Assembly (NCBI RefSeq): GCF_026191915.1
Contig: NZ_JAIMBY010000002.1
Span: forward strand, 124,001-188,000
Length of the DNA: 64,000 nucleotides
Direction of reading: 5' to 3'
From: Acidiphilium sp. PA
GTDB taxonomy: Bacteria > Pseudomonadota > Alphaproteobacteria > Acetobacterales > Acetobacteraceae
This document shows, piece after piece, positions 1 through 64,000 of this stretch. Under the pieces are notes generated by a model that saw only the letters and a list, made by a program, of their open reading frames with translations, did no database searches and was not told where the DNA came from. Position 1 is the first letter of the stretch. Every line of letters starts with the position of its first letter. Both the position numbers and the translations under genes were made by a program.

Positions 1-2
1 GA

Positions 3-1265
3 GGCGTCAAACATTACGCCCGCACCAAGGATGATCTGCCGCACCGGTTCGCCGAGGTCGAACGCGCCTGGGCCGAGGCGCTGGAGGAAGGCGCGCATTA
101 CGGCGAATTGACCGCCGCGATCCGGGCGCGCGATGTCGCGGCCATCAGGCGGCTCTGGCATCCGCTGGTCGAAAGCCTCGATGAGGAAAGTTTTTCCGGC
201 TTCATCGCGAAATCCAAGGCATTCCGCGAACTCGGCTTTCGCGCCCGGGAGATGTTCGGCCAGGTCGGCTTCGGCACGGGCGGGTGGGATACCGATTTTC
301 CGAATTCGATCCTAGAAATTCTCCGCGTGGTCGCAACCGGCGCGGATGACGATCATCGCCTCGTGGTCGGCGGTGTCGAACAACTGCCGCGCCGCCTCTG
401 GGCGCTGGTGCCGTCGGTGATGACGCATTGGCCTGCCGGCACGTCCCTGGCCTCGCTGCACAATCATGTGCCGAAACCCGGTGTCGCGAAAATCGCGCCC
501 GGCCGCACAAAAAAATTTGCGATCACCGATCGCTACGGCACCACCACTGAATACGATGCCGTCATCGTCACCTGCCAGGTCTGGCTGCTCTCGGCGCGGA
601 TCGACTGCAGTGAATCCCTGTTCCATCACGATCTCTGGATGGGGATGGAACGGACCCATTACATGCAATCCTCCAAAACCTTCGTCATGGTCGATCGCCC
701 GTTCTGGCGCGACATCGATGCCGCCAGCGGCGAACATGTGCTTAGCATGACCCTGTCTGACCGGCTGACCCGCGGCACCTATCTGCTCGATCATGGCGAG
801 GACAAGCCCGGTGTCATCTGCCTGTCCTACACCTGGAGCGACGATGCGCTGAAATGGCTCGCCCTGCCGCTCGATGACCGGGTGCGCCTGATGCTGCACA
901 GCCTGCGCCAGATCTATCCCACGCTCGATATCGCGAAACACATCATCGGCGCGCCGATCACGGTATCCTGGGAATCCGACCCTAATTTCATGGGGGCGTT
1001 CAAGGCCAATCTGCCCGGGCATTACCGCTATCAGCGCCGGCTGTTCAGTCATTTCATCCAGGACGACCTGCCCGCGCCGCACCGTGGCATTTTCCTCGCC
1101 GGCGACGATATTTCCTGGACCGCCGGCTGGGCCGAAGGTGCCGTCACCACGGCGCTCAATGCCGTCGCCGGTGTCATCCGCCACTTCGGCGGCAGCGCCC
1201 ATCCCGAAAACCCCGACCCGATCGATCGCTGGCCCGACCTCGCACCAGTCAGGCTGGTGGAATAG
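3..1265 (+). CDS. Flavin monoamine oxidase family protein (5' end outside window)
   Basis: The reading frame is open to the first base of the window, so the N-terminal FAD-binding Rossmann motif lies upstream and only about 420 residues are visible. The C-terminus carries the amine-oxidase FAD signature: an AGDD segment, then GWAEGA, then a helix (near nt 1090-1170). An aromatic-rich middle region is typical of monoamine oxidase or tryptophan 2-monooxygenase substrate domains. Such enzymes oxidise amines or amino acids with FAD and O2. The substrate cannot be told from this fragment. Nothing downstream looks like a partner (for example an indole-acetamide hydrolase). Confidence 0.75.
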   Translation, partial: GVKHYARTKDDLPHRFAEVERAWAEALEEGAHYGELTAAIRARDVAAIRRLWHPLVESLDEESFSGFIAKSKAFRELGFRAREMFGQVGFGTGGWDTDFPNSILEILRVVATGADDDHRLVVGGVEQLPRRLWALVPSVMTHWPAGTSLASLHNHVPKPGVAKIAPGRTKKFAITDRYGTTTEYDAVIVTCQVWLLSARIDCSESLFHHDLWMGMERTHYMQSSKTFVMVDRPFWRDIDAASGEHVLSMTLSDRLTRGTYLLDHGEDKPGVICLSYTWSDDALKWLALPLDDRVRLMLHSLRQIYPTLDIAKHIIGAPITVSWESDPNFMGAFKANLPGHYRYQRRLFSHFIQDDLPAPHRGIFLAGDDISWTAGWAEGAVTTALNAVAGVIRHFGGSAHPENPDPIDRWPDLAPVRLVE

Positions 1266-1320
1266 TTGTGGGCGCTGTATCAATCATTCCGAATACTGCC
1301 ATGATAACGATCACGAACGA

Positions 1321-1587
1321 ATGGTGCCCACTGTGAACAGACCGGTCCCGGAAGTCCACACCGACAACCAGGCCGAAACAGTACTCGACCAGGATTTGTC
1401 GGACCTCGATTTCAGCCAGTTTATATCGGCCCATTTCGAATTCGAGCCCAAGGCTGCGCAGATCAACATGCGCCTGCCGCAAGCCCTGCTCGACGCGGCC
1501 AAGGCGCGCTCATCGGCGCGCGGCATTCCCTACACCCGTTATATCCGTGAGGTATTGGAGCAGGCGGTCGCCGCCCCAGGACGCTGA
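1321..1587 (+). CDS. Ribbon-helix-helix (CopG/BrnA antitoxin-like) protein
   Basis: This is an 88-residue protein. The first ~45 residues are acidic and probably disordered. The last ~40 form a ribbon-helix-helix fold: a short strand (INMRLP) followed by two helices containing ARGIPYTRYIREVLE. The sequence resembles CopG-type antitoxins (BrnA-like), which bind DNA as dimers and neutralise a toxin through their other end. Here the domain order is acidic N-terminus then RHH. No toxin-sized ORF lies next to it: the amine oxidase ends 56 nt upstream and an aldo/keto reductase starts 66 nt downstream. It may be an orphan antitoxin or a plain regulator. The ATG at 1321 was chosen because the upstream extension overlaps the previous gene out of frame. 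Confidence 0.6.
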   Translation: MVPTVNRPVPEVHTDNQAETVLDQDLSDLDFSQFISAHFEFEPKAAQINMRLPQALLDAAKARSSARGIPYTRYIREVLEQAVAAPGR

Positions 1588-1652
1588 CGGGGCGCTTGCC
1601 GCCGGCGGCCTGGCTGACCATGTGGCAGGCTTAACAGTGCAGGACTCGCAGC

Positions 1653-2612
1653 ATGAACCACAAACAACTCGGCACATCCGGCCTCTCCCTGCCGCCCATC
1701 ATGTTCGGCGGCAACGTGTTCGGCTGGACCGCCGATGAAGCCACCTCGTTCGCCCTGCTCGACCGGCTGCGTAACGCGGGTCTGACCGCGATCGACACGG
1801 CCGACATGTATTCGGTTTGGGCACCGGGCCATAAAGGCGGCGAGTCCGAAACCGTGATCGGCAACTGGCTGGCCCGGAGCGGTGCGCGCAGCGAGATGCT
1901 GATCGCCACCAAGGTCGGCATGATGACCGGTGCGGATGGCCGAAAACTCTCCAAACCGACCATCCTCGCCGCCGCCGATGCCTCGCTGCAACGGCTGAAG
2001 ACCGATGTGATCGACCTTTATCAGGCGCATGCCGATGAGACCGACACGCCCCTGCAGGAGACACTTGAGGCCTTCGCCCTGTTGATCGAGCAAGGCAAGG
2101 TGCGGGCCATCGGCGCCTCGAATTACACCGCGCCGCGTCTCAGGGAGGCTCTGGCGACCAGCGATCGCCTCGGCCTGCCGCGTTACTGCGCGCTCCAGCC
2201 GCATTACAATCTGGTCGAACGCGCCGGCTACGAGGCCGAGCTCGAACCGCTCTGCGTCGCCGAGCATCTCGGCGTGATCAACTACTTCGCACTCGCGGCC
2301 GGGTTTCTGACCGGCAAGTACCGCAACGAGGCCGATTTCGCCGCCAGCCCGCGCGGCGCCGGCGTCAGGAAATACCTCAATCCGCACGGCAGGCGGATTC
2401 TCGCTGCGCTCGATGATATTGCGGCGCACCATCGCGCCACCCCGGGTCAGGTCGCGATCGCCTGGCTGATCGCCCGCCCCAGCATCACCGCACCGATCGC
2501 GAGTGCGACCAGCACGGCCCAGCTTGACGATCTGATCAAGGCCGCGTCACTCACCTTGTCGGCCGCCGAGATCGAGACGCTCGACCACGCCAGCGCCGAC
2601 GCCACATTTTGA
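1653..2612 (+). CDS. Aldo/keto reductase
   Basis: This 319-residue protein is full length for the family. It is an NADPH-dependent oxidoreductase with a TIM-barrel fold. The visible catalytic set is Asp in AIDTAD, Tyr in DMYS, Lys in IATKVG and His in QAHADE. The phosphate-binding C-terminal part is also normal. It resembles the YajO/Tas-like or YdjG subgroup that reduces small aldehydes and ketones. The real substrate is unknown. It precedes a small Dabb/ABM-type monooxygenase by 13 nt, so the two may be co-transcribed and share a detoxification role (inference). Confidence 0.85.
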   Translation: MNHKQLGTSGLSLPPIMFGGNVFGWTADEATSFALLDRLRNAGLTAIDTADMYSVWAPGHKGGESETVIGNWLARSGARSEMLIATKVGMMTGADGRKLSKPTILAAADASLQRLKTDVIDLYQAHADETDTPLQETLEAFALLIEQGKVRAIGASNYTAPRLREALATSDRLGLPRYCALQPHYNLVERAGYEAELEPLCVAEHLGVINYFALAAGFLTGKYRNEADFAASPRGAGVRKYLNPHGRRILAALDDIAAHHRATPGQVAIAWLIARPSITAPIASATSTAQLDDLIKAASLTLSAAEIETLDHASADATF

Positions 2613-2625
2613 ACCGGAGAATTTC

Positions 2626-2931
2626 ATGATCCACGTCCTTGCCATCATCACCGCCAAGCCCGGCAAGCGGGCCGAACTGCTCGAAGCATTCCACGCGGTG
2701 ATGCCGATGGTCCACGCGGAAGACGGCTGCATCGAATACGCGCCGGCGATCGATACCGATCACGCCATCGCCTCGGCCGATTTCGGGCCGGACAGCTATG
2801 TCGTGATCGAAAAATGGGCCACCAAGGAGGCGCTGTCGGCCCATGTGAAAACGCCGCACATGGCTGAGTATGCCGCCAGAGCGAAGGAGCTGATCGCCAA
2901 CCGCATCCTGCACGTGCTCGAATCCGCCTGA
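2626..2931 (+). CDS. Antibiotic biosynthesis monooxygenase-type (YgiN-like) protein
   Basis: This 101-residue protein has a single ferredoxin-like ABM domain. It starts MIHVLAIITAKPG, has a central EDGCIEYAP segment (the conserved E-x-G-C/T region) and ends with the H-x-x-x-PH motif typical of YgiN-like quinol monooxygenases. These proteins dimerise and oxidise quinols or other small aromatics without a cofactor. Its gene follows the aldo/keto reductase by 13 nt on the same strand, with GGAGAA just before the start, so an operon is likely. Confidence 0.8.
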   Translation: MIHVLAIITAKPGKRAELLEAFHAVMPMVHAEDGCIEYAPAIDTDHAIASADFGPDSYVVIEKWATKEALSAHVKTPHMAEYAARAKELIANRILHVLESA

Positions 2932-2988
2932 TCCGCGCTTGCCCAAACCGGCCGCACGCCTTACCGCCACGGCGGACAAGGAGCGACG

Positions 2989-3801
2989 ATGAGAATTCTG
3001 TTTCTGGGCGATGTGATGGGCCGCACCGGCCGCGACGCGGTGGTGTCGGCTCTGCCGGGGCTGCGGCGCGATCTGAAGATCGATGTCGCGGTGGTCAATG
3101 CCGAAAACGCCTCGCACGGGTTCGGCCTGGCACCCGATATGGCGGAGGCGATTTTCGCCGCCGGCGCCGATGCCATCACGCTCGGCAACCATTCGTGGGA
3201 CCGCAAGGAAATCATCCCCTACATCGCCCAGCAGAAACGGCTGATCCGCCCGATCAACTATCCGCCCGGCACACCCGGTGAGGGTGCGGTCGATATCACG
3301 CTCGCGGATGGCCGGCGCGTTTTGATCCTGCAGGCAATGGGCCGGTTGTTCATGGATGCGATGGATTGCCCGTTTCGCGCGATCGAAACAATCCTCGCGC
3401 GCGCCCGCCTCGGCGTGACGCATGCCGCCATCCTGGTCGATTTCCATGGCGAGGCGACCAGCGAAAAAATGGCGTTCGCCCATGCGTTCGATGGCGCGGT
3501 CAGTGCCGTGCTCGGTACCCACACCCATTGCCCGACCGCCGACCACCAGGTGCTGCCCGGCGGCACCGCGTTTATGGCGGATGTCGGCATGTGCGGCGAT
3601 TACGACAGTGTGATCGGCATGGGCAAAGCACCGGCGATCGCCCGCTTCACCCGCAAAATGCCGGGCGAACGCCTGCACCCGGCCGATGGCGAGGCGACCA
3701 TCTGCGGGGCGGTGATCGAAACCGGCGCCGATGGCAAGGCGCTGCGGATCGATCCGCTGCGCCTTGGCGGCCGCCTGTCGCCGATGATGCCGTCAGTGTG
3801 A
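2989..3801 (+). CDS. YmdB-family metallophosphoesterase (TIGR00282)
   Basis: This 270-residue protein is full length. The dinuclear-metal ligands of the YmdB family are visible in order: GDVMG, a NAEN segment, a GNHSWD motif, then DFHGE, GTHTHCPTAD and the C-terminal ADVGMCG. Family members hydrolyse 2',3'-cyclic AMP and influence RNA turnover and stress behaviour in other bacteria. The start is preceded by AAGGAG at good spacing. Its 3' end overlaps the convergent cytochrome b561 gene by 9 nt, leaving no room for a terminator between them. Confidence 0.88.
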   Translation: MRILFLGDVMGRTGRDAVVSALPGLRRDLKIDVAVVNAENASHGFGLAPDMAEAIFAAGADAITLGNHSWDRKEIIPYIAQQKRLIRPINYPPGTPGEGAVDITLADGRRVLILQAMGRLFMDAMDCPFRAIETILARARLGVTHAAILVDFHGEATSEKMAFAHAFDGAVSAVLGTHTHCPTADHQVLPGGTAFMADVGMCGDYDSVIGMGKAPAIARFTRKMPGERLHPADGEATICGAVIETGADGKALRIDPLRLGGRLSPMMPSV

Positions 3802-4329
3802 CCGGCGCGGCATCATCCGGATCAGAATCCGCTGGCCGCGCCGTTCATGGGCAATCACGGCACCGACATGCACGACCAGCAGCACGATCAGCGCAATGCC
3901 GCCCCAGAAGTGCAGAAACGCGAAGTCGTGGTGGATCGCGCGGTTTTTGCCGACGAATTGCGGCAGGCTGAACAGGCCGAACCATTTGACCGGCCGGCCC
4001 GCGGCTTCAAAAAAAAGCACGCCGAAGATCGGCATGGCGACGATGAGCGCGTAGAAACTCCAGTGCCCGGCGGCGGCCAGCAGCCGCTCATGGGGCGCTA
4101 TGGTCTCCGGCAAGCGCGGCGGGGTGCGCACCAGCCGATAACCGAGGCGGACCAGCATCAGCACCAGGATCGTCAGCCCGACGCTGATGTGCAGCAGGGC
4201 CAGTGTGATCCGGCCCGGTTTGGGAATCCAGTTATAATGGACGATCAATCCCGCGATGATCAGCCCGATCACTGAAATCGCGATCAGCCAATGCAACGCC
4301 TGGGCAAACGGTCGGTAACGCGGTTCCAT
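3793..4329 (-). CDS. Cytochrome b561 (di-heme membrane cytochrome)
   Basis: This 178-residue protein has four predicted membrane helices, the usual size and plan for bacterial cytochrome b561 (CybB, PF01292). Candidate heme-ligand histidines are in ALHWLI (helix 1), LLHISVG (helix 2), AGHWSFYAL (helix 3) and LLVVHVGA (helix 4). These proteins pass electrons from ubiquinol, and some protect against superoxide. The gene is divergent from the DUF429-like gene, with 56 nt between starts. Confidence 0.87.
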   Translation of the reverse strand: MEPRYRPFAQALHWLIAISVIGLIIAGLIVHYNWIPKPGRITLALLHISVGLTILVLMLVRLGYRLVRTPPRLPETIAPHERLLAAAGHWSFYALIVAMPIFGVLFFEAAGRPVKWFGLFSLPQFVGKNRAIHHDFAFLHFWGGIALIVLLVVHVGAVIAHERRGQRILIRMMPRRSH

Positions 4330-4385
4330 TCGGTCATCCTATCCTTATGTCTGCCGCGACATAACAACCGATAAATGGCAGGTCG

Positions 4386-5432
4386 ATGGCAGCTTTGTTA
4401 CAATTTCCGGTCATGCTGGCCGCCCACGCCGATTGGAGTGTCGATCCGCGCAAACGGTGGATCTGCAAGGCGCGCTTCGATGGTGTCTGGTCGATCGGCG
4501 CACCGGAACCGGTGGCGGAGTCCGCGACGCTGCTTGCACGGCTGGTTAGCGATGCGCCCCACGCACCGATCGCGCTCGGGGTGGATTTCCCGCTGGGGCT
4601 GCCGCGCGCCTATGCCGCGCGCGCGGATATTGCGAACTTCGCCGCCTGGCTGCGGCGGCTCCGCCCCGATGCCGCGCTGTTCGAACCCTGCGGTTCGCTC
4701 GATGAGGTCAGCCTCGCGCGGCCGTTCTATCCCGGATCGAGCGTCACCGGCGCCGGGCAGATGGCGCGGCTCGCAGCCGCCCTGGGGCTGAGCGATATCA
4801 GTGCATTGCGCCGCGCGGTAGACCGCCAGACATCTCGCCGCCCGGCGGGGGCCGCGCTGTTCTGGACCATGGGCGCCAATCAATGCGGCAAGGCGGCGTT
4901 GGCCGCCTGGCGGGACTGCCTGATCCCGGGCTTTGCCCAAAAGATCCCGATCGCCATCTGGCCCTATGAGGGCGGTTTCACCGACCTGCTGCGCCCGGGC
5001 GGCATCGCGCTGGCCGAAACCTACCCGGCGGAAGCCCTGGTCCAACTCGGTTTGAAACGTCCCCGCAGCAAACGCCGCCAGTCCGACCGCGCCGGGCTCG
5101 CCTTGGCGATCCGCGCGGTGATGGCAGGGCTGGGCGCGATCCCGACCAACTCCTTGGCCGCGATGCTGGACGATGGGTTCGGTGCCACGGCCGACGGTGA
5201 AGACCGGTTCGACTGCCTGCTCGGCGTGCTGGCAGTCATCCGCGTGATCGGCGGCGCTTCGGACGGTATTCCGGACGATCCGGTCATCCGCGCGGTGGAG
5301 GGGTGGGTCCTGGGCCAGGTGGATCCGCCGCTGGTTCCACCGAACGCATCAAGCGCGCCGATACCGCATCGCCCGCCGCATCGAGCCCGGCGATCACGCC
5401 GAGCCGATCCGCGACAGGGCGGTTCTGGCTGA
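4386..5432 (+). CDS. DUF429-like hypothetical protein
   Basis: This 348-residue protein is probably soluble. I recognise only a likeness to DUF429 proteins: an early AHADWSVD segment, GVDFPLG, and a late ETYPAEAL followed by a basic KRPRSKRRQ stretch. DUF429 members have a nuclease-like (RNase H-related) fold, but activity here is not shown. The final ~35 residues are rich in Pro, Arg and Ser and are encoded where the gene runs 149 nt into the convergent PaiB-like gene. The family domain seems to finish before that, so the tail may come from loss of an earlier stop. A second possible start is Met10 (nt 4413). Confidence 0.6.
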   Translation: MAALLQFPVMLAAHADWSVDPRKRWICKARFDGVWSIGAPEPVAESATLLARLVSDAPHAPIALGVDFPLGLPRAYAARADIANFAAWLRRLRPDAALFEPCGSLDEVSLARPFYPGSSVTGAGQMARLAAALGLSDISALRRAVDRQTSRRPAGAALFWTMGANQCGKAALAAWRDCLIPGFAQKIPIAIWPYEGGFTDLLRPGGIALAETYPAEALVQLGLKRPRSKRRQSDRAGLALAIRAVMAGLGAIPTNSLAAMLDDGFGATADGEDRFDCLLGVLAVIRVIGGASDGIPDDPVIRAVEGWVLGQVDPPLVPPNASSAPIPHRPPHRARRSRRADPRQGGSG

Positions 5433-5955
5433 GCTTGCGCTTGCCGATCAGCCGGTCGATCACCATCACGATCCCGACGATGCCCTTGAGTTGCGATGCC
5501 ACGTAATCATCCGGCGCATCGGCCACCCGCCACGGTTTCGGCTGGCGCGCCTCATGCAGATCAGTCAGGGCCGTGACGATGCCGTGCAGGCCTGCTGCAT
5601 CCTCGATGATCTGGACCGTGCCATAAGCGTGTACCGCCTCGTAATTCCAGGTCGGCACCACCTTGCCGGTCTCGCGCTTGGTTTCGTACCAATTGGGCGA
5701 GACATAGAAATCATGCGCCTGGAACAAGGCCATCGCGGCGGCGCCCTGGCGGAGGGATTTCCATTGCGGATTGCCCCTCGCCAGATGGCCGATCAACCGG
5801 CCGTGCGGCGCCGGGGCATCCTGCCAGGTCAGCGGCAGATGCGTCGCCTCGATCCCCTCAGCCCCGGCCGAGACCAGAACAGGCAGGCGCGCCGCGCGCA
5901 TGATGCCCGTGATGATCGCGGGATCGTCTTCGCGAAACGCCGGCGGGGTATACAT
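5284..5955 (-). CDS. PaiB-like FMN-binding negative transcriptional regulator
   Basis: This 223-residue protein matches the PaiB family (PF04299). It begins MYTPPAFREDD, has THLPL in the first strand region, HGRLIGHLARGNPQW (the H-G-H-x-x-R-x-N-P flavin region), then YVSPNWY and VPTWNYEAVHAYG. Family members have a split-barrel flavin-binding fold. Bacillus PaiB is a repressor, but many relatives may act as enzymes. ATG 5955 was chosen because homology begins there; upstream codons belong to the end of aroKB. The gene starts 4 nt after the aroKB stop, so it is probably the second gene of that operon. The last ~20 residues (Pro/Gly rich) overlap the DUF429-like gene. Confidence 0.82.
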   Translation of the reverse strand: MYTPPAFREDDPAIITGIMRAARLPVLVSAGAEGIEATHLPLTWQDAPAPHGRLIGHLARGNPQWKSLRQGAAAMALFQAHDFYVSPNWYETKRETGKVVPTWNYEAVHAYGTVQIIEDAAGLHGIVTALTDLHEARQPKPWRVADAPDDYVASQLKGIVGIVMVIDRLIGKRKLSQNRPVADRLGVIAGLDAAGDAVSARLMRSVEPAADPPGPGPTPPPRG

Positions 5956-5959
5956 GTTT

Positions 5960-7630
5960 CTACCCGGCCCCGCAGGCCAGCAGGGTTTCCCGCACGGCAT
6001 CCGCCGGCACCGCGCGGCTGGTGAACGCGGCCCCGATGCCGCGCGCCAGCACGAACGAAAGCCGGCCGTCGCGCATCTTTTTATCACGCTGCATATGCTC
6101 GATCAGCGCGGCCGCGGGCCAGCCATCGATGCGGTGCGGCAAGCCGACCGCTGCGAGATGCGCGGCGATCCGGCGTGCGATCGCCGGGTCGCAATGCCCC
6201 AGCCGGGCCGACAGATCGAACGCGCAGACCAGCCCGATTGCCACCGCCTCGCCATGCAGCAGGGCAGGGCCGTAGCCGGTTTCCGCCTCGAACGTGTGGG
6301 CGAAACTATGCCCCAGGTTCAGCAGCGCGCGGCCATCGCTCGGCGCCGTTTCATGCGGGTCGGCAACCACGACCGAAGCCTTGAACGCGACGGCGCGGCC
6401 GATCGCCTGTTCCTGCAGGGCCTGGTCGCCATCGAGCAGCGCGGCACCGTTCGCCTCGCACCAGTCGTACAGCTCGACATCCGCGATCAGCCCGGCCTTG
6501 ACGATTTCGGCATATCCCGCCGCGGCCTCGCGGCGCGGCAGCGTCGCCAGCGTATCACTGTCGATGATCACCAGCCGCGGCTGGTGGAACGCGCCGATCA
6601 GATTCTTGCCATGACGCGAATTCACCCCCGTCTTGCCGCCCACGCTGGAATCGACTTGTGCCAGCAGCGAGGTAGGGATCTGGGCGAATGGCAGGCCGCG
6701 CAATGTCGCCGCGGCGGCAAACCCTGCCAGATCGCCGATCACGCCGCCGCCGAGCGCCACGATCGCAGTCCGCCGCTCGGGTTTCAACGCCAGAATATCC
6801 TCGATCAGCGCGGCAAATCGCGCGAGACTCTTGGCACTTTCGCCGGGCGGCACCACCAGCGCGTCATGCGTGAAGCCGGCATCGTCGAGCGATGCCGCCA
6901 GGGTGGGCAGATGCGCGGCGGCGACATGCTCATCGGTCACCACGATCGCCCGAAGCTGGGGCAGGGCGGACGCCAGCCGCGCGCCGGCGCCTTTGAGAAG
7001 TCCCCGCCCGATCACCACCTCATACGGCGCATCCGGCAAGGCGACCGGCACGGAGCGGGGCGGCGCGAAACGATCGAGGGCGGCCAGGACGGTCTCGGTG
7101 GTCATATCGGGCGGGTCCTCGGAACTGTCGATGATGATGTCGGCTTGGGCATAGACCGGAGCGCGGCGCGCGGAAAGCCGCGTGAGGATCTCGGCCGGAT
7201 CGCCGTCGTTCAGCAGCGGTCGATGCGTGCGGCCCGCCACCCGGCCGAGCAATACCGGCACCGGTGCCCGCAGCCAGACCGAAATGCCGCATGATGCGAT
7301 CAGGCCGCGGGTCGTCTCGTCCATGAACGCGCCGCCGCCGGTTGCCAGCACGATCGGGCCCTCGGCCAGCAGCCGTGCGATCACACGCCGTTCGCCGGCC
7401 CGAAAATGCGCCTCGCCGTGCTGGGCGAAGATATCGGCAATGCTGAGGCCGGCGGCCGCCTCGATTTCGAGGTCGGAGTCGTGAAATTCAAGGCCAAGCC
7501 GCGCCGCCAGTCGCCGGCCGATGGCCGATTTGCCTGCGCCCATCAGCCCCACCAGCACGATACTGCGGCGCACCTGCGGCAGCGGGCCAGATTGGTGGGC
7601 GGATGTCTGGGTGTCGGACTTGTCGGGCAT
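5960..7630 (-). CDS. aroKB: Bifunctional shikimate kinase / 3-dehydroquinate synthase
   Basis: One uninterrupted 556-residue chain holds two shikimate-pathway enzymes. Residues ~22-190 are shikimate kinase: Walker A GLMGAGKS (28-35), DSDLEIE (51-57), TGGGAF and the lid arginine region. Residues ~200-556 are 3-dehydroquinate synthase: ALGGGVIGDLAGF for NAD+, SLLAQVDSSVGGKTGVN, and the zinc-ligand region NLGHSFAHTFE and LLHGEAVAIG. The enzymes catalyse steps 2 and 5 of chorismate synthesis, so they are not consecutive. aroK and aroB are neighbours in most proteobacteria, and here they are joined. All key residues look intact in both halves. Confidence 0.93.
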   Translation of the reverse strand: MPDKSDTQTSAHQSGPLPQVRRSIVLVGLMGAGKSAIGRRLAARLGLEFHDSDLEIEAAAGLSIADIFAQHGEAHFRAGERRVIARLLAEGPIVLATGGGAFMDETTRGLIASCGISVWLRAPVPVLLGRVAGRTHRPLLNDGDPAEILTRLSARRAPVYAQADIIIDSSEDPPDMTTETVLAALDRFAPPRSVPVALPDAPYEVVIGRGLLKGAGARLASALPQLRAIVVTDEHVAAAHLPTLAASLDDAGFTHDALVVPPGESAKSLARFAALIEDILALKPERRTAIVALGGGVIGDLAGFAAAATLRGLPFAQIPTSLLAQVDSSVGGKTGVNSRHGKNLIGAFHQPRLVIIDSDTLATLPRREAAAGYAEIVKAGLIADVELYDWCEANGAALLDGDQALQEQAIGRAVAFKASVVVADPHETAPSDGRALLNLGHSFAHTFEAETGYGPALLHGEAVAIGLVCAFDLSARLGHCDPAIARRIAAHLAAVGLPHRIDGWPAAALIEHMQRDKKMRDGRLSFVLARGIGAAFTSRAVPADAVRETLLACGAG

Positions 7631-7658
7631 GGTCCGCGCGGCTTACCACACTCGGCGT

Positions 7659-8555
7659 ATGACGATAGAGCGACATATCGAGGCGTTTCTGGAATCGATG
7701 GCAGCCGAGCGTGGCGCCGCAAAGAACACCATCATGGCCTATCAGGCCGACCTTGAGGCCTTTGCCGCGTTCTGTGCCGCACGCGGCATCGGTCCGGCGG
7801 CGGCTGATACGACAATCGTCACCGCCTACCTCACCGACCTCACGACCCTTGGCCTGTCCGCCCGCACCCAGGCGCGGCGCCTGTCTTCGCTGCGGCAATT
7901 CCAGCGCTTTTTGCTGCGCGATGGTCAACGCGCCGATGATCCGACCGCCCTGTCACCCGCGCCGCGGCTGCCAGCAACCATCCCGCGTTTTTTGAGCGAA
8001 GCGGAGGTCGATGCGCTGCTGGCCGCCGCCGCCAGCCTGCCGGCCGCCCAGGCGCGTGTCGCGCGGGCCGGTCTTGAAATGCTCTACGCCTCGGGCATGC
8101 GCATCTCCGAGTTATTGGCCCTGCCGGCGACCGCACTTTCGACCGATGCGATGGTGCTGCTGATCAAGGGGAAGGGCGGCCGCGAGCGGATCGTGCCACT
8201 CTCGCCCGCCGCGCGCACGGCTGGCGCCGAACTGCGCGCCGCCCACCCGAAAGGCGCGCGCTTCCTGTTTCCGGGCCGCACCGCCGGCACCGCGATGACC
8301 CGCCAGGGCTTCGCCCTGCTGCTCAAGCGCGTCGCCTTGCAGGCCGGCATCGACCCCGCGCGCCTGTCACCGCATGTGCTGCGCCATTCCTTTGCCTCAC
8401 ATTTGCTGGCGCGTGGCGCGGATTTGCGCAGCCTGCAAACCTTGCTCGGCCATGTCGATATTTCGACCACGCAAATCTACACCCATGTTCTCGCCGAACG
8501 TCTGCAACGGCTGATCGATGCGCACCACCCGCTCGCCCGCAACGCCGAGCTGTGA
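7659..8555 (+). CDS. xerD: Site-specific tyrosine recombinase XerD
   Basis: This 298-residue protein is the usual XerD length. An N-terminal SAM-like core-binding domain (residues ~3-90) is followed by the catalytic domain with the full set: R148 (GMRISE), K172 (KGKGGRER), H239-x-x-R242 (HVLRHSF), H265 (LLGHVD) and the nucleophile Y274 (IYTHV). XerD resolves chromosome dimers at dif with XerC. The start at 7659 begins the conserved N-terminus; an in-frame ATG at 7629 would overlap the divergent aroKB start. The two genes are divergent and back to back, 28 nt apart. Confidence 0.93.
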   Translation: MTIERHIEAFLESMAAERGAAKNTIMAYQADLEAFAAFCAARGIGPAAADTTIVTAYLTDLTTLGLSARTQARRLSSLRQFQRFLLRDGQRADDPTALSPAPRLPATIPRFLSEAEVDALLAAAASLPAAQARVARAGLEMLYASGMRISELLALPATALSTDAMVLLIKGKGGRERIVPLSPAARTAGAELRAAHPKGARFLFPGRTAGTAMTRQGFALLLKRVALQAGIDPARLSPHVLRHSFASHLLARGADLRSLQTLLGHVDISTTQIYTHVLAERLQRLIDAHHPLARNAEL

Positions 8556-8579
8556 AGGGGCGTGACCGAGCGGCGCCTC

Positions 8580-9422
8580 TCATCGCGCCAGCAACCGCCG
8601 GGCTATCGCCATCACGCTGCCCGCTGCGGCCGATTGGGGATATTGCGAGAGCAGCAGGCGCTGCGAGCGGATCGCATCGACCACCCGCTCATCGCGCCCG
8701 ATCGTGCCCAGCAATGGCGGATCGAGCCGCAGAAAGCCGCGCGCCGCGCGCGCCAGGGCGGCGTGCGCCCGCTTGCCGGCGGGCTCGGACTGCGTCTGGT
8801 TGACCACGATCCGCGCATCGACCGTGCGACCCATCGCCACACGATCCCGCTTGAGCAGTTTCAGCACGGCATAAGCATCCGTGAGGCTGGAAGGGTCTTC
8901 GGTCGTCACGAGGATGACGGTATCGGCATAGGCCGCGACGTGCCGGGTCACCGGCTCGACCCCGGTGCCAAGATCGAACAGGATGACATCGTAATCGCCC
9001 GCCAGTGCCGCCAGTCGTTCGAGCAGCGCCGCAATCTGCTCGATCGAAACGCCGGCGAGCGCGCCGGACCCCGCTTGCCCGGCAATCAGATCGAAACCGC
9101 CCTGTGCGACCGTCGTGACACCGTCGCGCAAATCGGTGCCGTCGCGCATGAGTGCGGCGAGATCGAGCCCCGCCAGATGCCCAAGTTGAATGTCGGCATT
9201 GGCCAGTCCGAAATCGGCATCGAACACCAGAACCCGCCGCCGCCGCCGGCTGAGGGCTTGCGCGAGGGTCAGGCTCAGCCAGGTTTTGCCAACGCCCCCT
9301 TTGCCGGAAGCCAGCGCGATCAGCCGGGGTGTCGTGGCTCCAAGCAGGCTTGGGTTGAACAGTGCCGCAGCGCTCGGCGGTGCCATCTGATCGCCGATCG
9401 TATCGCCCTGTTCATGCGGCAT
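8580..9422 (-). CDS. flhG: MinD-like ATPase FlhG (FleN), flagellar number regulator
   Basis: This 280-residue ParA/MinD-family ATPase has a deviant Walker A SGKGGVGKT, switch I/II regions (DADFGLANAD; VILFDLGTG) and a C-terminal helix that may be the membrane-targeting segment. FlhG limits flagellar number, acting against FlhF. It is the last gene of the flagellar operon and starts 11 nt inside flhF, so translation is probably coupled. The 3' end faces xerD with 24 nt between stops. Confidence 0.88.
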   Translation of the reverse strand: MPHEQGDTIGDQMAPPSAAALFNPSLLGATTPRLIALASGKGGVGKTWLSLTLAQALSRRRRRVLVFDADFGLANADIQLGHLAGLDLAALMRDGTDLRDGVTTVAQGGFDLIAGQAGSGALAGVSIEQIAALLERLAALAGDYDVILFDLGTGVEPVTRHVAAYADTVILVTTEDPSSLTDAYAVLKLLKRDRVAMGRTVDARIVVNQTQSEPAGKRAHAALARAARGFLRLDPPLLGTIGRDERVVDAIRSQRLLLSQYPQSAAAGSVMAIARRLLAR

Positions 9423-10287
9423 GCGCGATCGCTTCCTTGCTATTGCGATTGAGCAGGCGCCGCGTGAGGAATGCCGGTGTCATCGGTTCGAGTCCGTCCG
9501 TCATCGAGCCGGACGTACCGGCATGGCTCAGGATCAGTGGTGCAGCCTCGGCGGCGGCGATCATGCCGCCCAGCCGGCGGGTCAGATCGAGCCGGGTGGG
9601 GATCAGCATGGTCGCACCGGCGGCATGAAACCGCGCTGCCATATCCGCGCTATCCTGCACATCGAGCCCAGCTGGCAACACGAGCGCTGCGACGCCGGAG
9701 ACCTGAGCAATCATCTCGGCCAAGGTTGCCATATCGGCGTCGTTGAACGGGTCCATCCCGGGCAGATCGATCAGGGTGGGCCCGGTTTTGCTCCGTCTTC
9801 GGCGCGCCTGATCCGGCGCTGCCGTATCGATGAATGGCGTCTTCAGAACGCGGCACAAGGCGGATAACTGCGCCGCCGCGCCGGCCCGGTTCTGATCGGC
9901 GTTGATCACGGTCGGCCGGATGCCATCGAGCACGAGGCGCGTCGCCAGTTTTACGGTCGTCATGGTCTTGCCGGCACCGGGCGGCCCGACCAGCAGCAGG
10001 GGTTGCTGGTAGCCGACCCCGCCAAACCGGAACGTGCTGGCCACGGCGGTGTCCGGTGCCTGGTTGCGCCAGCGTTCGGCGAGGCGAGTGGGTACTTTAT
10101 GAAACGCAAGTGCATCGCCCCATTGCTCGCAATGATCGAGCGTCTCCTCGGCGTCGGTCGCGACCGAAATCTCGACCTCGTCTCCGACGTTGCGGCTTTG
10201 CAGAATGAGCGCTTCCGGTCCCATCAACCGGTGGGCTTCCGCGAATGCCAACCGCATCGAGGCGGCTCTGATGAGTTTCACACGCAT
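9412..10287 (-). CDS. flhF: Flagellar SRP-like GTPase FlhF
   Basis: This 291-residue SRP-type GTPase is short for FlhF because the disordered N-terminal B domain is small. G1 is GPPGAGKT, the I-box region carries NADQNRAGAAAQL, G3 reads DLPG instead of DTAG, and G4 reads TRLD in place of TKxD. The N-terminus (MRVKLIRAASMRLAFAEA) is typical of FlhF. FlhF marks the pole or site of flagellum assembly. The ATG directly follows the flhA TAA, so the genes are adjacent without overlap. Confidence 0.88.
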   Translation of the reverse strand: MRVKLIRAASMRLAFAEAHRLMGPEALILQSRNVGDEVEISVATDAEETLDHCEQWGDALAFHKVPTRLAERWRNQAPDTAVASTFRFGGVGYQQPLLLVGPPGAGKTMTTVKLATRLVLDGIRPTVINADQNRAGAAAQLSALCRVLKTPFIDTAAPDQARRRRSKTGPTLIDLPGMDPFNDADMATLAEMIAQVSGVAALVLPAGLDVQDSADMAARFHAAGATMLIPTRLDLTRRLGGMIAAAEAAPLILSHAGTSGSMTDGLEPMTPAFLTRRLLNRNSKEAIAHAA

Positions 10288-12363
10288 TTATAGGGCTCCC
10301 AGGGTTCTGATCCGCGCACGCGGAAAGATTTCGGTCTGTGCTAGGACTGGCGTTGAGGGTTGCATCCGCTCGATGATCGCGCGGATGTGCGCGCGCAGCG
10401 GCGCGCTGGTCAGCAGCACGGGTGTTTCACCTTCGGCGGCGACGGATTCGAATACCTGGGTGACACGGCGCATGAAATCGGCGAGGCGGCCCGGCGGCAG
10501 AGCCAGTTGGCGCGATTCCGGTGGCCCGACCAGCGCGTCGTTCAGCTCGTTTTCCCATTCAGGGCCGATCACCACGAGCGGCAGATAGCCGCGCGGACTG
10601 AGATGCGCATCGGTGAGCTGGCGTGCCATCCGCATCCGTACATGCGCGGCCACGGCGGCCACGCCTTTGATCTGCGTGGCGCAGGCCTCGTGAATGCCTT
10701 CGAGAATCGTGGGCAGATCCCTGATCGAGACCCGCTCGGCCAGCAGCGCCTGCAATACCCGCTGCACGCCCCCCACCGTCAATTGACTTGGGATGAGTTC
10801 GGTGACCAGCCGCTGCTGCTCGCGCGGCAGATCGTCGAGCAGTTTCTGTGTCTCGGAAAATGACAGCATTTCCGCCATGTTTTCCTTGACGATTTCGGTC
10901 AGATGCGTCGTCAGCACGCTCGCCGGGTCGACCACCGTGCACCCCTTGGCGCGTGCCAGATCACGGTCGGACGGATCGATCCAGATTGCCGGCAGGTTGA
11001 AGGCAGGCTCGGTGGTGCGCTCGCCCGGCACGTCCGGCAAAGTGCCGTCGGCGGTCATGGCGAGGAGTCTGGTCGCCTGCAATTTGCCGGAACCAGCCTC
11101 GATTTCCTTGATTTTGATCGAGTACGTGTCAGCCGCCAGCTGCATGTTGTCCTGAATGCGGACCGCCGGGAGTATGAAGCCCATTTCGGTCGCGATCGAC
11201 CGGCGCAGCGATTTGATCTGCTCGGTGAGTTTGGGTGTGTCGCCCCCTGCCAGAATGAGCAGGCCGTACCCCAGCTCGAGCCGGATCTGATCGATCTTGA
11301 GCGCGTCGGTGATCGGCGGTTCGCCCGGCTCCACGGGTAGCGGATCGGGCGTGCTCTCCACCACGATGGGGTGCTGCCAACGATGCCACGCAGCCCACGC
11401 GGCCAGGCCGGAGAGTAGCGCAAACGGCACGAACGGCAGACCTGGCACGATCGCGAGCGCCAAGGCCGCGGCGGCCACGATGCCGAGCGGCTTCGGCGAT
11501 CGGCCAAGTTGTGCAACCAGCGCGATGTCGGCGCTGCCTTCGGCCGATCCCTTGGTCACCACGATTCCCGCGGCGACCGAAACCAGCAGGGACGGAATTT
11601 GCGAGACCAGACCTTCACCGATCGACAACGTCGTGAAAGCGGATGCGGCGTCGTGGACGCTCATGCCCTTCTGGGCGACCCCGATCACAAACCCGCCCAC
11701 GATATTGATCGACGTGATGATCAACGCCGCAATCGCATCGCCGCGGACGAATTTTGCCGCGCCATCCATCGCGCCGTAGAAGCCGCTTTCCTGTTCGAGC
11801 TCCGCGCGCTTGCGCCGGGCCGTCGCCTCGTTGATCGCGCCCGAGTTCATCTCCGCATCGATCGCCATCTGCTTGCCCGGAATCGCATCGAGCGTGAAGC
11901 GGGCGGCAACTTCGGCAATGCGGGTCGAACCCTTGGTGATGACGATGAAGTTCACCACCAGCAGGATGGCGAACACGATCAGCCCGATCAGCAGATCGCC
12001 ACCCATCAGAAAGCCACCAAACGCGGCAATCACGTGCCCCGCGGCGTCAACCCCTTCGCTGCCATGTGACAGGATCTGACGGGTCGATGCGACATCGAGT
12101 GACAGTCGTAACAAGGTGGTCAACAATAAAACGGTCGGAAAACTGGTGAACTCGACCGGCTTGCGAATGAACAGCGCGACCATCAAAACCAGAATGCCGG
12201 ACGTGAACGAGAGCGACAGACCGGCATCCAGCAGAAACGGCGGCAACGGGAGGATGAGGACGGTGATGATGCACACCACCGCCATCGCGAGCCCGACGTC
12301 GCTACCAGGACGGAACCGCCTGAGCGCAGTGTTGATGGCCGCGAGATCGAGCAGGTTTTTCAT
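10288..12363 (-). CDS. flhA: Flagellar type III export protein FlhA
   Basis: This 691-residue protein is full length. About eight membrane helices fill residues ~20-320. The conserved FHIPEP-type loop lies between (GKQMAIDAEMNSG region, nt ~11840-11880). A soluble C-terminal domain of ~350 residues forms the nonameric ring that docks chaperone-substrate complexes. The gene shares an ATGA overlap with flbD upstream. It is the only export-gate gene in the window; flhB, fliP, fliQ and fliR are not here. Confidence 0.95.
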   Translation of the reverse strand: MKNLLDLAAINTALRRFRPGSDVGLAMAVVCIITVLILPLPPFLLDAGLSLSFTSGILVLMVALFIRKPVEFTSFPTVLLLTTLLRLSLDVASTRQILSHGSEGVDAAGHVIAAFGGFLMGGDLLIGLIVFAILLVVNFIVITKGSTRIAEVAARFTLDAIPGKQMAIDAEMNSGAINEATARRKRAELEQESGFYGAMDGAAKFVRGDAIAALIITSINIVGGFVIGVAQKGMSVHDAASAFTTLSIGEGLVSQIPSLLVSVAAGIVVTKGSAEGSADIALVAQLGRSPKPLGIVAAAALALAIVPGLPFVPFALLSGLAAWAAWHRWQHPIVVESTPDPLPVEPGEPPITDALKIDQIRLELGYGLLILAGGDTPKLTEQIKSLRRSIATEMGFILPAVRIQDNMQLAADTYSIKIKEIEAGSGKLQATRLLAMTADGTLPDVPGERTTEPAFNLPAIWIDPSDRDLARAKGCTVVDPASVLTTHLTEIVKENMAEMLSFSETQKLLDDLPREQQRLVTELIPSQLTVGGVQRVLQALLAERVSIRDLPTILEGIHEACATQIKGVAAVAAHVRMRMARQLTDAHLSPRGYLPLVVIGPEWENELNDALVGPPESRQLALPPGRLADFMRRVTQVFESVAAEGETPVLLTSAPLRAHIRAIIERMQPSTPVLAQTEIFPRARIRTLGAL

Positions 12364-13706
12364 GCAGCGACCCCGTTATGGGCCGCCGGAATTACGGCGC
12401 CCTGGGCCGCGTAATCGCGCAACTTGTTGCGCAGTGCACGGATCGAGATGCCGAGGATCGTGGCCGCATGGGTCCGATTGCCGAGGCAGTGCTGCAATGT
12501 TTCCAAAATGAGCGCCTGCTCGACGTCCTCGACCCGCCGGCCCACCAGAGACGCCATTCCGGGCTCCAAACGTGGACTGCCCGCGTTCGCCACCCGCGCC
12601 ATCGGGCGGGTCTCGATATTGACATCATCGGCATCGATGAGTGCCCCCGGCGTCAGCAGGACAGCCCGATGCATGGCGTTTTCCAACTCACGGACATTGC
12701 CGCGCCACGCATGCTCCATCAACCGCGTTATCGCACTTTCGGTCAGCCGCTTTTCACCAGCTTCGTTGAGTGCGGCATAATGATCGACGAAATGCTGCGC
12801 GAGCGTCGGGATGTCGGATGGCCGTTCACGCAAGGGCGGGATATGCAGCGCGACCACATTCAGCCGAAAAAACAGATCCTCGCGAAACCGGCCGGCATCG
12901 ATCTCCGCGAGCAGGTCACGGTTGGTGGCCGCCAGGATCCGCACATCGACCGGAATCGGCCGTTCGCCACCAACCCGATCGATGCAGCGTTCCTGCAGCG
13001 TGCGCAACAGCTTGACCTGCAGACGGATATCCATTTCCGCCAGCTCGTCGAGCAGTAATGTTCCCTGATGTGCCGCTTCGAATTTACCGATGCGCCGCGC
13101 GATCGCCCCCGAAAACGCCCCTTTTTCATGGCCGAACAGTTCGGATTCGAGCAATGCTTCGGGGATTGCCGCACAATTGAGTGCAATGAACGGTGCGCGC
13201 GCCCGGCGTGACTGCGCATGAATGAACCGTGCCAGGACTTCCTTGCCCGTACCGCTCTCGCCGGTGATCAGGATGGATGCGGTCGATTGCGCAACCTGTT
13301 CGGCCTTCGCCAGCAATGCGCGCATCGCCGGGTCGCGCACCACCAGCGCCGACGGAAGGTCGGTGGAGACGGCGGCAAGGATTGCCGCGATCAATTCCGC
13401 GTCGGGCGGCAGCGGCAGATATTCCCGCGCGCCCGCACGAATGGCGGCGACCGCCGCCGCTTCATCATCCTGCGCACCGGCGGCGACCACCGCCGTTGTG
13501 AATCGTTCGTCGGCGAGTTGCGCCATCAGGCGGGGCAGATCGCGCGAGACGTCGCAAATGATGAGATCGATCCGCGCCTCCAACCGCAGCAGGCGCATGC
13601 CGGAATCGATCGTCTCCGCGTGGTCGAGCGTGGCCCCGCGCGAAGCGGCAATCCGCGCCGCCACACCAAGCTCGCCCTGCAACGATCCGATGATCAGAAT
13701 GCGCAT
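12360..13706 (-). CDS. flbD: Sigma-54-dependent flagellar activator FlbD
   Basis: This 448-residue protein has a receiver-like domain (1-~115), a sigma-54 AAA+ domain (~120-365: Walker A GESGTGKE, ELFGHEKGAF loop, LLDELAEMD Walker B) and a Fis-type helix-turn-helix at the end (HAATILGISIRALRNKLRD). The receiver lacks the usual acidic pair after strand 1 (ILIIGSLQGE), as in Caulobacter FlbD, which is controlled by FliX rather than phosphorylation. The GAFTGA loop reads GAFSGA. ATG 13706 was preferred to a TTG six bases earlier because GAGG lies 7 nt before the ATG but only 1 nt before the TTG. Confidence 0.9.
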   Translation of the reverse strand: MRILIIGSLQGELGVAARIAASRGATLDHAETIDSGMRLLRLEARIDLIICDVSRDLPRLMAQLADERFTTAVVAAGAQDDEAAAVAAIRAGAREYLPLPPDAELIAAILAAVSTDLPSALVVRDPAMRALLAKAEQVAQSTASILITGESGTGKEVLARFIHAQSRRARAPFIALNCAAIPEALLESELFGHEKGAFSGAIARRIGKFEAAHQGTLLLDELAEMDIRLQVKLLRTLQERCIDRVGGERPIPVDVRILAATNRDLLAEIDAGRFREDLFFRLNVVALHIPPLRERPSDIPTLAQHFVDHYAALNEAGEKRLTESAITRLMEHAWRGNVRELENAMHRAVLLTPGALIDADDVNIETRPMARVANAGSPRLEPGMASLVGRRVEDVEQALILETLQHCLGNRTHAATILGISIRALRNKLRDYAAQGAVIPAAHNGVAA

Positions 13707-13715
13707 TGCCAAACC

Positions 13716-14087
13716 TCAGCCGCCTCGATCAGATTTGACGATTTCGGTCATGGTGATGCCGAGTTTCGTCTCGTCGATCATCACCACTTCGCCGCGCGCG
13801 ATCAGCCGGTTGTTCACGAAAATATCGATCGGATCGCCAACCTTGCGATCGAGCTCGACGACGGCTCCCCGCCCGAGCTTGAGCAGTTGACTGACCTGCA
13901 TGGTGGAGCGGCCGAGTACGGCACTGACGAGCACGGGAATGTCATAAACCGCCTCGAGGTCGCGCGGTCCGCGCGATGTCGAATGATCATCGGCCGCGGC
14001 GCGCGGCGCCGGTGTTGCCAGCGGCAACTCGGCTAGAGCCCGCGGTGGCATGGTCGTTTCCGGTGAGTTGATGTTCTCAGATGACAA
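13716..14087 (-). CDS. fliN: Flagellar motor switch protein FliN
   Basis: This 123-residue protein has a variable Pro/Ala-rich first ~45 residues followed by one SpoA/FliN domain: YDIPVLVSAVLGRS, LLKLGRGAVVELDR, VGDPIDIFVNN and IARGEVVMIDE are all family landmarks. FliN forms the lower C-ring and binds FliH during export. The start is a TTG (14087) with AAGGA 8 nt upstream, 11 nt inside fliG; an ATG at 14051 is the alternative. No fliH gene sits between fliG and fliN. Confidence 0.92.
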   Translation of the reverse strand: MSSENINSPETTMPPRALAELPLATPAPRAAADDHSTSRGPRDLEAVYDIPVLVSAVLGRSTMQVSQLLKLGRGAVVELDRKVGDPIDIFVNNRLIARGEVVMIDETKLGITMTEIVKSDRGG

Positions 14088-15084
14088 GGTCGTCTTCCTT
14101 TCCTGTGCCGATTTCGATTTCGCCCTGTGCTGCCAGTTCTTTCGCCGTCATGACGATCGCGAGTTGCGCGGCATCGACATCGCGCAGCCGCACCGGCCCG
14201 AGCGCTTCGATGTCATCACGCAGCATCTTGCCCGCACGTTCGGACAGATTGCGCATGAACAAGTCGCGGATCCGGTCGGAGCCCCCTTTGAGGGCGATCG
14301 GCAGCTTTTCCTTCTCGACATTGCGGAGCAGGGTCTGAATATCCTGCGGTGCGAGGCGCACCAGGTCATCGAAGGTGAACATCAGCGCCTTGATCCGCTG
14401 TGCCGCATCCTGGTTCTTGGCCTCCAATGCGCTGATCAGCCGCGATTCCACGGCCCGATCGAACGAATTGAAAATCTCGGCCATTTTTGCGTGCGGATCA
14501 CGTTGCGCACTCGATGCGAGATTTGCCATGAAATCGACCTTCAACGTGCGTTCGACATCATCGATCGCCTCGCGCTGAACGCCGCCGAGTGCGAGCATGC
14601 GCTCGACGACATCGATCGCCAGCGCTTCGGGCAGCAACGGAATGACCCGTGCCGCATGCTCCGCCGGCACGCGGGATAACACCATTGACGCCGTTTGCGG
14701 ATGTTCGTGGCACAAATAATCGGCAAGTACCGATTCGTTGACCTTGCCGAGCTTATCCCAGATGTTGCGCCCGGCCGGGCCGTAGAGATCCTCGAGGATC
14801 TGGTTGACCATCTCGGCCGGCAGCATCGCGCGCAGCATCCGTTCGGTTGCTTCCGCCGAACCGGACACCGAGCTGGTCCGGCCGAGGCTCGCAGCGAACT
14901 CCTGACACAATTGTTCGACCACTTCCGGCCCGACCTTGCCGAGGCCTACCATGGCGCGCGAGACATCGCGGATTTCGTCGTCCTTCAGCATCGCCATCAG
15001 CTTGCCGCCATACTCGTCGCCGAGGGCGAGCATCAGGATGGCGGTGCGTGCGGCGCCGCTCAGCGCCAGGGTCGACCCGCTCAC
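14077..15084 (-). CDS. fliG: Flagellar motor switch protein FliG
   Basis: This 335-residue protein is the standard size and has the three FliG domains. The middle domain holds the EHPQT motif (HEHPQTASMVLSRVP), and the C-terminal domain holds the charged torque helix (DRIRDLFMRNLSERA). FliG joins the MS-ring (FliF) to the C-ring and transmits torque from the stator. The start is GTG, with its last two bases inside the fliF stop (GTGA), so the pair is coupled as expected for two proteins that assemble together. Confidence 0.95.
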   Translation of the reverse strand: MSGSTLALSGAARTAILMLALGDEYGGKLMAMLKDDEIRDVSRAMVGLGKVGPEVVEQLCQEFAASLGRTSSVSGSAEATERMLRAMLPAEMVNQILEDLYGPAGRNIWDKLGKVNESVLADYLCHEHPQTASMVLSRVPAEHAARVIPLLPEALAIDVVERMLALGGVQREAIDDVERTLKVDFMANLASSAQRDPHAKMAEIFNSFDRAVESRLISALEAKNQDAAQRIKALMFTFDDLVRLAPQDIQTLLRNVEKEKLPIALKGGSDRIRDLFMRNLSERAGKMLRDDIEALGPVRLRDVDAAQLAIVMTAKELAAQGEIEIGTGKEDDLVI

Positions 15085-16646
15085 GACGTCCCTTCCTGGC
15101 TGAGCCAGCCACGGATCACGGCGACACTTTCTTCAGGATTGCGATCGATCAGTTCGACGATCGCGCGGATCGGATTATCCGCCCCCTCCTGTTCCGGCCC
15201 GGCGATTGCCGCCTGGTTGGGACCCCCGATCGCTCCATCGGCACTGGCGGGGATGGGCGGTGCCGTCAGCCGGCGGACCATCGGCCGGAAGACCACCAGC
15301 AGAGCCGCCAGCGCGATCAGCCCACTGACCAGGATTCGCAGGAGTGGCATCAGCATGCCGCTACTCATGAAGCGCGCGAGGAACGATCGTTTCGGCGCAG
15401 CACTCATCATGTCGGTATTGGCGAACGCCATGGACTGCACATCGACCACGTCGCCCCGGGCCTTGTCGTATCCGATCGCGGTTTGAACCAATCGCTTGAT
15501 ACGGGCGATGGTCGCGGCCGAGCGGGGCCGGGTGATCATCTGCCCCTTCGGTCCTTTGGCCTGGACATCGTCGAGCATGACGGCGACGCTGATCCGGGTG
15601 ATTTCGGGTGTCGCGTGAATCGTGTGTTTGACGGTCTGACTGATCTCGTAATTGGTCGTCTGATCGGTGCGTGATGTTGCATCGACCGATTTCGGCGTCG
15701 CCGGCGCGGTCGAAGCGCCGGGCAGATTGTTTGCAACGGATACGGTCTTGTTATTGTTCTCGGTCCGGTTGGATTTGGTTCGGCTTTGCTGCTGGCTGCG
15801 CACCACCTGGCCATTCGGATCGTAAGTCGTTGCGGTCTGCGCGGTCCGGTCGAAATTCATGGAGACGGCCGTGACGACCCGCACCTGATTCGGTCCCAGC
15901 GCGGCGTCCAGCATCGAGCGCACGGCGTCGGTCAGATGCTGCTCGGTCGCCTGCTTCAGGCTGGCATCGCGGGCATCGAGCATCGCGTCGTCGCTCCGCC
16001 CCGCCTGCGCCAGCAGATCGCCCCGATCATCGGCAATCGAAATGTTCGATGGCTTCAATCCCGGCACGGCGGACGCGACCAGATTGAGGATCGCATCGAT
16101 GCTCTGCCGGTCGAGCGGTGCGGCACCGGCGAGCGACAGCATGACACTGGCCTGGGCTGGGGCAGTATGCAGGCTGAAATCGTCCGCCTGTGGCAGCACC
16201 ACCTGGACGCGCGACGACCGAATGCCGTGGATCAGATCGATCGTGCGCTCCAATTCGCCGTCGAGCGCACGGGTCTCATCGATCCGGTCGAGAAAATCCG
16301 AGCCGGTCAGCGGGTTCTGATGATCGAAGATCGCAAAACCGCTCGAACTGCCGGCCGGCAGATCATGCTGGGCCAACAGCAGCCGCGCCTGATCCAACTG
16401 CGTCGGCTCGACCATGATGCTGTGGCCGTTATCGCCGATCTCGTATTTGATGTGGGCGGCCGCAAGAGCGGTGGTGATGTTGCTCGCGTCCTTCAGGCCG
16501 AGACCGGCGTACAGGGTCGCGTTGGGGCTGGGCCCCCCGGTTATCGCCAAAGTGGCCATCAACGCGAGCACACTGACTGCCACGGCGGCCATGGCACCGA
16601 GTTTTACCGGGCCGAGTGCGCGCAAATTCTCGATCAGTTTGTTCAT
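15081..16646 (-). CDS. fliF: Flagellar MS-ring protein FliF
   Basis: This 521-residue protein has the expected two membrane helices: one near residues 15-40 (VAVSVLALMATLAITGG) and one near 430-455 (MPLLRILVSGLIALAALLVV). Between them lie the ring-building periplasmic domains, including the YscJ-like region with LARQ/LLAQHDLP and the EGELERTI-type segment (DGELERTIDLI). The short cytoplasmic tail that binds FliG follows. It is the first gene of the flagellar operon; 120 nt separate it from the tadA stop. I found no convincing -24/-12 (sigma-54) promoter there. Confidence 0.95.
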   Translation of the reverse strand: MNKLIENLRALGPVKLGAMAAVAVSVLALMATLAITGGPSPNATLYAGLGLKDASNITTALAAAHIKYEIGDNGHSIMVEPTQLDQARLLLAQHDLPAGSSSGFAIFDHQNPLTGSDFLDRIDETRALDGELERTIDLIHGIRSSRVQVVLPQADDFSLHTAPAQASVMLSLAGAAPLDRQSIDAILNLVASAVPGLKPSNISIADDRGDLLAQAGRSDDAMLDARDASLKQATEQHLTDAVRSMLDAALGPNQVRVVTAVSMNFDRTAQTATTYDPNGQVVRSQQQSRTKSNRTENNNKTVSVANNLPGASTAPATPKSVDATSRTDQTTNYEISQTVKHTIHATPEITRISVAVMLDDVQAKGPKGQMITRPRSAATIARIKRLVQTAIGYDKARGDVVDVQSMAFANTDMMSAAPKRSFLARFMSSGMLMPLLRILVSGLIALAALLVVFRPMVRRLTAPPIPASADGAIGGPNQAAIAGPEQEGADNPIRAIVELIDRNPEESVAVIRGWLSQEGTS

Positions 16647-16766
16647 CGGTTGCCAGACCCCTCGGTCAGGGTTCTGCGGGGCGGGACACGGAGCGGCATC
16701 GGTTCATCCTGCTGTCGCGACGATTTTGTCGCACTGCAAGAATGTCAGATGAAGGTAAGCGTTCGG

Positions 16767-17231
16767 TTAACGCTCGGCAGAATTTGCCGGGTCGCGCCGG
16801 GTTTTAAAGAAATTCGTGAGCATGGCAGCGCTCTCGCGCTCAGCCACGCCACCCACCACGGCCGGTCGATGATGGCAGGTTGCCTGCTCGAAAATGCGAG
16901 GTCCGTGCTCGACTCCGCCCGATTTGGGGTCGTACGCGCCAAACACGAGGCGCTCGATCCTGAACAGCGAGGCGGCGGCCGCGCAGAGCGGACAAGGCTC
17001 CAACGTCACGGTCAGGGTGCAGCCCGGCAGAAATTTCCCACCGAGTCGCAGCGCCGCCGCGCGCAGCGCGAGCAACTCGGCATGGGCGGTCGTATCCTGG
17101 CGCGCTTCCACTTCGTTACCAAAGGCGGCGAGTATGGTGCCTGCCGCGTCGGTCACCACCGCACCCACGGGCACCTCGCCGCGCGCGGCCGCCTTGCCGG
17201 CTTCGATCAGGGCCTGCGCCATCGGGGTCAT
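16767..17231 (-). CDS. tadA: tRNA-specific adenosine deaminase TadA
   Basis: This 154-residue protein is normal for TadA. The zinc and catalytic site is visible: HAELLALRAA (His ligand and proton-shuttle Glu) and LEPCPLCAAAA (two Cys ligands). It converts A34 to inosine in tRNA-Arg. ATG 17231 opens the conserved domain; upstream in-frame codons run into the promoter region of the divergent amidotransferase gene. It is same-strand with the flagellar operon but separated from fliF by 120 nt. Confidence 0.9.
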   Translation of the reverse strand: MTPMAQALIEAGKAAARGEVPVGAVVTDAAGTILAAFGNEVEARQDTTAHAELLALRAAALRLGGKFLPGCTLTVTLEPCPLCAAAASLFRIERLVFGAYDPKSGGVEHGPRIFEQATCHHRPAVVGGVAERESAAMLTNFFKTRRDPANSAER

Positions 17232-17275
17232 GCCGCTCTCTTGCCTTGGCGCACCCAACAGGTCTAGCTCCGCGT

Positions 17276-17989
17276 ATGACAAAGCGCCCGACCATCGGCC
17301 TGACCCTCGATGCCGAGGCACCGGGCGGCTATTCGAAATTTCCCTGGTACGCGATCCGCCAGAACTATATGGACGCGATCGCCGATGCCGGCGGCGTTCC
17401 GGTCGGCGTGCCGCATCGTGCCGAACTGGCCGGCGCGTATCTTGATATGATCGATGCGCTGGTTGTGACCGGTGGCGCGTTCGATGTCGATCCTGCCTTG
17501 TATGGTGATGCGACCAGGCACGACACCGTTTCGCTCAAGCAGGATCGCACGACCGCCGAACTCGCCTTGCTGCGCGGGGCTCTGATGCGTGATCTGCCGG
17601 TCCTTGGCATCTGTGGGGGCGAACAATTGCTGGCCGTCGCCCTTGGCGGGACGCTGATCCAGCATATCCCGGCGGAAATCGTGAACGCGCTGGCGCATGA
17701 ACAGCCCAACCCGCGCGATCAGCCCGGCCATGATGTGCGGATCTGCCCCGGTACGAGGCTTGCCGCCATCGTCGGCGCCGCCACCATGCGGGTCAATTCG
17801 TCACACCATCAGGCCGTGCGCGACCCCGGCGCCGCGCTGCGGGTCAACGCCACCGCGCCGGACGGGGTGATCGAAGGCGTGGAATCCACCACCCACCGGT
17901 TCTGCCTCGGCGTGCAATGGCATCCCGAATTCCTGATCGATCCCGGTGATGGGCGCATTCTGGCCGCCCTGGTCGGTGCCGCGTCATGA
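17276..17989 (+). CDS. Class I glutamine amidotransferase-like (gamma-glutamyl-GABA hydrolase family)
   Basis: This 237-residue protein resembles the peptidase C26/PuuD group. The catalytic triad is visible: the nucleophile Cys in GICGGEQLL (the family usually has GICRGxQ), and His-x-Glu in GVQWHPEF. The N-terminal PTIGLTLD and the middle VVTGGAFDVDPALYG segments fit that family. PuuD-type enzymes hydrolyse gamma-glutamyl bonds in putrescine breakdown, but no puu genes are nearby and the substrate is open. Its stop overlaps the next start (ATGA at 17986). Confidence 0.82.
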   Translation: MTKRPTIGLTLDAEAPGGYSKFPWYAIRQNYMDAIADAGGVPVGVPHRAELAGAYLDMIDALVVTGGAFDVDPALYGDATRHDTVSLKQDRTTAELALLRGALMRDLPVLGICGGEQLLAVALGGTLIQHIPAEIVNALAHEQPNPRDQPGHDVRICPGTRLAAIVGAATMRVNSSHHQAVRDPGAALRVNATAPDGVIEGVESTTHRFCLGVQWHPEFLIDPGDGRILAALVGAAS

Positions 17990-18741
17990 CCGAAAAAGGC
18001 AGCTATGTCGCGCCGGACCGCGAGCAGGGCGAGCGGATTGCCAAATACCTGGCGCGCGCCGGTATTGCGAGCCGGCGCGATGCCGAACGCATGATCGGCG
18101 AAGGCAGGGTGGTGCACAACGGCATCAAGGTCGAGCATCCGGCGACCTTCGTTACGCCGGGCGACAGTATTCTGGTCGACGGCAACCCGGTCGGCGAACC
18201 GGCGCGCACGCGGCTGTGGCGCTATCACAAGCCGGATGGCCTGCTTACCACCCATCGCGATCCAGAAGGCCGCCCGACCGTGTTTGAAAAACTGCCGGCC
18301 GGCCTGCCGCGGGTGGTCAGCGTCGGCCGGCTCGATCTCAACAGCGAGGGTCTGCTGCTGCTGACCAACGACGGTGCCATGGCCCGCCGGCTCGAACTTC
18401 CGACCACCGGCTGGCATCGCCGCTACCGGGTACGTGTGTATGGCATGGTCGATTCCGACAAACTTGCCGCGCTGAAAGAAGGGATCACGGTCGATGAGGT
18501 TCGCTACGGCCCGATCACCGCGGAGGTCGATTCCGCCAAGGGTGCGAACGCATGGCTCTCGGTCAGCATCACCGAAGGCAAGAATCGTGAAATCCGCAAG
18601 GTCATGGCCGCACTTGGTTTGGAAACCACCCGCCTGATCCGCGTGGCCTACGGTCCGTTCCAACTGGGCAGCCTCGCGCGCGGCGCGGTCGCCGAAGTCA
18701 CCGGCAAAGTCCTGCGCGAGCAATTGCCCAAGGACAGATAA
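17986..18741 (+). CDS. RluB/RsuA-family rRNA pseudouridine synthase
   Basis: This 251-residue protein carries an N-terminal S4 RNA-binding domain (RIAKYLARAGIASRRDAE) and a pseudouridine synthase domain with the catalytic-Asp motif SVGRLDLNSEGLLLLT. The C-terminal ITEGKNREIRKVM motif is diagnostic of the RsuA/RluB/RluE/RluF family. The most likely target is 23S rRNA U2605 (RluB), by similarity of layout, but RluE/F cannot be excluded. It overlaps both neighbours, and rsmD next door is also an rRNA modification enzyme. Confidence 0.9.
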   Translation: MTEKGSYVAPDREQGERIAKYLARAGIASRRDAERMIGEGRVVHNGIKVEHPATFVTPGDSILVDGNPVGEPARTRLWRYHKPDGLLTTHRDPEGRPTVFEKLPAGLPRVVSVGRLDLNSEGLLLLTNDGAMARRLELPTTGWHRRYRVRVYGMVDSDKLAALKEGITVDEVRYGPITAEVDSAKGANAWLSVSITEGKNREIRKVMAALGLETTRLIRVAYGPFQLGSLARGAVAEVTGKVLREQLPKDR

Positions 18742-19295
18742 TGGGGGCGCCGCGCATCATCGCCGGCGCCTGGCGCGGCCGCGCCCTGGGCGCGCCACAG
18801 GGTCTGACGACGCGACCCACCGCAGGGCGGGTGCGACAAGCACTGTTCGATATGCTGATGCACGCGCCCTGGGCCGAAGGCGCGGTCGATGGCAATACGG
18901 TGCTCGATGTTTTCGCCGGCTCCGGGGCGCTCGGGCTCGAAGCGCTCTCGCGCGGTGCCGCGAACGCCACCTTCATCGATAACAACCGCGCCGCGATGGA
19001 TATGATCCGCCGTAACATCGCCGCCTGCAACGCAACCGACCGCGCCAGGCTGGTTCCCGCCGACGCACTCAATCCGCCCCAAGGCAGCCCCCACGGCCTG
19101 ATTTTGCTTGACCCGCCCTACGGCAACGACCTGATCCCCCGCGCGATTGCAGCCCTCGATAAAACCGGCTGGATCGCGCCGGACGCGCTGATCGCCGCCG
19201 AGTTCGGCAGAAGCGATCCGCTGCCGTACGGTATCGAACCGCTCGCCGAACGCACCCACGGCGCAGCACGGCTGGTGATCTGGTCCTCGCGGTAA
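18741..19295 (+). CDS. rsmD: 16S rRNA (guanine966-N2)-methyltransferase RsmD
   Basis: This 184-residue protein is full length. It begins with the RIIAGAWRGRAL element, has the SAM motif DVFAGSGALGLEALSRGA and the catalytic LDPPYGND (DPPY type). It methylates G966 in helix 31 of 16S rRNA. The start overlaps the pseudouridine synthase stop by one base (TAATG). Downstream, the first palindromic repeat element begins 84 nt after the stop and may serve as its terminator. Confidence 0.92.
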   Translation: MGAPRIIAGAWRGRALGAPQGLTTRPTAGRVRQALFDMLMHAPWAEGAVDGNTVLDVFAGSGALGLEALSRGAANATFIDNNRAAMDMIRRNIAACNATDRARLVPADALNPPQGSPHGLILLDPPYGNDLIPRAIAALDKTGWIAPDALIAAEFGRSDPLPYGIEPLAERTHGAARLVIWSSR

Positions 19296-19379
19296 TACTG
19301 AGGGGCGTCGTCGTCGAAGGTGCCAATGATTGGGGCTGGGTGGGATGGGCTGGAGACGGGATAAGGAGATAAGGGAAGG

Positions 19380-19499
19380 CTTCTTTTTTGTAAAAAAGAA
19401 GCAAAAAACTTTCTTTAATCTGGGTAACGGGCGTTTTCACCGGCACGGACCCAAATTAACAAAGTTTTTTTTGCTTCTTTTTTGTTTACAAAAAAGAAG
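19380..19499. repeat. Palindromic repeat element, copy A (single core unit)
   Basis: A 120-bp element with inverted ends. The left end has a perfect 10-bp hairpin (19380-19389 with 19392-19401, CTTCTTTTTT/AAAAAAGAAG). The right end has a perfect 12-bp hairpin (19474-19485 with 19488-19499). The inner sides of both ends also pair over ~20 bp (AAAAAAGAAGCAAAAAACTTT against AAAGTTTTTTTTGCTTCTT). Further in, 19415-19425 and 19449-19459 pair at 10 of 11 positions. The core contains one copy of the unit that is repeated in copy B. It lies between convergent gene ends, so it may act as a two-way terminator. Confidence 0.85.
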
Positions 19500-19556
19500 A
19501 ACTTCCCTTGCTTTTTTACCTATTTCGTTATGATATCGTAATGAATTAAGCGTGCA

Positions 19557-20276
19557 TCAGCCCCGCGGGCCTTTGCGCCACATTTTTTTCGCATCGAAGG
19601 AGGGCACGAAGGGGTGGTGCCAGGGCGGGACGGGCGGTGGGGGTGGGCCGAGGATGTCGCGGAGTTGTTCGGGGGTGAAGTCGATGCTGCCGTCGGGGTT
19701 GACTTTGTATTGGGCCATGAAGTCGGGCTGGCGCTCGGGGCGAGGGCGTTTGGGGCGGGGTTTTGGTTCGCCTGTGGGTTCGCACCGGGGTTTTCTTGGG
19801 CGTTTGATGATCTGGGGGGGACGCAGGCCGAGCATGGTGTGGAGGGGGCGGAGGATGCGGCCGAGGCTGGGGTGGGTGGCCAGCAGCTCCAGCACGATGG
19901 GGTCTTCCATGAAGAGCTGGAGATCGGCGCGGGCGGCGGCACCGGCGACGACGGTGGCGGGGCCGTTGGGCAGCAGGCGGATGAGCCAGGCGAAGCCGCG
20001 GGGGAGTGTGAGGGGTGGTTTGGGTTTGGCGGTGGCGGGTTCGCGCTCGACCGGTTTGGGAGCGCGGGTGCGGATGCGCGGGGATTGGGGTGGGCGGGAT
20101 GCGATGCGGGCGAAGCGGGCGATCTGGCGGGCGAGGTAGTTCCAGATCAGGACGATGAGCGGGCCGTGGATTTTGAGGCGGTAGCCGTTGTCGGCGACCG
20201 AGCGCTGCAGGGCACGGAAGATCACCGTGAAGCGCTCGGTCGGGTCGGCAGGCATGAACGGCGCGTTTGCGATCAT
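19557..20276 (-). CDS. Hypothetical protein bracketed by repeat elements
   Basis: I cannot name this 239-residue protein with certainty. It has an N-terminal part with an amphipathic/hydrophobic stretch (HGPLIVLIWNYLARQIARFAR), a Pro/Lys/Arg-rich linker, a second hydrophobic segment around GPATVVAGAAARADLQLFME, another basic Pro-rich linker and an acidic-polar end (YKVNPDGSIDFTPEQLRDIL). The strong codon bias and long open frame support it as real. No Shine-Dalgarno is evident before ATG 20276; Met8 (20255) is an alternative. It is the only gene between repeat copies A and B. It could be a lineage-specific Acetobacteraceae family member, which I cannot confirm. Confidence 0.6.
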   Translation of the reverse strand: MIANAPFMPADPTERFTVIFRALQRSVADNGYRLKIHGPLIVLIWNYLARQIARFARIASRPPQSPRIRTRAPKPVEREPATAKPKPPLTLPRGFAWLIRLLPNGPATVVAGAAARADLQLFMEDPIVLELLATHPSLGRILRPLHTMLGLRPPQIIKRPRKPRCEPTGEPKPRPKRPRPERQPDFMAQYKVNPDGSIDFTPEQLRDILGPPPPPVPPWHHPFVPSFDAKKMWRKGPRG

Positions 20277-20341
20277 GGGAAGGGTTAGACCATGATCGGT
20301 GGGGGGTGAGAAAGGAAAATGTTAGACGAAGAAAGGAAGCG

Positions 20342-21121
20342 CTTCTTTTTTGTAAAAAAGAAGCAAAAAACTTTTTGAGTCTGGGGCACGGGCGGTTTCA
20401 CCGGCATGGGCACGGTGTAACAAGGTTTCATCTGAGAGTTGGGCGGTTTCACCGGCACGGGCACGGTGGAACAAGGTTTCATCTGGGACTTGGGCGGTTT
20501 CACCGGCATGGGTACGGTGTAACAAGGTCTTATCTGGGACTTGGGCGGTTTCGCCGGCGCGGGCACGGACTAACAAGGTTTCATCTGGGACTTGGGTGGT
20601 TTCACCAGCATGGGCACGGTGTAACAAGGTCTTATCTGGGACTTGGGCGGTTTCACCGGCATGGGCACGGTGGAAAAAGGTTTTATCTGGGACTTGGGCG
20701 GTTTCACCGGCTCGGGCCCGGCGTAACAATGTTTAATCTGGGGCTTGGGCGGTTTCATCGGCATGGGCCCGGCCTAACAAGGTTTCATCTGGGGCTTGGG
20801 CGGTTTCACCGGCATGACCCGGCCTAACAAGGTTTTATCTGGGACTTGGGCGGTTTCACCGGCCTGGGCACGGCGTAACAAGATTTTATCTGGGACTTGG
20901 GCGGTTTCACCGGCTCGGGCCCGGCCTAACAAGGTTTCATCTGGGGCTGGGCGGTTTCACCGGTATGGGCCCGGCGTAACAAGGTTTTATCTGGGACTTG
21001 GGCGATTTCACCGGCACGGGCCCGGTGTAACAAGATTTTATCTGGGACTTGGGCGGTTTCACCGGCATGGGCCCAGAGTAACAAAGTTTTTTTTGCTTCT
21101 TTTTTGTTCACAAAAAAGAAG
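20342..21121. repeat. Palindromic repeat element, copy B (expanded)
   Basis: This copy has the same ends as copy A: left hairpin 20342-20351/20354-20363 and right hairpin 21096-21106/21111-21121, with CAAAAAACTTTTT and CAAAGTTTTTTTTG on their inner sides. The element is 780 bp instead of 120 because its core is repeated. The difference of 660 bp equals 13 extra units (eleven of 51 and two of 50 bp, within one base). It fills the space between the hypothetical gene's 5' end and the panE 3' end. Confidence 0.88.
20381..21085. repeat. 51-bp minisatellite, 14 tandem units
   Basis: The unit is roughly CTGGGACTTGGGCGGTTTC then ACCGGCATGGGCACGGTGTA then ACAAGGTTTTAT. Unit starts are 20381, 20432, 20483, 20534, 20585, 20636, 20687, 20738, 20789, 20839, 20890, 20941, 20991 and 21042 (last one partial). 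Units 9 and 12 are 50 bp, each lacking one base. Each unit contains a small hairpin, CGGT-TTC-ACCG. Units 1-6 mostly carry GGCACGGTGTAAC while units 7-13 mostly carry GCCCGGCCTAAC, suggesting block-wise duplication. Long open frames of 17-residue repeats on both strands arise only because 51 is a multiple of three. Confidence 0.95.
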
Positions 21122-21159
21122 ACTCTTGCTTGCCCTTGTCCTTGCTCGCGCTTGTCTCC

Positions 21160-22101
21160 CTAGGGCGTTGTCGCCGTCGTCCGTGCCTGGGCTTTCTCGT
21201 AACTTTTCAGATGGAGATAGGCGATTTTGAGGACGGGGGCGGTTTGGTCGGGCGGGCAGCGGGTCAGCATGGTGCCGAGGATATGATCGGCTTCGATGCG
21301 GCCTGATCGCTCGATGTCGCGCAGCATCGAGGCGGCGAGGGGTGATCCGGCGGCGGTGAGGGCGGTGCGGGTTCGTTGCCATGCCGGTTCGCGGAGTGGG
21401 TAGCCCTGGCTGGCTGCGATCGCGGCGCATTCGTGGGCCAGGTCGAGCGCGATGGGACCGGCGCCGGCGGCCACGATATCGCCGATCGTTGCGCGCATCA
21501 GGCAGGTGATACCGGCGAGCGATGTGATGAAGGCGAATTTCTCCCACATGTCCTGCATGATCGTTTCGCTACGCTGTGTCGCAAACCGGGCGGCGGCGAA
21601 TGTGGTGTCGATTGTGCCGACGCGCGCCGCCTGGCTGGGGTCGCGGGCTCCGAAGGTGAGCGATTCGATCTCGTTCAGATGGATGATGCGTCCTTCGGGG
21701 TCGAGCACTGTCGAGATCACGCATTGACCGCCGAGGACGTGTGCGGCGCCGAAGTGCCGGTCGAGCTCGTCGAGGTGGCTGATGCCGTTCAGCAGGGGCA
21801 GGATCAGCGTATCCGATCCGACTGCCGGGGCGAAATCGGCGATGGCATCGGCGAGATCGTAGGCTTTGCAGCTGAGCAGGATGAGATCGAACCCGGCGGT
21901 GAGGGATGTTGCTGTCACCAGTTTGGGGGACGGGTCGTGGACATCGCCGCGCGCACTTTTGATCACCAGCCCGGTCTGCCGGAGGGCTGCTGCCCGGGCT
22001 GGGCGCACCAGAAATGTCACGTCGGCGCCGGCCTCGATCAACCGGCCGCCGAAATAGCCGCCGATGCTGCCGGCGCCGACGACCAGGATTTTCATGGCCA
22101 T
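21160..22101 (-). CDS. Ketopantoate reductase family protein (PanE/ApbA)
   Basis: This 313-residue protein is full length for the family. The N-terminal NAD(P) motif is GAGSIGGYFG. A conserved Lys is in LSCKAYDL, and the C-terminal helical domain has the catalytic Lys in MWEKFAF plus a late S-S/D pattern. PanE reduces 2-dehydropantoate to pantoate with NADPH, but many paralogues use other 2-keto acids. It follows the thioesterase gene by 3 nt, so the two form an operon. ATG 22101 has GGAG 9 nt upstream; an in-frame ATG two codons later is less well placed. Confidence 0.82.
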   Translation of the reverse strand: MAMKILVVGAGSIGGYFGGRLIEAGADVTFLVRPARAAALRQTGLVIKSARGDVHDPSPKLVTATSLTAGFDLILLSCKAYDLADAIADFAPAVGSDTLILPLLNGISHLDELDRHFGAAHVLGGQCVISTVLDPEGRIIHLNEIESLTFGARDPSQAARVGTIDTTFAAARFATQRSETIMQDMWEKFAFITSLAGITCLMRATIGDIVAAGAGPIALDLAHECAAIAASQGYPLREPAWQRTRTALTAAGSPLAASMLRDIERSGRIEADHILGTMLTRCPPDQTAPVLKIAYLHLKSYEKAQARTTATTP

Positions 22102-22104
22102 GGT

Positions 22105-22545
22105 TCAGCGCTCCATCACGATGAGTGTCGATGTCGCCGAGGCGTAGAGTTTGCCGGCTGAATCGGTCAGTCGCGCCTCGGCGAAGGCGGCGCGGCGGCC
22201 CATGGAGACCACGGTGCCGGTCGCGCGGACCACGCCGGTTTCCGCGGTCAGCGCCCGGTGATAGGCGACTTTGAGTTCCAGCGTCGAATAGGCCTGCGAG
22301 GGGCTCAGCCGGGAATGCACCGCGCAGCCGCAGGCGGAATCCAGCAGGGTCGCCGCGTAGCCGCCGTGCACCGTGCCGATCGGGTTATAGACCTCGGTTC
22401 CCGGTCTGCCTTCGAACACCACGCGACCGTCTGCCACCTCGATAAGATCGAACCCCATGGTGCGGCCGATTCCGGGCATTTTGCCGGCGGCGATCAGGGC
22501 GCGGAGGGTTTCGAGCCCGTTTGGTGTGTGCGTGTGTTCGCTCAT
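22105..22545 (-). CDS. PaaI-family hotdog thioesterase
   Basis: This 146-residue protein has the PaaI/YdiI-type hotdog fold. The signature NPIGTVHGGYAATLLDSACG (the HGG loop and following acidic residue) is clear. Then come LELKVAYHRAL and the late strand GRRAAFAEARLTD. Enzymes of this group hydrolyse acyl-CoA thioesters. AAGGA lies 7 nt before the ATG. It is the first gene of a two-gene operon with panE, divergent from hxlR and under what looks like a shared operator. Confidence 0.85.
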   Translation of the reverse strand: MSEHTHTPNGLETLRALIAAGKMPGIGRTMGFDLIEVADGRVVFEGRPGTEVYNPIGTVHGGYAATLLDSACGCAVHSRLSPSQAYSTLELKVAYHRALTAETGVVRATGTVVSMGRRAAFAEARLTDSAGKLYASATSTLIVMER

Positions 22546-22575
22546 GTGCTGGTCCTTCAGGGTACTGACCTCACG

Positions 22576-22633
22576 TTTATCACTTGCATGGTGATAGTGA
22601 CAAGCCTATAAAGCTTGCATCGTGAAAGTGACA
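22576..22633. promoter_or_regulatory. Divergent promoters and HxlR-type operators
   Basis: For hxlR (+): a -35 TTGCAT (22584-22589), a 17-nt spacer and a -10 TATAAA (22607-22612). For the thioesterase (-): a -35 TTGTCA (complement of 22598-22603), a 16-nt spacer and a weaker -10 GATAAA (complement of 22576-22581). Two near-identical 20-bp direct repeats, CTTGCATGGTGATAGTGACA (22583-22602) and CTTGCATCGTGAAAGTGACA (22614-22633; 18 of 20 match), start 31 bp apart, three helical turns. The first overlaps an inverted repeat TATCAC-N7-GTGATA (22578-22596). A repressor bound here would cover both promoters. Binding by the neighbouring HxlR protein is inferred. Confidence 0.6.
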
Positions 22634-22651
22634 TGACGGGACATAAATTCG

Positions 22652-23170
22652 ATGCAGCGCAAGAGTTTCGGCAATCTGCAATGTCCGATTGCCCGCAGTC
22701 TTGAACGGGTGGGCGAGTGGTGGAGCATTTTGATTTTGCGGGATGCGTTCCATGGCCTGACGCGGTTCGACGAGTTTCAGAAAAGCCTGGATATTGCCCC
22801 GAACATGCTGACGCGGCGGCTGCAGGCGCTGGTGGAGTCTGAGCTGCTGGAGAAGCGGCGCTACAGTGAGCATCCTCCCCGCTACGACTATGTTCTGACC
22901 GAGCGCGGCCGGGATTTCCGGCCCGTGCTGTGGGCTTTGCTGGCCTGGGGCAACAGGCATTTCGCACCGGAGGGGCCGAGTGTCGTGCTGGTCGATCAGG
23001 AGACCGGGGCGGAGGTGGTGCCGGTCATGGTGGATGAGCGGACCGGCAGGCGCCTGGAGTCGGGCCGGTATCGCTCGGCACCGGGCCCCGCGGCCGATGC
23101 GCGGACGCGGGCGCGGCACGGCGGACCACCGGGCGCCGTTGTTGCGACGGAAGGCGACGACGCGCCATGA
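22652..23170 (+). CDS. HxlR-family transcriptional regulator
   Basis: This 172-residue protein has an N-terminal HxlR winged helix (CPIARSLERVGEWWSILILRD, then FDEFQKSLDIAPNMLTRRL, then the wing RYSEHPPRYDYVLTERG). The ~60-residue C-terminal tail is extra and Arg/Pro rich. HxlR proteins sense electrophiles or quinones, often through a Cys near residue 11; C11 is present here (NLQCP). Its gene runs directly into emrA (ATGA overlap), so it probably controls the efflux genes, itself and the divergent thioesterase/panE pair. Confidence 0.9.
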   Translation: MQRKSFGNLQCPIARSLERVGEWWSILILRDAFHGLTRFDEFQKSLDIAPNMLTRRLQALVESELLEKRRYSEHPPRYDYVLTERGRDFRPVLWALLAWGNRHFAPEGPSVVLVDQETGAEVVPVMVDERTGRRLESGRYRSAPGPAADARTRARHGGPPGAVVATEGDDAP

Positions 23171-24258
23171 GCCAGACGATGGCCGCAGCGGATCGCGATG
23201 GTAACGCCGTGGCGGGCCGGCGGCGATTTCGCAGACGCGTGGTTCTGCTGCTCGGTCTGGTGATCGTGCTCGGCGGCGCTTCATGGTACGTGCGGCGGTG
23301 GTGGACCGTGGGGCGGTTCGTCGCGAGCACCGATGATGCCTATGTTGGGGGTGACGTCACGCCGATTTCACCCCATGTCGCCGGGTTCGTCGGTGCGGTG
23401 CTGGTGCGCGACAATCAATATGTCCATGCCGGTCAGCCGATCATCGCGCTGCGGGGGCATGATTTGCGGGCGGCGCGGGCGCGGGCGGCCGCGATCGTTC
23501 GGGCGCGGTCGGCGGCGCTCGCGCAACTGGCGGCGGACATCGATTATCAGCATGCGATGATCGCATCGGCGGCGGCCGATCTGGCGGCGCGGGAGGCGGA
23601 TGCCGCGTTCGCGGCGAGCGATGCCGCGCGGTATCGGGTGCTGGCACGGTCGGGGGCGAATTCGCGCCAAGACGCGCAGAAGGCGCTGGCGGCGGCGCAG
23701 GCGGCGCGGGCGGGTGTCGCGGCGTCCCGCGCGGCCCTGACGGCCGCGAGACGGCAGCTCGCCGTGCTTGCGACCCGGATCGTCCAGGCGCATGCGGCCA
23801 AGGCGGCGGCGGTGGCGGATCTGAGGCTCGCGCAGCTCAAGGTGGGTTACACGATCATTCGCGCGCCGATCGATGGTTATGTCGGGAATCGGGCCGCCCA
23901 GGCCGGTGCCTATGTAACCGCCGGCAGCTACCTGTTGTCGATCGTCCCGGCGCGGGGTTTATGGGTGGACGCCAATTTCAAGGAGGACGACCTTGCGGCG
24001 ATCCGGCCGGGTCAGCCGGTGCGGATCGTGGCGGACGTGCTGCCGGCGCGGGTGTTTCACGGTCATGTCGAAAGCCTGGCACCGGCGAGCGGTGCGGTCT
24101 TCAGCGTGATCCCGGCGCAGAACGCCACGGGCAATTTCACGAAGATCGTGCAGCGGGTGCCGGTGCGGATTGCGCTGGACGGTGGTGCGGCGACGCTCGG
24201 CAGGCTGCGGCCGGGGCTATCGGCGACGGTCAGCGTCGATACCAAGGCCGCGCGATGA
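23167..24258 (+). CDS. emrA: HlyD-family membrane fusion protein, EmrA type
   Basis: This 363-residue protein has a short cytoplasmic N-terminus, one membrane anchor (VVLLLGLVIVLGGASWYV, residues ~23-40) and a biotinyl-lipoyl half-motif starting STDDAYVGGDVTPISPHVAG. A long Ala/Arg-rich coiled-coil hairpin spans ~90-200. The second lipoyl half and barrel follow (IRAPIDGYVGNRAAQ). It is the periplasmic adaptor for the MFS pump encoded next. The start overlaps the hxlR stop, and the stop overlaps the emrB start, so three genes are coupled. Confidence 0.9.
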   Translation: MSQTMAAADRDGNAVAGRRRFRRRVVLLLGLVIVLGGASWYVRRWWTVGRFVASTDDAYVGGDVTPISPHVAGFVGAVLVRDNQYVHAGQPIIALRGHDLRAARARAAAIVRARSAALAQLAADIDYQHAMIASAAADLAAREADAAFAASDAARYRVLARSGANSRQDAQKALAAAQAARAGVAASRAALTAARRQLAVLATRIVQAHAAKAAAVADLRLAQLKVGYTIIRAPIDGYVGNRAAQAGAYVTAGSYLLSIVPARGLWVDANFKEDDLAAIRPGQPVRIVADVLPARVFHGHVESLAPASGAVFSVIPAQNATGNFTKIVQRVPVRIALDGGAATLGRLRPGLSATVSVDTKAAR

Positions 24259-25790
24259 GGGCGATTTTGCCTTTCGCCGTGATGTGCGTGGGGATGTTCG
24301 TCGCATTGCTCGATATTCAGATCGTTGCATCGTCCTTGCAGGATATCGGCGGCGGTTTGTCGGCCGCGCAGGACCAGATTTCCTGGGTGCAGACCGCTTA
24401 TCTGATCGCCGAGATCATCATGATCCCGTTATCGGGCTGGCTGACCCGGGTGTTTTCGACCCGCTGGCTGTTCAGCGTCTCGGCGCTCGGTTTTACGGTC
24501 AGCTCGATGTTGTGCGGGTTTGCGTGGAATATCGACAGCATGATCGTCTTTCGTGCGATGCAGGGGTTGCTGGGCGCTTCGATGATTCCGACCGTGTTCA
24601 CCTCGTCGTTTCATTACTTTCCTGGCCCGCGCCGGGTCTATGCCGCCGCCGTGATCGGCACGATCGCCTCGGTGGCGCCCTCGCTCGGTCCGGTGATCGG
24701 CGGTTGGATCACCGATACACTCGGCTGGCCGTGGCTGTTTTATGTCAATCTGATCCCTGGTGTTCTGGTGGCGGCGGGCGTGGCTGCCATGGTGGATATC
24801 GACCGGCCGGACCTGTCGTTGCTGCGTGGTGCGGATTATCCGGGGATTGCGCTGATGGCGGTGGCGCTCGGTACGCTGGAATACGTGCTGGAGGAAGGCG
24901 CGCGGTGGAACTGGTTCAGCGATCGGACCATCCGGATCTGCGCGATCGCCGCGGCGGTGAGTTTCGTGCTGTTCCTGTGGCGGAGCTTGACCTTCGCCAA
25001 TCCCGTGGTCGATCTGCGCGCCTTCGGCAATCGTAATTTCAGCATCGGGTGCGTTCTGTCGTTCATCACCGGGATCGGGATTTTTTCGACGATCTATCTG
25101 ACACCGCTGTTTCTGGGCTATGTGCGCGGCTATTCAGCCTGGCAGACCGGGGTTGCGGTGTTTACCACCGGGCTTGCCTCGCTGGCGGGTGTGCCTGTCT
25201 ATATCGCGCTGGCGCGAAAATTTGATGGCCGCTGGCTGATGATGTTCGGCCTTGCGTGTTTTGGGTTATCGATGGTGAGTTTCAGTGCCATCACGAGCGA
25301 CTGGGGCGGCGGACAATTGCTGATGCCGCAGGTGATCCGGGGCTTTCCGCAGGTGTTTGCCGTGGCGCCCAGCGTGACGCTGGGGCTGGGCAGTCTGAGC
25401 CCGGCGCGGCTGAAATATGCCAGCGGCCTGTTCAACATGATGCGCAATCTGGGTGGTGCGGTGGGAATTGCGGTGAGTGGCGCGGTTCTGAACGATCGGA
25501 CCAATCTTCATTTCACCACCATCGCCTCGGCGCTGACACCGGCGAACGGGCCGATGACGCGGCTGCTCGGCCGCCTTTCGGCGCGCTATGGGGCCATGCC
25601 GGGCGCGCCGGGTGGCGGTGTGCCGGCATCGCTGCTGCGGTTGCGCACCCTTGCGTATCAGCAGGCATCGACCCTGGCCTTCGCGGATGCGTTCCGTATC
25701 GTGATGCTGGCGTTCGGGTTCGCCACGGTTCTGGTGCTCTTCATGCGGAAGGTGACGCCGCCGAAAGCACCGCCGGCCGGCGCCCATTGA
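24255..25790 (+). CDS. emrB: DHA2-family MFS drug efflux transporter, EmrB type
   Basis: This 511-residue protein is predicted to have 14 membrane helices. Family motifs are visible: motif D1 LDIQIVASSLQDIGG near the N-terminus, RAMQGLLGASMIPT, and antiporter motif C-like IASVAPSLGPVIGGWITDT. With EmrA and an outer-membrane channel it exports hydrophobic toxic compounds using the proton gradient. No TolC-type gene is present here. ATG 24255 overlaps the emrA stop (ATGA). The 131 nt to the convergent bciA gene show no clear hairpin. Confidence 0.9.
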   Translation: MRAILPFAVMCVGMFVALLDIQIVASSLQDIGGGLSAAQDQISWVQTAYLIAEIIMIPLSGWLTRVFSTRWLFSVSALGFTVSSMLCGFAWNIDSMIVFRAMQGLLGASMIPTVFTSSFHYFPGPRRVYAAAVIGTIASVAPSLGPVIGGWITDTLGWPWLFYVNLIPGVLVAAGVAAMVDIDRPDLSLLRGADYPGIALMAVALGTLEYVLEEGARWNWFSDRTIRICAIAAAVSFVLFLWRSLTFANPVVDLRAFGNRNFSIGCVLSFITGIGIFSTIYLTPLFLGYVRGYSAWQTGVAVFTTGLASLAGVPVYIALARKFDGRWLMMFGLACFGLSMVSFSAITSDWGGGQLLMPQVIRGFPQVFAVAPSVTLGLGSLSPARLKYASGLFNMMRNLGGAVGIAVSGAVLNDRTNLHFTTIASALTPANGPMTRLLGRLSARYGAMPGAPGGGVPASLLRLRTLAYQQASTLAFADAFRIVMLAFGFATVLVLFMRKVTPPKAPPAGAH

Positions 25791-25921
25791 TCGCGCTCCT
25801 CGTGGCGCCGGTGCGCGGCGAGCGGTGCGACGGCTCTGGCGGGGACACGGCGGTCCGGGATGGGGTTTCGAGTGGCCGGGCGCTGGGTTTTATGAAGGAC
25901 GCGCCGCTGTTCAGCCTGGGT

Positions 25922-26917
25922 TCAGAACACGGCGTGATCGCCCAGCGCCGCCACGGGCGCGCCGGCGAGGACTTGATCGTAGTAATCGAACAGGGTTTCG
26001 CGCCCGGTCGAGGGTGTGGCCTGCGCGTCGTAACGGCCGGTTGCGGGGTTGAGCACCAGCATGGATTCCGTGGCGTAATAGCGGCCGATCCGGGCGAGTT
26101 CGGCCTTGGCGGCCAGGGGGGGGATGATCCATCCGGCGGTGCCGAGGACGCCGATAATGCCATCGAGCAGGCCCACCGGCACCTCGCGGAAGCGCGGGGG
26201 CTGGCCGAGCCGGGCGAACAGGTATTCGCCCTGTTCGCGCGGCGTGATGGCGGGGCCGGGGCCGCCGATCGGGAGGATGCGGTTCCGGCGCGCTTCGTGG
26301 TGCAGGCAATCGACCAGGTAGGTTGCGAGGTCGTCATCGCTGATCGGTTTGCAGGCGGTGAGCCTGCCGTCGCCGAACAGGAGGAATGGCTTGCCCTGGC
26401 GCACGCGCGCGATCTGGCCGGACAGGGATTTGAAAAACGCGGTTGGCCGCACGATCGAATAGGTCAGGCCGGATGCGATCAGCGCCTGTTCGAAGGCGCG
26501 TTTGGCGTGCTGGAACGCGAGGAGCGGTTTTTGCACGCAGATTGCCGACAGGAGCACGAAGTGCGAAACGCCGGCGGCCTCAGCGGCCGCGAGCACGGCG
26601 AGATGCGCGCGATGATCGATCGCCCAGGCATCGCGCGGGGCGCCGGTGCGCGAGGCCATGCAGGAGAGGACGGCATCGAACCGCTCGCCGCGAAAACCGT
26701 CGCGGGCGAGCGCGTCCGCATCCGCGACGTCGACGATGCGAACCGTGGCACCGTGCAGCGGCGTGCTATCCGATCCGGCGCGGACGAAACACACGACGTC
26801 GTCACCGCGGGCGACGAGGGCGCGCAGGGTCGCGCGGCCGATCGTGCCGGTGGCGCCGAGCAGGACGATCCGCAGGCGCGTGGAGGGGGGCGATGAAGGG
26901 TGCGCGGCGCCGCTCAT
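25922..26917 (-). CDS. bciA: Divinyl (proto)chlorophyllide 8-vinyl reductase, BciA type
   Basis: This 331-residue NmrA/SDR-like protein has the NADPH motif GATGTIGRATLRAL. It carries the stretch that marks BciA: CMASRTGAPRDAWAIDH, then LLSAICVQKPLLAFQHAK, SIVRPTAFFKSLSGQ, FGDGRLTACKPIS and RYYATESMLV. BciA reduces the 8-vinyl group of divinyl-chlorophyllide during (bacterio)chlorophyll synthesis. It overlaps the ABC-F gene upstream by four bases (ATGA). No other photosynthesis gene is in the window, so it sits apart from any photosynthesis gene cluster. Confidence 0.82.
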   Translation of the reverse strand: MSGAAHPSSPPSTRLRIVLLGATGTIGRATLRALVARGDDVVCFVRAGSDSTPLHGATVRIVDVADADALARDGFRGERFDAVLSCMASRTGAPRDAWAIDHRAHLAVLAAAEAAGVSHFVLLSAICVQKPLLAFQHAKRAFEQALIASGLTYSIVRPTAFFKSLSGQIARVRQGKPFLLFGDGRLTACKPISDDDLATYLVDCLHHEARRNRILPIGGPGPAITPREQGEYLFARLGQPPRFREVPVGLLDGIIGVLGTAGWIIPPLAAKAELARIGRYYATESMLVLNPATGRYDAQATPSTGRETLFDYYDQVLAGAPVAALGDHAVF

Positions 26918-28539
26918 GCGGCGTGCAATCCCGGGGCCTCGTGGCCGGTGCGGGCGACGTATTCGGTGTAGCCGCCGCCGTACTGGTGGATGCCCTCGGG
27001 TGTCAGTTCCAGGACGCGGTTGGACAGCGCGGCGAGGAAATGCCGATCGTGCGAGACGAACAGCATCGTGCCCTCGTATTGCGCGAGTGCTGCGATCAGC
27101 ATTTCCTTTGTTGCGATGTCGAGATGGTTGGTCGGCTCGTCGAGCACCAGGAAATTCGGCGGATCGTACAGCATCAGCGCCATCACCAGCCGGGCCTTTT
27201 CGCCGCCCGACAGCACGCGGCAGGGTTTGTCGATCTCGTCGCCGGAAAAGCCGAATGCGCCGGCGAGGGTGCGCAGCGCGCCCTGGTTGGCCTGGGGAAA
27301 CGCGCGATCGAGGGTTTCGAACACGCTGCGGTCGCCATCGAGCCGGTCCATCGCGTGCTGGGCGAAATAGCCGAGCTTGACCGAGCCGCCGAGCGTGACG
27401 GACCCTTCATCGGGTTCGGTGGTGCCGGTGACGAGTTTGAGCAGGGTGGATTTTCCCGCGCCGTTGACGCCGAGCACGCAGCATCGCTCGCGCCGGCGCA
27501 CCAGAAGATCGAGCCCCTGATAGATGACGCGGTTGCCGTAGCGCTTGTGCACGCCGCGCAGCGCGGCCACGGTGTCGCCCGAGCGGGGGGCGGGCGGGAA
27601 CTCGAACACCACCGTCTGGCGGCGTTTCGGCGGCTCGACGCGATCGATCTTTTCGAGTTTTCTCACCCGGCTCTGCACCTGGGCGGCATGCGAGGCGCGC
27701 GCCTTGAACCGCTCGATGAAGCTGATCTCCTTCGCGAGCATCGCTTTCTGGCGGTCGAACTGCGCCTGTTGCTGTTTTTCGTTCACGGCGCGCTGCTGTT
27801 CGTAGAATCCGTAATCGCCGGAAAATTCGGTGAGGCTGCCGCCGTCGATCTCGATCACCTTGTTGATCACGCGGTTCATGAATTCGCGGTCGTGCGAGGT
27901 CATGAGGAGGGCGCCGTCGTAGCCGGCGAGGAACTGTTCGAGCCAGATCAGGCTTTCGAGGTCGAGATGGTTGCTGGGTTCGTCGAGCAGCATCACGTCC
28001 GGGCGCATCAGCAGAATGCGCGCGAGGGCGACGCGCATCTTCCAGCCGCCGGAGAGCTTGCCGACATCGCCCTCCATCATCTCCTGGCTGAACCCGAGCC
28101 CGTGCAGCACTTCGCGCGCACGGCCATCGAGCGCGTAGCCGCCGAGTTCCTCGAAGCGGGCCTGCACATCGCCGAAGCGCTCGATGATGGCATCGAGCCG
28201 GTCCGCCTGATCGGGGTCGGCCATCGCGGTTTCGAGCATCGCCAGTTCGGCGGCCACTTCGCTGACCGCACCGGCACCGTCCATCACCTCGGCGACCGCG
28301 CTGCGGCCGGCCATGTCGCCGACGTCCTGGCTGAACAGGCCGATGCTGACGCCGCGATCGACCAGGATCTGGCCTTCGTCCGGCTCTTCCTGACCGGTGA
28401 TCATGCGAAACAGCGTGGTCTTGCCCGCGCCGTTCGGCCCGACCAGGCCGATCTTCTCGCCACGTTGGAGCGCGGCCGACGCCTCGATGAAGACCAGGCG
28501 CTGGCCGTTCTGTTTGCTGATGCTGTCCAGGCGTATCAT
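26914..28539 (-). CDS. ABC-F family ATPase (translation factor type)
   Basis: This 541-residue soluble protein has two ABC domains and no membrane segment. Domain 1: Walker A GPNGAGKT, signature LSGGWKMRVALAR, Walker B LLDEPSNHLDLES. Domain 2: Walker A GVNGAGKST, signature LSGGEKARLVMAL, Walker B VLDEPTNHLDIAT. A linker of charged helices (~240-300) separates them, as in YbiT/Uup/EttA proteins that act on the ribosomal E site. The order (ABC-F then bciA) and the ATGA overlap make a two-gene operon. Confidence 0.9.
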   Translation of the reverse strand: MIRLDSISKQNGQRLVFIEASAALQRGEKIGLVGPNGAGKTTLFRMITGQEEPDEGQILVDRGVSIGLFSQDVGDMAGRSAVAEVMDGAGAVSEVAAELAMLETAMADPDQADRLDAIIERFGDVQARFEELGGYALDGRAREVLHGLGFSQEMMEGDVGKLSGGWKMRVALARILLMRPDVMLLDEPSNHLDLESLIWLEQFLAGYDGALLMTSHDREFMNRVINKVIEIDGGSLTEFSGDYGFYEQQRAVNEKQQQAQFDRQKAMLAKEISFIERFKARASHAAQVQSRVRKLEKIDRVEPPKRRQTVVFEFPPAPRSGDTVAALRGVHKRYGNRVIYQGLDLLVRRRERCCVLGVNGAGKSTLLKLVTGTTEPDEGSVTLGGSVKLGYFAQHAMDRLDGDRSVFETLDRAFPQANQGALRTLAGAFGFSGDEIDKPCRVLSGGEKARLVMALMLYDPPNFLVLDEPTNHLDIATKEMLIAALAQYEGTMLFVSHDRHFLAALSNRVLELTPEGIHQYGGGYTEYVARTGHEAPGLHAA

Positions 28540-28674
28540 GCGTCCTCGGTGGTCAGGGTGATGGCCGCGCGCTTATAGCAAATCGGCGCGGGCGTGAACC
28601 GCGCGGCGGCGGTGGCCATCTGGACAGCGGCGCGCCCGGCCCGCACAAAGCGGTTTTTCCTGGAGTGGCCGGCG

Positions 28675-29871
28675 ATGCCCGAAGCGTTCATCTGTGATTA
28701 CATCCGCACACCGTTCGCTCGCTACGGCGGCGCTTTGTCCGGTGTGCGGGCCGATGATCTGGCGGCCGTGCCGCTGCGCGCGCTGCTGGCCCGCAACCCG
28801 GGGATCGATCCGTCGCGGATCGACGAGGTTCTGCTCGGCTGCGCCAACCAGGCGGGGGAGGACAACCGCAACGTCGCGCGGATGGCGCTGCTGCTGGCCG
28901 GGCTGCCGGTTGGGGTGCCCGGGGCGACGATCAACCGGCTGTGCGGCTCCGGGCTCGACGCGGTGGGCACCGCGTCCCGGGCGATCCGCGCCGGGGAGGC
29001 CGATCTGATCATCGCGGGCGGTGTCGAGAGCATGACGCGCGCGCCCTTCGTGATGGCCAAGAGCAGCGAAGCCTTTGGGCGGACCGCCGAGATCTTCGAC
29101 ACCACGATCGGCTGGCGCTTTCCCAACCCGCACTTGCGCGCGGAATACGGCGTCGAGCCGATGCCGGAAACCGGGGAGAATGTCGCGGCGGATTTTGCGG
29201 TCGGCCGGGCGGATCAGGATCTGTTCGCCTATCGCAGCCAGCGGAAATGCGCGGCGGCGGCGGAATTTCTGGCGGGTGAGTGTACGCCGGTCACGCTGAC
29301 ATCGCGCAAGGGGGACACTCTGTTCGCCGTGGACGAGCACCCGCGGCCGGAGACCACGCTCGAGGGGCTCGCCGCGCTGAAAACGCCGTTCCGCACGCCG
29401 GGGACGGTTACTGCTGGCAATGCCTCGGGCGTGAACGATGGGGCGGCGGCGCTGGTGATTGCGAGCGAGGCGGCCGCGAAGACCCATGGGCTGACGCCGC
29501 GCGGCCGCATCCTTGCGATGACGACCGCCGGCGTCGCGCCCCGGATCATGGGCATCGGGCCGGCGCCGGCGACCGAAACACTGCTGGCGCGCACCGGGCT
29601 TGCGATGAGCGATATCGACATCATCGAACTGAACGAGGCGTTCGCGAGCCAGGCGCTTGCGGTGATGCGCCTGCTGGGCCTGGCCGATGACGATCCACGG
29701 GTCAATCCGCATGGCGGGGCCATCGCGCTCGGCCATCCGCTCGGCGCATCGGGCGCGCGGATCGCCGGCACCGCGCTGCGGGCGCTGGAGGCGCGCGGCG
29801 GCCGGCGCGCGATCGCGACCATGTGCATCGGGGTGGGTCAGGGCATTGCGCTGCTGATCGAGCGCGTCTGA
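28675..29871 (+). CDS. pcaF: Thiolase, 3-oxoadipyl-CoA thiolase (PcaF) type
   Basis: This 398-residue thiolase has the nucleophile Cys in INRLCGSGLDAV, the His of the ALGHPLGASGAR loop and the second Cys in TMCIGVGQG. The start sequence EAFICDYIRTPFARYGG and the AGGVESMTRAPFV segment match the PcaF/PaaJ branch. PcaF splits 3-oxoadipyl-CoA to succinyl-CoA and acetyl-CoA. The two genes directly downstream are both subunits of a CoA-transferase, as in pcaIJF. ATG 28675 has GGAG upstream. A general beta-ketothiolase cannot be ruled out. Confidence 0.82.
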   Translation: MPEAFICDYIRTPFARYGGALSGVRADDLAAVPLRALLARNPGIDPSRIDEVLLGCANQAGEDNRNVARMALLLAGLPVGVPGATINRLCGSGLDAVGTASRAIRAGEADLIIAGGVESMTRAPFVMAKSSEAFGRTAEIFDTTIGWRFPNPHLRAEYGVEPMPETGENVAADFAVGRADQDLFAYRSQRKCAAAAEFLAGECTPVTLTSRKGDTLFAVDEHPRPETTLEGLAALKTPFRTPGTVTAGNASGVNDGAAALVIASEAAAKTHGLTPRGRILAMTTAGVAPRIMGIGPAPATETLLARTGLAMSDIDIIELNEAFASQALAVMRLLGLADDDPRVNPHGGAIALGHPLGASGARIAGTALRALEARGGRRAIATMCIGVGQGIALLIERV

Positions 29872-29876
29872 CCGCC

Positions 29877-30548
29877 ATGATCGACAAATTCGTCCACTCC
29901 ATCGAGGCGGCGCTTGAGGGGATCGGCGATGGTGCGACCATCATGGTCGGTGGTTTCGGTGCGGTCGGTCAGCCGCATCTGCTGGTCGATGCGCTGGGTG
30001 AGCGCGGGCTGCGGGACCTGACCATCATTGCCAACAACGCCGGGGGCGATTTCGGCGGCCTGCCGAAGCTGATCGCGCAGGGCGCCATTACCAAGGTGAT
30101 TTGTTCCTACCCGCGCGCCACGAGCAAGACCGCGTTCGATGCGCTCTATGCCGCGGGGAAGATCGATCTCGAACTGGTGCCGCAGGGCACGCTGGCCGAG
30201 CGCATCCGCGCCGCCGGGGCGGGTGTGCCGGCGTTTTTCACGCCCACCGGCGCCGGCACCGACCTTGCCGCGGGCAAGGGTGTTCGCGTCATCGGCGGGC
30301 GGGCCTGTGTGCTGGAATATGCGCTGTCCGCCGATTTCGCGCTGATCGAGGCGTGGGAGGCGGACCGGTGGGGCAATCTGACGTACAATGCGGCGGGGCG
30401 TAATTTCAACCCAATCATGGCGACTGCCGCGGGCGTCACCATCGCACTCGCCCATCACCGGCGCGAGCTTGGCACGCTTGCGCCGGAGACCATCGTCACG
30501 CCCGGTCTGTTCGTGCAGCGGGTGTTGATTGCGGGAGGTTCGGCATGA
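29877..30548 (+). CDS. pcaI: 3-oxoacid CoA-transferase subunit A (PcaI type)
   Basis: This 223-residue alpha subunit has the CoA-binding loop MVGGFGAVGQPH and the NNAGGDFGGLPKLI segment. It ends with the EADRWGNLTYN region, all typical of subunit A of 3-oxoadipate or 3-oxoacid CoA-transferase. It moves CoA from succinyl-CoA to the oxoacid together with subunit B. It starts 5 nt after the thiolase stop and overlaps the next gene by four bases (ATGA). Confidence 0.85.
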   Translation: MIDKFVHSIEAALEGIGDGATIMVGGFGAVGQPHLLVDALGERGLRDLTIIANNAGGDFGGLPKLIAQGAITKVICSYPRATSKTAFDALYAAGKIDLELVPQGTLAERIRAAGAGVPAFFTPTGAGTDLAAGKGVRVIGGRACVLEYALSADFALIEAWEADRWGNLTYNAAGRNFNPIMATAAGVTIALAHHRRELGTLAPETIVTPGLFVQRVLIAGGSA

Positions 30549-31198
30549 CGACGCTTTCCGGCTGGTCGCGCCGGGACATGGCGGCGCGCGTGGCCGCCGA
30601 TATTCCTGAGGGTTGGGCGGTCAATCTCGGCATCGGGCTGCCCACGCTGATCGCGAATTTCGTGCCGGTCGAGCGCGAGGTGATGTTTCATTCGGAGAAC
30701 GGCATTCTCGGCGTCGGCCCGGCGCCGGCGGCGGGGCAGGAGAACCCGTGGCTGATCAACGCCGGCAAGCAGCCGGTCACGCTGCGGCCGGGGGCTGCGA
30801 TCGTCGGCCAGGCGGATAGTTTCGCCATCATTCGCGGCGGTCATCTCGATCTCTGCGTGCTTGGCGGCTATCAGGTCGGTGCCAATGGCGATCTTGCCAA
30901 CTGGTCGACCGGCCGCGCCGGCGAAGCGCCCGCGGTCGGCGGTGCGATGGACCTGGGCGCCGGTGCCAGGCGCGTCTGGGTGCTGATGGAACACGCCGCG
31001 CGGGATGGCACGCCACGGTTGGTGGAGCGCTGCACCTATCCGCTGACCGCGCTGGGCACGGTCAGCCGCGTCTATACCGATATCGCGGTGATCGATGTGA
31101 CGCCGGAGGGCTTCGTGCTGCGCGAGGCCGCGCCGGGTATCGACCACGCGCAGATCGCGGCACGGATGGGCGCGCCGCTCGGCGTCATGCGAGGGTGA
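30545..31198 (+). CDS. pcaJ: 3-oxoacid CoA-transferase subunit B (PcaJ type)
   Basis: This 217-residue beta subunit has NLGIGLPTLIANFVP and the catalytic Glu in HSENGILGVG, plus GGHLDLCVLGGYQV. The Glu forms the covalent CoA thioester intermediate. Together with the two genes upstream it completes a PcaFIJ-like set for the last steps of the beta-ketoadipate route. Early pca genes (ring cleavage, lactone steps) are absent here, so the true oxoacid could also be acetoacetate. Confidence 0.86.
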   Translation: MTTLSGWSRRDMAARVAADIPEGWAVNLGIGLPTLIANFVPVEREVMFHSENGILGVGPAPAAGQENPWLINAGKQPVTLRPGAAIVGQADSFAIIRGGHLDLCVLGGYQVGANGDLANWSTGRAGEAPAVGGAMDLGAGARRVWVLMEHAARDGTPRLVERCTYPLTALGTVSRVYTDIAVIDVTPEGFVLREAAPGIDHAQIAARMGAPLGVMRG

Positions 31199-31214
31199 GC
31201 GGCGGCGCCGGGGG

Positions 31215-32405
31215 CTAGAAATCGCGGTCGCGCGGATAATTGACCGTTGCGATGCACTGGGTGGAAATCACCTCGCGCCGGAAGGTGAACCCGAGATCGT
31301 CGATGAAGGCGTGTTTGATCGAGATGGACCGGGAACTGGTCGACAGGAGATCGGCCGTGCGCTGCACCATCATCGCCTGACGGTCGAGCACGCTCTTGAA
31401 GTCGGAAATCACCGTCAGATCGACATGCTCGATCCGCCCGCCGGCCATGGCGACGACGGAAACCGCCTCGCGGATCAGATTTTCCGAATTGGTGAAGCGC
31501 CGGCTCGGCAAGGCGCGGCCATCGGCCAGATCGGCGCCGATGCCGCCGACCGTGCCCAGGATCGCCGAGGTGATCGCGTCCAACCCGACATCCGAACCGC
31601 CGGATGTGCGCACGCTGCCATCGAGCACCACGGGAATGCCGCAGATCATGATGGCCGGGTTGTCGGCCGGGGCGGCGGCAACCAGGTTTTCGGTCGAGAA
31701 TCCCCAGCCGGAATGAATTTCCCGATGGCCGCGCTGCATGATGACCTCGGCGCGGTCGAGGTCGTGCTCCGTGGTGATCTTGAAATTGTCCTCGGTGCCG
31801 CGGACCATTTCGATTTCGAGCCCGACCGCTTCGGCGATCGCCGCATCGTCGGTGAAGTCCTGGGCCAGCGGATTGGCGAGGTAGACCCGCCGGTGGGCGG
31901 CGAGAATATCGCGGAAGCGGAACGCCTGCGGGGTTTGGGCGCGCCACAGATTGGTACGCTCGACGGTTTTCAGGACCTTGGTGTCACCGCAGAATTTCAG
32001 CGTGTCGGCGAGCGGCACGCCGGCGATCGCGCAGGGCGAGCGGTCCAGCGCGTCGATCACGGCGCCGATGGTTTCCTGTTCGACGAAGGGGCGGACGCCG
32101 TCGTGAATGATGATGGTCTCCGGCGCCTCGCGGGCCAGCCCCTCGAGCCCGAGGCGGACGGATTCCTGGCGCGAATTGCCGCCGATCAGGGGTGGAGGCA
32201 GGTTCAGCCCCTCCGTCGCGCGCTGGTAGAGATCGATGTCGTTGGGGTGGATCACCACCTGAACGCCGCTGATCGCCGGATTGCGGCGGAATGCCGCCAC
32301 GGTGTGACGGATGATCGGGCTGCCGTCGAGCAACCGGTATTGTTTGGGGATCGGCCCGCTCAAGCGCTGTCCGCGCCCCGCAGCGACGATGAGAGCAAAC
32401 GTCAT
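31215..32405 (-). CDS. ispDF: IspD-IspF fusion with a degenerate IspF domain
   Basis: This is a 396-residue fusion. Residues 1-~225 are a normal-looking IspD (MEP cytidylyltransferase): VAAGRGQRLSGPIPKQY, IHDGVRPF and KTVERTNLWRAQTPQ. Residues ~230-390 align along their whole length with IspF (MECDP synthase), but the metal site is gone. The DVH motif reads STE (S237, E239), and the metal His of the HSDGDV motif is replaced by S268 in TSGGSDVG. The conserved ATTTEKLGF reads HAFIDDLGF. The first half should make CDP-ME; the second half is probably not active as IspF. A separate ispF would then be needed elsewhere. Confidence 0.85.
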   Translation of the reverse strand: MTFALIVAAGRGQRLSGPIPKQYRLLDGSPIIRHTVAAFRRNPAISGVQVVIHPNDIDLYQRATEGLNLPPPLIGGNSRQESVRLGLEGLAREAPETIIIHDGVRPFVEQETIGAVIDALDRSPCAIAGVPLADTLKFCGDTKVLKTVERTNLWRAQTPQAFRFRDILAAHRRVYLANPLAQDFTDDAAIAEAVGLEIEMVRGTEDNFKITTEHDLDRAEVIMQRGHREIHSGWGFSTENLVAAAPADNPAIMICGIPVVLDGSVRTSGGSDVGLDAITSAILGTVGGIGADLADGRALPSRRFTNSENLIREAVSVVAMAGGRIEHVDLTVISDFKSVLDRQAMMVQRTADLLSTSSRSISIKHAFIDDLGFTFRREVISTQCIATVNYPRDRDF

Positions 32406-32745
32406 GTTAACTTAACTTTTCCAGTCGTGCGATGTTCGCGGCCGAAGCGAAATCGGCCGTTCTGAACAAATGTTCGCTAAGCCCGGAACCAGATCACGTC
32501 AAGGCGAGCCGTGTCGGCTCGATGCAGCGGCCTCGGATCGACCAAACGTTGGATCGACCAAACGTCAGGCGCGCAGGATCGCGAGGGACGCGCCCGGCAG
32601 CAATTGGGTTCGGCGTTCGTCATGAGGGTGCGCTGAGCCGCGCGAACGCCAAGAGCTGCGGATCGGCGGGTCCCGGTCAAGCGGAGCGCGTGGATGACCG
32701 GGACTTCGGCGTGTTCCGGCGGGGCGCAACCCCTTGCGGTCGAGC
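32406..32745. other. Intergenic stretch with a short tandem repeat
   Basis: These 340 bases between the ispDF start and the PRC-barrel gene end hold no convincing gene. The part next to ispDF is AT-rich (GTTAACTTAAC, 32406-32416) and could hold its promoter. A 15-bp direct repeat GGATCGACCAAACGT occurs twice (32535-32549 and 32551-32565). The remainder is ordinary GC-rich sequence in which open frames show no family likeness. Confidence 0.5.
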
Positions 32746-33171
32746 CTAGCGCGTCATCATGCCGGGGTGGACGCCGTAATAATCGTCGACCCGTTCGCCA
32801 TAGGTGCCGGTGGACCAGTCCGGCATGGCGCTGGTGGCGAAGGAGGGGCCGCCTTCGAGACGATCGCGATCGATATCCACCACGTAGCCGCCCTGCTGGC
32901 GGTCGTATTGCAGCATGCTCCATGGCAGCGGGTGGTAATGTTCGCCGAGGCCGAGGAAGCCGCCGAATGACATGATGGCGTAGGAAATCCGGCCGGAGAC
33001 TTTGTCGATCATGACATCGTAGATCGAGCCGATCGAATCGCCCTGGCGATTGTAGACATGGGTGCCGTTGACCTTGCTCGCGGCGATCAGCGTTCTGGTC
33101 TCGCTCAGACTATCGAGATGTTCCGCAGGCGCCGTGCCGGCGGTATGCGGGGTATCGTTGTAACTGTTCAT
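32746..33171 (-). CDS. PRC-barrel domain protein
   Basis: This 141-residue protein has one PRC-barrel domain in its middle (ASKVNGTHVYNRQGDSIG, then VMIDKVSGRISYAIMSFGG) and a conserved ending with PLPWSMLQYD and VDIDRDRLEGGPSF. Such proteins are common in rhizobia and Acetobacteraceae, often stress-linked and next to other general-stress genes. Function is unknown. ATG 33171 has AAGGGAA about 8 nt upstream; a longer in-frame start has no such site. Confidence 0.82.
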   Translation of the reverse strand: MNSYNDTPHTAGTAPAEHLDSLSETRTLIAASKVNGTHVYNRQGDSIGSIYDVMIDKVSGRISYAIMSFGGFLGLGEHYHPLPWSMLQYDRQQGGYVVDIDRDRLEGGPSFATSAMPDWSTGTYGERVDDYYGVHPGMMTR

Positions 33172-33581
33172 GTGCGTGTTCCCTTGGTTTGATGGTTTTG
33201 CATCCGCCGTGCGGCAGATGTCGCTCAATCGATGTGTGGATTGCGGGCTTCGATTACGACGAGGGCAATGATGAAACTATCGTCAGGCAAATCATTGTTT
33301 CCCGATCACGTCCACTCGATTTGACGATCGGGCGCAGCCCGGCGGTCATTACAATGCGATATCGGGAGACTGCGTCGATGATGCAACGAATGCCATCGAT
33401 CTGAGCTGGTCATTGCCGAATTGTTATTTGGATCGCGTCGCGGAACCCCCAGATGTCCGCAGCCGGGCAGGATCAGGACAGAATATTACGTGTGGTCAAC
33501 GACGTCGCTGCCGCGCCGTCCGGCATTTGGCATGACTGGCTGCGACACGATCAGACATGACGATAGTGAAGGTTTCGATAC
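33172..33581. other. Intergenic region between PRC-barrel and SDR genes
   Basis: These 410 bases separate two divergent genes and probably hold both promoters. I found no good sigma-70 pair and no clear GGAAC-N16/17-GTT general-stress (EcfG) site. The decamer TGACGATAGT occurs on the plus strand shortly before the SDR start and on the minus strand about 100 nt before the PRC-barrel start, so it may be a shared binding site. No convincing coding frame is present. Confidence 0.4.
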
Positions 33582-34541
33582 ATGGACATCAATCAACGCC
33601 AACAGAAAATCCACGATGAGGTCCGCGCCGCCGACGAGGCGCGGCCGAAGCTTGAAATGAAGGGGGCGATGCAGGCCGGTGCACGCCCCTATCCCGAACC
33701 GCCGTTCACCGCCGATGCCGATGGCAAGCGGGGGATCGAGGCGGGTCAGAGCATCAAGCCGCTTTACGACGCGCCGTTCTGGAAAGGCTCTGGCAAACTC
33801 GAGGGGTGTATCGCCGTGATCACCGGCGGTGATTCCGGCATCGGCCGCGCCGTTGCGGTGTTGTTCGCGCGCGAAGGTGCCGATGTCGCCATTCTGCATC
33901 TGGCATCCGAGCAGGACGATGCGGATGTCGTCGTCAAGGCCGTCGAGGACGAGGGCCGCAAGGCGATGGCGGTCGTCGCCGATGTGACGGATCGGGCCGC
34001 GTGTTTCGAGGCGGTTCGGAAAATCGTCGATGTGTTCGGCAGGGTTGATGTCCTTGTAAATAACGCCGCGTTTCAGCTGCATGTCAGCCGGTTCGAGGAC
34101 CTGTCCGAAGATCATTTCGATCTGACGGTAAAGACGAACCTCTACGGGTATTTCCATATGACGCAGGCCTGTCTGCCGCATATGCGGGCGGGTTCCGCGA
34201 TCGTCAATTCGGGGTCGGTTACCGCCCTGATGGGGAATTCCAGCGTGATCGATTACACCATGACGAAAGGCGGCATCCACGCCTTCACGCGCGCGCTATC
34301 GGGCAGTCTGGTGCCGCGCGGCATCCGCGTTAACGCCGTGGCGCCCGGCCCGGTGTGGACGCCGCTCAACCCCAGCGACAACCCGGCCGGCATGGCCGAA
34401 TTCGGCACCAATACCCGCATGAAGCGCCCGGCACAGCCGGAGGAGATTGCGCCGGCCTATGTATTTTTGGCATCGAAACAGATGTCGAGCTACATCACCG
34501 GCGAGATCCTGCCGGTCATCGGCGGCTATACCGACCGGTGA
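33582..34541 (+). CDS. SDR-family oxidoreductase (YghA/YdaD-like)
   Basis: This 319-residue protein is a short-chain dehydrogenase with an extra ~75-residue N-terminus ending in PLYDAPFWKGSGKLEG, as in YghA/YdaD (GsiB-neighbour type) proteins. The Rossmann motif is TGGDSGIGRAVA, then NNAAFQ, the catalytic Ser region VNSGSVTAL and the YTMTK (Tyr-x3-Lys) pair. It should reduce or oxidise a small carbonyl/alcohol with NAD(P). Together with the divergent PRC-barrel gene it looks like a stress-response pair (inference). Confidence 0.88.
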   Translation: MDINQRQQKIHDEVRAADEARPKLEMKGAMQAGARPYPEPPFTADADGKRGIEAGQSIKPLYDAPFWKGSGKLEGCIAVITGGDSGIGRAVAVLFAREGADVAILHLASEQDDADVVVKAVEDEGRKAMAVVADVTDRAACFEAVRKIVDVFGRVDVLVNNAAFQLHVSRFEDLSEDHFDLTVKTNLYGYFHMTQACLPHMRAGSAIVNSGSVTALMGNSSVIDYTMTKGGIHAFTRALSGSLVPRGIRVNAVAPGPVWTPLNPSDNPAGMAEFGTNTRMKRPAQPEEIAPAYVFLASKQMSSYITGEILPVIGGYTDR

Positions 34542-34613
34542 TGAACGCGGCGGGCTGCGGCGTGGCGAGCGCCGCAGCAGGGCGCTTGCAGTGTTTGAAC
34601 CAGAAGGATCACG

Positions 34614-34781
34614 ATGATGATGCGCGCCCCGGATGGCAGCGATTTCAACCAGGGTGCGGCGATCGCCGCGCTTGCCGGTGATCCGGCGGGGTGCGGTGAT
34701 GCCGATGGGGCGCGCGTGAGGGTGGCGCACGACAAGGGTGCGCCCGGCCGGGCTGCCGCCCATCGGCTCCCCCATGGATGA
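34614..34781 (+). CDS. Possible 55-residue ORF upstream of the hydrolase fusion
   Basis: Three ATG codons in a row (34614-34622) follow AAGGA at 34604-34608, a good Shine-Dalgarno distance. The frame runs 55 codons and its TGA overlaps the hydrolase ATG (ATGGATGA, 34774-34781). The product is small, Gly/Ala/Asp rich and without a recognisable motif or membrane segment. It could be a leader peptide that couples translation to the next gene, or chance. Confidence 0.25.
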   Translation: MMMRAPDGSDFNQGAAIAALAGDPAGCGDADGARVRVAHDKGAPGRAAAHRLPHG

Positions 34782-36165
34782 TACTGCGCCGGCCACGCTG
34801 GTATTCCTGCATTTCCTGGGTGGCAGCGGCGATACCTGGCGCAGCACGATCGATCATCTGCCGCCGTCCACCCGTTGCGTCGTGATCGATCTGCCGGGGT
34901 TCGGCGCGGCCGCCGCCGAGCCGGGCGGCAGCGTCGGGGCCATGGCCGATCGGGTGATTGCGACCATCGGGGAGCGGGTGCGCGGGCGCTGGGTGCTGGT
35001 CGGTCACAGCATGGGTGCCAAGGTCGCAACCGTGATTGCGCGCGCGGCTGAAAACGGTGTGCCGGCTCTTGCCGGGCTCAGTCACATCATTCTGCTGGCC
35101 GGATCGCCTCCGGCTCCCGAGCCGATGAGCGACGATCTGCGCGCCGAAATGCGCGGCTGGTTCCAGGGGTCTGCCGCTGCGTGGATGGCTCAGGCGGATC
35201 GCTATATTGCGAACAATATCGGCGAGAGGCTTGATCCCGCCGTGCATCGGGCGGCGGTTGCGGATATTCTGCGCATCAACCGGGCGGCCTGGGTCGCGTG
35301 GCTTGACGGGGGCAGCCGCGAGGATTGGGCCGCGCGCATCGGCACGCTGCGCACACCCGCCTTGATTGTTGCCGGTGCGGCCGACACGGATCTTGGAACC
35401 GACGCCCAGCGCGCGCTGATGGCACCGCATTTCAGCCATCATCGTCTGGTGACCCTTGCCGCGACCGGCCATCTGATCCCGCTCGAACGACCGGCTGCGC
35501 TCGCGCGCCTGATCGAAGGGCACGCGAAGCTGCGCCGTGAGGCCGGGACGATCGATGCCGCCTATCGCGCCTTGATCGCCTCCGATCGCGTCAGCAGCCG
35601 GACCCGCGCGGCTCTGCTGGCGCGAACGCGGCCGCAAACCGGGGCCAGTGTGTTCAACGACCGGCAAAGCCGGACCCTGCAGGCGGTGATCGCGCGCGTC
35701 ATTCCCGGCGGCGGCCCGGCCAATCTTGCCGCCAGCGTGGCCGCGAGTTTCGCCGCACCGCGCGGCTGGCGGTTTGCTGCCCTGCCGCCCGATGCCGAGG
35801 CATGGCGCCTGGCGCTGGATACGCTGGAGGACGAGGCGGACCGGCGCTGGAACAGCATGTTCACCGCATTGTGCCCCGCGCGGCAGGACAGCATGCTCAC
35901 CGCACTGGCCGCCGCCGATTGGGATGCAGCACCCGGCGGCCTCGATGCCGGGCAGATGCGCCTGTGGTTCGAGGACCTGCGTTCCGTCGCGGTCCGTGCT
36001 TATATGGCGCATCCCGCCACTTTTGCGCGCATCGGCTACAGCGGTATCGCCTATGGCGGCGATGGCGACCATAAACCCGGGTTTCATCCGATCGGTCTCG
36101 ACGCCGTGGAATCCTGGGAACCGGCACCCGGCGCACCGGATGCCCGGGCGGGGCAGGGGGCATGA
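34774..36165 (+). CDS. Alpha/beta hydrolase fused to gluconate 2-dehydrogenase subunit 3-like domain
   Basis: This 463-residue protein has two parts. Residues ~5-260 are an alpha/beta hydrolase: oxyanion region HFLGGSG, nucleophile Ser79 in VGHSMGAK, acid in VAGAADTD and catalytic His in AATGHLIPLE. Residues ~290-455 resemble the gluconate 2-dehydrogenase subunit 3 family (PF13618): RTLQAVIARVIPGGG, RWNSMFTALCPARQ, WFEDLRSVAVRAYMAHP and a final IGYSGIAYGG. The subunit 3 domain normally pairs with a GMC flavoprotein, and that gene follows with an ATGA overlap. The start is uncertain; a GTG at 34738 is possible. Confidence 0.78.
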   Translation: MDDTAPATLVFLHFLGGSGDTWRSTIDHLPPSTRCVVIDLPGFGAAAAEPGGSVGAMADRVIATIGERVRGRWVLVGHSMGAKVATVIARAAENGVPALAGLSHIILLAGSPPAPEPMSDDLRAEMRGWFQGSAAAWMAQADRYIANNIGERLDPAVHRAAVADILRINRAAWVAWLDGGSREDWAARIGTLRTPALIVAGAADTDLGTDAQRALMAPHFSHHRLVTLAATGHLIPLERPAALARLIEGHAKLRREAGTIDAAYRALIASDRVSSRTRAALLARTRPQTGASVFNDRQSRTLQAVIARVIPGGGPANLAASVAASFAAPRGWRFAALPPDAEAWRLALDTLEDEADRRWNSMFTALCPARQDSMLTALAAADWDAAPGGLDAGQMRLWFEDLRSVAVRAYMAHPATFARIGYSGIAYGGDGDHKPGFHPIGLDAVESWEPAPGAPDARAGQGA

Positions 36166-37715
36166 ATCTGGAGGCGATGCGCCGGCACGCGGCGGGCGAT
36201 ACGGTCGATGCCGTCATCATCGGCACCGGCGCCGGTGGTGCGCCGTTGCTGGCGGCGCTTGCGGGCGCCGGGCTGACGGTTGTCGCCCTCGAAGCCGGCC
36301 GGAACTGGGAGCCCGACAGTTTCCCGGCGGATGAGATTGAGGCTGGCGGTATCTACTGGCGTGATGAACGCCTGAGCGCGGGCGATACGCCCCCGCCGTT
36401 CGGCGCCAATAACAGCGGCACCGGGGTGGGCGGTTCCACGCTCCATTGGGGGGCGTTCTGCCCGCGCCCCGACCCGCGCGACTGGCGCCTGCGCACCGAA
36501 ACCGGCCTGGGGCATGACTGGCCGCTGGAACTGGCGTGTCTCACGCCGTATTACGAGCGGATCGAAGCGGGCATCGGGGTTTCGGGCCCGCGTTTTTATC
36601 CGTGGGATGCGTCCCGCCGCTATCCGCTGCCGCCGGTCGCGCGCAATGCGCCGGCCATGCTGATGCAGCGCGGCTGCGACGCCCTGGGCATTACCGTGAC
36701 CGATGCGCCGGCCGCGGTCGTCTCGCGCCGGTTCGACCAGCGGGATGCGTCATCGCGCCCCGCCTGCATCAATTGCGGCTATTGCCACCAGGGGTGCCGC
36801 ATCGGAGCCAAGGCCAGCATGGATGTGACCTATCTGCCGGCCGCGGTTCATGCCGGGGCGGAAATCCGGCCGGAATGCAGGGTCCACACCATCGAGCGCG
36901 ATGCCACGGGCAAAATCACCGCCGTCGTGTATCGCAACCAGGGTACGGACCACCGGCAGCGCTGTGCCGCGGTTTTTCTGTGCGCCGGGGCGGTGGAAAC
37001 GCCGCGCCTGCTGCTGCACCTCGGCCTTGCCAATTCGAGCGGGCAGGTCGGCCGCAACTACATGGCCCATGTCGCGACCCAGGCCTGGGGCAGTTTCGCC
37101 GCGCAGACCCGCCCTCATAAAGGCTATCCGTCTTCGCTGATCACCGAGGACATGCTGCGTCCGGCCGATGCCGATTTCGCGGGGGGCTACCTGATCCAGA
37201 GCCTCGGGATCGTGCCGGTCACCTGGGCGGAGCAGGTGGCGCGGGGGCGGGGTTTATGGGGGCAGGCGCTGGTCGATTATCTGGATCGTTACAACCATGT
37301 CGCAGGCATTGGCATCAACGGGGAATGCCTGCCCTCGGCCGGCAATTTCCTGGAGCTTTCCGGGGAGATCGATGACATCGGCATGCGCCGGCCGCGCATC
37401 CATTTCAGCTATGGCGAGAATGAACACAGGCTCGAGCGCCACGCCCGGCGTGTGCTAACCCGCATCTGGGAGCACGCGGGTGCGACGGATATCTGGACCA
37501 TGCGGCGCTCGGCCCATACCATCGGCACCTGCCGCATGGGCGCCAGCGCGGATACCGGCGTGGTCGATCATGCAGGCAACAGCTTTGATGTTCCGAACCT
37601 TTGGATCTGCGACAATTCGGTGTTTCCCAGCGCCATGGCTGCCAACCCGGCCCTGACCATCATGGCGCTGAGCTTGCGGACCGCCGAGGCGTTCCTGCGC
37701 GGTCACCGCGCCTGA
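36162..37715 (+). CDS. GMC oxidoreductase (gluconate 2-dehydrogenase large subunit-like)
   Basis: This 517-residue flavoprotein has the FAD motif GTGAGGAPLLAALAGAG, then GTGVGGSTLHWGAF, the Cys cluster CINCGYCHQGCRIGAK found in gluconate and sorbitol dehydrogenase large subunits, and the C-terminal GMC region TIGTCRMGAS and SAMAANPALTIMAL. It should oxidise a sugar, sugar acid or alcohol at the membrane or periplasm, although no Tat signal is seen at its N-terminus. It is coupled by ATGA to the fusion gene that supplies its small-subunit domain. The usual cytochrome c subunit gene is absent. Confidence 0.87.
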   Translation: MNLEAMRRHAAGDTVDAVIIGTGAGGAPLLAALAGAGLTVVALEAGRNWEPDSFPADEIEAGGIYWRDERLSAGDTPPPFGANNSGTGVGGSTLHWGAFCPRPDPRDWRLRTETGLGHDWPLELACLTPYYERIEAGIGVSGPRFYPWDASRRYPLPPVARNAPAMLMQRGCDALGITVTDAPAAVVSRRFDQRDASSRPACINCGYCHQGCRIGAKASMDVTYLPAAVHAGAEIRPECRVHTIERDATGKITAVVYRNQGTDHRQRCAAVFLCAGAVETPRLLLHLGLANSSGQVGRNYMAHVATQAWGSFAAQTRPHKGYPSSLITEDMLRPADADFAGGYLIQSLGIVPVTWAEQVARGRGLWGQALVDYLDRYNHVAGIGINGECLPSAGNFLELSGEIDDIGMRRPRIHFSYGENEHRLERHARRVLTRIWEHAGATDIWTMRRSAHTIGTCRMGASADTGVVDHAGNSFDVPNLWICDNSVFPSAMAANPALTIMALSLRTAEAFLRGHRA

Positions 37716-37729
37716 CGCTTCGCGCCGCC

Positions 37730-39160
37730 TCAGTTTCTGCCGCCGAGACCCAGTGTTCTGGCGGCCGCCGCGAAGCCGCGTTCGATCGTTTGCAGCACAC
37801 CGCTGTTGTTTTGCCGTTCGCCGATGAAGGTTTCCAGCCGGTCGGTCGCGAGTTTCGCCTGGCTCATCCCGTCGCCCAGCGCCTCGTGAGCGCGTTGCAT
37901 CAGCCCGGCCTTGTGGCCTTCGTGCTGGATTTCGCTTTCGATATGGTGGCTGAAGCCGAACAGCGAGGCTTTGAACCCTTCGAGCATCGCCACCGGCCGC
38001 GCCGGCTGGATATCGGGTGCGACCCCCGCCTCCGGCAGATCGCGCCGCGGTGTCGTGCGCCAGGTCATCGCCGTGATCGGGTCGTTGGCCCGTTCGGCGC
38101 GCCGGCCCAGCGGTTTCACGCCCGGCCAGAGGCGGCTTGCCATCTGCAGCAGGCTGGTGTGGTCGAATTCGGTCGAGACCACGCCGGGGTCGAGCATCGG
38201 CGAGACGAACACGGCGGGGACCCGGAAACCGAGGAGATCGAACGCGAAATGCTCGGTGTGCTCATCGGGCGGCACCGTCGTCGGGGGGACGACATGGTCG
38301 TAAAATCCGCCATGTTCGTCGTACAGCACGACCAGCAGGGTTTTTTCGAACAGCGCCGGATTGGCGCGCAGTGTGTTGTACACCTCGGCGATCAGCGCAT
38401 CGCCGCGCATGATGTCGTGCGGGGGGTGCTGATCGTTCTGATGCGGCCCGAAATAGCTGGGCTCGATGAAGGTATAGGCGGCGAGATCGCCCTTTGCGAC
38501 ATCGTCCTTCCAATGGGCAAAGTGACGGTAATTGCCGAGATGATGCCATTGATGGCTGAGCACCAAAGTCTGGGGTACATCGCCGTAGTAAATCCGCCAT
38601 GGCACGCCGGCATCGCCGAGTTCGTCGTACAGGGTGCGCTGGCTGTACATGTGCAGTTTCGAGCTGAACAGACCGCCCGGTTCGTTGACATGGCCGCGTG
38701 AGGTGCCGCTGTGGGCGAACAGCCGGTTGATCCAGGTGGGGCCGGGCAGGGAGGAAAACCACCGGTCGCAGACCACGAAATGCTCGGCCAGAGTGTGCAG
38801 ACCCGGCAGGAATCCGCGCGGAAAATAGCCCATGATCTCCTGGCGTTCCTCGGGTGTGCTGTTCGGATGGGTGCGGACGAAATCGGCGACGAAGCCGTTG
38901 TTGGTGCCATCGGCGAACTGCGCCAGAGAATTCGCCAGATAATGTTTCGGATCACGATCGATATTGCGGGATCGGGTCTCGCGCTGCACGATGTCCGGCT
39001 TACCTGGCGCGGCGGCGGGGTTGCTGTGCGGCCGCGCCGGATCGACGCCGTCAAGGCCCGGATGAACCGCGGCCATCGACCCCAGCATCCGGTCGAAGCC
39101 GTTGTTTTCCATCATCAGCACAACCACGTGCCGGATCGGCAGGGCGTGTTCAGCGTTCAT
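37730..39160 (-). CDS. PF04185-family phosphoesterase (phospholipase C/AcpA-like)
   Basis: This 476-residue protein has the family metal-site motifs: HVVVLMMENNGFDRMLG at the start, the middle SLPGPTWINRLFAHSGTS, the FIEPSYFGPHQNDQHPP region and the diagnostic YDEHGGFYDHVVPP. Members cleave phosphoesters (phospholipase C, acid phosphatase). Most are exported with a signal peptide, but here the domain begins at residue 10 with no signal sequence, so the protein may be cytoplasmic. ATG 39160 has AAGGA at 8 nt; the extra ~40 upstream codons lack any signal-like pattern. Confidence 0.83.
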   Translation of the reverse strand: MNAEHALPIRHVVVLMMENNGFDRMLGSMAAVHPGLDGVDPARPHSNPAAAPGKPDIVQRETRSRNIDRDPKHYLANSLAQFADGTNNGFVADFVRTHPNSTPEERQEIMGYFPRGFLPGLHTLAEHFVVCDRWFSSLPGPTWINRLFAHSGTSRGHVNEPGGLFSSKLHMYSQRTLYDELGDAGVPWRIYYGDVPQTLVLSHQWHHLGNYRHFAHWKDDVAKGDLAAYTFIEPSYFGPHQNDQHPPHDIMRGDALIAEVYNTLRANPALFEKTLLVVLYDEHGGFYDHVVPPTTVPPDEHTEHFAFDLLGFRVPAVFVSPMLDPGVVSTEFDHTSLLQMASRLWPGVKPLGRRAERANDPITAMTWRTTPRRDLPEAGVAPDIQPARPVAMLEGFKASLFGFSHHIESEIQHEGHKAGLMQRAHEALGDGMSQAKLATDRLETFIGERQNNSGVLQTIERGFAAAARTLGLGGRN

Positions 39161-39317
39161 GTTCGATTCCTTCATCTCCACGACATCGATATGGGACGCC
39201 GATCGTGCATGTTCGAGGCGGCGGGCTGATGCGGGCCGAGCGGAGTGGGCGACTGGCGCGGGATGGGGCGGCGGCAACGCCGGTTATCCAGGATCGACCG
39301 CTGTCGGGCGATGCGGA

Positions 39318-40214
39318 TCAGGGCGCCTGGGTGAGCGCGAGATACTCCCAGACCATTGTCGCGGCTGCGAGGGCGGTGATTTCACTGACATCGTAGGCCG
39401 GTGCGACTTCGACGAGATCCATCCCGACGAAGCTGATCCCGCCGAGGCGGCGCATCAGCGCCTGCGCCTGCCACGAGGCCAGGCCGCCGATTTCCGGCGT
39501 GCCCGTGCCCGGGGCGCAACCCGGATCGAGACAGTCGATATCGAAGCTCAGATAGGTGGCGCGTTCATGGCCGACCACCTCGTGAATCCGCGCCGCCGTC
39601 GCTTTGATCCCGATTTCGTGGACGTCCTGCGCCGAGAGGATGGTTACACCCCTGCCGATCGTCCAATCGTAGGTTTCGCGCGGCAGGGGCGATCGGATGC
39701 CGATCTGGATCATCCGGTGCGGGTCGAGCAGACCCTCGTTGATGGCGTGGAAAAACACCGAGCCATGGCTGTAGACCTGACCGTAGTTTTCGCCCCAGGT
39801 ATCGGCGTGGGCATCGAAATGTACGAGGCCGAGCGGTGCATCGAGGCGCCTGGCGAGGGCGCGTAACAGAGGCAAAGTGATGCCGTGTTCACCGCCGAGG
39901 GCGAGCAGATGGTTGAGGGGGGCGGCCTGCTGCTCGATCAGCGCGAGGCTGCGGGGAATGTCGCCCAGGGCAATAGCGAAGTCGCCGATGTCGGCGATGG
40001 GCATTGCATCGACATTGACCCAGTGATGGGGATGGTCGTTGCCGGCGAGCATGCGCGAGGCGGTGCGGATTGCTGCCGGACCCGAACGGGCGCCGGCCCG
40101 GTTGGTGACGCCGATGTCGAGCGGAATGCCGGCGATCACGTATTGGGCGCGCGGGTCGCTGCTGGTCAGGCCAAGGAACGCAGGCCTGGTTGCAAAGGTC
40201 GGTTGCTCGATCAT
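39318..40214 (-). CDS. Ureohydrolase, agmatinase/arginase family
   Basis: This 298-residue protein is the size of agmatinases. Manganese ligands are visible in GGEHGIT (His; usual form GGDH), HFDAHADTW and LSFDIDCLDP. These enzymes remove urea from agmatine, arginine or guanidino acids. The GGEH form and missing arginine-specific loop suggest agmatinase or a guanidino-acid hydrolase rather than arginase. No polyamine genes flank it. Confidence 0.85.
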   Translation of the reverse strand: MIEQPTFATRPAFLGLTSSDPRAQYVIAGIPLDIGVTNRAGARSGPAAIRTASRMLAGNDHPHHWVNVDAMPIADIGDFAIALGDIPRSLALIEQQAAPLNHLLALGGEHGITLPLLRALARRLDAPLGLVHFDAHADTWGENYGQVYSHGSVFFHAINEGLLDPHRMIQIGIRSPLPRETYDWTIGRGVTILSAQDVHEIGIKATAARIHEVVGHERATYLSFDIDCLDPGCAPGTGTPEIGGLASWQAQALMRRLGGISFVGMDLVEVAPAYDVSEITALAAATMVWEYLALTQAP

Positions 40215-40527
40215 CGCCGCACCGTAACAGGGTCCCTCGCGCGATCAACCACGCAGGATCGCGACCGCCCGGCTCGGGCTGAAAAATATCTGGACAGACC
40301 GGAGCGCGGTCGTTAGAGGGGTTTCGGATTGATCATTCTTGCAGGAGGGTTGAGTGTTGACAGCAATTTATTCGCCCTTCGGGATGACGAAACCCGGGCA
40401 TGCGCGCGGTCTTTTGACCGCCTGACCTGCGGCTCCGGCTTCATTCTCTGTAAATCTGATTTCTGCCGCTGATCTGCGGTGCCTCAATGTCGAAAGGTCG
40501 TCGTCAGTTCTGGCGACGGATCGTCAC
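40215..40527. other. Intergenic region with short ORF and hairpin
   Basis: These 313 bases lie between the ureohydrolase start and a small membrane-protein ORF. They contain a perfect AGGAGG (40343-40348), a 23-codon frame after it (listed separately) and a perfect hairpin GCGGTC-TTTT-GACCGC (40406-40421). The section next to the ureohydrolase is likely to hold its promoter, but no clear -35/-10 pair can be read. Confidence 0.45.
40354..40425 (+). CDS. Possible 23-residue leader peptide
   Basis: A GTG at 40354 lies 5 nt after a perfect AGGAGG. The frame is 23 codons and ends in TGA at 40423. The 3' part of the frame folds into the hairpin 40406-40421. A strong ribosome site before a tiny frame that folds into a hairpin is the layout of a leader peptide, and the next ORF on this strand begins 103 nt later. 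No homologue is recognised and no run of a single amino acid is seen. Confidence 0.2.
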   Translation: MLTAIYSPFGMTKPGHARGLLTA

Positions 40528-40773
40528 ATGTCGGCCTTTATCTATCTTCCGATCATTCTGCTCGGATGTATCATCATGGTCTGTTGCGTCATCTCGGTGC
40601 TGCTGTGGCTCGAAACCCGCCGGCACGCGCGTCGAACAATTGTTGCCCCGTCGCGTTGCCGGAGATTTCAGCCGCGTGTCATCATCGGTGGCGGTTCGAT
40701 CACCGCAGCGGGTGTGCGACCGGCCGCGCAGGCGGCGCGCGTGACGCTGCGCCTGGTGGGTGCCGATGATTGA
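40528..40773 (+). CDS. Possible small single-span membrane protein
   Basis: An 81-residue frame with one strong hydrophobic helix near its start (YLPIILLGCIIMVCCVISVLL, residues ~6-26, here split for length: YLPIILLGCI and IMVCCVISVLL), followed by an Arg-rich stretch (RRHARR) that would stay in the cytoplasm, and a variable end. The layout is plausible for a small membrane protein, but the ribosome site is weak and no family is recognised. Confidence 0.35.
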   Translation: MSAFIYLPIILLGCIIMVCCVISVLLWLETRRHARRTIVAPSRCRRFQPRVIIGGGSITAAGVRPAAQAARVTLRLVGADD

Positions 40774-41041
40774 TGCCGATACAGGCGATAAGCGATCCAA
40801 ATGGGTGGTGGGGACGCCGATTATCGGCAGGGTTATCGGCGCGTTACCTGTTTCCTGATCATGGAATGGCAGAAGCCGGGCTGACCGGCTGCCGCTTGCA
40901 CGGAACGAGCAAGTATGGCACATCGAGCCCTCCCTGCCGGGCACGTGGCATCGTGCGCGGCTATGCCCGTTTCCATGGGGGAAATTGGCGTGTTCACCAG
41001 TAATGGACACGCCGGGGCTGAAGCAACCCATAGGGGGTATC

Positions 41042-41518
41042 ATGCCGCTATATGAATGTGTGCTGATTGCACGCAGCGAAATCACGCAACAACAGGTCGA
41101 TGTCATCGCCGACGACATCACCGCCCAGCTGGAAGGCGAGGGTGGTGCGGTCAAGAAGCGGGAATATTGGGGCCTGCGCAACCTGGCGTACCGCATCAAG
41201 AAGAACCGCAAGGGCCATTATGTCCTGCTCGGGCTCGATGCCGAATCCAAGTCGATCAACGAAATGGAGCGCTTGCTCGGTCTGAACGAGGACATTCTTC
41301 GCTTCATGACGCTGCGGATCGACGAAATCGAGGAGGCGCCCTCGGCACCGCTGTCGCGCCGTGGCGACGACCGTGACCGCGAACGTGGCTTCCGCGGGCC
41401 GAAGCCTGCCGGACGTTTCGATAGCGGCCGCCGCCGTGGCCCCGAAGATCGCGAAGAGTTCCGCGCCCGTGACGAGTTCCGCACCGATCGCGATGACGAT
41501 CTGGTCGAGGAGGATTGA
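41042..41518 (+). CDS. rpsF: 30S ribosomal protein S6
   Basis: This 158-residue S6 begins MPLYECVLIARSEITQQQVD and has the EYWGLRNLAYRIKKN strand region. The last ~55 residues form a charged Arg/Asp/Glu-rich tail, long compared with E. coli S6 (~130 residues) but usual in alphaproteobacteria. S6 binds S18 in the 30S platform. GGGGG lies 4-5 nt before the ATG. It leads the conserved rpsF-rpsR-rplI operon. Confidence 0.96.
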   Translation: MPLYECVLIARSEITQQQVDVIADDITAQLEGEGGAVKKREYWGLRNLAYRIKKNRKGHYVLLGLDAESKSINEMERLLGLNEDILRFMTLRIDEIEEAPSAPLSRRGDDRDRERGFRGPKPAGRFDSGRRRGPEDREEFRARDEFRTDRDDDLVEED

Positions 41519-41521
41519 TCC

Positions 41522-41806
41522 ATGTCGAGCACGCAAGACGATACCGACGTTAATCCCGCCGCCCGCCGCGCCGCCGTTGGCGCGCGCCGGCCGTTTTATC
41601 GCCGCCGCAAGGCTTGCCCGTTCTCGGGCCCCGGCGCGCCGAAGATCGACTACAAGGACGTGCGGCTGCTGTCGCGCTTTCTGTCCGAGCGCGGCAAGAT
41701 CGTGCCGAGCCGCATCACTGCCGTTTCCGCCAAGAAGCAGCGTGAACTCGCGCGCGCCATCAAGCGCGCCCGTTTCCTCGCGCTGCTGCCCTACGTGGTC
41801 GATTGA
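41522..41806 (+). CDS. rpsR: 30S ribosomal protein S18
   Basis: This 94-residue S18 contains [19 protein letters not shown] and the conserved end [21 protein letters not shown]. It starts 3 nt after the rpsF stop and forms a dimer with S6 on the 16S rRNA central domain. The N-terminal ~20 residues are a short acidic extension. Confidence 0.97.
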
Positions 41807-41818
41807 GGAGCACGCATT

Positions 41819-42376
41819 ATGGCACAAGTAGAATTGATCCTGCTCCAGCGCGTCGAGAAACTCGGCCAGATGGGCGAAGTGGTCAAAGTCAAACCCGGCT
41901 ATGCCCGCAACTTCCTGCTGCCGCAGGCCAAGGCGGTGCGCGCCACCAAGCAGAACCGCGAACGCTTCGAGCGTGAGCGCGTTCAGCTCGAGGCGCAGAA
42001 CATCAAGCGCCGTGGCGAGGCCGAGCGGCTGGCCGAACGTGTGCATGGGCTTTCGGTGGTTCTGATCCGCCAGGCCAGCGATGCGGGGTCGCTGTACGGC
42101 TCGGTCACCGCCCGCGACATCGCGGATGGCTGCATCGCCGGTGGGCTGACGATCGAGCGCAATCAGGTTCTGCTCGATGCACCGATCAAGACGCTGGGGC
42201 TCGCAACGGTGCGCGTTGCGCTGCATCCCGAAGTCGTGATGAACGTCACCGTCAATGTGGCGCGCAGCGCCGAAGAGGCGGAAAAACAGGCGCGCGGCGA
42301 AGCCTTGACGCGCGATGAAGACGAATACGAGATGGAAACCTTCGAGGATGAGGCGGAAACCGCCGAAACCGACTGA
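41819..42376 (+). CDS. rplI: 50S ribosomal protein L9
   Basis: This 185-residue L9 has the N-terminal domain ([19 protein letters not shown], then [13 protein letters not shown]), a long connecting helix and the C-terminal domain ([14 protein letters not shown]). An acidic tail of ~30 residues extends past the E. coli end. It is the third gene of the operon, 12 nt after rpsR, and is followed by a strong terminator. Confidence 0.97.
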
Positions 42377-42420
42377 GCGTTTCCGGTTCGGTTACCACGA
42401 CCGATCCGTTCGACGGCAGG

Positions 42421-42448
42421 CGCCGGGGCATGTCCCCGGCGTTTTTTT
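42421..42448 (+). terminator. Rho-independent terminator after rplI
   Basis: A perfect 8-bp GC-rich stem, CGCCGGGG (42421-42428) with CCCCGGCG (42434-42441), a 5-nt loop and then seven T (42442-42448). It lies 45 nt after the rplI stop and ends the ribosomal protein operon. It is the clearest standard terminator in the window. Confidence 0.93.
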
Positions 42449-42553
42449 GTTGCCTGTGATTTGGACAGGCTTGATACCATAATCCCCCCTTTTTTATGGC
42501 AAACCTCGTTCCCAATTGACCGGAATAGTTAACCTACCAAGACGAGGTCGAGC

Positions 42554-43783
42554 ATGCGCCCGATGTTGGACAGGCTTCTTAACCGTTTGATCGTGCTGGG
42601 TGAATTGGATGTGATCTGGCCGGATGGCACGAGCAGCCATTATGCCGGCGAACCCGGACCCAGCGCGGCGATCGCGATCCACGACGCCTCGGTGATCCGG
42701 CATCTGGCCTATGCGCCGGGCATGGCGATCGGCGAAGCCTATATGGATGGCACGCTGACCCCGGTGAACTGCACGATCTACGATGTGCTGCATGTTCTGC
42801 TCGCCAGCGTCGAACTGGCGGAACAGCGCATACCTGTGTTGCGCGCGCAGGCCATGTTCAACCGCATGACCCGGCCGCTCGCGCAGATGAACAATGCCCG
42901 CAAGGCGCGCCGCAACGTGGCGCATCATTACGATCTGAACGGGCGGCTCTATTCGTTGTTCCTGGATCGGGACCGGCAATATTCCTGCGCGTATTTCCCG
43001 CGCGGTGACGAAACGATCGATGAAGCGCAGGCGGCGAAAAAGCGCCATATCGCCGCAAAGCTGCTGCTCGACCGGCGGGATCTGACCGTGCTCGACATCG
43101 GCTGCGGCTGGGGCGGCATGGCGCTGACCCTTGCGCGCGACTACGGTGCGAAGGTCACCGGCATCACCCTCTCGGTCGAACAGCTGACCGAGGCGCGCGC
43201 CCGCGCCCAGGCCGAGGGGTTGTCGGACCGGGTTAATTTCGAATTGATCGATTATCGCGCGGTCGATCGGCAGTTCGATCGCATCGTCTCGGTGGGGATG
43301 TTCGAACATGTCGGCCTGCCCAATTATCAGGCCTATTTCGAAACGATCCATCGCTGCCTGAAGCCGGATGGCGTTGCGCTCGTTCATGCGATCGGCCGGT
43401 TCGATGGCCCGGCGGCGACCAGCCCGTGGCTTGCCAAATACATCTTTCCGGGCGGCTACTCGCCGGCATTGTCCGAAGTGTTCGGCCCGCTTGAACGATC
43501 GAGGCTCCGCAGTACCGATATCGAAATCCTGCGGCTGCATTATGCCAAGACGCTCAGCCACTGGCGCAGGCGCTTCGCCGCCAACCGCGATACCATCGCC
43601 TCGCTCTACGATGAGCGGTTCTGCCGCATGTTCGAGTTCTACCTGGCCGGTTCGGAACTCGCCTTCGCCGTGCAGGATCACATGGTGTTTCAAATCCAGC
43701 TCGCCCGCCGCCAGGACGCCGTGCCGCTGACCCGCGACTATATCGTCGATACCGAGCGCATGCTCGCGCGGCAGACGGCCTGA
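42554..43783 (+). CDS. Cyclopropane-fatty-acyl-phospholipid synthase family methyltransferase
   Basis: This 409-residue protein has the Cfa layout: an N-terminal lipid-binding domain (~1-110) then a SAM methyltransferase. Motifs include VAHHYDLNGRLYSLFLD, motif I VLDIGCGWGGMAL, GITLSVEQLTEA and SVGMFEHVG. The C-terminal end has FEFYLAGSELAF. Such enzymes add a methylene bridge or methyl branch to unsaturated acyl chains in phospholipids, a common acid-tolerance measure. GAGG lies 6 nt before the ATG. A lipid methyltransferase with another product cannot be excluded. Confidence 0.87.
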   Translation: MRPMLDRLLNRLIVLGELDVIWPDGTSSHYAGEPGPSAAIAIHDASVIRHLAYAPGMAIGEAYMDGTLTPVNCTIYDVLHVLLASVELAEQRIPVLRAQAMFNRMTRPLAQMNNARKARRNVAHHYDLNGRLYSLFLDRDRQYSCAYFPRGDETIDEAQAAKKRHIAAKLLLDRRDLTVLDIGCGWGGMALTLARDYGAKVTGITLSVEQLTEARARAQAEGLSDRVNFELIDYRAVDRQFDRIVSVGMFEHVGLPNYQAYFETIHRCLKPDGVALVHAIGRFDGPAATSPWLAKYIFPGGYSPALSEVFGPLERSRLRSTDIEILRLHYAKTLSHWRRRFAANRDTIASLYDERFCRMFEFYLAGSELAFAVQDHMVFQIQLARRQDAVPLTRDYIVDTERMLARQTA

Positions 43784-43866
43784 CGCCCGGGTGGCCGGGC
43801 GGGGCGGTATCGGATGCCCTGCTCGTGCACGCCGGGTGAGGGGGTGCTGACCGCTGTGGTGTGCGC

Positions 43867-44811
43867 CTATCGGCTCAGGCCGCGGGTCTGCTCGATCAGG
43901 ACGTAGAGCGGGGCGGGGTCTACGGCGAACAGGCGGGCTTCGGTGCGGGCTTCTTCGGCGATCCGGTCGAGATAGGCTTCGGCGTCCGGCAGGCGTGCGG
44001 CGAAGGCCGCGGCCAGGGTGGCGTATTCGGCATCGGTCGGGTTGGCTTTGGTGAACAACGCGCCGATGGCAGGATCGCGGATCGCGAGGGCGGCGGGCAG
44101 GGTTAATATGCCGTCACGCACATCGGCTTCGCCGCCGCCACCGAGGGCGGCCGCGCCGCGCACGTCGCCCACATCATCGCAGCCGTGATACAGCAGGCCG
44201 AGCAGGCCGCCGAAGCGGCGCAGCCGCCCGCTGCGATCGCCCAGGCACGCACAGATCTCGAACATCGAGCCGGTATCCTCGCCGGCAATCCGCCGCCAAT
44301 CCTCGACGCCCAGCACCTGGCGGCGTAACCGCCACTGCAGGCATTCGGCGACGCCCAGCCGTTTGATCAATTCCGAAACCAGGCGGATCGCCAGGACATC
44401 GCCGCCCAGCTGCTCGTAGCCGGCGGCGACGATGTAGCCTGAGGTCATCAGCGCGTTCAGCTCGCCGAACCTGGTGTGCATGGTCGCCCGGCCGCGTCTG
44501 GTGTCGGACCGGTCGAGAATATCGTCGACCACCAGCGTCATGTTGTGCATCATCTCGACCACCAGGGCCGCGGTCATCACCTCCGGCGGGATCGGGCCGC
44601 AATCGGCGCCGGGCATGATCGAGCGACAACAGGCGAAGATGGTCAGAGGCCGGAAATATTTCGAGCCGCCGCGAAACTGCCAGTCCAGCGTTTCGCTCAT
44701 TTCGGGATCGCAACCGCGCAGCCATGCATCGATCCGCGCGCCCAGGGCTGTCATTTCGGCATTCAGGCCCAGTGCGGCGATCACATCGCCGCCGCTGCCG
44801 TTATTGTTCAT
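43867..44811 (-). CDS. Polyprenyl synthetase-family protein
   Basis: This 314-residue protein has both aspartate-rich motifs of trans-isoprenyl diphosphate synthases: VVDDILDRSDTRRG (DDxxD) and LLYHGCDDVGD (DDxxD). The GGKRxRP motif appears as GGSKYFRPL. The stretch that normally reads A-x-L-x-G-D reads LNALMTSGY, so the Asp there is lost. With both DDxxD motifs kept, condensation of IPP with an allylic diphosphate is plausible; product length cannot be read. It is the third gene of a minus-strand operon after two phasin-like genes (9-nt gap). Confidence 0.8.
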   Translation of the reverse strand: MNNNGSGGDVIAALGLNAEMTALGARIDAWLRGCDPEMSETLDWQFRGGSKYFRPLTIFACCRSIMPGADCGPIPPEVMTAALVVEMMHNMTLVVDDILDRSDTRRGRATMHTRFGELNALMTSGYIVAAGYEQLGGDVLAIRLVSELIKRLGVAECLQWRLRRQVLGVEDWRRIAGEDTGSMFEICACLGDRSGRLRRFGGLLGLLYHGCDDVGDVRGAAALGGGGEADVRDGILTLPAALAIRDPAIGALFTKANPTDAEYATLAAAFAARLPDAEAYLDRIAEEARTEARLFAVDPAPLYVLIEQTRGLSR

Positions 44812-44820
44812 GGAGCCTGC

Positions 44821-45312
44821 TTATGCCTTGGCCCGATACGCTCGTCTGGCCGGATCGGCAGGGTCGCCCGGCTGGGCCAGCGCCTGGGCCAGCGCCTCGC
44901 TGACCTGATCGAGCTCCAGGTGCAGGCGGCGGGCCTCGCGTTCGGCGGTTTCGCCGATTTCGCGCACGAACGCCCGCGCGTTGTCGGCCAGCACCAATGG
45001 TTCGGCGGCGCGGCCGTTCGCGCGGTCGGACATCGCGTGCAGCAAGGCGGCCTGGTAGCGCAATTGCACGGCCATCAGCGCCTGACCGTAGCGCAGCGCG
45101 CTGGTGGCGCTGATCCGCCAGGCATCGGTCAGCGCGGCCGCGACTTCGGGCGGTGTGCCGGCCGGCAGCATGGCGGCGGGGTTGAAGCCCTGGGTGCCGG
45201 GCCGACCGGATTGCTCCTCCCCCGCCGATCCGGCGGCGGACTGGAACGCGGCCAGACCTTTCAGATAGAGATCGCCGAACGCAGCCAGCGGATCGGCCGG
45301 CTGATCGCTCAT
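44821..45312 (-). CDS. Phasin-like / PHA-granule-type helical protein (second)
   Basis: This 163-residue protein is Ala-rich and helical. The N-terminal ~45 residues include FGDLYLKGLAAFQSAA, and the rest is two long amphipathic helices (EVAAALTDAWRISATSAL; LADNARAFVREIGETAEREA) with heptad-like spacing. This resembles phasins or PhaE/PhaM-type helper proteins of polyester granules, but no firm family is claimed. It overlaps the upstream gene by ATGA and precedes the polyprenyl synthase gene by 9 nt. Confidence 0.6.
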   Translation of the reverse strand: MSDQPADPLAAFGDLYLKGLAAFQSAAGSAGEEQSGRPGTQGFNPAAMLPAGTPPEVAAALTDAWRISATSALRYGQALMAVQLRYQAALLHAMSDRANGRAAEPLVLADNARAFVREIGETAEREARRLHLELDQVSEALAQALAQPGDPADPARRAYRAKA

Positions 45313-45638
45313 TGGCGACGGCCTTCCGGCGGCATCGGGCGGGGGCCGCGCCTCTGGTCCAGCTCGTTCAGAAATACCAGGAGGGACAGGCGCGAGGCAC
45401 CGGTCAATGCGCGCAGACACTGCTGATGCGCCATGTAGCCGGTCCAGAGCGCATCCTCGCAGGCGGTCTGGCGGTCGTTGCGGCCGGCGAGCAGCGGTGC
45501 GGCGCCCGCGCGGGCCAGACCCGTCAATTCCTGGAGCGCGAATTTTTGCGCGCGCCCGGCAAGGTTGAGCCAGGTTGCCGCCGCAGCGCCTTGCACCTGC
45601 ATCGCCGTGCGCAGCATTGCGGGATAGTTCGCCGCCAT
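45309..45638 (-). CDS. Phasin-like small helical protein (first)
   Basis: This 109-residue protein is made mainly of amphipathic helices (AMLRTAMQVQGAAAATWLNL, then QKFALQELTGLARAGAAPLL, then a third around RLSLLVFLNELDQ). No signal or membrane segment is seen. The pattern is like short phasins that coat storage granules. AAGGA lies ~7 nt before the ATG. It is the first gene of a three-gene operon, divergent from the flavoprotein gene across a 103-nt gap holding a perfect 19-bp palindrome. Confidence 0.55.
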   Translation of the reverse strand: MAANYPAMLRTAMQVQGAAAATWLNLAGRAQKFALQELTGLARAGAAPLLAGRNDRQTACEDALWTGYMAHQQCLRALTGASRLSLLVFLNELDQRRGPRPMPPEGRRQ

Positions 45639-45662
45639 TCGATATCCTTCCGATCAAGCAAC

Positions 45663-45681
45663 CAACGCCGCGGCGGCGTTG
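45663..45681. promoter_or_regulatory. Perfect 19-bp palindrome in a divergent promoter region
   Basis: CAACGCCGC (45663-45671), one central base, and GCGGCGTTG (45673-45681) form a perfect 9+9 inverted repeat. It lies between the divergent starts at 45638 (-) and 45742 (+), the right place for a dimeric repressor or activator acting on both units. The match is exact, although the GC-rich background raises the chance of such a palindrome somewhat. Confidence 0.5.
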
Positions 45682-45741
45682 CGTGCACGAGGCGCGGCCT
45701 CTATGATTTTGGTCTCGAAATATGCACGAAAAGGCCCGGAC

Positions 45742-47529
45742 ATGGCAAGCAGCGCCGCCCCGCCCAGCGTGATCATCGCCGGCGCCGGGGTGGCAGGTCT
45801 GACGGCGGCGCATCGCCTGCTGGAGCGCGGCTATGATGTGACGCTGATCGAGGCGAATGACTTCGTCGGCGGCAAGCTTGGCGCGCATCGCGATGCCGGG
45901 CTGGATGCGGATGCCGGGGATGCGGCGAAACCCGCGGCGTGCGACCTGTGCGCCGGGTCTGGCGGCTGCCCGCGCACCGGCGACTGGCACGAGCATTGCT
46001 ATCATATGTATCTCAACTGGTATCATAATTTCTGGGCGTTGATGGATGAGGTCGGCGCGCTCGACAGCTTCATCCCGATCGATGCGGTGTTCAACCTGCC
46101 GCGCGGCAGACCGGACCGCAGCAGGCCGGGCGCGCGTGCGACGAGCCTGGTGAACGTCGGTTCGCCATGGACCATCTTGCGCAATCTCGCGAGCGGCATG
46201 GATACGCCGATCAATATGTTTCTCTCGGGTCAGGCGATGGCCGACCTGACCAGCGAGCCTGCCAGACGCAGCGATCAGCTCGAGAAGACCAGCGTCGCGT
46301 CCTTCATGGCGGGCCGCAGTTATGCGAGCGATGCGGCGCTGGCCGCGACCTATCGGACCACGGCACAGGCGTTCGCCTCGCCGAGCTATCTGAGTTCGGC
46401 ACGCAGTTTCAAAGCCCTGCTGAGCTACGGGCTGCGTGTGCCGGAGCCCTCGATGTGGCTGCTGGCCGGCCCTACCGCCCGTGCGATATTCACGCCCTGG
46501 CTGAAGCGGCTGCACGCGATTGCCAGCGGGGTCACACTTGTCGGGGCGCTCGATCCTGATCCGGCCAATCCGCTGGGGATCGTGGCGGGCCTGCCCGCGG
46601 CGCGCGGGCCGGGCGGCCGGCTGACCATTCATACGCTTACCTCGGTCCGATCCCTGACCATCGACCCCGATACGGGGCGGATTACCGGCATCGGCCTGTT
46701 GCGGCATGCCTCATCCCCCTCGATCCATCGCGGTCGGCCGGACGAGCAACCATCGATGCCGTTCGAGCCGATGGCGGTGAGCGATGATCTGATCCTGGCG
46801 TTGCCGCCCGGGCCGCTGGGTGAGCTGATCACCCCGGCGATCGCGGCGCGGGCGCCGACATTGCCGAATGTGCATTACCTCCGCACCGAGCCGATGATTT
46901 CGGTCGATCTGTTCTTTCGCCGCAAGCTCGAGAGGATTCCACGCGGCATCACGGTGCTGCTGGATTCGCCGTATCAGATGAGTTTTCTCGATACGTCGCA
47001 AACCTGGGCGCAGGCCGCGGCGCAAGGCACCAGTCTGAACGTGGTGGCCTCGAACGCCGATACGCTGGTGCCGATGAGCTATGGCGATGACGATATCATT
47101 GCCGCCTTGCTGGGCGAACTGCATCGCTATCTGGATTTCGACGATGCCGATCTGCTGACCTGCCGCACCCATTTGCAGACCAATGTCGGCGAGGAATTAT
47201 TCGTCAATCAGGTCGGCAGCTGGGACTGGCGGCCCCAGGCGACCTGCGGCATTCCGAACCTGTTTGTCGCCGGGGATTTCTGCCAGACCGCCATCGATGT
47301 CGTGACCATCGAAGGGGCGGTGGTCAGCGGTTTGATGGCGGCGGAGGCGCTGCGGCGCCGCCATCGTCGTGGACCGCCCATCCGCATCCGCCAGCCCGAT
47401 GAATACCCCGCGCTCGCAAAGGCGGCGCTTGCGGCGGCGACGCGGCCGTTTGCCTATCTCGGCGGCATGGTGGCCACCGCCGATCGGACCATCAAGCGGC
47501 GCTATGCGCGGTGGTTTCCGAACGGTTGA
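45742..47529 (+). CDS. Desaturase-like FAD-dependent oxidoreductase (HpnE/CrtP-like)
   Basis: This 595-residue flavoprotein begins with a Rossmann motif GAGVAGLTAAHRLLERG. It ends with NLFVAGDFCQTAIDVVTIEGAVVSG, the C-terminal FAD site of phytoene-desaturase and hydroxysqualene-dehydroxylase type amine oxidases. Near residues 67-88 it has a Cys/His-rich insert (C67-x2-C70-x5-C76-x9-C86 with His83, 85 and 88) not usual in those families. The chain is ~100-170 residues longer than HpnE. Substrate unknown; an isoprenoid is suggested by the divergent polyprenyl synthase. A more upstream start is possible. Confidence 0.72.
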   Translation: MASSAAPPSVIIAGAGVAGLTAAHRLLERGYDVTLIEANDFVGGKLGAHRDAGLDADAGDAAKPAACDLCAGSGGCPRTGDWHEHCYHMYLNWYHNFWALMDEVGALDSFIPIDAVFNLPRGRPDRSRPGARATSLVNVGSPWTILRNLASGMDTPINMFLSGQAMADLTSEPARRSDQLEKTSVASFMAGRSYASDAALAATYRTTAQAFASPSYLSSARSFKALLSYGLRVPEPSMWLLAGPTARAIFTPWLKRLHAIASGVTLVGALDPDPANPLGIVAGLPAARGPGGRLTIHTLTSVRSLTIDPDTGRITGIGLLRHASSPSIHRGRPDEQPSMPFEPMAVSDDLILALPPGPLGELITPAIAARAPTLPNVHYLRTEPMISVDLFFRRKLERIPRGITVLLDSPYQMSFLDTSQTWAQAAAQGTSLNVVASNADTLVPMSYGDDDIIAALLGELHRYLDFDDADLLTCRTHLQTNVGEELFVNQVGSWDWRPQATCGIPNLFVAGDFCQTAIDVVTIEGAVVSGLMAAEALRRRHRRGPPIRIRQPDEYPALAKAALAAATRPFAYLGGMVATADRTIKRRYARWFPNG

Positions 47530-47538
47530 GGCCTGCCG

Positions 47539-48495
47539 CTATTTCGCGAATGCGGGTTCGACCGCATCCTGGTAGGTGACCTGTCCCGGTTTGATGTTGC
47601 CGATGAAGACCTGCAGCGCGAGGGCGTTTTGGAAGGCTTTCGGCGAGATGGCCGGGTTGGCGGGATAGACGTTTTCCGCAACCATGCGCGCGACGGCCGA
47701 TTTCAGCACCGGGGCGGGCAGGGTGGGAAACTCCTTTTCGGCCACGTCGAGCGGGATTTTCGGGTTGGTGTGCATCATGTGTTCGGCTTCGGCGAGGCTG
47801 GCGACGAACGCCTTGACCATGCCAGGGTCTTTCACGCCGGTCGCTTTCAGCATGTCGATGGTCGAGAAGGCGTAGCCGCCGGGGTAGTGTTTGGTGAAGG
47901 CGTAGATGATCTTGTCGCCGGCGGCGAGACCCTCGTCGAGTTGCGGCTCGTAGACGGCGGCGGCGGCGGCGCGGCCGGCCATGATGGGGGCCAGCTCGGT
48001 GCCGATCTGCACCGTATCCAGCGTCGCGGTGCTCTTGTCGCGTTTGAGCAGGCGTTGCAGCAGGTAGGTGCTGGTCGAGGGGGGAATCGCGGTCGCAACC
48101 GGTTTGCCGGCGAGCCCGGCGATCGCGGTGATTTTCGAGCCTTTCGGGACCACCACCCAGACCGGCGCGCCGTTGACGACCAGGGCGACGTTGGTCATCG
48201 AGGCGCCCTTGAGATTGGCGAGAATTGCGGTCATCGGGTCCTGCAGCGAGAAGGTGGCGTTGCCGCCGATTACCGCGGCGACCGCCGCGGCACCGCTGCC
48301 GGCGGTGACCTTGTCGACCGCGAGACCGTGTTTGGCGAAGATACCCTGATCGATCGCGACATAGAGCGGCAGATACAGCAGCGATTGGAACGCCTGATAG
48401 ATGACCACTTTTTGGGGGGAAGCTGCCTGAGCGGGGCTGAGCATGGTGCCGGCGAGGCAGAGTGCGCCGAGGGTTTGGGCGAGGGTGCGTTTCAA
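47539..48495 (-). CDS. ABC importer substrate-binding protein (SsuA/NMT1 type)
   Basis: This 318-residue protein has a signal peptide (MKRTLAQTLGALCLAG, cleavage near PAQA-A) and an NMT1/SsuA fold: LPLYVAIDQGIFAKHGLAVD, GGNATFSLQDPMTAI and WVVVPKGSKITAIAGLAGK. The start chosen is TTG 48495, whose last two bases form part of the permease stop (TTGA), with GGAA 8 nt upstream. That gives a textbook signal start. Ligands of this class include sulfonates, taurine, nitrate and pyrimidine precursors. Confidence 0.85.
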   Translation of the reverse strand: MKRTLAQTLGALCLAGTMLSPAQAASPQKVVIYQAFQSLLYLPLYVAIDQGIFAKHGLAVDKVTAGSGAAAVAAVIGGNATFSLQDPMTAILANLKGASMTNVALVVNGAPVWVVVPKGSKITAIAGLAGKPVATAIPPSTSTYLLQRLLKRDKSTATLDTVQIGTELAPIMAGRAAAAAVYEPQLDEGLAAGDKIIYAFTKHYPGGYAFSTIDMLKATGVKDPGMVKAFVASLAEAEHMMHTNPKIPLDVAEKEFPTLPAPVLKSAVARMVAENVYPANPAISPKAFQNALALQVFIGNIKPGQVTYQDAVEPAFAK

Positions 48496-49316
48496 CGATC
48501 GGATTTCCAAGTGACGAACCTTTCTTCGATGAGGCGGACGATCAGGGTCAGGAGCGATGCCATCAGCGTGAGTACGATGATGCCGAGCCAGACCGTGTTG
48601 AGGTCGAACAGCGAACCGGCGACGAACACTTCGTGCCCGAGACCGGCCTGCGAGGCGATGTATTCACCGACCACCGCGCCGATCAGCGCGAAGCCGATGT
48701 TCATGCGCAGGGCCGAAAAGATCCACGGCACCGCGCTGGGGAGGATGAGTTTGCGGAAAATCTTGCCGCGCGAGGCGCCGAGCGCGCGGAACAGGTTGAG
48801 CAGGTCGCGGTCGAGTTCGCGCACCGAGGCGGTCGCCGCGATCATCGAGACCGCGAAGGTGGAAATGGCGGCGAGCCAGATTTTCGAGCTCATGCCCGAG
48901 CCGAACCAGATCACGATCAAGGGGCCGAGCGCGATTTTCGGCACCGAGTTCAACACGATCGAGACACCTTCGGCCGGGCGGGCGATTTTCGGCACGAACC
49001 ACAGGCCGAGACCGCAGCCGGTGCCCGTGATGCTGCCGAGCAGCAGGCCCGCGACGGTTTCATAGAGCGTCACCCAGCTATCATAGAGTAGCGTGCCGGT
49101 GGTCAGGCCCTGACGCGCGGAGGCCAGAATGCCGAGCGGCGAGCCGAACAACTGGCCGTTGATCAGATGACGATCGGCCGCGATCTGCCACAGGGCAAGA
49201 CCGGCGAGCACGATCGCCGCCACGGCGGCGTTCTGCACCAGGTTGCGCAGGCGGTGGGGGCTGGCCCGGCGGGTGCGCGGCCGTGGCGGGGCTGCGGTGT
49301 CGATCTGCGCGCTCAT
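48492..49316 (-). CDS. ABC importer permease (SsuC/TauC type)
   Basis: This 274-residue protein has about six membrane helices and the permease EAA-loop ASVRELDRDLLNLFRALGASR (here split: ASVRELDRDLL and NLFRALGASRGKIFRK) that contacts the ATPase. It lies between the ATPase gene (ATGA overlap) and the binding-protein gene (TTGA overlap). It forms the channel of a sulfonate/nitrate/taurine-type importer. Confidence 0.88.
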   Translation of the reverse strand: MSAQIDTAAPPRPRTRRASPHRLRNLVQNAAVAAIVLAGLALWQIAADRHLINGQLFGSPLGILASARQGLTTGTLLYDSWVTLYETVAGLLLGSITGTGCGLGLWFVPKIARPAEGVSIVLNSVPKIALGPLIVIWFGSGMSSKIWLAAISTFAVSMIAATASVRELDRDLLNLFRALGASRGKIFRKLILPSAVPWIFSALRMNIGFALIGAVVGEYIASQAGLGHEVFVAGSLFDLNTVWLGIIVLTLMASLLTLIVRLIEERFVTWKSDR

Positions 49317-50131
49317 GCGGCGATCGCGGTCGATTTCAGGGCGCCCCAGATGCGGGCGTGATAGGCGCGGAATTCCGGCGCCTCGCGCGCGCTGATGGCG
49401 TCGCGCCGGCCGGGTGTGGTCAGGCCGATCGCGATATCCTGCGACACGCGCGCGGGGCGGCCCGCGAGCACCACGACGCGATCGCTCATCGCGATGGCTT
49501 CCTCGATATCGTGGGTGACCAGCACCACGCTCATGCCGCGCTCATCGCGCAGGCTCATCACATCGTCCTCCAGCATCAGCCGGGTTTCGTAGTCGAGGGC
49601 GGAAAATGGCTCGTCGAGCAGCAGCACGGTCGGGCGCAGCAGCAGCGTGCGGGTGAGCGCGACACGCTGGCGCTGACCGCCGGAGATTTCATGCGGGTAG
49701 GCATTGATCTGGGCTGCGAGACCATAGCGATCGAGCATGGCGATCGCATCCGCGCGATCGGCGGCGCCGACATTGCCGCGCAGTTCGATGCCGAGCAGCG
49801 CATTGTCGAGCACGCTGCGCCAGGGCAGCAGCAGGTCTTTTTGCAGCATGTAGGCGATACGGCTGTTGCCGGTGCCGGCCGGCACCCCACCGATTTCGAT
49901 GCGGCCCGAACGCGGGCGCAGCAGACCGGAGATGATATTGAACAGCGTGGATTTGCCGGCACCGCTGCGCCCGACGATGGCCAGGATCTCGCCGGGTGCG
50001 ACCGCGATGTCGAGCCGGTCGAGCACCGGTGTGGCTCCGCCGTCGGCCGCGATGAAATCGTGGCTGAGACTGCGGATGGCGAGGGCCGGCGTCATGATCG
50101 CGCTGTCATTGCGGGGCGGCGGCTGGGTCAA
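49313..50131 (-). CDS. ABC importer ATPase (SsuB/TauB type)
   Basis: This 272-residue protein has Walker A GRSGAGKST, Q-loop MLQKDLLLPW, signature [13 protein letters not shown] and Walker B VLLLDEPFSALDYETR, typical of SsuB/TauB/NrtD. It is the first gene of the importer operon. The start is TTG 50131 with GGAG about 7 nt upstream; ATG 50095 lacks a ribosome site. Confidence 0.88.
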   Translation of the reverse strand: MTQPPPRNDSAIMTPALAIRSLSHDFIAADGGATPVLDRLDIAVAPGEILAIVGRSGAGKSTLFNIISGLLRPRSGRIEIGGVPAGTGNSRIAYMLQKDLLLPWRSVLDNALLGIELRGNVGAADRADAIAMLDRYGLAAQINAYPHEISGGQRQRVALTRTLLLRPTVLLLDEPFSALDYETRLMLEDDVMSLRDERGMSVVLVTHDIEEAIAMSDRVVVLAGRPARVSQDIAIGLTTPGRRDAISAREAPEFRAYHARIWGALKSTAIAA

Positions 50132-50377
50132 CAGGGGGCTCCAGAGTGGTTGTGATGCCCGGGACGGTACGCACGATCCGTGCCATCACGACAGATCGGG
50201 TCATACCGATGAAATTCGGGGCATTCTATACGTAATTGTCCATAGGTCCGGCGATTATCTGCCTATAAAATAATCTTTATCGGCATCGGCGCTGAATATA
50301 GCGCCAGTTCGGGTGCGCCCGGGCGCAGCGTGGCCCTGGCGCGCGGCTATGCTAGGCTGCGCGCGGGGAGATCAAGG

Positions 50378-51277
50378 ATGAGCCAGGCGATCAGCGCGAT
50401 CAAGGTGACGGCCAACGGGCTGACCTTTGCGGTCGATACGGCCGGCAGCGGGTCTAAGCTGGCGCTCTGCCTGCATGGATTTCCCGAATGCAAATTCTCC
50501 TGGCGCTATCAGCTGCCCATGCTGGCGGCGCTGGGTTATACGGCCTGGGCGCCGGATCTGCGCGGTTATGGCGAGAGCGCGCGACCGGACGGGGTGGCGG
50601 CGTACCGGATATCGGCCTTGCTGCGCGATGTGGCGGGGCTGATCGATGCGGCGCGGGCGCGCGGCATCGACGGTGAGGTTGTGCTGATCGGCCATGATTG
50701 GGGCGGCGCGCTCGGCTGGTTGTTCGTGCTGAACGCGGTCCGCCCGGTCGATCGGTTCATCGTGATGAACCTGCCGCACCCCGATCTGTTCGCGCGCGGG
50801 CTGCGCACCATGCGGCAGCTCAGGCGTTCGTGGTATATTTTCTGGTTCCAACTCCCGTGGTTGCCCGAGCGCGTGCTGGCGGCGAACGACGCCGCGTGGA
50901 TCGCGCGGGCGTTTCGGGGCATGGCGGTCGACAAGAGCCGGTTTCCCGAGGCGGTGCTGGCGGTGTACCGCGCCAACGCGCTGATCCCTGGGGGGCTGAC
51001 CGCGATGATCAACTGGTATCGGGCGAATTTTCGCAATCCGTTTCGCAGCCTGGCACCGGCGAAACGCCTGACCGTACCGACGCTGATGATCTGGGGTGAG
51101 CGCGACGCCGCGCTCGGCAAGGAGCTTACGATCGGCACGGAAGCGCTGGTCGATGATTTCACCATTCGCTACCTGCCCGGCGTCTCGCACTGGGTGCAAC
51201 AGGAAGCGCCCGAGGCGGTCAACGCGATGATGACGGCGTGGCTGGCGGGTGAAATGCCGCCGTTTTACGACAGATGA
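50378..51277 (+). CDS. Alpha/beta hydrolase, epoxide hydrolase-like
   Basis: This 299-residue protein has CLHGFPECKFSWRYQLP and the nucleophile motif IGHDWGGALGW in which Asp107 replaces Ser, as in soluble epoxide hydrolases and haloalkane dehalogenases. The oxyanion HGFP element and the final His in GVSHWVQQEAPE complete the site. Epoxide hydrolase is the more likely role. GGGGAG lies ~8 nt before the ATG. The 246 nt before it are AT-rich in part and probably hold promoters for it and the divergent importer operon. Confidence 0.85.
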   Translation: MSQAISAIKVTANGLTFAVDTAGSGSKLALCLHGFPECKFSWRYQLPMLAALGYTAWAPDLRGYGESARPDGVAAYRISALLRDVAGLIDAARARGIDGEVVLIGHDWGGALGWLFVLNAVRPVDRFIVMNLPHPDLFARGLRTMRQLRRSWYIFWFQLPWLPERVLAANDAAWIARAFRGMAVDKSRFPEAVLAVYRANALIPGGLTAMINWYRANFRNPFRSLAPAKRLTVPTLMIWGERDAALGKELTIGTEALVDDFTIRYLPGVSHWVQQEAPEAVNAMMTAWLAGEMPPFYDR

Positions 51278-51284
51278 CGGTGAC

Positions 51285-51710
51285 TCAGGGCTGATCGAGC
51301 AGGACGCCTTTGCTGGTGGCTTCGACCGCGACGATGCCGGACTCCACCAGGGTCAGCGTACCGGCCGAGGTCGCGATCGTGCCCAGCCCCGGCCGGTGTT
51401 CGAGGTCGGTCACCACCCAGCGGATCAGCGTGCGCGCGTTCATCGGCACGCCGCGGCGGAAGCGGAAGGTGAACTCCATGCCGACGGTCGGGCCGAGGTT
51501 CGAAAAATAGCCCGCGGTCAGACCCATCATGCGCGCGGTGGTTTCGGTACCGCTGGCGATCAGCCCGCCGAACCGCGAGGCGGTTGCCATGGCTTCGTCG
51601 TGATGCAGGGGGTTGGTGTCGCCGACCAGCCGGGCAAACGCCTGTGACGCTTCGGTTTCGAAAACATGTTCGACCTCGAAACTCGTGCCGAGCTTGACCA
51701 TGTGATCCAT
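51285..51710 (-). CDS. MaoC-like (R)-hydratase domain protein
   Basis: This 141-residue hotdog protein has the hydratase motif region ARLVGDTNPLHHDEAMA and FGGLIASGTETTARMMG, as in MaoC/PhaJ-type (R)-specific enoyl-CoA hydratases. PhaJ enzymes feed polyester synthesis from fatty-acid oxidation. ATG 51710 is followed by a good domain start; longer frames have no support. It ends 8 nt from the convergent hydrolase stop. Confidence 0.82.
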   Translation of the reverse strand: MDHMVKLGTSFEVEHVFETEASQAFARLVGDTNPLHHDEAMATASRFGGLIASGTETTARMMGLTAGYFSNLGPTVGMEFTFRFRRGVPMNARTLIRWVVTDLEHRPGLGTIATSAGTLTLVESGIVAVEATSKGVLLDQP

Positions 51711-51855
51711 GTCTGTCGGTTTCCTTGTCACGCGTTCTTGTCCGGCGCCGCCCGCCGTGGCACTGAGCATCGAATTAGGGTGCCACACCGGCGAGTTGCC
51801 GTCCATTCGCGTGCCGTCGTGCCAGCGGGCGTTTTTTCAGTTCGGGGGAAGTTCA

Positions 51856-52734
51856 TTGTCGATCAAGCCTTTACGCAAAGCGGTATTGCCGGTTGCCGGC
51901 CTGGGGACGCGGTTTTTGCCGGCGACCAAGGCGATTCCCAAGGAAATGCTGCCGGTGGTGGATCGTCCGCTGATCCAGTACGCGATCGATGAGGCGCGCG
52001 CCGCCGGCATCGAGCAGTTCTGCATGGTCACCGGCCGGGGCAAGACCGCGCTGATCGACCATTTCGACATCGCCTTCGAGCTCGAGGCGACGCTGCACGA
52101 GCGGGGCAAGGACGAAACCCTGGGGATGCTGCGCTCGGAGGCGATGGAACCGGGTTCGATCGTCACGGTCCGCCAGCAGGTGCCGCTCGGGCTTGGTCAC
52201 GCGATCTGGTGCGCACGCGCCTTCATCGGCGATGATCCGTTTGCGATCATCCTGCCGGACGACCTCGTGTTGAGCGACACGCCCTGCCTGACCCAGCTGG
52301 CCGAAGCCTATCGGCAGACCGGCGGCAATGTGGTCGCGATCGAGGAAGTGCCGATGGAGCAGGTGCATCGCTACGGCGTGCTGAAAACCGGGGAAAGCCG
52401 GGGCAATCTGGTCGAAGTGCTCGGGCTGGTCGAAAAACCCAAGCGCGAATTGGCCCCGTCCAACCTGTCGATCATCGGGCGGTATGTGTTGCTGCCTGAG
52501 GTGATCGCGCATCTCGCGCGGATGGAGCGCGGCGCGGGCAATGAAGTGCAACTGACGGATGCGATGGCCAAAATGATCGGGCATGCGCCGTTCTTCGGCT
52601 TGAAATTCGAGGGGCGGCGGTTCGATTGCGGCGACAAGATCGGCTATCTGGAAGCGCAGATCGCCTTTGGCCTGTCGCGGCCCGATCTGAGCCCGGAAAT
52701 TCGCAACTTCCTGAAAGCCTATACCAATGCATGA
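51856..52734 (+). CDS. galU: UTP-glucose-1-phosphate uridylyltransferase
   Basis: This 292-residue protein is typical GalU size. It has the nucleotidyl motif PVAGLGTRFLPATKAIPKEM, then QQVPLGLGHAIWCAR, ILPDDLVL and VEKPKRE (catalytic Lys). It makes UDP-glucose. The start is TTG 51856 after GGGGGAA; no ATG fits the conserved N-terminus. The last 8 nt overlap the phosphomutase gene. Confidence 0.92.
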   Translation: MSIKPLRKAVLPVAGLGTRFLPATKAIPKEMLPVVDRPLIQYAIDEARAAGIEQFCMVTGRGKTALIDHFDIAFELEATLHERGKDETLGMLRSEAMEPGSIVTVRQQVPLGLGHAIWCARAFIGDDPFAIILPDDLVLSDTPCLTQLAEAYRQTGGNVVAIEEVPMEQVHRYGVLKTGESRGNLVEVLGLVEKPKRELAPSNLSIIGRYVLLPEVIAHLARMERGAGNEVQLTDAMAKMIGHAPFFGLKFEGRRFDCGDKIGYLEAQIAFGLSRPDLSPEIRNFLKAYTNA

Positions 52735-54145
52735 CCAAGCCGTTTTTTCGCATCTGTTTCCCGCCACCATCCTGCGCGAATACGACATCCGCGGCATCGT
52801 CGGTGAAACGCTGCACGAGGCGGATGCCTATGCGATCGGGCGTACCTTCGGCTCGATCGTCGCGCGCAAGGGTGGCAGCCGGGTTGCCGTCGGGCGGGAT
52901 GGCCGCTTGTCCTCGCCGCAACTGGCCGCGATGCTGATCGAAGGGTTGATGGCGAGCGGCATGGCAGTGATCGACATTGGCTGCGGCCCGACGCCGATGC
53001 TCTATTTCGCTGCCACGGTCGAGGCGACCGATGGCGCCGTGATGGTCACCGGCAGCCACAACCCGGCGAATTATAACGGCTTTAAAATGATGCTCGGCCG
53101 CAAGCCGTTCTTTGGTCCGCAAATCCAGGAGCTCGGCCGGCTTGCCGCTGCGGGCGATGTCGTTGCGGCGGTGCCGGGCTCGGTGACCGCGCAGGATATC
53201 AGCGAGGCGTATATCAAGCGCCTGTTGCAGGATTGGGATGGCGGGGATCGTGCCCTGAACGTGGTATGGGATTCGGGCAACGGCGCGGCGGGCGATGTGC
53301 TGACGCGCCTGGTCAAGGCACTGCCCGGCAAGCACACCGTGCTGAACGCCGCAATCGATGGCCGGTTTCCCGCCCATCACCCGGACCCGACGGTGCCGAA
53401 AAACCTGGAGCAGCTGGTGGCCGCCGTGCGCCAGCAGGGGGCGGACATCGGCATCGCGTTCGATGGCGATGCGGACCGGATTGGCATCGTCGATGACACG
53501 GGTGAAATTCTGTTCGGCGACCAGTTCCTGATCCTGCTCGCGCGCGACGTGCTGGAGAACCATCCGGGTGCGACCATCATCGCCGATGTCAAGGCGAGCC
53601 AGGTGCTGTTCGATCAGATCGCGGCGGCCGGCGGTACGCCATTGATGTGGAAGACCGGCCATTCGCTGATCAAATCCAAAATGGCGGAAACCGGCTCGCC
53701 GCTGGCTGGTGAAATGTCCGGCCATATTTTCTTTGCCGACCGCTGGTACGGGTTCGATGATGCGCTTTACGCCGCGATCCGCGTGATGAACGCGATGATC
53801 AACAGCGGGCAGAGCGTCTCGGCCTTCCGCAAGAGCCTGCCGCCGGTGCTCAACACGCCGGAACTGCGCTTCGATTGCGAGGAGAGCCGCAAGTTCAGCG
53901 TCGTCGCGGAGGTTGCCGAGCGCCTGCGCGCCGATGGCGCGACGGTGTCCGAAACCGATGGCGTGCGGGTCAATACGCCCGACGGCTGGTGGCTGCTGCG
54001 GGCGTCCAACACCCAGGCGGTTCTGGTCGCGCGGGCCGAAGCGGGGTCGGAGGCGGGGCTGGCGCGGCTGAAGGCGACGCTTGCGTCCCAGTTGGCGGCA
54101 TCCGGCCTTGCGCCCGATTTTTCCGGCGCGAATGCCGGCCACTGA
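52727..54145 (+). CDS. Phosphomannomutase/phosphoglucomutase
   Basis: This 472-residue protein of the alpha-D-phosphohexomutase family has FPATILREYDIRGIVGE, the phosphoserine loop VTGSHNPANYNGFK, the metal loop AFDGDADRIGI, the sugar-binding GEMSGHIFF and the phosphate-binding LRASNTQ. It is like PgmG/AlgC enzymes that use both glucose and mannose phosphates. It overlaps galU at its start, so glucose-1-phosphate can go directly to UDP-glucose, or mannose-1-phosphate to GDP-mannose. Confidence 0.9.
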   Translation: MHDQAVFSHLFPATILREYDIRGIVGETLHEADAYAIGRTFGSIVARKGGSRVAVGRDGRLSSPQLAAMLIEGLMASGMAVIDIGCGPTPMLYFAATVEATDGAVMVTGSHNPANYNGFKMMLGRKPFFGPQIQELGRLAAAGDVVAAVPGSVTAQDISEAYIKRLLQDWDGGDRALNVVWDSGNGAAGDVLTRLVKALPGKHTVLNAAIDGRFPAHHPDPTVPKNLEQLVAAVRQQGADIGIAFDGDADRIGIVDDTGEILFGDQFLILLARDVLENHPGATIIADVKASQVLFDQIAAAGGTPLMWKTGHSLIKSKMAETGSPLAGEMSGHIFFADRWYGFDDALYAAIRVMNAMINSGQSVSAFRKSLPPVLNTPELRFDCEESRKFSVVAEVAERLRADGATVSETDGVRVNTPDGWWLLRASNTQAVLVARAEAGSEAGLARLKATLASQLAASGLAPDFSGANAGH

Positions 54146-55118
54146 TCGGGGCGGGCCGCGCGCGCGCCTGCACGTTGCGGTTTTGCTGCCGTGTCATAAC
54201 GAAGGCATCGCGATCGGCCGGGTGGTGCGCGCGTTTCGCGCCGCGCTGCCCGATGCCACGGTGTTCGTGTTCGACAACAATTCGACCGACGACACCGTCG
54301 CCGAGGCCCGCGCCGCGGGTGCCGTGGTGCGCACCGAAACCCAGCAGGGCAAGGGCCACGTGGTGCGGCGGATGTTTCGCGATATCGACGCCGATTACTA
54401 TGTGATGGCGGATGGCGATGACACCTACGATGCGAGCCTGGCGCCGCGCCTGCTCGATATCGCGCAGCGCGGCCCGTATGATCTGGTGAATTGCGTGCGG
54501 GTCGAAACCGCGCAGGAGGCGTATCGCGGCGGCCACCGGTTCGGCAATCTGATGCTGACCGGCGCTGTGCGCTTTATTTTCGGCGACCGCGTGGAGGACA
54601 TGCTGTCGGGCTATAAAATCCTGTCACGCCGCTTCGTGAAATCCTTTCCGGCCCTGTCCACCGGGTTCGACATCGAGACTGAACTCGCGGTCCATGCGTT
54701 GGAACTCTCGATTCCGATCGCGCATGAACAGGGCAGCTATCGCGGCCGGCCGCCGGGGTCGGAGAGCAAGCTGCGCACCTATCAGGACGGCTGGCGGATT
54801 CTGAAAATGATCCTGAAACTGGTCCGCCACGAGCGCCCGCTGGCGTTTTTCGGTGCGATTGGGCTGGCCTGCGCCGTGGTTGCCACGGCGCTGATCATTC
54901 CGGTGCTGGTGACCTACCTGCACACCGGGCTGGTGCCGCGCCTGCCCACCGCGGTTCTTGCGACCGGCATCATGCTGGTCGGCGCGCTGAGCCTGACCAC
55001 CGGCATCATTCTCGATACGGTGACCCGTGGGCGGCGCGAATTGCGTTTGCTGGCGTATCTTGGTTTGCCGGCACCGGCGGTGCCGGATGAGGCGGCTCGC
55101 CAGACGATAGATGAATGA
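54132..55118 (+). CDS. Glycosyltransferase family 2 (polyprenyl-phosphate sugar type)
   Basis: This 328-residue protein has a GT-A fold (LLPCHNEGIAIGRVV, DNNSTDDT, MADGDDTYDASL) followed by two or three C-terminal membrane helices (~235-310). This is the design of DPM1/GtrB-like enzymes that move a sugar from a nucleotide donor to a polyprenyl phosphate. ATG 54132 lies 14 nt before the end of the previous gene, and its 3' end overlaps the next start by 8 nt. Confidence 0.85.
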   Translation: MPATDRGGPRARLHVAVLLPCHNEGIAIGRVVRAFRAALPDATVFVFDNNSTDDTVAEARAAGAVVRTETQQGKGHVVRRMFRDIDADYYVMADGDDTYDASLAPRLLDIAQRGPYDLVNCVRVETAQEAYRGGHRFGNLMLTGAVRFIFGDRVEDMLSGYKILSRRFVKSFPALSTGFDIETELAVHALELSIPIAHEQGSYRGRPPGSESKLRTYQDGWRILKMILKLVRHERPLAFFGAIGLACAVVATALIIPVLVTYLHTGLVPRLPTAVLATGIMLVGALSLTTGIILDTVTRGRRELRLLAYLGLPAPAVPDEAARQTIDE

Positions 55119-56637
55119 GTTGAACGCGTCTGGCCAAGCCCGTCCGTCCGCGCTGCAGTTGGTCCCCTGGCTCGGCGCGGTTGTGGTCGTTGTGCTCTAT
55201 CTGGGCTATTATCTGGGCGATCCGTCGCTCCCCGGCAATAACCCGGCCTACCCGCTGGGCTGGTGGGGCTGGTTCGATCAAGGGAAATATATCCAGTCGG
55301 CCCAGGCGCTATGGGCGCATCATTTTTCGCCTGCCCTGAACTGGTTTCCTCTTGGCTATTCTCTGCTGGCAGCACCGTTCATCGGAATGCTGCCAATGCA
55401 TCCGTTCTTTTTTGTCGATCTTGCAGGTCTGCTGATTGCCTACGCGGCATTCCAATCCTTCGCGCTGCGCCTTGCCGTGCGACGTCACTGGTCAGCACCC
55501 CTGTTCATTCTAACGGCGATGGCGGATCAGCGGCTGGCAAGGACATGGGCGGTGCCCTGGAACACGACCGCATCGGCCGCACTGATCTGGCTGAGCTTCG
55601 CCGGCACCGCCGCGCAACTTGCCGCGCCGGCGCCGGCGCAGGATCGGTGGCGGTTGCCGCGCCTCTTCGGATTGGGCGCGGTGTTCGGCGCCATGCCGCT
55701 GGTCCGCCCCACCGATGCGTTGATTACAGCACTTTGCGGCGGCACCCTGCTGATAGCGGAATTTGGCCGCCGCCGCGTGCGCTGGCAGGATGCCGCCGCG
55801 CTGGTCGGCGGTGGATTGATCGTGCTGCTACCTTATGGGCTTCTGTATTTGCGAATTTATGGCCTGCACGAGACCGCCTATGTGATTCAGTCGGGACGTC
55901 TTGGCTTCGCGTTTTCCGAGTTTCCCTGGAAAGCCTACGTCTTGCTGATCGACCCGCGCCCGTGGTTTCCCAGCGGGGTGGGTCTGCTGGCCCGCTGTCC
56001 CTGGATTGCATTGGGCATTGCCGGTGTGGTGCCGGCGATCTTGCAGACCAGCGGGCCGGCGCGGTGGAGCGCCTCGTTGCTGGCCGTCGCGATCGTTTCC
56101 TATTGCGTGGTATTTTTTTCCTATATCGACCTGCTGCCGAGCGGCTTGTGGATGTATGCGAATGTGCACTACTTCCAATGGGTGTTTCCGGGCGTCGGGC
56201 TGTTCGCATTCCTCCTGCTGCGGGCGTTGCGCGGGTCTGAGCGGCGAGTGGCGCTCGTGTCCCTCGTGGCTACGCTGATCGTGCTGTCCGTGCGGATCGA
56301 GGCCGTGCCGGTCGGTAATCGATCGCCGGCCCGGATGGTGCAGTTTCCCGGTGTTACCGGAAGTTGGGGCCATATATATTTCGGCAACGAGGTACTGCGC
56401 GACGCCCGCGGCACCATGACCAATATTATCCAGATGCGGCTACTGCCCGATGGCGAAGGTGTGCGGGCAATCGCGCTGCGGCGGATGTTCGCCGGTCCGG
56501 TGCGCTGGGCACCGGGCGGCGCGCCGTCGCCGCAGGCTCAAACCGTCGTTCCTAAGCGATGGGGTGAACGGATCACGTTCGGTTATCCGCTCTGGCTGCC
56601 GCCCTATTCCTCCGGTGCGCTGCCGCCGCACAGGTAA
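55111..56637 (+). CDS. GT-C-like multi-span membrane protein (glycosyltransferase 39-like)
   Basis: This 508-residue protein has about ten to eleven membrane helices in residues ~15-410 and a C-terminal soluble part. The first loop has GWWGWFDQGKYIQSAQALW, which places Asp and Gln after helix 1 in a way seen in GT-C enzymes that use polyprenyl-phosphate sugars. It is coupled to the GT2 gene, whose product would supply the lipid-linked donor. Acceptor (lipid A, glycoprotein, polysaccharide) unknown. It ends 8 nt from the convergent dppF stop. Confidence 0.7.
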   Translation: MNELNASGQARPSALQLVPWLGAVVVVVLYLGYYLGDPSLPGNNPAYPLGWWGWFDQGKYIQSAQALWAHHFSPALNWFPLGYSLLAAPFIGMLPMHPFFFVDLAGLLIAYAAFQSFALRLAVRRHWSAPLFILTAMADQRLARTWAVPWNTTASAALIWLSFAGTAAQLAAPAPAQDRWRLPRLFGLGAVFGAMPLVRPTDALITALCGGTLLIAEFGRRRVRWQDAAALVGGGLIVLLPYGLLYLRIYGLHETAYVIQSGRLGFAFSEFPWKAYVLLIDPRPWFPSGVGLLARCPWIALGIAGVVPAILQTSGPARWSASLLAVAIVSYCVVFFSYIDLLPSGLWMYANVHYFQWVFPGVGLFAFLLLRALRGSERRVALVSLVATLIVLSVRIEAVPVGNRSPARMVQFPGVTGSWGHIYFGNEVLRDARGTMTNIIQMRLLPDGEGVRAIALRRMFAGPVRWAPGGAPSPQAQTVVPKRWGERITFGYPLWLPPYSSGALPPHR

Positions 56638-56645
56638 TCGCGCGG

Positions 56646-57638
56646 CTACGCTGCCTGATCGATCCCCACCGGATGGTGACAGGCAACCGACCGACCATCG
56701 GCCAATTCACGCAGTGCCGGCATCGCGGTTTTACAAATATCGGTGGCATAGCGGCAGCGCGGATGGAACGGGCAGCCGCCGGGCGGGTTGGCGGGGCTCG
56801 GCGGATCGCCCGCGAGGACGATGCGGTGGCGCTGTTTCGCGCGCGCCGGGTCTGCCACCGGTACGGAGGAGATCAGGGCTTCGGTGTAGGGATGCGCTGC
56901 GGCCGCGAGGATTTGTTCGGTCGCACCGATCTCCACGATATGGCCGAGGTACATGACCGCGACCCGATCCGCGATTTGCCGCACGACGCCGAGATCATGC
57001 GCGATGAACAGCATGGCGATGCCGCGATCGCGCTTGAGGTCGGTCAACAAATTGATGATCTGCGCCTGCACCGAGACATCGAGCGCCGATACCGGTTCAT
57101 CGGCAACGATCAGCCGCGGGGCCAGTGCGAGCGCGCGCGCGATGCCGACGCGCTGGCGCTGGCCGCCGGAGAACTCATGGGGAAACCGGTCGAGATGTTC
57201 GGGCCGCAGGCCGACATCCGCGATCAGGCGCCGCACCGCCTCGCTGATGGTCGCGCGGGTGCCGCGGCGATGCACGACCAGCGGTTCGGCCACGATATCG
57301 CGCACCCGGCGGCGCGGGTTGAGCGAGGCGTAGGGGTCCTGGAAGATCATTTGCAGATCGGCGCGGGTGGCGCGCAGGGCGCCGCCGCGTTGGCGGGTGA
57401 TATCGGTGCCGGCAAGCGTGATCCGCCCGGAGGAAACCTCGAGCAATCGGGTGACGCAGCGCCCGAGCGTGGATTTACCGCAGCCTGATTCGCCGACCAG
57501 GCCGAGGGTCTCGCCATCGTTGATCGTGAACGAGACATCATCGACGGCCCGGATCAGCGATTTGCCTGCCCGCGTCAGACCGCTGCCGGTTGTGTAGGTT
57601 TTGCTCAGCCGGTCGATCGTCAGCAAGGGCGCGCTCAT
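56646..57638 (-). CDS. dppF: Peptide ABC transporter ATPase, OppF/DppF type
   Basis: This 330-residue protein has Walker [13 protein letters not shown], signature [15 protein letters not shown], Walker [17 protein letters not shown], and the C-terminal Cys-rich peptide-transporter tail ([19 protein letters not shown]). It is the second of the two ATPases, last in the operon, coupled to dppD by ATGA. Confidence 0.9.
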
Positions 57639-58633
57639 GCCGCCAGCACCTGGTTGCGCGCGGCGGCGCGCTCATGCCCGGCGAGGACGCAGGCGGCCTG
57701 ATGCGCGGTGCCGGTCAATGCCGGCGGGGCGGGCAGGCATTCCGGCCGGACGAAGCCGCAGCGCGGTGAAAAGGCGCAGCCTTGCGGCCGGCGATCGAGC
57801 GCCGGCGGCAGGCCGGGAATGGTGGTGAGGCGCGGGCGGCGGATGCCATCGAGCGCCGGCATCGAACCCAGCAGGCCCCAGGTGTAGGGGTGGTGCGGGT
57901 CGGCGAACAGCGCGGCGGTTTCGGCGGTTTCGACGATGCGCCCGGAATACATCACCGCGACGCGATCCGCGGTTTCGGCGACGACGCCCAGATTATGGGT
58001 GATCAAAATGACCGCGGAATTGAAATCATCGCGCAACTTGCGGATCAGTTCGAGAATTTGCGCCTGTACCGTCACGTCGAGCGCGGTGGTCGGCTCATCG
58101 GCCAGCAGCAGGGCGGGGTTGCATGACAGCGCCATGGCGATGACGGCGCGCTGGCGTTGGCCGCCGGACAATTCCTGCGGGTAGCGTACGGCGGCGCGGT
58201 GGGGATCGGGCAGGCCGACCGCATCGAGCAACTCGACCGCGCGGGCCTGTGCGGCGTGGCGCGACAGATCGGTATGGATGCGGATCTGTTCGCTGATCTG
58301 TGCGCCGATGGTGAACACCGGGGTCAGTGCCGTCATCGGGTCCTGGAAGATCATTGCGATGGCGCCGCCGCGCAACCGGCGCAGGGTTTCGGGTTTCTGG
58401 CCGATCAGTTCGGTGCCGCGAAACCGGATCGAGCCGGTGATGGCGGCGTTGGGGTCGCCGATCAGGTCGAGAATCGCAAGCACGGTGAGGCTTTTGCCCG
58501 AACCCGATTCGCCGACGATGCCGAGAATTTCCCGCTCGGCGATGCTGAACGAAACGCCATCGACCGCGCGGATCAGGCCATGGCTCGTGCGGAAACTGAC
58601 GGCCAGATCAGTGATTTCCAGCAAATGGCTCAT
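57635..58633 (-). CDS. dppD: Peptide ABC transporter ATPase, OppD/DppD type
   Basis: This 332-residue protein has Walker A GESGSGKSLTVLA, signature LSGGQRQRAVIAMAL, Walker B LLLADEPTTALDVTVQAQ and the Cys-rich C-terminal region CAFSPRCGFVRPEC. ATG 58633 overlaps the dppB stop (ATGA), which fixes the start; the longer frame upstream only antisense-mirrors dppB. Confidence 0.9.
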   Translation of the reverse strand: MSHLLEITDLAVSFRTSHGLIRAVDGVSFSIAEREILGIVGESGSGKSLTVLAILDLIGDPNAAITGSIRFRGTELIGQKPETLRRLRGGAIAMIFQDPMTALTPVFTIGAQISEQIRIHTDLSRHAAQARAVELLDAVGLPDPHRAAVRYPQELSGGQRQRAVIAMALSCNPALLLADEPTTALDVTVQAQILELIRKLRDDFNSAVILITHNLGVVAETADRVAVMYSGRIVETAETAALFADPHHPYTWGLLGSMPALDGIRRPRLTTIPGLPPALDRRPQGCAFSPRCGFVRPECLPAPPALTGTAHQAACVLAGHERAAARNQVLAA

Positions 58634-59604
58634 CGGCGCAACCGCATGCGCGGGTCGAACGCGGCGTAGAGGATATCGACGACCGCGTTCGAGACGACGA
58701 CGAACACGGAGGCATAGATCACGGTCGCCATGATCATCGGCAAATCCAAAGTCTCCAGGGCCTGATAGGTCAGATACCCGACACCTTGAAGCCCGAACAC
58801 CACCTCGGTCAACAGCGCGCCGCCGCCGACCAGCACGCCGAAATCGAGGCCGAACAGCGTGACCACGCTGACCAGCGAGCAGCGCAGCGCGTGGCGGAGC
58901 AGCACCTGACGTTCGGATAATCCTTTGGCGCGGGCGGTGCGGATGAAATCTTCCTGCATGGTTTCGATCAGGGCGGCGCGCAGCACGCGGGCATAAAGGC
59001 CGATGTAGAGAATTGCGAGCGTGATCCACGGGATCAGCAATGATTTGAACCACAGCACGGGGGATTTCGAAAAATCGACATAGCCGAGCGGCGGCACCCA
59101 GGAAAACAGCCACGTATGATGCCAGATGCCCTGGGTGAACAGATTGGCCATGGTGCCGACCCAGAACACCGGCATGGATATGCCGATCAGCGACAGCACC
59201 ATCAATAACCGGTCGATCCAGCTATTGCGGAATGCCGCCGCCACGGCCCCGATGACGATGGCCACGACGATCCAGATGATCGCAGCACCCGCCACCAGCG
59301 ACAAAGTAACCGGTGCTGCCTTGAACACCTGCGGCACGACTTTTTCACCAAGGTTCACGTAGGAGGTGAGATTGCGGGTGATGAAGATTTTTTTCATCAT
59401 GAGCGCGTATTGAACAGGCAGCGGCCGGTTGAGGCCGAACTGCCGCTCCACCCGGGCGACGGTCTGCGGCGAGGCGTTTTTACCCGCGATGCGCGCGGCG
59501 GGATTGGCGCCGGGGGTTGCGAAAAAAATCAGGAACACGAGGACGGAAATGCCGAACAGCACGGCAATCATATGGACCAGACGGCGGATGATGGTGCCTG
59601 CCAT
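58630..59604 (-). CDS. dppB: Peptide ABC transporter permease, DppB type
   Basis: This 324-residue permease has an N-terminal membrane helix (MIAVLFGISVLVFLIFFATPG), the ERQFGLNRPLPVQYA loop and the ATPase-contact loop FIRTARAKGLSERQVLLRHALR (position ~225-245, written here only in part: RTARAKGLSERQV). It follows dppC by 4 nt, so the order of permease genes is C then B, the reverse of the common arrangement. Confidence 0.9.
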   Translation of the reverse strand: MAGTIIRRLVHMIAVLFGISVLVFLIFFATPGANPAARIAGKNASPQTVARVERQFGLNRPLPVQYALMMKKIFITRNLTSYVNLGEKVVPQVFKAAPVTLSLVAGAAIIWIVVAIVIGAVAAAFRNSWIDRLLMVLSLIGISMPVFWVGTMANLFTQGIWHHTWLFSWVPPLGYVDFSKSPVLWFKSLLIPWITLAILYIGLYARVLRAALIETMQEDFIRTARAKGLSERQVLLRHALRCSLVSVVTLFGLDFGVLVGGGALLTEVVFGLQGVGYLTYQALETLDLPMIMATVIYASVFVVVSNAVVDILYAAFDPRMRLRR

Positions 59605-59608
59605 GCGT

Positions 59609-60628
59609 CTAGTTCCGCAGTTTTGCGCGTGGGTCCAGCGCATCGCGCAGGCCATCGCCCAGAATGTTCAGCGCGAGCACCGTGATGACGATGGCGAGCC
59701 CCGGCGCGATCGCGACCATCGGGCGCGTATAGATCAGGCTCTCGCCGTCATGAATGATCGTGCCCCAGCTTGCCGCCGGCGGCTGTACGCCGATCGACAG
59801 GAACGACAGCGCCGCCTCGGTCAGCAGATCGAGGGCGATGATCAGCGGCGCGAATACCACGAGGGCCGAAATCACGTTCGGCAGAATATCGAACCACAGG
59901 ATGCGCCAGGCCGGCGCGCCGATGCCGATGGCGGCGAGCACATAATCGCTCTGGCGCAAACCCATCACCAGGCCACGCACCGGCCGTGCCACATAGGGCA
60001 CGTAGATGACGCCAATGATCGTGATCGGCAACGCGAGGCTCGATGCATCGAGCCGGAACAGGCCGAGATCGATCCCATGCGCGATCAGCACCACCGAGAG
60101 GGAAATGGCGAGCAGGAATACCGGAAACGCCCAGAGCGCATCGAGCAGCCAGGAAATGATGCGGTCCACCCAGCCGCCGAAAAATCCTGCCAGAATGCCG
60201 GTTATTGCCGCCAGCACGAGGCAGACGGCGGCGGCGGCGAAGGAAATGATCAGAGAATTGCCACCGCCATAGAGCAGCCGGGCGGCAACATCGCGCCCCT
60301 GTTGATCGGCGCCCAGCATATAGGGGCCAAGCCGCCAGGACGGCCCGATCGGCTCGATACCGAGATGCAGCGGGTTGTTCGCCGCACCAAGCACCTCGAC
60401 CGGCTTGCCGTGGCGCATCACCGTGCCGGACAAATTCGAGCGGAAGGGATTGGTGTGCGCAATATGCGCGGCATACCAGGGGGCGGCGGCGCACATGAGG
60501 GCGATGATGACGAGCACGGCCAGTGAAATCATCGCCGCCCGGTCGCGCAGCAGCTTGCGGCCGGCCATCGCCCAGTACCCGGGCGCGGGCGGTGCGATAT
60601 CGCGGTCCGTTGCGCTAACCTCGCTCAT
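59609..60628 (-). CDS. dppC: Peptide ABC transporter permease, DppC type
   Basis: This 339-residue permease has a first helix AAMISLAVLVIIALMCAAAP, the DppC-type sequence LGADQQGRDVAARLLYG, and late ALSFLSIGVQPPAASWGTI that marks the DppC/OppC side. ATG 60628 overlaps the dppA stop (ATGA). Between helices 1 and 2 it has a ~60-residue periplasmic loop, longer than in E. coli DppC. Confidence 0.9.
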   Translation of the reverse strand: MSEVSATDRDIAPPAPGYWAMAGRKLLRDRAAMISLAVLVIIALMCAAAPWYAAHIAHTNPFRSNLSGTVMRHGKPVEVLGAANNPLHLGIEPIGPSWRLGPYMLGADQQGRDVAARLLYGGGNSLIISFAAAAVCLVLAAITGILAGFFGGWVDRIISWLLDALWAFPVFLLAISLSVVLIAHGIDLGLFRLDASSLALPITIIGVIYVPYVARPVRGLVMGLRQSDYVLAAIGIGAPAWRILWFDILPNVISALVVFAPLIIALDLLTEAALSFLSIGVQPPAASWGTIIHDGESLIYTRPMVAIAPGLAIVITVLALNILGDGLRDALDPRAKLRN

Positions 60629-62268
60629 TTGACCACCGCGAGCTGGGGCAGGAACATGTATTCGCCGCTGAATGTGAAATGTTTCAGCGTGGCCGCGGTG
60701 AAATCGAGTTTGGCAACGGAAAACAGGCTGACCACCAAAGCCCGCCGTGTGATCTGGTGATCGACATGCGACCAGATGGCGTTGGCCTGGTTGGGGTGCA
60801 GCAACGACAAGGTTTCGGCATGCGCCATTTCCGTATCGATCGCCGGATCGCAAAAGCCGGAAATGTTGATCGAATTATCGGAGCCTTTCCGAAATGAACC
60901 ACAGGAGAACAGCACATTTAGGAAATCGGATGCAGCCGGATAATCCTGAGCCCAATCGGTCACCGAGATTTGCACCTTGTTGTTGGTGTTCTGGATATAA
61001 TTGAATTCGATGTTCGATGAGAGCGGTTTGACATCGGCAACAAACCCAAGCCGGTTCAGCACATCCTGCAGATAGATTCCGATCTGGCGGAACGGCGATT
61101 GCACTTCGGTGATCACGGTCACGTGCTGGCCGATCATACCGGATTTTTTCATGTAGGCACGGGCGAGGGGCCAGTTCGGGGCGGACCATGTGGCGCCAGG
61201 ATGTTCGGTATAGGGGCAATAGGCCTGATAACCCGGCATTTCAGGCGGCAGGATCTGGCAATCGGGCTTGGCCAGAGCGTTGCCGCCGAACAATTTGACC
61301 ATCGATTCCCGGTTTACCGCGTATTCGACGGCCAGACGGGCATCCTTGTTGTTGAACGGCGCAATATTCACGTTCATCGGCGCGTAATAGAACCAGTTGA
61401 GCGGATTGATATGGACCTGGCGGGTATATTTGGTCGCAATCTCGTTCAGCCGGTCGGCGGGTACGTCTTCGAACATCCAGTCGTACTGATCGTTCTCGAC
61501 CGCGGTGACCTGCGATTCGGCGGACAGGCCAAATTTGTAGTCGATCTCGTTTGGATAACCCTTCGGCTGCGCCAGCCTGCTCCATTGATGAAACTGCGGA
61601 TTGCGCACCATCACGATGCCGCCGGACGGATCGTAGGATTTGACCATATAGGCGCCGGTGCCGGGAATCGGCTGCGTGCCCATGTCGTGATCGGGCGTGT
61701 CCGCCGGCAGGATCGCGCCGAACGGCACAGCCAATTGATCGAGAAACTCGGAATCCGGGTGGCGCAGATGGATGGTGATTGTGTTGCTCGCGGCATCGAT
61801 CACCACGCCAGACAGCGTGCAGTGGTGCGGATGCGCGTTGCAGGTGCGCCCGCCCACGATCACATCGTACCAGGTGCCGGCGTTGGGGTTGTTCACCTTG
61901 AACAGGCGGCGAAAACTGTGGGCCACGGCCTGCACGGTGACGGGTTCGCCGTTCGAGAATTTAATCCCGCGGCGCAGATGAAACACATAGGTCTTGCCGT
62001 CGTCAGTTGGTTTCGGCACTTCGGTCGCGAGATCAGGCACGATCACCAGCGACCCTGGCCCGCTGGTCTTCGCGAAAGTGACCAGACCATCGTACATGGC
62101 CTGGAAAATCTCCCAGTAGCGCTCGGTATAGTTGATCTGTGGATCGAACGAGCCGGATCCGGCCGTGGTGATCAGCCGCAGCGTTCCGCCATAATTGGCG
62201 GCATTCGCATGGGCCCTGCCGGCGACGAGGCAGGCGACAATCAGCAGCGTCGCAGCGACGCGCCTCAT
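60625..62268 (-). CDS. dppA: Peptide ABC transporter substrate-binding protein, DppA type
   Basis: This 547-residue SBP family 5 protein has a signal peptide ([16 protein letters not shown]) and family segments [35 protein letters not shown] and [18 protein letters not shown]. It binds oligopeptides or similar ligands in the periplasm. Its ATG overlaps the trpS stop (ATGA), putting it in one operon with trpS. Confidence 0.9.
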
Positions 62269-63266
62269 GCGGCCGGCAACATGCCGACCAGGCGTTCAGC
62301 CTCCGCGACGATCGGGTTGGCAATCGCGGCGGCACGCGCGGCACCGTGCTGCAAGATCGTGTCGATATGTGTGGGGTCTGCCGCCAGCCGGTTGGTTTCC
62401 TCGCGGATGGGTGTCAGTTTTTCAACCACGAGTTCAGTCAGCCGTTCCTTCAAATGCCCGAACCCGCGATTGCCATGCAGGCGCAGCACCTCGGCTTGGG
62501 TGATATCGGCAAGGGCCGCGAAAATTCCAACCAGATTGCGGGCCTCCGGCCGGCCGTCGAGCTTTTCGGGATGATCCGGCAGATCGGCAGGGTCGGTTTT
62601 GGCCCGGCGGATTTTCTGGGCGATCGTGTCGTTGTCATCGGTCAGGTTGATCCGGCTCTGGTCGGACGTGTCGGATTTGGACATTTTTTTCGCGCCATCG
62701 CGCAGACTCATGATCCGCGCGGTACCACCGATGATGCGCGGGTGGATGACCGGAAAAAAGTCGGTCGCATAATCGTGATTGAATTTCTGCGCGATGTCGT
62801 TGGCCAGTTCAAGATGCTGGCTCTGATCCTCGCCTACCGGCACTTCGGTGGCGTGATAGGCGAGGATATCGGCCGCCATCAGGTTGGGATAAACAAACAG
62901 GCCGGTCGAGACCGCCTCGCGATCCTTGCCGGCCTTGTCCTTGAACTGGGTCATCCGGTTGAGCCAGCCGAACCGCGCGACGCAGTTGAAAATCCACGCC
63001 AGTCGCGTGTGCGCGTGCACCGCCGATTGGTGAAACAGAATGCTGCGGGACGGATCGATGCCGCAGGCGATCAGCAAGGCCGCGTTGGTGCGGGTTTGCG
63101 CGCGCAGGGCAGGCGGGTCCTGCCACACCGTGATCGCATGCAGATCGACTAGGCAATAGATGCTCTCATTGCCCTCCTGCAGCGCCACCCAGTTCTGGAT
63201 GGCGCCAAGATAATTGCCCAGATGCGCGATGCCGGTGGGCTGAATGCCCGAGAAAATGCGTGCCAT
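62265..63266 (-). CDS. trpS: Tryptophanyl-tRNA synthetase
   Basis: This 333-residue class I synthetase has the HIGH-type motif [14 protein letters not shown] and the KMSKS motif KKMSKSD, with the normal bacterial length and a final helical domain. It charges tRNA-Trp. It appears to head the operon trpS-dppACBDF; the gap to murJ (224 nt) holds repeat copy C and probably the promoter. Confidence 0.95.
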
Positions 63267-63346
63267 GCGCCTGTATCGGCTGTGTTGTGCGGCGGGGTCA
63301 AGCAGGGGATCGGCTGGACGGAGGTGAGATAGTTGGGGTGAAGGTT

Positions 63347-63466
63347 CTTCTTTTTTGCGAACAAAAAAGAAGCAAAAAAATACTTTGTTAGTTTGGGCCC
63401 GTGTCGCTTCAAACGCCCATGCCCCAGAGTCAAAAAGTTTTTTGCTTCTTTTTTACAAAAAAGAAG
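63347..63466. repeat. Palindromic repeat element, copy C (single core unit)
   Basis: A third copy, again exactly 120 bp, in reverse orientation relative to A and B. Left hairpin 63347-63357/63362-63372 (CTTCTTTTTTG/CAAAAAAGAAG) and right hairpin 63445-63454/63457-63466 (CTTCTTTTTT/AAAAAAGAAG). Inner sides carry CAAAAAAATACTTTGTTAG and CAAAAAGTTTTTTGC. Reading the minus strand gives a start almost identical to copy B (CTTTTTGACTCTGGGGCATG, compare CTTTTTGAGTCTGGGGCACG). It lies just after the murJ 3' end. Confidence 0.85.
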
Positions 63467-63490
63467 CCCTTCCTTAATTGACCCGCCCCT

Positions 63491-64000
63491 TCAACCTTTA
63501 ACACCATCCAGCGCCGCGCCGCCCTTCGCGGGCCGCCGCAACATGCTCCGCACTTCGGCCACACGAAATGCGCCGATCCCCAGCCCGATCGCGCCGAATC
63601 CGCAAATGCCCAGGCCGATCAGCCCGATCAGCGCGAGGCTACCCGGCAGGTGCATCAGCGGTGTGGCGCGCAGGGCGACCAGCATGATCGCCATCGCCGC
63701 GCTGGCGATCACGATTCGGATGACGCGCCCGACCAGTCGCCGATCCGGCGCGAAGCCGCCGTGCCGGCGCAACAGAATGGCGAGCATCGCGACATTGAAC
63801 CAGGCCGCAATGCTGGTCGACAGCGCGATTCCCACCTGTTGCAACGGGTGCATCAGAATCAGGTTGAGCGCCAGGTTGAGTGCTACGGCGGCAAGGCCGA
63901 TTTTCACAGGGGTTTTCGTATCGCCACGCGCGAAAAAACCCGGCGCGAACAGTTTGACCAGCACGAAGGCGGGCAGACCGAATGCGTAGGCCGCCAGGGC
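63491..64000 (-). CDS. murJ: Lipid II flippase MurJ/MviN (C-terminal part; 5' end outside window)
   Basis: The frame is open to the last base of the window, so only the final 169 residues are seen. They contain about four membrane helices and the MviN segment LVKLFAPGFFARGDTKTPVK, followed by VALNLALNLILM and TSIAAWFNVAMLAILLRR. MurJ flips lipid II for peptidoglycan synthesis. Gene order murJ then trpS on one strand is common in alphaproteobacteria. Confidence 0.9.
   Translation of the reverse strand, partial: ALAAYAFGLPAFVLVKLFAPGFFARGDTKTPVKIGLAAVALNLALNLILMHPLQQVGIALSTSIAAWFNVAMLAILLRRHGGFAPDRRLVGRVIRIVIASAAMAIMLVALRATPLMHLPGSLALIGLIGLGICGFGAIGLGIGAFRVAEVRSMLRRPAKGGAALDGVKG

Follow-up and report, generated by a model that had tools for sequence, protein, structure and literature searches.

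Introduction

The mycobacterial MIRU-VNTR are intergenic repeats of about 50 bp, dispersed through the genome, that occur in tandem at certain sites and as single units elsewhere. A comparable architecture has been described in Porphyromonas gingivalis, whose BrickBuilt element is a MITE carrying a 23-nt minisatellite, present in 19 copies in one strain and built of 1 to 22.8 units, according to those parts of the description on which we draw (PMC4596501). By analogy, and within those parts, BrickBuilt is a published precedent for a minisatellite within a MITE-like element (PMC4596501), so that the word "unusual," chosen in a first-pass annotation for a palindromic element of Acidiphilium whose centre has become a tandem repeat, was too strong.

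This element was studied in a 64,000-nucleotide stretch of DNA (hereafter the window) from the genome of Acidiphilium sp. PA (G000), a 4.54-Mb assembly in 86 contigs. Judged by the gene at 21160-22101, which we take to be panE-like, the closest relative found is Acidiphilium rubrum ATCC 35905. The window holds two single-unit copies of the element (A and C) and one enlarged copy (B). The reading that we prefer, at a probability of roughly 0.57, is that copy B belongs, as an enlarged form, to a non-coding palindromic family of about 120 bp in the A. rubrum group, that its core grew by slippage or unequal recombination, that enlarged forms spread in company with an ORF cassette, and that solo members have a role at gene ends. 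The element adds a second bacterial example of a tandem repeat expanding within a dispersed palindrome; because a single genome holds its single, double, fourfold and 14-fold forms, early steps in the birth of a minisatellite are readable from sequence.

Anatomy of the Enlarged Element

Copy B is a complete element with the same ends as copies A and C (Table 1), and between them the core of about 51 bp is repeated in tandem, as the first-pass annotation had it. Tandem Repeats Finder places the array at 20390-21090, with a period of 51, 13.8 copies, 87% matches and a score of 989, and anchor-based splitting gives 14 units. Eleven of the 13 spacings between these units are 51 bp and two are 50 bp, in line with the two 50-bp units seen earlier; the spacings total 661 bp, which fits the proposal that the 660 bp of extra length represent 13 added units.

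Table 1. Positions of the elements and of the neighbouring ORF cassette in the window.
Feature	Position	Strand	Basis
Whole of copy B (780 bp), a complete element of 14 core units	20342..21121	+	
L-end hairpin of copy B, CTTCTTTTTTG-T-AAAAAAGAAG; the A6-CTTT inner arm comes next	20342..20363	+	Co-variation of L hairpins over 115 single-unit elements
Tandem array of copy B, 14 units, each 51 bp long except for two of 50 bp; the final unit runs into the T-tract	20381..21092	+	
Copy B R-end hairpin CTTCTTTTTTG-TTCA-CAAAAAAGAAG, preceded by the AAAG-T8 inner arm	21096..21121	+	
Copy A (120 bp), with one core unit, directly next to the cassette ORF on its 3' side	19380..19499	+	
Copy C, single-unit solo element (120 bp)	63347..63466	-	
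Cassette ORF (239 aa) between copies A and B; one of 18 full-length copies in the genome	19557..20276	-	
5' leader of the cassette ORF, from its start codon to the L end of copy B; shared motif TTTCTCACCCCCC	20277..20341	-	
Imperfect palindrome immediately past the stop codon of the cassette ORF	19513..19556	-	

The idea that the two halves of the array carry different unit subtypes holds roughly: units 1-6 carry CACGG or TACGG and units 7-14 CCCGG or CCCAG, with the exception of unit 10, whose CACGG breaks the pattern. Permutation of the 12 inner units favours a split after unit 6 (P = 0.005), and the best-split version of the test, with at least three units on each side, gives P = 0.013. The block duplications proposed to explain these halves are not shown, because adjacent units are no more alike than they would be in random order (permutation test, P = 0.38).

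A coding role for the array was considered, 51 being a multiple of three, and was rejected, the frames being broken because two units have each lost one base. Open frames run through the array at 20267-20827 (plus strand) and 20322-20729 (minus strand), for which the 51-bp unit is the reason, and annotation may turn frames across it into spurious proteins made of 17-residue repeats.

Could the array be an artefact of assembly? The genome is a draft of 86 contigs, and contig ends fall within the ORF cassette, but the 14 units all differ, so that ordinary reads can order them; moreover, copy B sits 144 kb inside a 549-kb contig, and a second, related array stands on contig C20. An artefact is highly improbable.

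Distribution of the Element Family

Elements were gathered by means of an exact R-end pattern (the A. rubrum loci L267 and L268 otherwise), and copies with altered R ends are therefore missing from all counts. G000 holds 57 occurrences of this pattern and A. rubrum 77; it is rare in genome G011 (seven) and in G012 and G009 (four each), and is absent in its exact form from G007, G005, G010, G003 and G001. Once five R ends with no L partner and a single false join had been set aside in G000 (eight and one in A. rubrum), and a truncated, cassette-linked copy of about one and a half units on contig C4 (L187) had been left out, 51 complete elements were counted in G000: 45 have one unit (117-120 bp), four have two (174 bp), the one on C20 has four (272 bp) and copy B has 14. 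All 70 complete elements of A. rubrum read as single-unit, at 114-120 bp. Element-type end hairpins of either type are commoner in G000 than R ends, numbering 168, and the left 30-37 bp of the element also match other genera of the family (G013, G016, G030-G032 and G035); these hairpins may represent a general gene-end hairpin.

Common L and R ends thus enclose 14 units in copy B and four in C20, a tandem repeat between the conserved ends of a dispersed element. When 60 genomes were searched for exact matches to the unit sequence CTGGGRCTTGGGCGGTTTCA, eight were found in copy B and two in C20, with none in the 59 other genomes; the check suggested at the outset, whether the 51-bp unit occurs outside the elements, accordingly showed no scattering of this exact sequence. 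The motif CTGGG[AG]CTTGGG is found 11 times in copy B, twice in C20 and in none of 115 single-unit copies. From these sequence likenesses, we read copy B and C20 as belonging to a single array lineage and differing in unit number, 14 against four. Whole-array searches scored the best 40 of 251 candidates in one case and, for A. rubrum, the best 8 of 319, and because so few were scored, diverged arrays may be present there as well.

In the two-, four- and 14-unit copies listed, units are joined by AACAAAG or AACAAGG with its T-tract, meeting a T-tract followed by AAT or AT and then CTGGG. The junctions carry point changes, and one of the three in C20 deviates. Because the multi-unit copies share this junction, we infer that the core was first duplicated when the T-tract of the right inner arm (AACAAAG-TTTT) either slipped against that of the left inner arm (CTTTnTTTAAT-CTGGG) during replication or recombined unequally with it. 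From two units on, unequal recombination could alter the unit number.

Matched sites in the two genomes allow a comparison between species. Among the flank matches listed, the element measures 174 bp in G000 and 119 bp in A. rubrum at both L178/L194 and L183/L227; the same lengths are found at L131/L241, which is matched less surely, its flanks being 74-82% identical. The expectation that unit number would vary between fixed ends is therefore upheld, both among sites of G000 (1, 2, 4 and 14 units) and, as two units against one, at these three sites, one of them weakly matched. Of 37 solo elements, 30 have a matched A. rubrum element by at least one flank, always single-unit, and the other seven have no match among the complete A. 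rubrum elements fetched. The two-unit copy on contig C56 (L184, flank 87%) and the C20 array (L165, flank 98%) match the two sides of a single A. rubrum locus (L228), where one single-unit element stands without the ORF, the corresponding flanks in G000 being close to contig ends; this suggests, but does not show, that cassettes inserted at a resident element. The unit number of copy B is not directly comparable with A. rubrum, because on the panE side no hairpin of this kind is present in the A. rubrum locus, 12.9 kb long, that carries the panE-like gene, and on the other side copy A is followed by a contig end within 30 bp (L248).

Across 122 elements, the left flank is purine-rich and the right flank pyrimidine-rich; no fixed direct repeat of the kind expected of a target-site duplication was seen in the base counts of these 122 elements or in 60 flanks viewed. 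The array-unit and exact R-end patterns are absent from the phage, plasmid and viral-contig collections, and in one plasmid record of A. multivorum a stretch of 63 bp matches the left part of the element. Eight matches to Rfam families (plant microRNA, plastid and snoRNA), all on the hairpin of copy A and all under the gathering scores, were taken as chance. No paper describing this element was found in the literature on Acidiphilium repeats, as judged by the titles and abstract openings of part of the results.

Age and Variability of the Array

How old, then, is the array? None of the units of copy B are identical: they differ from one another at 3 to 11 of 51 positions, with a mean of 7.1 (14%). 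For want of identical units, slippage is not directly visible in the array. At 26 matched solo sites of G000 and A. rubrum, hand-picked from 30 by omitting L150, L158, L173 and L174, which have a missing or short flank, the core diverges by 12.9% and the arms by 2.1%, the latter figure carrying a bias at the R end, whose exact pattern had served to find most of the sites. The ends of the element are thus more conserved than its core. Because the divergence of the units is close to that of the core between species, the array looks about as old as the split of the two species, which argues against fast turnover at present.

This bears directly on the view that copy B is an actively hypervariable minisatellite (VNTR), its unit number changing between strains by slippage or recombination. 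That homologous arrays of 14 and four units exist in one genome, and that unit number differs from A. rubrum at the three matched sites, is what such a locus would produce. Recent hypervariability, as the first-pass annotation had supposed it, nonetheless finds no support: even the closest units differ at 3 of 51 positions, as in an old rather than a fast array, and neighbours are no closer than random order would make them. We regard it as unlikely.

Folding and Possible Role of the Element

The single-unit element is about 120 bp long, has terminal inverted repeats and is non-coding; copy A folds into one long hairpin, with z-scores of -9.5 and -9.9 on the two strands. Over 115 single-unit copies, the L hairpin shows 11 compensatory cells, where shuffles average 0.7 and reach 4 at most, and at the matched site L149/L258 a change from G-C to A-T has occurred on both sides of the hairpin. 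For the inner arm, the core and the outer stem, co-variation in the same 115 copies does not rise above that of shuffles; the core hairpin and the outer stem were accordingly rejected as conserved helices, and a function of the core hairpin is not supported because of this result.

With gene orientations taken from a crude codon-usage caller, which in three of the 17 plus-plus pairs here called an ORF overlapping the element, the L end of solo elements faces the upstream gene's 3' end in 17 of the 20 gene pairs that share a direction in G000, and in 23 of 31 such pairs in A. rubrum, for the most part at the same sites. In both species taken together, facing gene 3' ends are found at a median of 19.5 bp from solo elements, vs. 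84 bp for 5' ends. A simple scan for terminator-like sites gave no excess (5, against a shuffle mean of 3.6). Most likely, judging from position and sequence, the solo element is a polar gene-end element, either a transcription terminator or a 3' stabiliser of mRNA, with the core as an insertion-tolerant loop or spacer.

Has the array, standing between the panE-like gene and the cassette ORF, itself been selected, whether as a protein-binding array, a spacer, an array of promoters or a multi-hairpin insulator? Copy B does lie between the 3' end of that gene and the start of the ORF, both being co-directional on the minus strand, and the 51-bp spacing has been kept with just two 1-bp losses over 14 units. 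Two minus-strand promoter-like matches (shuffle mean 0.7 for the scanned region) fall in two separate units of the array, at 20883-20910 and 21035-21062, and the whole of copy B, ends included, folds better than 20 shuffles (z -4.0 as RNA, z -7.0 as DNA). Against this, the units have drifted as much as unconstrained cores, a typed 51-nt unit folds little better than its shuffles (z -1.8), and the genome yielded no more than two such arrays. Selection of the array is quite unlikely on this balance, and the array of copy B probably has no function of its own.

The Cassette ORF Beside the Elements

The ORF between copies A and B, which the first-pass annotation passed over, is present in many copies; it has no NCBIfam or PHROG match and a sub-threshold Pfam match only. 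The full-length copies in G000, the window's included, are 93-100% identical in amino acids to the window copy, and further matches in this genome are either fragments at contig ends or remote relatives at 35-52%. Remote relatives also occur elsewhere: G001, G007, G009 and G011 each give 18 to 21 matches, and the remaining Acidiphilium genomes give fewer. A single-sequence model of the protein reached a mean pLDDT of 52.7, too poor for a fold search. An origin in phages or plasmids was rejected: the phage and plasmid collections gave no match to the ORF, among viral contigs none was confirmed, and neither the exact R-end nor the array-unit pattern was found there.

An R end of the element stands at the 3' side of 11 of the 18 full-length copies (cut short in L273 and L275) and an L-type hairpin at the 5' side of five, the window copy having both. 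Counted the other way, 14 of the 51 complete elements are cassette-linked, one of them (L161) to a remote relative. All six multi-unit elements are linked in this manner, against eight of the 45 single-unit ones (P = 0.00017); the link is weak, at P = 0.07, if the four 174-bp copies are treated as one lineage and copy B with C20 as another. Contigs C1, C3, C20, C27, C45 and C68 end within the cassette, and for this reason further copies of cassette and array may be hidden by the assembly.

In a tree of 18 copies from G000 and eight from A. rubrum, which covers the last ~90 codons (306 columns), the copies fall into one clade per species, each with 100/100 support, and are 95% alike within a species and 84% alike between the two. 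The clades separate by species although L137/L232 and L183/L227 sit at matched sites, these being the only two of six matched pairs with rows from both species. Such a pattern is, as far as the sequences can tell, one of concerted evolution or repeated replacement within each species. Given that the ORF copies are homogenised in each genome, the enlarged forms of the element would have spread among sites jointly with the ORF beside them, through recombination or gene conversion.

In copy B, then, the enlargement is real, apparently old, restricted to a lineage and tied to the repeated ORF. It is this ORF cassette, and not the array, that forms the strongest open point: an uncharacterised repeated gene beside the elements, concerted within each species, may constitute a mobile system lacking any known transposase. 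Going one step further, the element could be one half of an unrecognised mobile system, in which the 240-aa ORF with its own post-stop palindrome would recombine into resident palindromic elements, leaving an element-ORF-element arrangement such as A-ORF-B, overwrite earlier copies at those sites, homogenise itself in each genome and drive the tandem growth of the element core. We put this forward tentatively, as a speculation with the odds against it.

RAYT Transposases and the Element

A known mover was also considered, the element being in that case a REP/REPIN-like repeat mobilised by the REP-associated tyrosine transposase (RAYT) of these genomes, and the arrays its clusters. The Pfam Y1_Tnp model finds nothing in G000, and the NCBIfam RAYT model gives one full and two partial matches there. 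L-type hairpins lie at most 350 bp from the RAYT match at 10 of 22 RAYT loci (L329, L330, L331, L335, L336, L337, L339, L342, L343 and L345), vs. 43 of 1258 window positions (3.4%); the 22 loci are not independent, several being matched sites, and the 350-bp windows assume flanks of 1500 bp, making them rough at contig ends. At L187 (C4:57329-57451), a C-terminal RAYT fragment (NF047646, E 2e-13) is fused to the truncated element, which breaks off in its second core unit, and RAYT matches are present in four genomes with R-end elements (G000, G006, G011 and G012).

These points have their counterparts. G009 has R ends without a RAYT match and G005 a RAYT match without R ends, while the hairpins, which beside RAYT genes are mostly single and on one side, may be near them merely because both sit at gene ends. 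GTAG-type repeats are the usual partner of RAYT. Repeats of this type (GTAGGGTGGGGTGC...GCACCCCACC) adjoin the RAYT genes in the seven loci, out of 22, that were viewed (L328, L331, L335, L336, L342 and L345 among them) and are perhaps their cognate REPs; of these seven, only L329 shows a whole element-like stretch. At this last locus (G011, about 1250-1400), beside the RAYT gene, the arms of the L hairpin have changed yet remain complementary (CTA...TAG), and the stretch adjoins a leader resembling that of the cassette ORF. Mobilisation of the element by RAYT is hardly likely, and the enrichment of hairpins near RAYT loci finds no place in the preferred reading of copy B as an enlarged member of a gene-end family.

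Comparison with Known Systems

Like MITEs and REP/REPIN elements, the Acidiphilium element is short, dispersed, palindromic and intergenic, with many copies per genome; what sets it apart from them is that 30 of 37 solo sites are matched in A. rubrum by at least one flank. With the MIRU-VNTR it shares dispersed intergenic repeats of about 50 bp that are tandem or single depending on the site, but MIRUs are not known to have the long palindromic ends that it possesses.

The likeness to BrickBuilt, one of architecture and drawn from the parts of the published description used here, is closer: both are dispersed, intergenic and non-coding, with inverted-repeat ends, a tandem-repeat centre, imperfect units and a unit number that depends on the site (PMC4596501). 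The unit is 23 nt in BrickBuilt, which has a separate leader and tail, and 51 bp in Acidiphilium. Unlike BrickBuilt as presented in those parts (PMC4596501), the Acidiphilium element is a near-perfect palindrome, 45 of its 51 copies have a single unit, and its enlarged copies stand beside a multicopy ORF. It is this ORF cassette, evolving in concert within each species, that is the novel part with respect to the published precedent.
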